Positions 1-12,873 of a DNA stretch of 12,873 nucleotides are shown one piece after another. The notes below the pieces were generated by a model. The model was not told where the DNA came from. It saw only the letters and a program-made list of their open reading frames with translations, and did no database searches. Numbering within the stretch: the first letter of the stretch is position 1; each line of letters begins with the position of its first letter. The position numbers and the translations under genes are program-made. The stretch is from assembly GCA_022838965.1 (NCBI GenBank), contig JALHDK010000081.1:4144-17016 (forward strand). Direction: 5' to 3'. Source of the DNA: Actinomycetales bacterium. Its GTDB lineage: Bacteria; Actinomycetota; Actinomycetes; Actinomycetales; Actinomycetaceae.

Positions 1-1
1 G

Positions 2-871
2 CCGGCCTACAACCCCGGGCGCTTCCTGGCCCGGTCAGTGGGAAGCGTCATGCGGCAGGGCATCGCTGACCTGGAGTGCATCGTGGTGGACGACGGCTCC
101 GAGGAGGAGCTCACGGCCCACCCGGAGCTGCAGGACCCCCGCGTGCGGCTCCATCGCCAGGACAACCGGGGGGTGTCGGTCGCGCGCAACGTCGGGGTGG
201 CGCTGTCCGACTCCCGATTCGTGGCCTTCCTCGACCAGGACGACGAGTGGCTGCCCGGCAAGCTGGCCCAGCAGCTCGCGGCGCTCGTGGCCGACCCCCG
301 TGCCGCGTTCAGCCACACCCCGTTCGTGTGGTCGCTCCCCTCGGGCGAACGCCCCACCGCGCCACAGCGCGTCACCTACGCCGGCTCGCTGGCGGGCGAA
401 GCGCACGTGTGTCTGAGCAGCGTCGTCGTCAGCCGATCGAACCACGACGCCGTGGGCGGCTTCGACCCGCTTCTCGTCCAGCAGCAGGACTGGGATTACG
501 TTCTGAAGCTCCTGCGCGTCTTCGGCGAGCCGGTGACCGCCAACCGCCCGCTGGTGCGGTACTTCGTGCACGGGGGCAATGCCAGCACCGACTACGCGGC
601 GGCGGCCGCCGAGGGGCGCAGCGTACTCGACCGCAGTGCCGTGGACGCGCACCGGCGGGGGGACGCGGACGCGCTGGCGGCGATCGGGCGGGGACGGCGG
701 GTGGCGCGCCGGCTCCACGCCCACCAGGCCGTGGACCGCGCTCGCGCATGCGTGCGCGACCGCGACGTCGTCGGGGCGGCGCGGCACCTCGGACGTGGCA
801 CGGCCATGGATCCCCTCGTGGTCGCGCGCGCCGTCGCCCGTTCCCTCGGGCGGCCGGAGGCGCGCACATGA
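2..871 (+). CDS. Family 2 glycosyltransferase, 5' truncated
   Basis: A GT-A fold inverting glycosyltransferase that would transfer a sugar from a nucleotide-sugar in the cytoplasm; donor and acceptor cannot be read. The frame is open from base 2, where it begins PAYNPGRF, the usual stretch after the first beta strand of GT2 enzymes, so only about 10-15 residues are lost at the window edge. In the 289 visible residues, VVDDGS lies at 28-33 (nucleotide binding), DQDD at 78-81 (the DxD-type metal site) and QQDWDY around 161-166 (the usual acidic acceptor/catalytic region). A V-H-G-G-N motif follows near 190. The C-terminal 90 residues are Ala/Arg-rich and probably helical. The stop overlaps the ABC gene start (ATGA, 868-871), so the two are probably translated together. 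The internal GTG at 38 is not the start, because the GT2 fold clearly begins before it. Confidence 0.9.
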   Translation, partial: PAYNPGRFLARSVGSVMRQGIADLECIVVDDGSEEELTAHPELQDPRVRLHRQDNRGVSVARNVGVALSDSRFVAFLDQDDEWLPGKLAQQLAALVADPRAAFSHTPFVWSLPSGERPTAPQRVTYAGSLAGEAHVCLSSVVVSRSNHDAVGGFDPLLVQQQDWDYVLKLLRVFGEPVTANRPLVRYFVHGGNASTDYAAAAAEGRSVLDRSAVDAHRRGDADALAAIGRGRRVARRLHAHQAVDRARACVRDRDVVGAARHLGRGTAMDPLVVARAVARSLGRPEART

Positions 872-2673
872 CCCGCATCCTGCGCATGCTGAACGACATC
901 TTCGACCGGCGGATGAAGGTGTCGCTCGTGGGGGCGGTCATCGCCTCCGTTGTTCTCGCCCTGCTGGACACCCTCGCCATCTCGCTCGTCCTGCCCCTTG
1001 TCGATCTTGCCGCCGGGAACACCGCGGACTCCGGGGCGATCCGCCTCGTCTCGGGGATCCTCGGGGATCCGGATCCGGAGACCCTGCTGCGGATCCTCGC
1101 CGGAGCCGTGGTGAGTCTCTTCATCCTCAAGGACCTCGGCTCGGTCGCCTACGCGTGGTGGCTGGCGGGCTTCAAGGTGTTCGAACGGGTCAAGCTGCAG
1201 AACCGGATGCTGCGGCACTTCCTCAGTTCCCCGTACACCCACGTGTCGCGGCGCAGCACGTCGGAGATGATCCGGGTCATCAACGATGCCGTCACCCAGG
1301 TGTTCGGCACCCTCGTCTTCGGCCTCATGGGCCTGGTCAGCAACATCATCTCGATCGTGGCGATCGCGACCGCGCTGCTGCTGGTGGCACCGCTGCCGAC
1401 GCTCGCCGTCCTCGTCTACTTCGGCATCGCCTCGTTCGCCTACTTCTCCGTCATCAAGCCGATCGCCGCGCGTGCGGGCCGGGAGTCCGCGCGGGCGGCG
1501 CGGGACAGCTGGAGTGCGGCCCTTGCCGCCCTCGGTGGCATCAAGGAGATCAAGCTCCGGAACACCCAGTCGTTCTTCCTGACGCGCTTCCGGGAGGCGG
1601 CGCTGCGCGGGGCTCGTGCCTCGCGCACGGCCGAGATCCTCGGCGGGCTTCCCCGCTACCTGCTGGAGATCCTGTTCATCCTCGGGGTGGGGATGTTCCT
1701 GCTGCTCAGTGCAGACGGCCTGCGGTCCGGATCGACCATCGGCATCCTCTCGCTCTTCGTGGCGGCCGGGTTCCGCGTGCTGCCCTCGATCACCGGCCTG
1801 CTCGGCAACCTCGCCAACTTCCGGTTCGGCTCCCCCTACCTGGGGATCCTCCATGCCGAGGTGCTCGCCTCGCGGGAGATCGAGGCGGTCGCGGAGGAGC
1901 CGGGCCCCCCGCTGCCGTTCACCCGCCTGCTCCGTCTGGAGGAGGTCTCGTTCCGCTACCCCGGGGGGGACCGCGACGTGGTGTCGGGGGTCTCCTTCGA
2001 GGTCCCGCACGGGTCGTCCATCGCCCTCGTGGGCGGGAGCGGTGCCGGGAAGACCACGCTGGCTGACCTCATCCTCGGCCTCCACGACCCCGCCTCGGGC
2101 CGCATCGTGGTCGACGGCGTGGACATCGCCGGACGCAAGATGCGCTGGCAGCAGCGCCTCGGGTACGTGGCCCAGGAGATCTTCTTCCTTGATGCGACCC
2201 TGGCCGAGAACATCGCCTTCGATGTTGACCGGCGCGAGATCGACGAGGAGCGTCTCTGGAAGTCCATCCATCAGGCACAACTGGACGAACTGGTTGCCGA
2301 GCTGCCCGAGGGCGTCAACACCCCACTCGGCGAACGCGGGACGCGGCTGTCCGGAGGCCAGCGGCAGCGGGTCGGCATCGCCCGCGCGCTGTACCGCCAG
2401 CCGGATCTCCTCGTGCTCGACGAGGCGACGGCGGCCCTCGACAACGAGACCGAGCACCGGCTCACCCAGGCGATCACCGCCCTCCGCGGCGACATCACCG
2501 TCATCCTCATCGCGCACCGGCTCTCCACGGTGCGCCATTGCGACCAGCTCGTCTTCCTCAAGGACGGCCGGGTCGAGGCCGTCGGGACCTTTGACGAGGT
2601 CCGCCAGTGCAACGCCGACTTCGCCGAGCTGGTGCGGCTCGGCACGCTCGAGCGGCAGGGCGGGGAGGCGTGA
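868..2673 (+). CDS. ABC exporter half-transporter, PglK/MsbA-like (TMD-NBD)
   Basis: A 601-residue membrane ATPase with an N-terminal six-helix transmembrane domain and a C-terminal nucleotide-binding domain, expected to work as a homodimer. Hydrophobic segments lie near residues 18-45, 70-105, 145-200 and 265-320. The ATPase motifs are complete: Walker A GGSGAGKTT at 389-397 (Lys395), Q-loop Gln436, signature LSGGQ at 494-498, Walker B LLVLDE ending at Asp518/Glu519, and switch His550. The FRVLPSITGLL segment before the ATPase domain resembles the end of the membrane domain in PglK-type lipid-linked oligosaccharide flippases. Flanking GTs on both sides support flipping or export of a glycan; peptide export is an alternative given the PqqD/HprK-like genes downstream. 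The ATG at 868 has GGAGG seven bases upstream and overlaps the previous stop. The frame stays open upstream to 76, but that stretch is a shadow of the GT2. Confidence 0.93.
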   Translation: MTRILRMLNDIFDRRMKVSLVGAVIASVVLALLDTLAISLVLPLVDLAAGNTADSGAIRLVSGILGDPDPETLLRILAGAVVSLFILKDLGSVAYAWWLAGFKVFERVKLQNRMLRHFLSSPYTHVSRRSTSEMIRVINDAVTQVFGTLVFGLMGLVSNIISIVAIATALLLVAPLPTLAVLVYFGIASFAYFSVIKPIAARAGRESARAARDSWSAALAALGGIKEIKLRNTQSFFLTRFREAALRGARASRTAEILGGLPRYLLEILFILGVGMFLLLSADGLRSGSTIGILSLFVAAGFRVLPSITGLLGNLANFRFGSPYLGILHAEVLASREIEAVAEEPGPPLPFTRLLRLEEVSFRYPGGDRDVVSGVSFEVPHGSSIALVGGSGAGKTTLADLILGLHDPASGRIVVDGVDIAGRKMRWQQRLGYVAQEIFFLDATLAENIAFDVDRREIDEERLWKSIHQAQLDELVAELPEGVNTPLGERGTRLSGGQRQRVGIARALYRQPDLLVLDEATAALDNETEHRLTQAITALRGDITVILIAHRLSTVRHCDQLVFLKDGRVEAVGTFDEVRQCNADFAELVRLGTLERQGGEA

Positions 2674-3347
2674 TGCGAGGCATCGCCGTCGTGATCGCGG
2701 CCCGCAACCCCGGGCCACTGCTGGCGGAGGCCCTCGCATCGGCCACCGCCCAGACCCGCCCGCCCTCGGCTGTCGTGGTGGTCGATGACGGTTCCACCGA
2801 CGGGAGCGTGGGGGAGGCGGTGTCGGCGTTTCCCGCCGTCACCGTGATCACCCAGGCCCCCCGCGGCCGGTCGGCCGCCCGCAACCGGGGTGCGATGGCG
2901 ACCGACGGGGACCTCCTCTTCCTCGACGCCGACGACGTCCTCCGCCCTGAGGCGCTCGCGGTGCTGGGGGCCGCCCTCGACGCCGATCCCGCGCTGGACA
3001 TGGTGCACGGCCGGGTCTTCGAGTTCGTTGACCAGCTCCGGCCACCCCCGCCGGGGGTCCGCAGCCGCGATGCCGAGGTCTTCGTCCGGCTCGGGGGGTC
3101 CACCCTCGTGCGGCGCTCGCTGTGGGACCGGGTGGGACCGTTCGACGAGCGGATCGACCGTGGGGAGTGGATCGACTGGATGAGCCGCGCCGCGCATCTC
3201 GGCGCCGTTGCGCGCGACCTTCCCGAGGTGGTCCTCAACCGTCGCCTGCACGCGGCCAACTCACCCGGGGAGAACAACGCGCCCTATCTCGCGGTGGTCC
3301 GCGCCGCTCTGGCCCGGGCGCGGGAGGCGGCCGAGCGCCGGGACTGA
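2673..3347 (+). CDS. Short family 2 glycosyltransferase
   Basis: A 224-residue cytoplasmic GT2 enzyme, little more than the GT-A core. VVDDGS is at 36-41 and LDADD at 84-88 (nucleotide and metal binding). Later come RGEWIDW, in the place of the usual acidic catalytic region, and RRLHAANS near the C-terminus. There is no membrane anchor, so it probably acts on a lipid-linked or protein-bound acceptor together with its neighbours. The ATG overlaps the ABC stop by one base (TGATG), with GGGGAGG just upstream; the GTG one codon earlier is possible. It is a close paralog of the GT2 at 5505-6182: a gapless block of 65 residues from HGRV onward matches at 44 positions by hand count. Sugar specificity is unknown. 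Confidence 0.9.
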   Translation: MRGIAVVIAARNPGPLLAEALASATAQTRPPSAVVVVDDGSTDGSVGEAVSAFPAVTVITQAPRGRSAARNRGAMATDGDLLFLDADDVLRPEALAVLGAALDADPALDMVHGRVFEFVDQLRPPPPGVRSRDAEVFVRLGGSTLVRRSLWDRVGPFDERIDRGEWIDWMSRAAHLGAVARDLPEVVLNRRLHAANSPGENNAPYLAVVRAALARAREAAERRD

Positions 3348-3422
3348 GCAGCCCGCGGACGGGCGCGGCCGGCGATTCCGCACCCGTTGTATCCTGAGGT
3401 GCGAACCAGGAAGGGTGGTGCC
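3348..3422 (+). promoter_or_regulatory. 75-bp gap with possible internal promoter before the PqqD-like gene
   Basis: This is the only real gap in the plus-strand block. It contains TATCCT at 3390-3395, which fits the actinobacterial -10 pattern TAnnnT, about 27 bases before the ATG. No convincing -35 element is seen 16-18 bases further up. A short inverted pair GCGGA/TCCGC lies further upstream but is too weak to call a terminator. If the promoter is real, the PqqD-to-nucleotidyltransferase genes could be transcribed separately from the ABC/GT genes. Confidence 0.3.
3408..3415 (+). promoter_or_regulatory. Ribosome binding site of the PqqD-like gene
   Basis: AGGAAGGG lies seven bases before the ATG at 3423. 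It selects that ATG over the in-frame TTG at 3387. Confidence 0.65.
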
Positions 3423-3857
3423 ATGGCGGAGCGGGTGTGGCAGGTTCAGACTGACCACGTGATGGCGGAGGTGCTCGAGGGCGAGGCGGTGATCATCGAC
3501 ATGGCCTCGGGCCGCTACCACGCCGCGTCCGGCGTGGGGGCGACGATCTGGGAGGCCGTCACCGCCGGGCAGCCCTTCGATGGCATCCTGACGGACGTCC
3601 GGCGCCGCCACTCCGAGGTCCCCGCTGACGCCGCCGGGCATGTGGAACGATTCCTCACCGAGCTCGTCGATGCCGGTCTGGTCACCGTGAGCGAGGTGGA
3701 GAACGCGGCCGCGCCGCGTGGCGCGACCGGAACCGCGCCCACCCCGTGGAAGCCGCCGTCGCTCGAGACGCACAACGACCTGCAGGATCTCCTCCTCCTG
3801 GACCCGGTCCACGAGGTCACGGAGGCCGGCTGGCCCCACGCCGCACCCGAGGCATGA
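3423..3857 (+). CDS. PqqD-like (RRE-fold) protein with conserved-looking C-terminal tail
   Basis: A 144-residue protein. Residues 8-92 look like a PqqD-type winged helix: strands around VMAEVLEGEAVIID, then the typical GRYHAAS turn with IWEAV after it (29-46), and a last helix FLTELVDAGLV (77-87). PqqD folds are peptide-binding domains (RiPP recognition elements) that present a peptide to a modifying enzyme. After an Ala/Gly/Pro-rich linker (95-108) comes a distinct tail beginning W109, with LQDLLLLDPVHEV at 120-132 and GWP at 136-138. Ordinary PqqD proteins are about 90 residues and have no such tail. I recall similar tails in PqqD-like proteins beside HprK-like genes, but this is unchecked. 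The stop overlaps the kinase-like gene start (ATGA, 3854-3857), suggesting the two proteins act together. It might bind a peptide encoded elsewhere, or its own tail may be the substrate. Confidence 0.8.
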   Translation: MAERVWQVQTDHVMAEVLEGEAVIIDMASGRYHAASGVGATIWEAVTAGQPFDGILTDVRRRHSEVPADAAGHVERFLTELVDAGLVTVSEVENAAAPRGATGTAPTPWKPPSLETHNDLQDLLLLDPVHEVTEAGWPHAAPEA

Positions 3858-4822
3858 GGTTCGGCCGGCTCATCGACTCCGCCAGGACCGCGATCGCCGG
3901 GACCGGGGAGAGCAGCGCGGCGTTCATCCTCGCGGGGCGCACGATCCGCCTCGTGGGCGCGGGACCGGCCCTCCTTGACCGTCTGCTGCCCGCGTTCGCG
4001 CACCTTCCCGCTGCCGATGCCGCCGCGGAGGCGGATCTCACCGTCCTGCTCTGGGATGTCGCCTCGACCGGCGTGCCGTTCCCCGACCTCGGGGACTTCG
4101 AGGCGCGGCCCGGCTCGCCGGTGACCCCGACGCTCCACGGGGGCTCGTGGTCCTTCGTCCACCACGCGTATGAGAACGCGATGAGCTACCTCGACCGCGA
4201 GCAGTCGCTCGGCGTCTACGTGGCCGCGGACGCCGCGACGCTCCTGCCGTGGGACCGGGCGTGCCCGCTGCGCTCACTTCTGACCCGCTGGCTCGCGCCC
4301 CAGCGGCTGCTACTCGCCCACGGCGCCGGGATCGGGGGGCCCGGGGGCGCCGTCGTTCTCGCCGGCCCGGGCGGCAGCGGCAAGAGCACGACGTCGATGG
4401 CGTGCTTCGCCGCGGGCATGGGGTACCTCGGCGACGACTACGTCCTCTTCGACATCGACCACCAGTCGGTGTGGTCGGTGTACGGCTCCGCCAAGCTGGC
4501 CGGAGACCACGCCAAGCGTGTCGGCTGGCCGGTGAGGGACCGGCCGGAGGCGATCGTGCTCTCCGCCCCGGTGCGTGCCATCATCGTGCCGGTGGTCACC
4601 CGCGGGCCGGTCTGCACGATGGCACCGGTCCCCGCCAGCCGGGCCCTCATGGCCATCGCGCCCCCCACCATGTTCCAGACGGCGGGCGACCAGCGGGCCG
4701 CGTTCCACCTCACCACCGATTTCGTCCGGGGTTTGCCCACGTTCCGGCTCGAGCTCGGTGCGGGCCTCGAGCACGTCCCGGGCATGATCCGCACGCTCAT
4801 CGAGGAGGGGAGGGCACCGTGA
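3854..4822 (+). CDS. HPr kinase/phosphorylase-like P-loop protein
   Basis: A 322-residue protein with a P-loop of the HPr kinase type. It shows LLLAHGAGIG (His156 within it), Walker A GPGGSGKST at 171-179 (Lys177), a YLGDDYVLFD segment with Asp194/Asp195, and YGSAKL at 210-215. This order is typical of the HprK-related kinases found beside PqqD-like genes. True HPr kinase phosphorylates a serine of the carbon-regulation protein HPr, but this protein lacks the recognisable HPr-kinase N-terminal domain. In Bacillales lasso-peptide clusters such as paeninodin, a related kinase phosphorylates the precursor peptide; the target here is unknown. No HPr homologue is visible in the window. The ATG overlaps the PqqD-like stop and has only a weak GAGG next to it, so translation is probably coupled. 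Residues 1-150 are poorly conserved and probably help bind the partner. Confidence 0.85.
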   Translation: MRFGRLIDSARTAIAGTGESSAAFILAGRTIRLVGAGPALLDRLLPAFAHLPAADAAAEADLTVLLWDVASTGVPFPDLGDFEARPGSPVTPTLHGGSWSFVHHAYENAMSYLDREQSLGVYVAADAATLLPWDRACPLRSLLTRWLAPQRLLLAHGAGIGGPGGAVVLAGPGGSGKSTTSMACFAAGMGYLGDDYVLFDIDHQSVWSVYGSAKLAGDHAKRVGWPVRDRPEAIVLSAPVRAIIVPVVTRGPVCTMAPVPASRALMAIAPPTMFQTAGDQRAAFHLTTDFVRGLPTFRLELGAGLEHVPGMIRTLIEEGRAP

Positions 4823-5508
4823 AACCGGGCATGACCAGCGTCATCATCCCGGTGTTCAACGGCGAGCGGTTCATCGGGGCCGCCCTGGAGTCCGTGCGCG
4901 CCCAGACACGCCCGGTCGGCGAGGTGATCGTCGTCGACGACGGTTCCAGCGACGGGACGCTCGATGTGGTGGCACGATTCCCCGACGTCGTCGTCCTGCG
5001 GCAGGCGAACGCCGGGCCCGCCGCAGCGCGCAACCGGGGCATCGCGGCCGCTCACGGCGAGTACCTCGCGATGCTCGACGCGGATGACCTCTGGCCCGCG
5101 GACCGCAACGAGGCGATGGCCCGGATGCTCGACGACGATCCCACGCTCGGTCTTGTGATGGGCCTCCAGCGGCTGCTGATCGAGCCGGGCGCGGAGGTAC
5201 CGGCCTGGGTGCCTCCCGGCGACCCTGACACCATCGACCCCGAGACGCTGCCGAAGCCCACCGGCATCTTCCTGACCCGCCGGTCCGTCTTCGAGGAGGT
5301 GGGCCCGTTCGACGAGGCGATGCGGCACGGTGAGGACACCGACTGGTTCCTGCGGAGCCAGGACCGAGGCGTCCGCTGGGAGCACCTCCAGCAGATCGTC
5401 CTCATCCGGCGCATCCACGGGCGGAATCTCACCAACGACGCCGAGGCGCAACGGCGCGCCCTGTTCGAGGTGCTGCAGCGCCGGATGGCACGGAGGCGGT
5501 CCGGATGA
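4819..5508 (+). CDS. Short family 2 glycosyltransferase
   Basis: A 229-residue GT2 enzyme. IIPVFNG opens the fold at 9-15, VVDDGS is at 38-43, MLDADD at 85-90 and HGEDTDWF at 170-177; Glu172-Asp173 is the usual ED catalytic/acceptor motif. RRIHGRNLT follows near 200-208. There are no membrane segments. The GTG start overlaps the kinase-like stop (GTGA, 4819-4822) and is preceded by a strong GAGGAGGGGAGGG run four bases away. The ATG at 4831 sits 16 bases from that run and is less likely. Its place inside the PqqD/HprK-like module suggests it acts on the same acceptor. It keeps a clearer ED motif than the two sister GT2s at 2673 and 5505 and probably transfers a different sugar. Confidence 0.9.
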   Translation: MKPGMTSVIIPVFNGERFIGAALESVRAQTRPVGEVIVVDDGSSDGTLDVVARFPDVVVLRQANAGPAAARNRGIAAAHGEYLAMLDADDLWPADRNEAMARMLDDDPTLGLVMGLQRLLIEPGAEVPAWVPPGDPDTIDPETLPKPTGIFLTRRSVFEEVGPFDEAMRHGEDTDWFLRSQDRGVRWEHLQQIVLIRRIHGRNLTNDAEAQRRALFEVLQRRMARRRSG

Positions 5509-6182
5509 TCACCATCGGCGTGGTCATCCCGGTGCGGAACCTCGGGGAGCTGCTGGCCGAGACGCTCGACTCGGTGATGTCCCAGAGGAGGCCGGCCGCG
5601 CTGGTGACAGTGGTCGACGACGGTTCCGACGACGACTCGGTCGCGGCCGTCGTCGCGCGCCACCCCGGGGTGCGGTTGCTGCGCCAGGACCACCGCGGCA
5701 CCGGGGCAGCGCGGAACCGAGGCGGCTCGGCGAGCGAAACCGACGCGATCCTCTTCCTCGACGCCGACGACCTGCTCCGTCCGGGCGCGCTCATGGCGCT
5801 GGGTGCCGCCCTCGACAGGGATCCGGACATCGAACTGGCCCACGGCCGGGTCCACGAGTTCGTCGACGGGCGCAACCCGCCCCCTCCCGGGGTCCGGCGC
5901 ACCGAACTCGACGTGGCGGCGCGACTCGCCGGGACAACCCTCGTCCGTCGGTCGCTGTGGGACCGGACCGGAGGCATGGACGAGACGCTGGTCCGGGGTG
6001 AGTGGATCGACTGGATGGGCCGGGCGGCGGACCTGGCCACGGGTACTGCCGAGGTGGCCGAGGTGGTTCTTGACCGAAGGTTGCACGGGGCGAACAAGTC
6101 CGCCGCCGGTGGGGACCGGACGCCCTATCTGACCGCCGTGGTCCGTGCCGCACTCCTGCGCAAGCGCGGGGCGGGCGAATGA
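5505..6182 (+). CDS. Short family 2 glycosyltransferase, paralog of the GT2 at 2673
   Basis: A 225-residue GT2 enzyme with VVDDGS at 36-41, FLDADD at 84-89, RGEWIDW in the place of the ED motif and RRLHGAN near the end. It keeps blocks such as NPPPPGVR and TLVRRSLWDR almost unchanged from the GT2 at 2673-3347, so the two arose by duplication. They now flank the PqqD/kinase/GT2 genes. The ATG is within the previous gene's stop (ATGA, 5505-5508) and has GGAGG eight bases upstream. Substrates are unknown. Sequence blocks this similar suggest the same acceptor class, or the same sugar added twice. Confidence 0.9.
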   Translation: MITIGVVIPVRNLGELLAETLDSVMSQRRPAALVTVVDDGSDDDSVAAVVARHPGVRLLRQDHRGTGAARNRGGSASETDAILFLDADDLLRPGALMALGAALDRDPDIELAHGRVHEFVDGRNPPPPGVRRTELDVAARLAGTTLVRRSLWDRTGGMDETLVRGEWIDWMGRAADLATGTAEVAEVVLDRRLHGANKSAAGGDRTPYLTAVVRAALLRKRGAGE

Positions 6183-7336
6183 GCGGGATTCCCGGACTGC
6201 GCGGCAACTTCTGGCCCGGCCCCGAGGATCGTGACCTGCTGCGGTTCCTGCTCCACGAGGACCAGGAGACGGCCCGGGCGGCATGGGCACGGTGGCGGCC
6301 GGGCTGGGATCCGGACACGCCGACCGCCGAGCAGTACCGGCTCTACCCGCTCCTCGCGGAGCGAATCGTCGAGTTCGGGATCGAAGAACCCCAGCTCGGC
6401 AAGCTCCAGGGAGTCCGGCGGCAGTACACCGTCCGCACCATGATCAACCTCGACCATCTCGAGGAGGTGTTGGCGACCCTCGAGGGTGCGGGCATCGAGG
6501 CGGTGGTGCTCAAGGGTGCCGCGCTGGTGTTGTCCGTCTACCGGAACAGCGGGCTGCGTCCCTTCCATGATCTGGACGTCCTGGTGGATCCCCGCCGGCA
6601 CGACGAGGCGATCCGGCTCCTCGAGAGCGAGGGATGGTCCCGGGTGTACGACTACGATCCCGGCCTCTGGGACCATGCAGTGACCCTGCGGCGCGGCGGG
6701 ATCGACCTGGATCTGCACCGCCGCTACAGCCGCGAACTGGTCATCCCGGGACACCTCGACCTCACGTGGGAGGTCACCCGGACCGAGATCGCACCGAGGA
6801 CGCTGCGGTCCGGGCGGGCGGTCCGGATCCTGGCCCCGACCGACACGCTGCTCCACACCATCGCGCACGGCACGTTCGCGCGCGGGCCGGTCGCCCTGCG
6901 GTGGCTCGCCGATGCGAAGCGTGTCATCGCGGTGGGTCCCATCGACTGGGACCGGCTGGTGCTCCTGTCAGGGGCGTTCGAGGTGAGCCCAGTGATCCAT
7001 GACGGTCTCGTCCTCCTGGGCGACATCACCGGATCGCCTGTTCCCGCCGAGCCCCTCGCGCGGCTGAGGGCCGCCCGCCTGCCGCGGGTGTCCCAGCGGC
7101 GTCTGGAGGCCTTTCACACCGTCCGGGAGACGGGCGGCCCGTTCGGTCGCCTGACGCGCGAGGTGGACCGTTACCTCGAGCTCACCCGGCACCTGCGCTG
7201 GAGCGAGGTCCTCGCGCGGGCCCCGAAATACGCCGTCGTCGACTTCTTCTGGCAGCCACGGGCGCGCCCCCGGCTGGAACACATTCTCCGGTCAGGGGGC
7301 CGGGCTCAGTGGCGGCGGCGCATCCAGGCACGGTAG
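6179..7336 (+). CDS. Nucleotidyltransferase-fold protein (PF14907-like)
   Basis: A 385-residue protein. The core shows VVLKGAAL (Lys112-Gly113), then RPFHDLDVLVDP with Asp131 and Asp133, and LLESEGW. This KG...DxD pattern is that of the NTP_transf_5 family (PF14907) of the polymerase-beta-like nucleotidyltransferase fold. Such proteins recur in lasso-peptide and exopolysaccharide loci beside HprK-like and PqqD-like genes; their reaction is not established as far as I know. The N-terminal 75 residues look helical, and the C-terminal third is Arg-rich with HTIAHGTFARG near 225. The ATG overlaps the preceding GT2 stop (ATGA, 6179-6182) but has no good ribosome site, so it depends on coupling. 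It ends the plus-strand block; its last 31 bases overlap the convergent GT2 gene. Confidence 0.83.
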   Translation: MSGIPGLRGNFWPGPEDRDLLRFLLHEDQETARAAWARWRPGWDPDTPTAEQYRLYPLLAERIVEFGIEEPQLGKLQGVRRQYTVRTMINLDHLEEVLATLEGAGIEAVVLKGAALVLSVYRNSGLRPFHDLDVLVDPRRHDEAIRLLESEGWSRVYDYDPGLWDHAVTLRRGGIDLDLHRRYSRELVIPGHLDLTWEVTRTEIAPRTLRSGRAVRILAPTDTLLHTIAHGTFARGPVALRWLADAKRVIAVGPIDWDRLVLLSGAFEVSPVIHDGLVLLGDITGSPVPAEPLARLRAARLPRVSQRRLEAFHTVRETGGPFGRLTREVDRYLELTRHLRWSEVLARAPKYAVVDFFWQPRARPRLEHILRSGGRAQWRRRIQAR

Positions 7337-8277
7337 GCGAGGTCCGCGACGCGCGGAGACACGAGGTAGGCCTCCGCCAGCAGCCTGAAGTGCAGCGGCT
7401 GGCGGGTGTGCCGCAGGTGCCTCACGGATTCCTTGAGGTGACGGTCGAACCGGCGCCGGAGGTCGTCGTCGCCCGAACTCACGACGGCACTGCGGAGGGC
7501 CAGTTGTTCGTCGAGCAGCGGACGGTAGCCGATGTTCCCCAGCCCCGCGCGTCGGAAGTACTCCGCCCTCTCCGTGAAGGCGACCAGCCGGTCCAGCCGC
7601 GACGCCGTGCCGTACTCGCTCGTCATCATGCTCCCGACGCGGTCCCGGTAGAAGTACAGGCGTTCCTCCGTGACCACCGTCCGCCGCGCACGGTGGAGCA
7701 CCTGGTAGAGGATGAACTCGTCCTCGTGCCTCACCCCGAGGGGAAACCGGAACTGCTGGAGGAGCGCCCGGCGGAACAGTTTGGCCCACGGGACCGTCAT
7801 GAGGGGGTAGTTCGGCCCCAGGAACTCGAGGAGCGCCGCCTCCGGAGTGAGCACGCTCACTCCGGCACCCTCCTCCGCTCGGGGGACCTCGCCGGGCGTC
7901 GCGTCGTCGGCAACGCGGGCGTAGTGACAGACGGCAGCGTCGGAGTCCGCACCCTCCAGGAGGGCGAGCATGCGCTCCACGAAGCGGGGGTCGAGCCAGT
8001 CATCGGCGTCCACCATCGTCACGCACCCGCCACCCGCTGCGGCCACCCCGGCGTTGCGGGCGGCAGACACCCCGCTGTTGGGCTGGTGCAGCACCCGCAC
8101 CCGGTTGTCCTGCCCTGCGTAGGAGTCGCAGAGCTCGCCCGACCCGTCCGTGGAGCCGTCGTCGACGAGAATCGTCTCCAGGTCGGCGTGCGTCTGGGCC
8201 AGGATCGAGTCGACGCACGCCCCCAGGTACCGTCCGACGTTGTACACCGGGACGACGACGCTCACCATCTCACCCAC
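7306..8277 (-). CDS. Family 2 glycosyltransferase (EpsJ-like)
   Basis: A GT2 enzyme of 323 residues from the chosen start. VVVPVYN opens the fold, VDDGSTDGS starts at 38, MVDADDW spans 88-94 and HEDEF spans 184-188 (the ED motif). LYFYRDRVGSMM follows at 207-218, the layout of many exopolysaccharide and teichoic-acid branch GT2s. The C-terminal 100 residues are helical and basic, perhaps for membrane contact. I chose GTG 8277 because GGAAGGGG lies seven bases upstream. ATG 8268 falls one base after the previous stop and ATG 8298 lies inside the previous gene; both are possible. It is the last gene of the minus block. The donor sugar is unknown. Confidence 0.88.
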   Translation of the reverse strand: MGEMVSVVVPVYNVGRYLGACVDSILAQTHADLETILVDDGSTDGSGELCDSYAGQDNRVRVLHQPNSGVSAARNAGVAAAGGGCVTMVDADDWLDPRFVERMLALLEGADSDAAVCHYARVADDATPGEVPRAEEGAGVSVLTPEAALLEFLGPNYPLMTVPWAKLFRRALLQQFRFPLGVRHEDEFILYQVLHRARRTVVTEERLYFYRDRVGSMMTSEYGTASRLDRLVAFTERAEYFRRAGLGNIGYRPLLDEQLALRSAVVSSGDDDLRRRFDRHLKESVRHLRHTRQPLHFRLLAEAYLVSPRVADLAYRAWMRRRH

Positions 8278-9178
8278 GCGGGCGCCCCTTCCCGCCATCG
8301 CCCTCGGGGAGCCGCATCGTCAGGAGCCGGGTGGTGCGGGTCAGGACGAGGCGCTGGAGGGCGTCGAGCCCCTGCGACCTCTCGCTGACCAGGGCGATGA
8401 GCGGCGCCAGGTCGCGCGCCATGCGCTCCGTGCGGGACTCGTCGGACCAGAGCGCGTCCAGCCAGGTCGCCTCCACTCCGAACCGCTGCCGGGCGAACTC
8501 CCGATAGGAGGCCCGGAGGCGAGCGTCGCTGAAGGCCTTCGTGAGGAAGGGTGCGGCGCCGGAGGTCTGGCCCGCGTGGTGGCGGTAGGCGAGCGCGGGG
8601 CGCGCGGTCCGCACCATGCTGTAACCCGCCGCGAGGGCGCGGAGCCAGAGGTCGTGGTCCTCCGCCGGGACGGTCCGGTAGCCGCCGGCACCGACAACGG
8701 CGTCCCGCCGGGCCGCCATCGTCGGATTGCAGAGGAGGTTGTGGACCAGCAGGTGGAGGGGCATCGCCTGGGCGGTGATCGGGAGCGGCAGGCCGGGGCG
8801 CAGGCGCGGGTCCCCCTCCCGGAAGCTCACGATGGGGGAGAAGACGAAGTCCGCCCCCGTGCGGAGCGCCCGGAGCTGACGGCCGAAGCGGCCGGGGAGG
8901 CTGATGTCGTCGGCGTCCATGGTGGCGACGTAGTCGCTGTCGGTGATGTCGAGGAGGCGCTGGCGTGCCGCCCCGACCCCGGCGGAGGTCGGGTTGCGCA
9001 CGAGCCGGAGCCGGGGGTCGGCGATCGGCTGGAGTGCCGCCTCGACGTCGTCGCTGGAGGCGTCGTCGAGGACCACGAGTTCAGCGTCCCGGGGAAGGGA
9101 GGACAGCGATGAGGTGACCGCGCGCCGGAGCGTGTGGGCCGAGTCCTTCACGGTGAGGTGGACGGAGATCAGCGGCAT
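8270..9178 (-). CDS. Family 2 glycosyltransferase
   Basis: A 302-residue GT2 enzyme. It has LDDASSDD around 37-44, TMDADD at 86-91 (metal site) and AEDHDLWLR at 172-180, where Glu173-Asp174 forms the acceptor/catalytic region. AYRHHAGQTS follows near 197-206, a usual GT2 feature. The C-terminal 90 residues are Leu/Arg-rich and end in a Gly/Lys/Arg tail. The ATG lies inside the end of the upstream GT4-like gene (ATGCCGCTGA, 10-base overlap). The nearest purine run, GAGGG, is 12 bases away, so translation is probably coupled. With its neighbours it would extend the surface glycan; the sugar cannot be predicted. Confidence 0.9.
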   Translation of the reverse strand: MPLISVHLTVKDSAHTLRRAVTSSLSSLPRDAELVVLDDASSDDVEAALQPIADPRLRLVRNPTSAGVGAARQRLLDITDSDYVATMDADDISLPGRFGRQLRALRTGADFVFSPIVSFREGDPRLRPGLPLPITAQAMPLHLLVHNLLCNPTMAARRDAVVGAGGYRTVPAEDHDLWLRALAAGYSMVRTARPALAYRHHAGQTSGAAPFLTKAFSDARLRASYREFARQRFGVEATWLDALWSDESRTERMARDLAPLIALVSERSQGLDALQRLVLTRTTRLLTMRLPEGDGGKGRPRG

Positions 9179-10146
9179 GAGGCGGCCAGACCCTCCCAGA
9201 ACCGGGGGAGCGAACAGCGCTCCAGCGTCTCCGTCCGAGCGGCCGCCCCGAGCCTCCGCCGGAGCGCCTCGTCCCGCCAGAGCCGGGTGAGCGCCGCGCT
9301 CAGGGCCACCGGATCCCCGGGCGGGACCACGAGGGCGGTCTCGCCATCACGGACGTAATCCCTGGTGCCGTTCACCGCGCTCGCGACCACCGCCTTCCCC
9401 ATCGCCATGGCGTCGAGGAGCACGAGCGGCCCGGACGGCAGGTCGGTGTCCACCAGGGCGACCGCCACCACGCGCGCCCGCGCTGTCAGCGTCCTGCCGA
9501 GGTCGGGTGGGGGCATCTCGATGACCTCGATCCGTCCCACGGCCCCCTCCGGAATGGTGAGAGGTCGGCCGGGCGCGAGCGTGGCCGGCAACCCGGCACG
9601 GTCCAGGGCGGAGAGCAGGCACGCCCAGTCGCGGTGCGCCCACCCGGCGGAGTAGACGTAGTCCTCCTCCACGCCGGGATCCGGAAGCTGGTCGGCGCGC
9701 ACCGGCCAGGGGAGGAAGGAGACCTTGTGCTCCGGCACTCCGAAGCGGGAGCGCAGCATCGCGGCATCACCGGACCGGATCACCAGGAAGCGATCGACCG
9801 GGATGACCATCGCCCGGGCGATCCGCGGTGGAAGCTGGGCGCGCGGCGCGAGGAAGTCGAAGACCACGACCCGGGTGTGGCGCGACCGCAGCTTGACGAG
9901 TGCTGCGACGAGGCTCGCCTCGATTCCCACGGTCGAGAGCACGACGCAGTCGTGCGCGGCGGAGTGGCGGGCCACAGTGAGGGCCTCACGCAGCATCCGG
10001 AGCCGGGCGCGCCACGGTGGCATGCCCCAGTCCGAGGCGCGCCGCACCACCTGGAACGAGGCCCCGTCCACCGTGGGGGGAGGCTCACCGAAGGCCCACG
10101 TCCACGGAGCCGACAGCAGGACCCGGGTCACCAGCTTTCCCTTCAT
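9169..10146 (-). CDS. GT-B glycosyltransferase, GT4-like
   Basis: A 325-residue enzyme whose C-terminal half is the nucleotide-sugar-binding Rossmann domain of GT4-like transferases. It shows YSAGWAHRDW at 165-174, LPSGPLVLLDAMAMGKAVV at 236-254 and NGTRDYVRDGETALVVPPGD at 259-278. In classical GT4 enzymes the EX7E motif surrounds this last region. Here the second Glu is Asp245 and the first position reads Ser, as in a subgroup with S-G-x-x-x-L-L-[ED]-A-M-A. The N-terminal domain is short. GT4 enzymes usually retain the anomeric configuration, for example mannosyl or glucosyl transfer; specificity is open. The ATG at 10146 follows a 70-bp gap after the TagF-like gene and lacks a good ribosome site. 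TAGGCT at 10164-10159 could be a weak local -10. Confidence 0.85.
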   Translation of the reverse strand: MKGKLVTRVLLSAPWTWAFGEPPPTVDGASFQVVRRASDWGMPPWRARLRMLREALTVARHSAAHDCVVLSTVGIEASLVAALVKLRSRHTRVVVFDFLAPRAQLPPRIARAMVIPVDRFLVIRSGDAAMLRSRFGVPEHKVSFLPWPVRADQLPDPGVEEDYVYSAGWAHRDWACLLSALDRAGLPATLAPGRPLTIPEGAVGRIEVIEMPPPDLGRTLTARARVVAVALVDTDLPSGPLVLLDAMAMGKAVVASAVNGTRDYVRDGETALVVPPGDPVALSAALTRLWRDEALRRRLGAAARTETLERCSLPRFWEGLAASCR

Positions 10147-10216
10147 CGTGACCCGGCCAGCCTACTGGATGGTCGGGGAGAGGCAGCGTGCCGGTCCACG
10201 TGGCCCCGCGCGCGCG

Positions 10217-12674
10217 TCATGACGCCGGGCGGGTGGCCGCGATCGCTGTGGTGACGCGCGCGCAGCACCCGGCGTCCCGCACGGGGAAGATCGACTGAAC
10301 CCGCTGGAGATGAGGCGCCTCCATGGTGAAGCCGCGCTCCGAAGCCGCACTCACCGCCGCGATCACGTCGTCGGGGCTCTCCGCCAGCGGCCCGAGGCCG
10401 TCACGCTCGCAGGCGAACCAGCCGGGCTGCCCGGGACGGGCGCCTCCCTCCGGCACGGTCCGGGCAAGCCGGACATGCACCACGGGCCGCTCGATGTAGC
10501 CGAACTCGAGGGCGAGCGACGGGTCGTCCGTGATCACCACGGCAGTGCGGGCGGCCACCCGCTGCACATCATCGTCACGCGTGACAAGGCTCCCGGTCAG
10601 GCACGCGTCCACCATGTCGGGGGTCCACCCGGGAGGGGCCAGGCACGCAATCCGCAGGTCGTGGCGGTTCGCCACGTCGGCCAGCCCCGGCGAACGGACC
10701 AGACTCTCCCATTCACCCACCCCGGTGGCCTGCCCCCCGCTCCGCGTTCCCGGCGCGGACGAGCGGGACCCCTGCCAGGCGGGAGCGACGAGCAGGAGGT
10801 CGCGGTCCGTGGGGCTGACGGCGTCGCCGAGGCGGCGCAGGCGGTCGAGGCGGGGCATCCCCGTCAGGCGTACCTCCTTCCACGTCAGGAGGTAGGGACT
10901 GCCGTCGGCCGTGATGGCGTCAGCCTCGCGCGGTGACGATGTGATGTGGAGGTCGATCGGAGCGGCGTTGAGCCGCAGCGATTCATCGTCCGTCATGATC
11001 GCGCGGCCCAGGTGCGTGAACCGGACGGGCTCGGCGCGCCAGCGGGTGATGCGCCGGGGGGTGGTCGCGTCGGGCCGGGAGGAGACGAGGTGCGCGCAGG
11101 TGAGCAACAGTGCGATCCAGGCGGCGCTGCCGTGGGCCACCAGCCGGTCACCGAAACCGTCCCTCTCGAGCCGATCCCAGTCGGGCGAGCCCCGGTCCAG
11201 CACGAACCAGGCGTTGATGTCCGGCCGGTGGAGCCGGAGGTGGCGGAACAGGTGTTCCGCGTTGTCACGGGCGCCGTGGACACGGTCCATGAGCAGCCAG
11301 GCGTCGGCGAAGTGATGCGGCGCCCGGGAGGCGAGCCCCACCATCCGTTGGGCGGACGCCACCGCCCCGGACCGCACAGCGGAACGCAGCGATGCCGCCG
11401 TGGGCGCAGCGGTGGCGTCGTGGAGGGCGACGCCGTCCCCATCAAGGACGACCCTGATGCGCTCGCCAGCCGGGAACCACGCGATGCGCCTCGTGAGGAG
11501 GTGCTCCCCGAACCATCGCAGGGACTGGGTCTTGCCGTGGGCGATGTCGACCGGTTCATCGCCGACCGTGATGGACTCGGTGGGCCGTCGGCCCTTGAAG
11601 AGGTACACCAGGCGGTCGAGTCCCGCGTCCCTGTCGCGGCGGTCAATGACCGCGTCCCGGGCATGCCAGTCCGCATCGTCGTTCAGGCGCAGCAGCACGT
11701 CCCGCGCCACCCGCGAGAGTTGCGGAACGGGAAACGCCTCGATCACGTCGTCGTCAAGGTGGGTGCGAACCTCGCGAATCGCGCGCACGTAGCCGGCTCC
11801 CACCTCCCCGACGGCGGCCGACGGCTCGAGGCGCTCGGCGCTGGCGAACTGCCAGGTCATGGAGTAGAGGATCATGTCCTGCAACCACCGCGGCACGTGC
11901 CCCGCAACAGCAGTCGCCTCCGAGAGGCACGGGAGGTAGCCGAAACGGGGGACGGTGGTGAAGGCCCGTGGGTCGAGGTGCTTCCCCTGGGACAACGAGG
12001 ACGAGTCGGCGCGCTGCCGGTAGAGATAGCGGGCGTCTGCCACGAACCCGATCCGGGAGCCGGCGTGCAGCAGGAAGCGGGCGGTGAAGTGGGTGTCCTC
12101 GAAGTGAGGGCGGATCCGGGTGTCGAAGTGCAGGTCCAGTTCCCGGACGGTGGAGGTCGGGAAGAAGGCGCAGCTGACCGGGGTGTGGAAGAAGTGGGGC
12201 ATCACCTCCAGGTCGATGACCCGCGAACCGCCTTCGAAGCGGTAGCGGAGAGGGTGTTCGTCCCGGAGCCTGCCGGTGGCGTCGTCGAGGTAGACCATGC
12301 GGGTGGCCAGCATCGCGCAGTCCGGGCCCGTGTCGAGGAAGCGGGTGACAGCCTCGAGGTAGCGGCGGTCGAGCACGTCGTCGGGATCGACGAAGCCCAC
12401 CCAGGTTGCGGTGACGTGGTCGAGTCCGGTGTTGCGCGCCGCCGCAACCCCCCCCGTTTTCCTGGGAGACCACGGTGACGAGCTCCGGGCTGCGCGCTGC
12501 CCAGGCGCGCAGGATGGCGGGCGAGTCATCCGTACTGCCGTCGTCGACGGCGATGACCTCGAGATCGCCTGTGCCGACGCTCTGCCGCTGGATGGAGTCG
12601 ATCAGGTCCGGGAGGTAGGGCACGACGTTGTACACCGGGATCACGAGCGCCAGGCGCTTCGGAGGTCCGGGCAT
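10217..12674 (-). CDS. GT2 / CDP-glycerol glycerophosphotransferase-like fusion, frameshifted
   Basis: Two frames together encode one protein of 818 residues if one G is removed from the run at 12448-12455. Residues 1-75 (LVIPVYN at 10-16, VDDGS at 43-47, ending SQENGG) are in one frame. From VAAARNTG (76 onward), FVDPDD (94-99) and HFEDTHF (190-196) the protein continues in another. The second half (about 430-815) resembles TagF-type glycerophosphotransferases: W-L-L-M-D-R with DNAEHLF (460-476), THLGR near 553-557, GMPRLDRL (605-612), LLVAPAW (627-633) and ITDDPSLALEF (714-724). This domain order is that of bifunctional GT2/teichoic-acid polymerases. As read, translation would give 75 correct residues, then about 230 of out-of-frame sequence to a stop at 11754. 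The ATG at 12674 is fixed by GAGGAG eight bases upstream. It is a pseudogene, a phase-variable gene or a sequencing error. Confidence 0.8.
12448..12455 (-). repeat. Run of eight G (minus strand) at the frameshift
   Basis: The coding strand reads AAAAC, eight G, then TTGCGGCGGC. Seven G would join SQENGG to VAAARNTG in a single GT2 frame; eight put the gene out of frame. Mononucleotide runs of this kind inside surface-glycan genes are classical sites of slipped-strand phase switching, and also classical sites of base-calling error. Confidence 0.85.
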
Positions 12675-12682
12675 GATTCGCA

Positions 12683-12688
12683 CTCCTC
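12683..12688 (-). promoter_or_regulatory. Ribosome binding site of the GT2/TagF-like fusion
   Basis: GAGGAG on the minus strand lies eight bases before ATG 12674. It overlaps the alternative GTG at 12683, which rules that start out. Confidence 0.65.
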
Positions 12689-12723
12689 GGGGTCACGGTG
12701 CGGTAGCGACGTCGGTGGGGACG

Positions 12724-12729
12724 AGCATA
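12724..12729 (-). promoter_or_regulatory. Possible -10 element of the minus-strand block
   Basis: TATGCT on the minus strand fits TAnnnT well and would place the transcript start roughly 40 bases before the ATG at 12674. No clear -35 element is seen at the usual distance. It lies in the 137-bp divergent spacer, where a block promoter is expected. Confidence 0.4.
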
Positions 12730-12788
12730 GGCCGGGCCAGCCCACCGGCGGACGGGCGGTCCGCACAGCGTGTTTTTGCCACGACCCC

Positions 12789-12815
12789 CCACCCCTGCCC
12801 ACAGTAGGGGGGTGG
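12789..12815. repeat. Short inverted repeat over the start of the right-hand gene
   Basis: CCACCCC (12789-12795) and GGGGTGG (12809-12815) are perfect 7-base arms with a 13-base loop. In the plus-strand transcript the second arm covers the GTG start and most of the purine run before it, so a hairpin could mask the start. The arms are low-complexity, so chance is a serious alternative. Confidence 0.3.
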
Positions 12816-12873
12816 CACCGTTCGACCACGTCCTGCTCACCCGCTTCAGCGCGGTGTTCGACGGCGCCGCGCC
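12812..12873 (+). CDS. Start of a putative rhamnosyltransferase-like protein (PF11316-like), 3' truncated
   Basis: Only 20 codons are present, beginning GTG and reading MAPFDHVLLTRFSAVF before running off the window. HVLLTRFS at the extreme N-terminus is characteristic of the PF11316 'putative rhamnosyl transferase' group, and that identity would fit this GT-rich locus. The purine run AGGGGG directly abuts the GTG, which is too close for a normal ribosome site, so a leaderless or coupled start is possible. The gene diverges from the minus block. Identification rests on this short motif alone. Confidence 0.5.
   Translation, partial: MAPFDHVLLTRFSAVFDGAA

Follow-up and report, generated by a model that had tools for sequence, protein, structure and literature searches.

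A PqqD-like protein is usually taken as the sign of a RiPP cluster with a precursor still to be found, RiPP cores are usually variable, and the kinases of lasso clusters act on a C-terminal Ser. In borosin precursors of the OphMA type, the peptide substrate is reportedly fused to its own enzyme, a methyltransferase. HPr-rel-A cassettes lie near glycan genes, according to an earlier note on this DNA. Knock-out work on pseudomycoidin tied phosphorylation, and then hexose addition, to PsmK and PsmN, and the same report leaves the role of PsmN unsettled, as PsmN may nucleotidylate while a host enzyme adds the sugar (PMC9266682). A survey of PF05402 proteins gives, in its parts on the RRE motif and on protein size, W/Y/LxxP as the RRE recognition motif and 21% as the share of proteins that are larger than the discrete size and lack another Pfam domain (PMC12710340).

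The locus compared here lies in a window of 12,873 nucleotides, the whole stretch of actinomycete DNA that was analysed (Table 1). Like the pseudomycoidin and paeninodin clusters (PsmK, PsmN, PadeK), its cassette combines a PqqD (B1) protein, an HprK-like kinase and a nucleotidyltransferase-like protein with a leader motif of the YxxP type. Unlike them, it lacks a cyclase and a B2 protease, regularly includes GT2s and has no conserved C-terminal Ser; its peptide, which hardly varies, forms part of the PqqD protein. The kinase and PqqD families are also related to those of HPr-rel-A (TIGR04352 and TIGR04353), but the TIGR04353 model, at 74 positions, does not include a tail. Membership of HPr-rel-A, for which the earlier note had proposed an HMM check, is rejected: the window kinase scores 36.5 bits against TIGR04352 (cut-off 200) and the PqqD protein 19.6 bits against TIGR04353 (cut-off 35). 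A TIGR04353 match at E 0.01 or better, an E-value criterion and not the model cut-off, was obtained for 17 of 111 family members. Given these scores and the lack of lasso genes near its relatives, the cassette is therefore neither a lasso cluster nor, by score, a member of HPr-rel-A. It is like the borosins in that a recognition protein carries the peptide substrate in cis, but that protein is a leader-binding PqqD domain instead of a methyltransferase. The cassette is widespread and apparently undescribed, combining a leader-binding domain with a conserved peptide of its own; our search of the open PMC literature found no description of the tail or the cassette.

Gene order and the tail of the PqqD-like protein

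The earlier note had read five overlapping genes from the DNA, and family matches and coordinates bear this out: the order is PqqD-like, HprK-like, GT2, GT2 and PF14907, with every start overlapping the preceding stop. The ABC exporter and a further GT2 precede the PqqD gene on the same strand. The last protein of the five passes the PF14907 gathering score (131.9 bits, cut-off 31.2); the PF14907 profile returned nothing useful from PDB sequences. In a PADLOC scan, six of seven window proteins were without a match and the ABC transporter alone matched the mad3 and mad8 models, which we take as generic ATPase similarity, and a defence system is rejected.

Table 1. Features of the window and the evidence for each
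Feature	Position	Strand	Evidence
ABC exporter, membrane and ATPase domains fused	862..2673	+	best NCBIfam matches PglK and MsbA, both below cut-off
GT2 glycosyltransferase	2670..3347	+	PF00535 E 6.6e-21
PqqD-like protein of 144 aa, ending in a conserved tail of its own	3423..3857	+	PF05402 at residues 21-87, E 8.7e-10; tail alignment; AF2 mean pLDDT 88
Leader-like segment W109xxPxL..DLQDLLL, residues 109-126	3747..3800	+	AF2, motif counts
Flexible conserved end DPVHEVTEAGWPHAAPEA, residues 127-144, proposed presented peptide	3801..3854	+	pattern match 3801-3835; pLDDT 53-64
HprK/PEPCK-fold kinase; His156, P-loop Lys177, Asp194-Asp195	3854..4822	+	TIGR04352 E 2.8e-9 (below cut-off), profile alignment, fold match
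GT2 glycosyltransferase	4819..5508	+	PF00535 E 9.5e-32
GT2 glycosyltransferase	5505..6182	+	PF00535 E 2.1e-21
PF14907 (NTP_transf_5) nucleotidyltransferase-like protein	6179..7336	+	E 3.9e-38, 131.9 bits
Convergent glycan genes: GT4-like protein and two GT2s; neighbours outside the conserved module	7306..10146	-	

The tail of the PqqD-like protein begins with a lasso-type leader motif, [WFY]xxPxL, and continues into the nearly invariant D(M/L)QDLLLLDP(I/V)HEVxxxGWP. Of 111 family members chosen by their tails, 106 have [WFY] at -18 and 94 have P at -15; in unbiased tails, from loci not selected by tail, P at -15 is kept in 15 of 21. The pattern found in the window had no match in 200 shuffles. 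The PqqD domain itself scores 39.2 bits against PF05402 (cut-off 23.4) and so counts as an RRE domain, and its nearest solved fold is TbiB1, a lasso leader-binding protein. VIA alignments to lasso leader-binding proteins stop short of the tail, and a search of solved structures with the tail alone as query gave no match. By sequence, then, one protein unites a leader-binding domain with a precursor-like peptide. The claim that the locus has no RiPP core gene stands for a separate gene and fails for the PqqD protein, whose C-terminal 36 residues comprise a leader-like segment and the conserved peptide. This family shares the oversized form without other Pfam domains of the large PF05402 proteins, whereas the survey of those proteins does not mention a tail or self-leader in its parts on the RRE motif and protein size (PMC12710340).

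In the AF2 model the leader part is ordered along with the PqqD domain, confidently to about residue 120 and with less certainty beyond (pLDDT 89 for residues 101-110, 91 for 111-120 and 60 for 121-130; strand 113-117, helix 120-124), and the conserved end is flexible. From this one model we infer that the leader-like segment may occupy the groove of the protein that carries it. The flexible end has no conserved Ser, Thr or Tyr; in 13 of 21 unbiased tails, at least one such residue lies within 12 positions after DPxH.

Distribution and linkage to the kinase

Scanning DNA for the tail yielded at least 116 loci, drawn from no fewer than 15 phylum-level groups, so that the earlier description of an actinobacterial version is too narrow. 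Among the 117 loci listed (116 tail loci and the window), an HprK-like gene is present in 92 and a GT2 in 91, the GT2 and ABC profiles being broad ones that may match other members of those superfamilies. The trio with GT2s recurs outside lasso clusters. As the 116 loci were picked by the tail pattern, their invariant DP.H and GWP columns are uninformative; the organism names of three MAG records (L015, L019, L071) are doubtful. Kinase-clade matches of at least 250 bits, with the centre genome counted each time, were found in 8 of 148 genomes from the class of an Acidimicrobiia record, 2 of 190 from the class of a Novosphingobium record, and, at phylum level, 4 of 198 around a Chitinophaga record, 5 of 146 around an Oscillatoria record, 3 of 199 around a Phycisphaerales record and 8 of 149 around an Acidobacteria record. 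The distribution of the cassette is sporadic, across distant phyla.

The converse test started from the kinase, using a profile (A3) that was itself built from tail-chosen loci, and found the tail in 21 of 21 testable kinase loci not selected by tail. The first set of 20 shared five loci with the tail-chosen set (L212, L220, L222, L224, L227), and L226, where the contig ends before the expected PqqD gene, was excluded, leaving 14 of 14 with the tail; the second set, nine loci at 250 bits or more, shared L249 and L253, leaving 7 of 7. This count excludes the centre loci L237 and L244. A 4-kb view displays the tail in 16 of the 20 loci, and three more are visible only in a wider view. Below 250 bits, the tail accompanies three (L127, L135, L200) of 75 kinase matches, 41 of which have a PqqD match; it is present at L251 (157 bits) and absent at L252 (111 bits). 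In one relative of the kinase clade, L174/L233 (228 bits), the leader part and DP persist but the HEV..GWP end is lost, a shortened tail marked 'none' on the kinase tree; two further kinase relatives, L229 and L230, are without GWP. The window kinase retains the catalytic His, P-loop and Asp-Asp of HPr kinase/phosphorylase (profile alignment to 1jb1), and its fold matches PEPCK and HprK; against the TIGR00679 equivalog it scores 10.6 bits, far from the cut-off of 240. Judged from these sequences, the tail gene is tightly linked to one HprK-like kinase clade, to GT2s and often to a PF14907 protein.

Short proteins matching the tail number 346, and among the 120 matches listed 80 begin with Met. 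Several stand alone without a PqqD part, such as the 45-aa P0258 on an 88.6-kb contig; the stand-alone proteins, most of them on short contigs, may be gene fragments. With P0258 as query, a phage collection gave no match and plasmids one record, and a phage or plasmid origin is rejected.

Proposed role of the tail and its rivals

We give roughly even odds (about 0.5) to a biosynthetic module that stands alone, its RRE/PqqD domain and precursor-like peptide forming one protein whose tail end is modified by partner enzymes. The domain's own groove would hold the leader-like segment, and the DPxHEVxxxGWP end would therefore be offered to those enzymes; the kinase, glycosyltransferases and nucleotidyltransferase probably act on or around the tail. 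By analogy with PsmK and PsmN in pseudomycoidin, the tail would be phosphorylated and glycosylated: the kinase would phosphorylate the conserved end or a sugar attached there, hexoses would be added by the PF14907 protein and GT2s, and the ABC exporter, where one is present, would move the glycan product. The peptide probably stays attached as a carrier or primer and is not released as a small peptide, because no protease was found among the scanned neighbours (10 cluster representatives and 20 proteins). It is plausible that a carrier protein, once phosphorylated or nucleotidylated, would control or receive a glycan. The full version of this proposal, a new ribosomal carrier that holds its own leader and whose nearly invariant peptide is phosphorylated and then serves as a GT2 glycan primer or carrier in at least 15 bacterial phylum-level groups, is doubtful as a whole. 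The nearly fixed core, unlike the variable core usual in RiPPs, counts against the modified-tail explanation, as do the loss of the HEV..GWP end in L233 and of GWP in L229 and L230. The unsettled precedent of PsmN counts against it as well (PMC9266682). Lipid-linked priming by a PF02397 enzyme is weakened by the rarity of that family near cassettes (within 10 kb in one of 20, G032, and without any match in three of 19 genomes), a result that concerns PF02397 primers alone. With the precursor-like peptide inside the PqqD protein, such clusters would resemble incomplete lasso clusters; were the tail a glycan primer, RiPP chemistry would be linked to glycan assembly, and PF14907 and this kinase clade would gain a function.

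The absence of a conserved hydroxyl acceptor makes a docking scaffold a serious rival. The tail would never be modified, its conserved end would gather the kinase and GT2s, and the glycan or activated sugar would be built elsewhere, with the kinase as a sugar kinase and the PF14907 protein as a nucleotidyltransferase. The very low variability of the tail suits a binding motif, protease is absent among the neighbours scanned, and the recurring neighbours are of glycan type (GT4, sulfotransferase, FkbM methyltransferase, SDR); lasso B1 proteins are, moreover, described in one part of the pseudomycoidin report as enhancing tailoring enzymes (PMC9266682). However, a scaffold has no need of a leader motif of lasso type that folds with the protein's own peptide-binding domain, and in one genome (L234) a kinase with its own fused PqqD domain adjoins a separate tail protein, the usual layout of a precursor-recognising enzyme. 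We consider the scaffold, together with these enzyme roles, possible, with the odds against it.

A conserved cofactor or small molecule derived from the peptide, as with PQQ or mycofactocin, and freed later by general proteases, is improbable. A near-invariant core would suit a fixed product and SDR genes recur beside cyanobacterial cassettes, but such genes are common in glycan clusters as well. A radical SAM family (one member identified) occurs in three of 117 tail-anchored places, too rarely to favour this reading, and the neighbours scanned yielded no protease. At L086 a tail ORF that lacks the PqqD domain adjoins a long same-strand ORF, which we take to be a GMC-type oxidoreductase, but the rest of the cassette is missing within 3.5 kb.

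PqqD, HprK-like and nucleotidyltransferase proteins are all reported from lasso clusters (PMC8498205, PMC7533575), and the contig that holds the window, 17,016 bases long, extends about 4 kb beyond it. None of the ten window proteins scanned matched a lasso cyclase or protease family. The earlier note advised looking for a cyclase, protease or precursor near the cassette; neither cyclase nor protease turned up within 10 kb of 20 relatives, as far as contigs reach. PF00733 and PF13471 are absent within that distance in all 20 kinase-anchored cassettes, the nearest on the same contig as a cassette being about 158 kb away, and in G348 the two families share contig C42 while the cassette sits on C72. 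Among 3703 ORFs of 25-70 aa from 32 cassette loci, no group recurs as a separate precursor gene other than antisense ones: eight groups are common to at least three loci and, where positions were compared, lie antisense to kinase, GT2 or other cassette genes. A lasso cluster of the paeninodin or pseudomycoidin type, with cyclase and protease just beyond the window, is thus very improbable and is rejected on its relatives. In Crinalium epipsammum PCC 9333, the cassette lies on a plasmid of a named strain and is therefore open to experiment.

The conserved tail of the PqqD-like protein

The PqqD-like protein of the window carries a conserved C-terminal tail, overlooked in the earlier note, which is the defining part of a gene module that is real, widespread and apparently previously undescribed. 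The protein has 144 residues, of which the PqqD domain stops near residue 88, and its C-terminal part terminates in WKPPSLETHNDLQDLLLLDPVHEVTEAGWPHAAPEA. In an alignment of 34 sequences including that of the window, 10 of the 12 invariant columns fall within the tail. Across 111 proteins, gathered by a shared-word search that biases the set towards conserved tails, the mean top-residue frequency is 0.85 in stretch 119–140, 0.48 in the PqqD domain and 0.26 in the linker; two of the 113 collected proteins were excluded, P0047 (tail present, below the length cut) and P0056 (no tail). W, F or Y occupies position −18 in 106 of the 111 and P position −15 in 94, such that the start of the tail appears to match the W/Y/LxxP recognition motif of RREs, reported for lasso and PqqD systems in PMC12710340; the same paper points to large PF05402 proteins that lack further domains as an area still to be explored. 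None of the NCBIfam models scores the window protein above its cut-off, and neither the tail strings searched nor a description of the cassette's gene combination was found in open-access papers.

The PqqD-like, HprK-like, GT2, GT2 and PF14907 genes lie in the order described in the earlier note (3423–7336), as the final five of seven consecutive genes on one strand (862–7336). These five overlap by a few bases each, which suggests that they are translationally coupled. Past the run lie convergent glycan genes, comprising two GT2s, a GT4-like protein and a single gene with a GT2 N-terminus that is divided between two reading frames near 12430, either by a natural frameshift or by a sequencing error; we take its C-terminal half to resemble a CDP-glycerol phosphotransferase.

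Seven-gene run and frame-split glycan gene of the window
Feature	Position	Strand
ABC exporter	862-2673	same strand as run
GT2	2670-3347	same strand as run
PqqD-like protein	3423-3857	same strand as run
HprK-like protein	3854-4822	same strand as run
GT2	4819-5508	same strand as run
GT2	5505-6182	same strand as run
PF14907 protein	6179-7336	same strand as run
Frame-split GT2-containing gene	10217-12683	-

Distribution of the tail and its association with the kinase

A degenerate DNA pattern encoding DP(I/V/M)H(D/E)(V/I/M)...GWP, applied to one genome per species, located the tail motif in at least 116 loci, and by record titles those listed span at least 15 phylum-level groups. In 110 of the 116 loci listed the motif is close to the 3' end of a reading frame to which a start at 110–200 codons can be assigned, and 107 of 111 proteins (these 110 plus the window) match PF05402. 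In four of the six exceptions (L012, L049, L070, L091) the ORF is truncated at the edge of the locus. In the fifth, L035, two PqqD-like domains flank the tail within a single open frame running off the locus (7070–7999, +), and the tail is therefore not invariably terminal. The sixth, L086, has an 83-residue tail-type ORF (1701–1952, −) with neither PqqD domain nor cassette, adjoining a long ORF on the same strand (91–1653) that presumably resembles a GMC-type oxidoreductase.

Neighbours were counted in 117 places (the 116 loci listed and the window), mostly 8 kb and many of them cut: an HprK-like gene is present in 92, a GT2 in 91, PF14907 in 56 and an ABC ATPase in 28, commonly in the order PqqD-tail, kinase, GT2, GT2, sometimes ABC, with PF14907 last. 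The kinase is missing from 14 places that extend 1.2 kb or more downstream and from 11 that extend less far.

For the converse search, a kinase profile built from tail-chosen loci (A3, 70 rows) was used in six genome groups (148, 198, 190, 146, 199 and 149 genomes). Its scores separate into an upper band of full-length matches, at roughly 250 bits and above, and a lower band of mostly partial ones, with a few in between. A tail-bearing PqqD protein was found in 19 of 20 widened first-band loci, the other (L226) reaching a contig end, and in all nine additional kinase loci from two further phyla; with tail-chosen overlaps removed, the tail is present in 14/14 and 7/7 testable loci of the two sets. 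D-8, D, P and H are retained in every one of these 21 tails, and GWP in 19. Among 75 rows below 250 bits, 41 of them with a PqqD match, a tail is nearby in three. On a quick kinase tree (94 of 96 rows), the tail label changes four times, versus an average of 20.6 in shuffles. GT2 genes accompany 20/20 kinase loci in the first set and 6/9 in the second, and PF14907 15/20 and 6/9.

Possible roles of the tail

The AF2 model of the kinase (pLDDT 92.8) has PEPCKs and HPr kinases as its fold matches, and the conserved stretch of the kinase profile aligns with HPr kinase 1jb1 at its His, P-loop and Asp-Asp; among 70 sequences, His156, Gly176, Lys177 and Asp195 are invariant and Asp194 almost so. Gene fusions suggest that the kinase acts together with GT2s and with a leader-binding domain: a 951-residue ORF in L235 joins it to two GT2s, with the tail protein adjoining, single ORFs in L219, L223 and L226 join it to a GT2, and in L234 (genome of L200) it is fused to a PqqD domain, the tail protein being separate and adjoining.

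We give a probability of about 0.5 to the reading that the presented tail, or a sugar on it, is phosphorylated and glycosylated. According to PMC9266682 and PMC8498205, citing the primary papers, the C-terminal Ser of pseudomycoidin is phosphorylated by PsmK, and the phosphorylated Ser requires the nucleotidyltransferase-like PsmN to receive one or two hexoses, with nucleotidylation followed by a host glycosyltransferase allowed as an alternative. This reading is favoured because the cassette shares both enzyme types with pseudomycoidin and adds GT2s; the kinase would phosphorylate the tail or its sugar, and cassette enzymes would glycosylate it. Against this, no hydroxyl residue is conserved; the near-invariant polar candidates are Asp127, His130 and also Asp119. 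The same absence speaks for the strongest rival, which we rate as the less probable of the two, that the tail stays unmodified as a docking element gathering the enzymes. The chemistry of the tail is amenable to direct testing.

A lasso-peptide cluster is rejected on the evidence of relatives: as the earlier note had seen in the window, no cyclase (PF00733) or B2 protease (PF13471) match lies within 10 kb of 20 cassettes in 19 genomes, to the extent of the contigs, and a survey of 32 cassette loci found no recurrent separate short gene. The nearest such match sharing a contig with a cassette is about 158 kb off; PF13471 occurs somewhere in 11 of 30 tail-bearing genomes, and one genome (G348) has both families together on a different contig from its cassette.

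Variant tails and further neighbours

In a divergent branch (L200, L234, L251) the tail reads ADPIHE(I/V)K.ETGW and is followed by a charged extension. Four short database proteins (P0258, P0304, P0318, P0309) begin just ahead of the leader-like motif and are possibly separate tail genes or gene fragments; the start of one of them resembles a signal peptide. The titles Akkermansia muciniphila and Klebsiella pneumoniae look doubtful for the cassette contigs of L015, L019 and L071. A family of about 350 residues with no Pfam match (L042 3449–4489, +, and kin) lies 3' of the tail gene in eight tail-anchored loci. On plasmid pCRI9333.04, Crinalium epipsammum PCC 9333 has genes for a PqqD-tail protein, a nucleotidyltransferase, an HPr kinase, an FkbM methyltransferase and GTs. 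The cyanobacterial cassettes L213, L216, L217 and L232 are repeatedly accompanied by genes for a short-chain dehydrogenase or NAD(P)-dependent oxidoreductase, with SMP-30 in L213 and L232 and a GH26 protein in L217.
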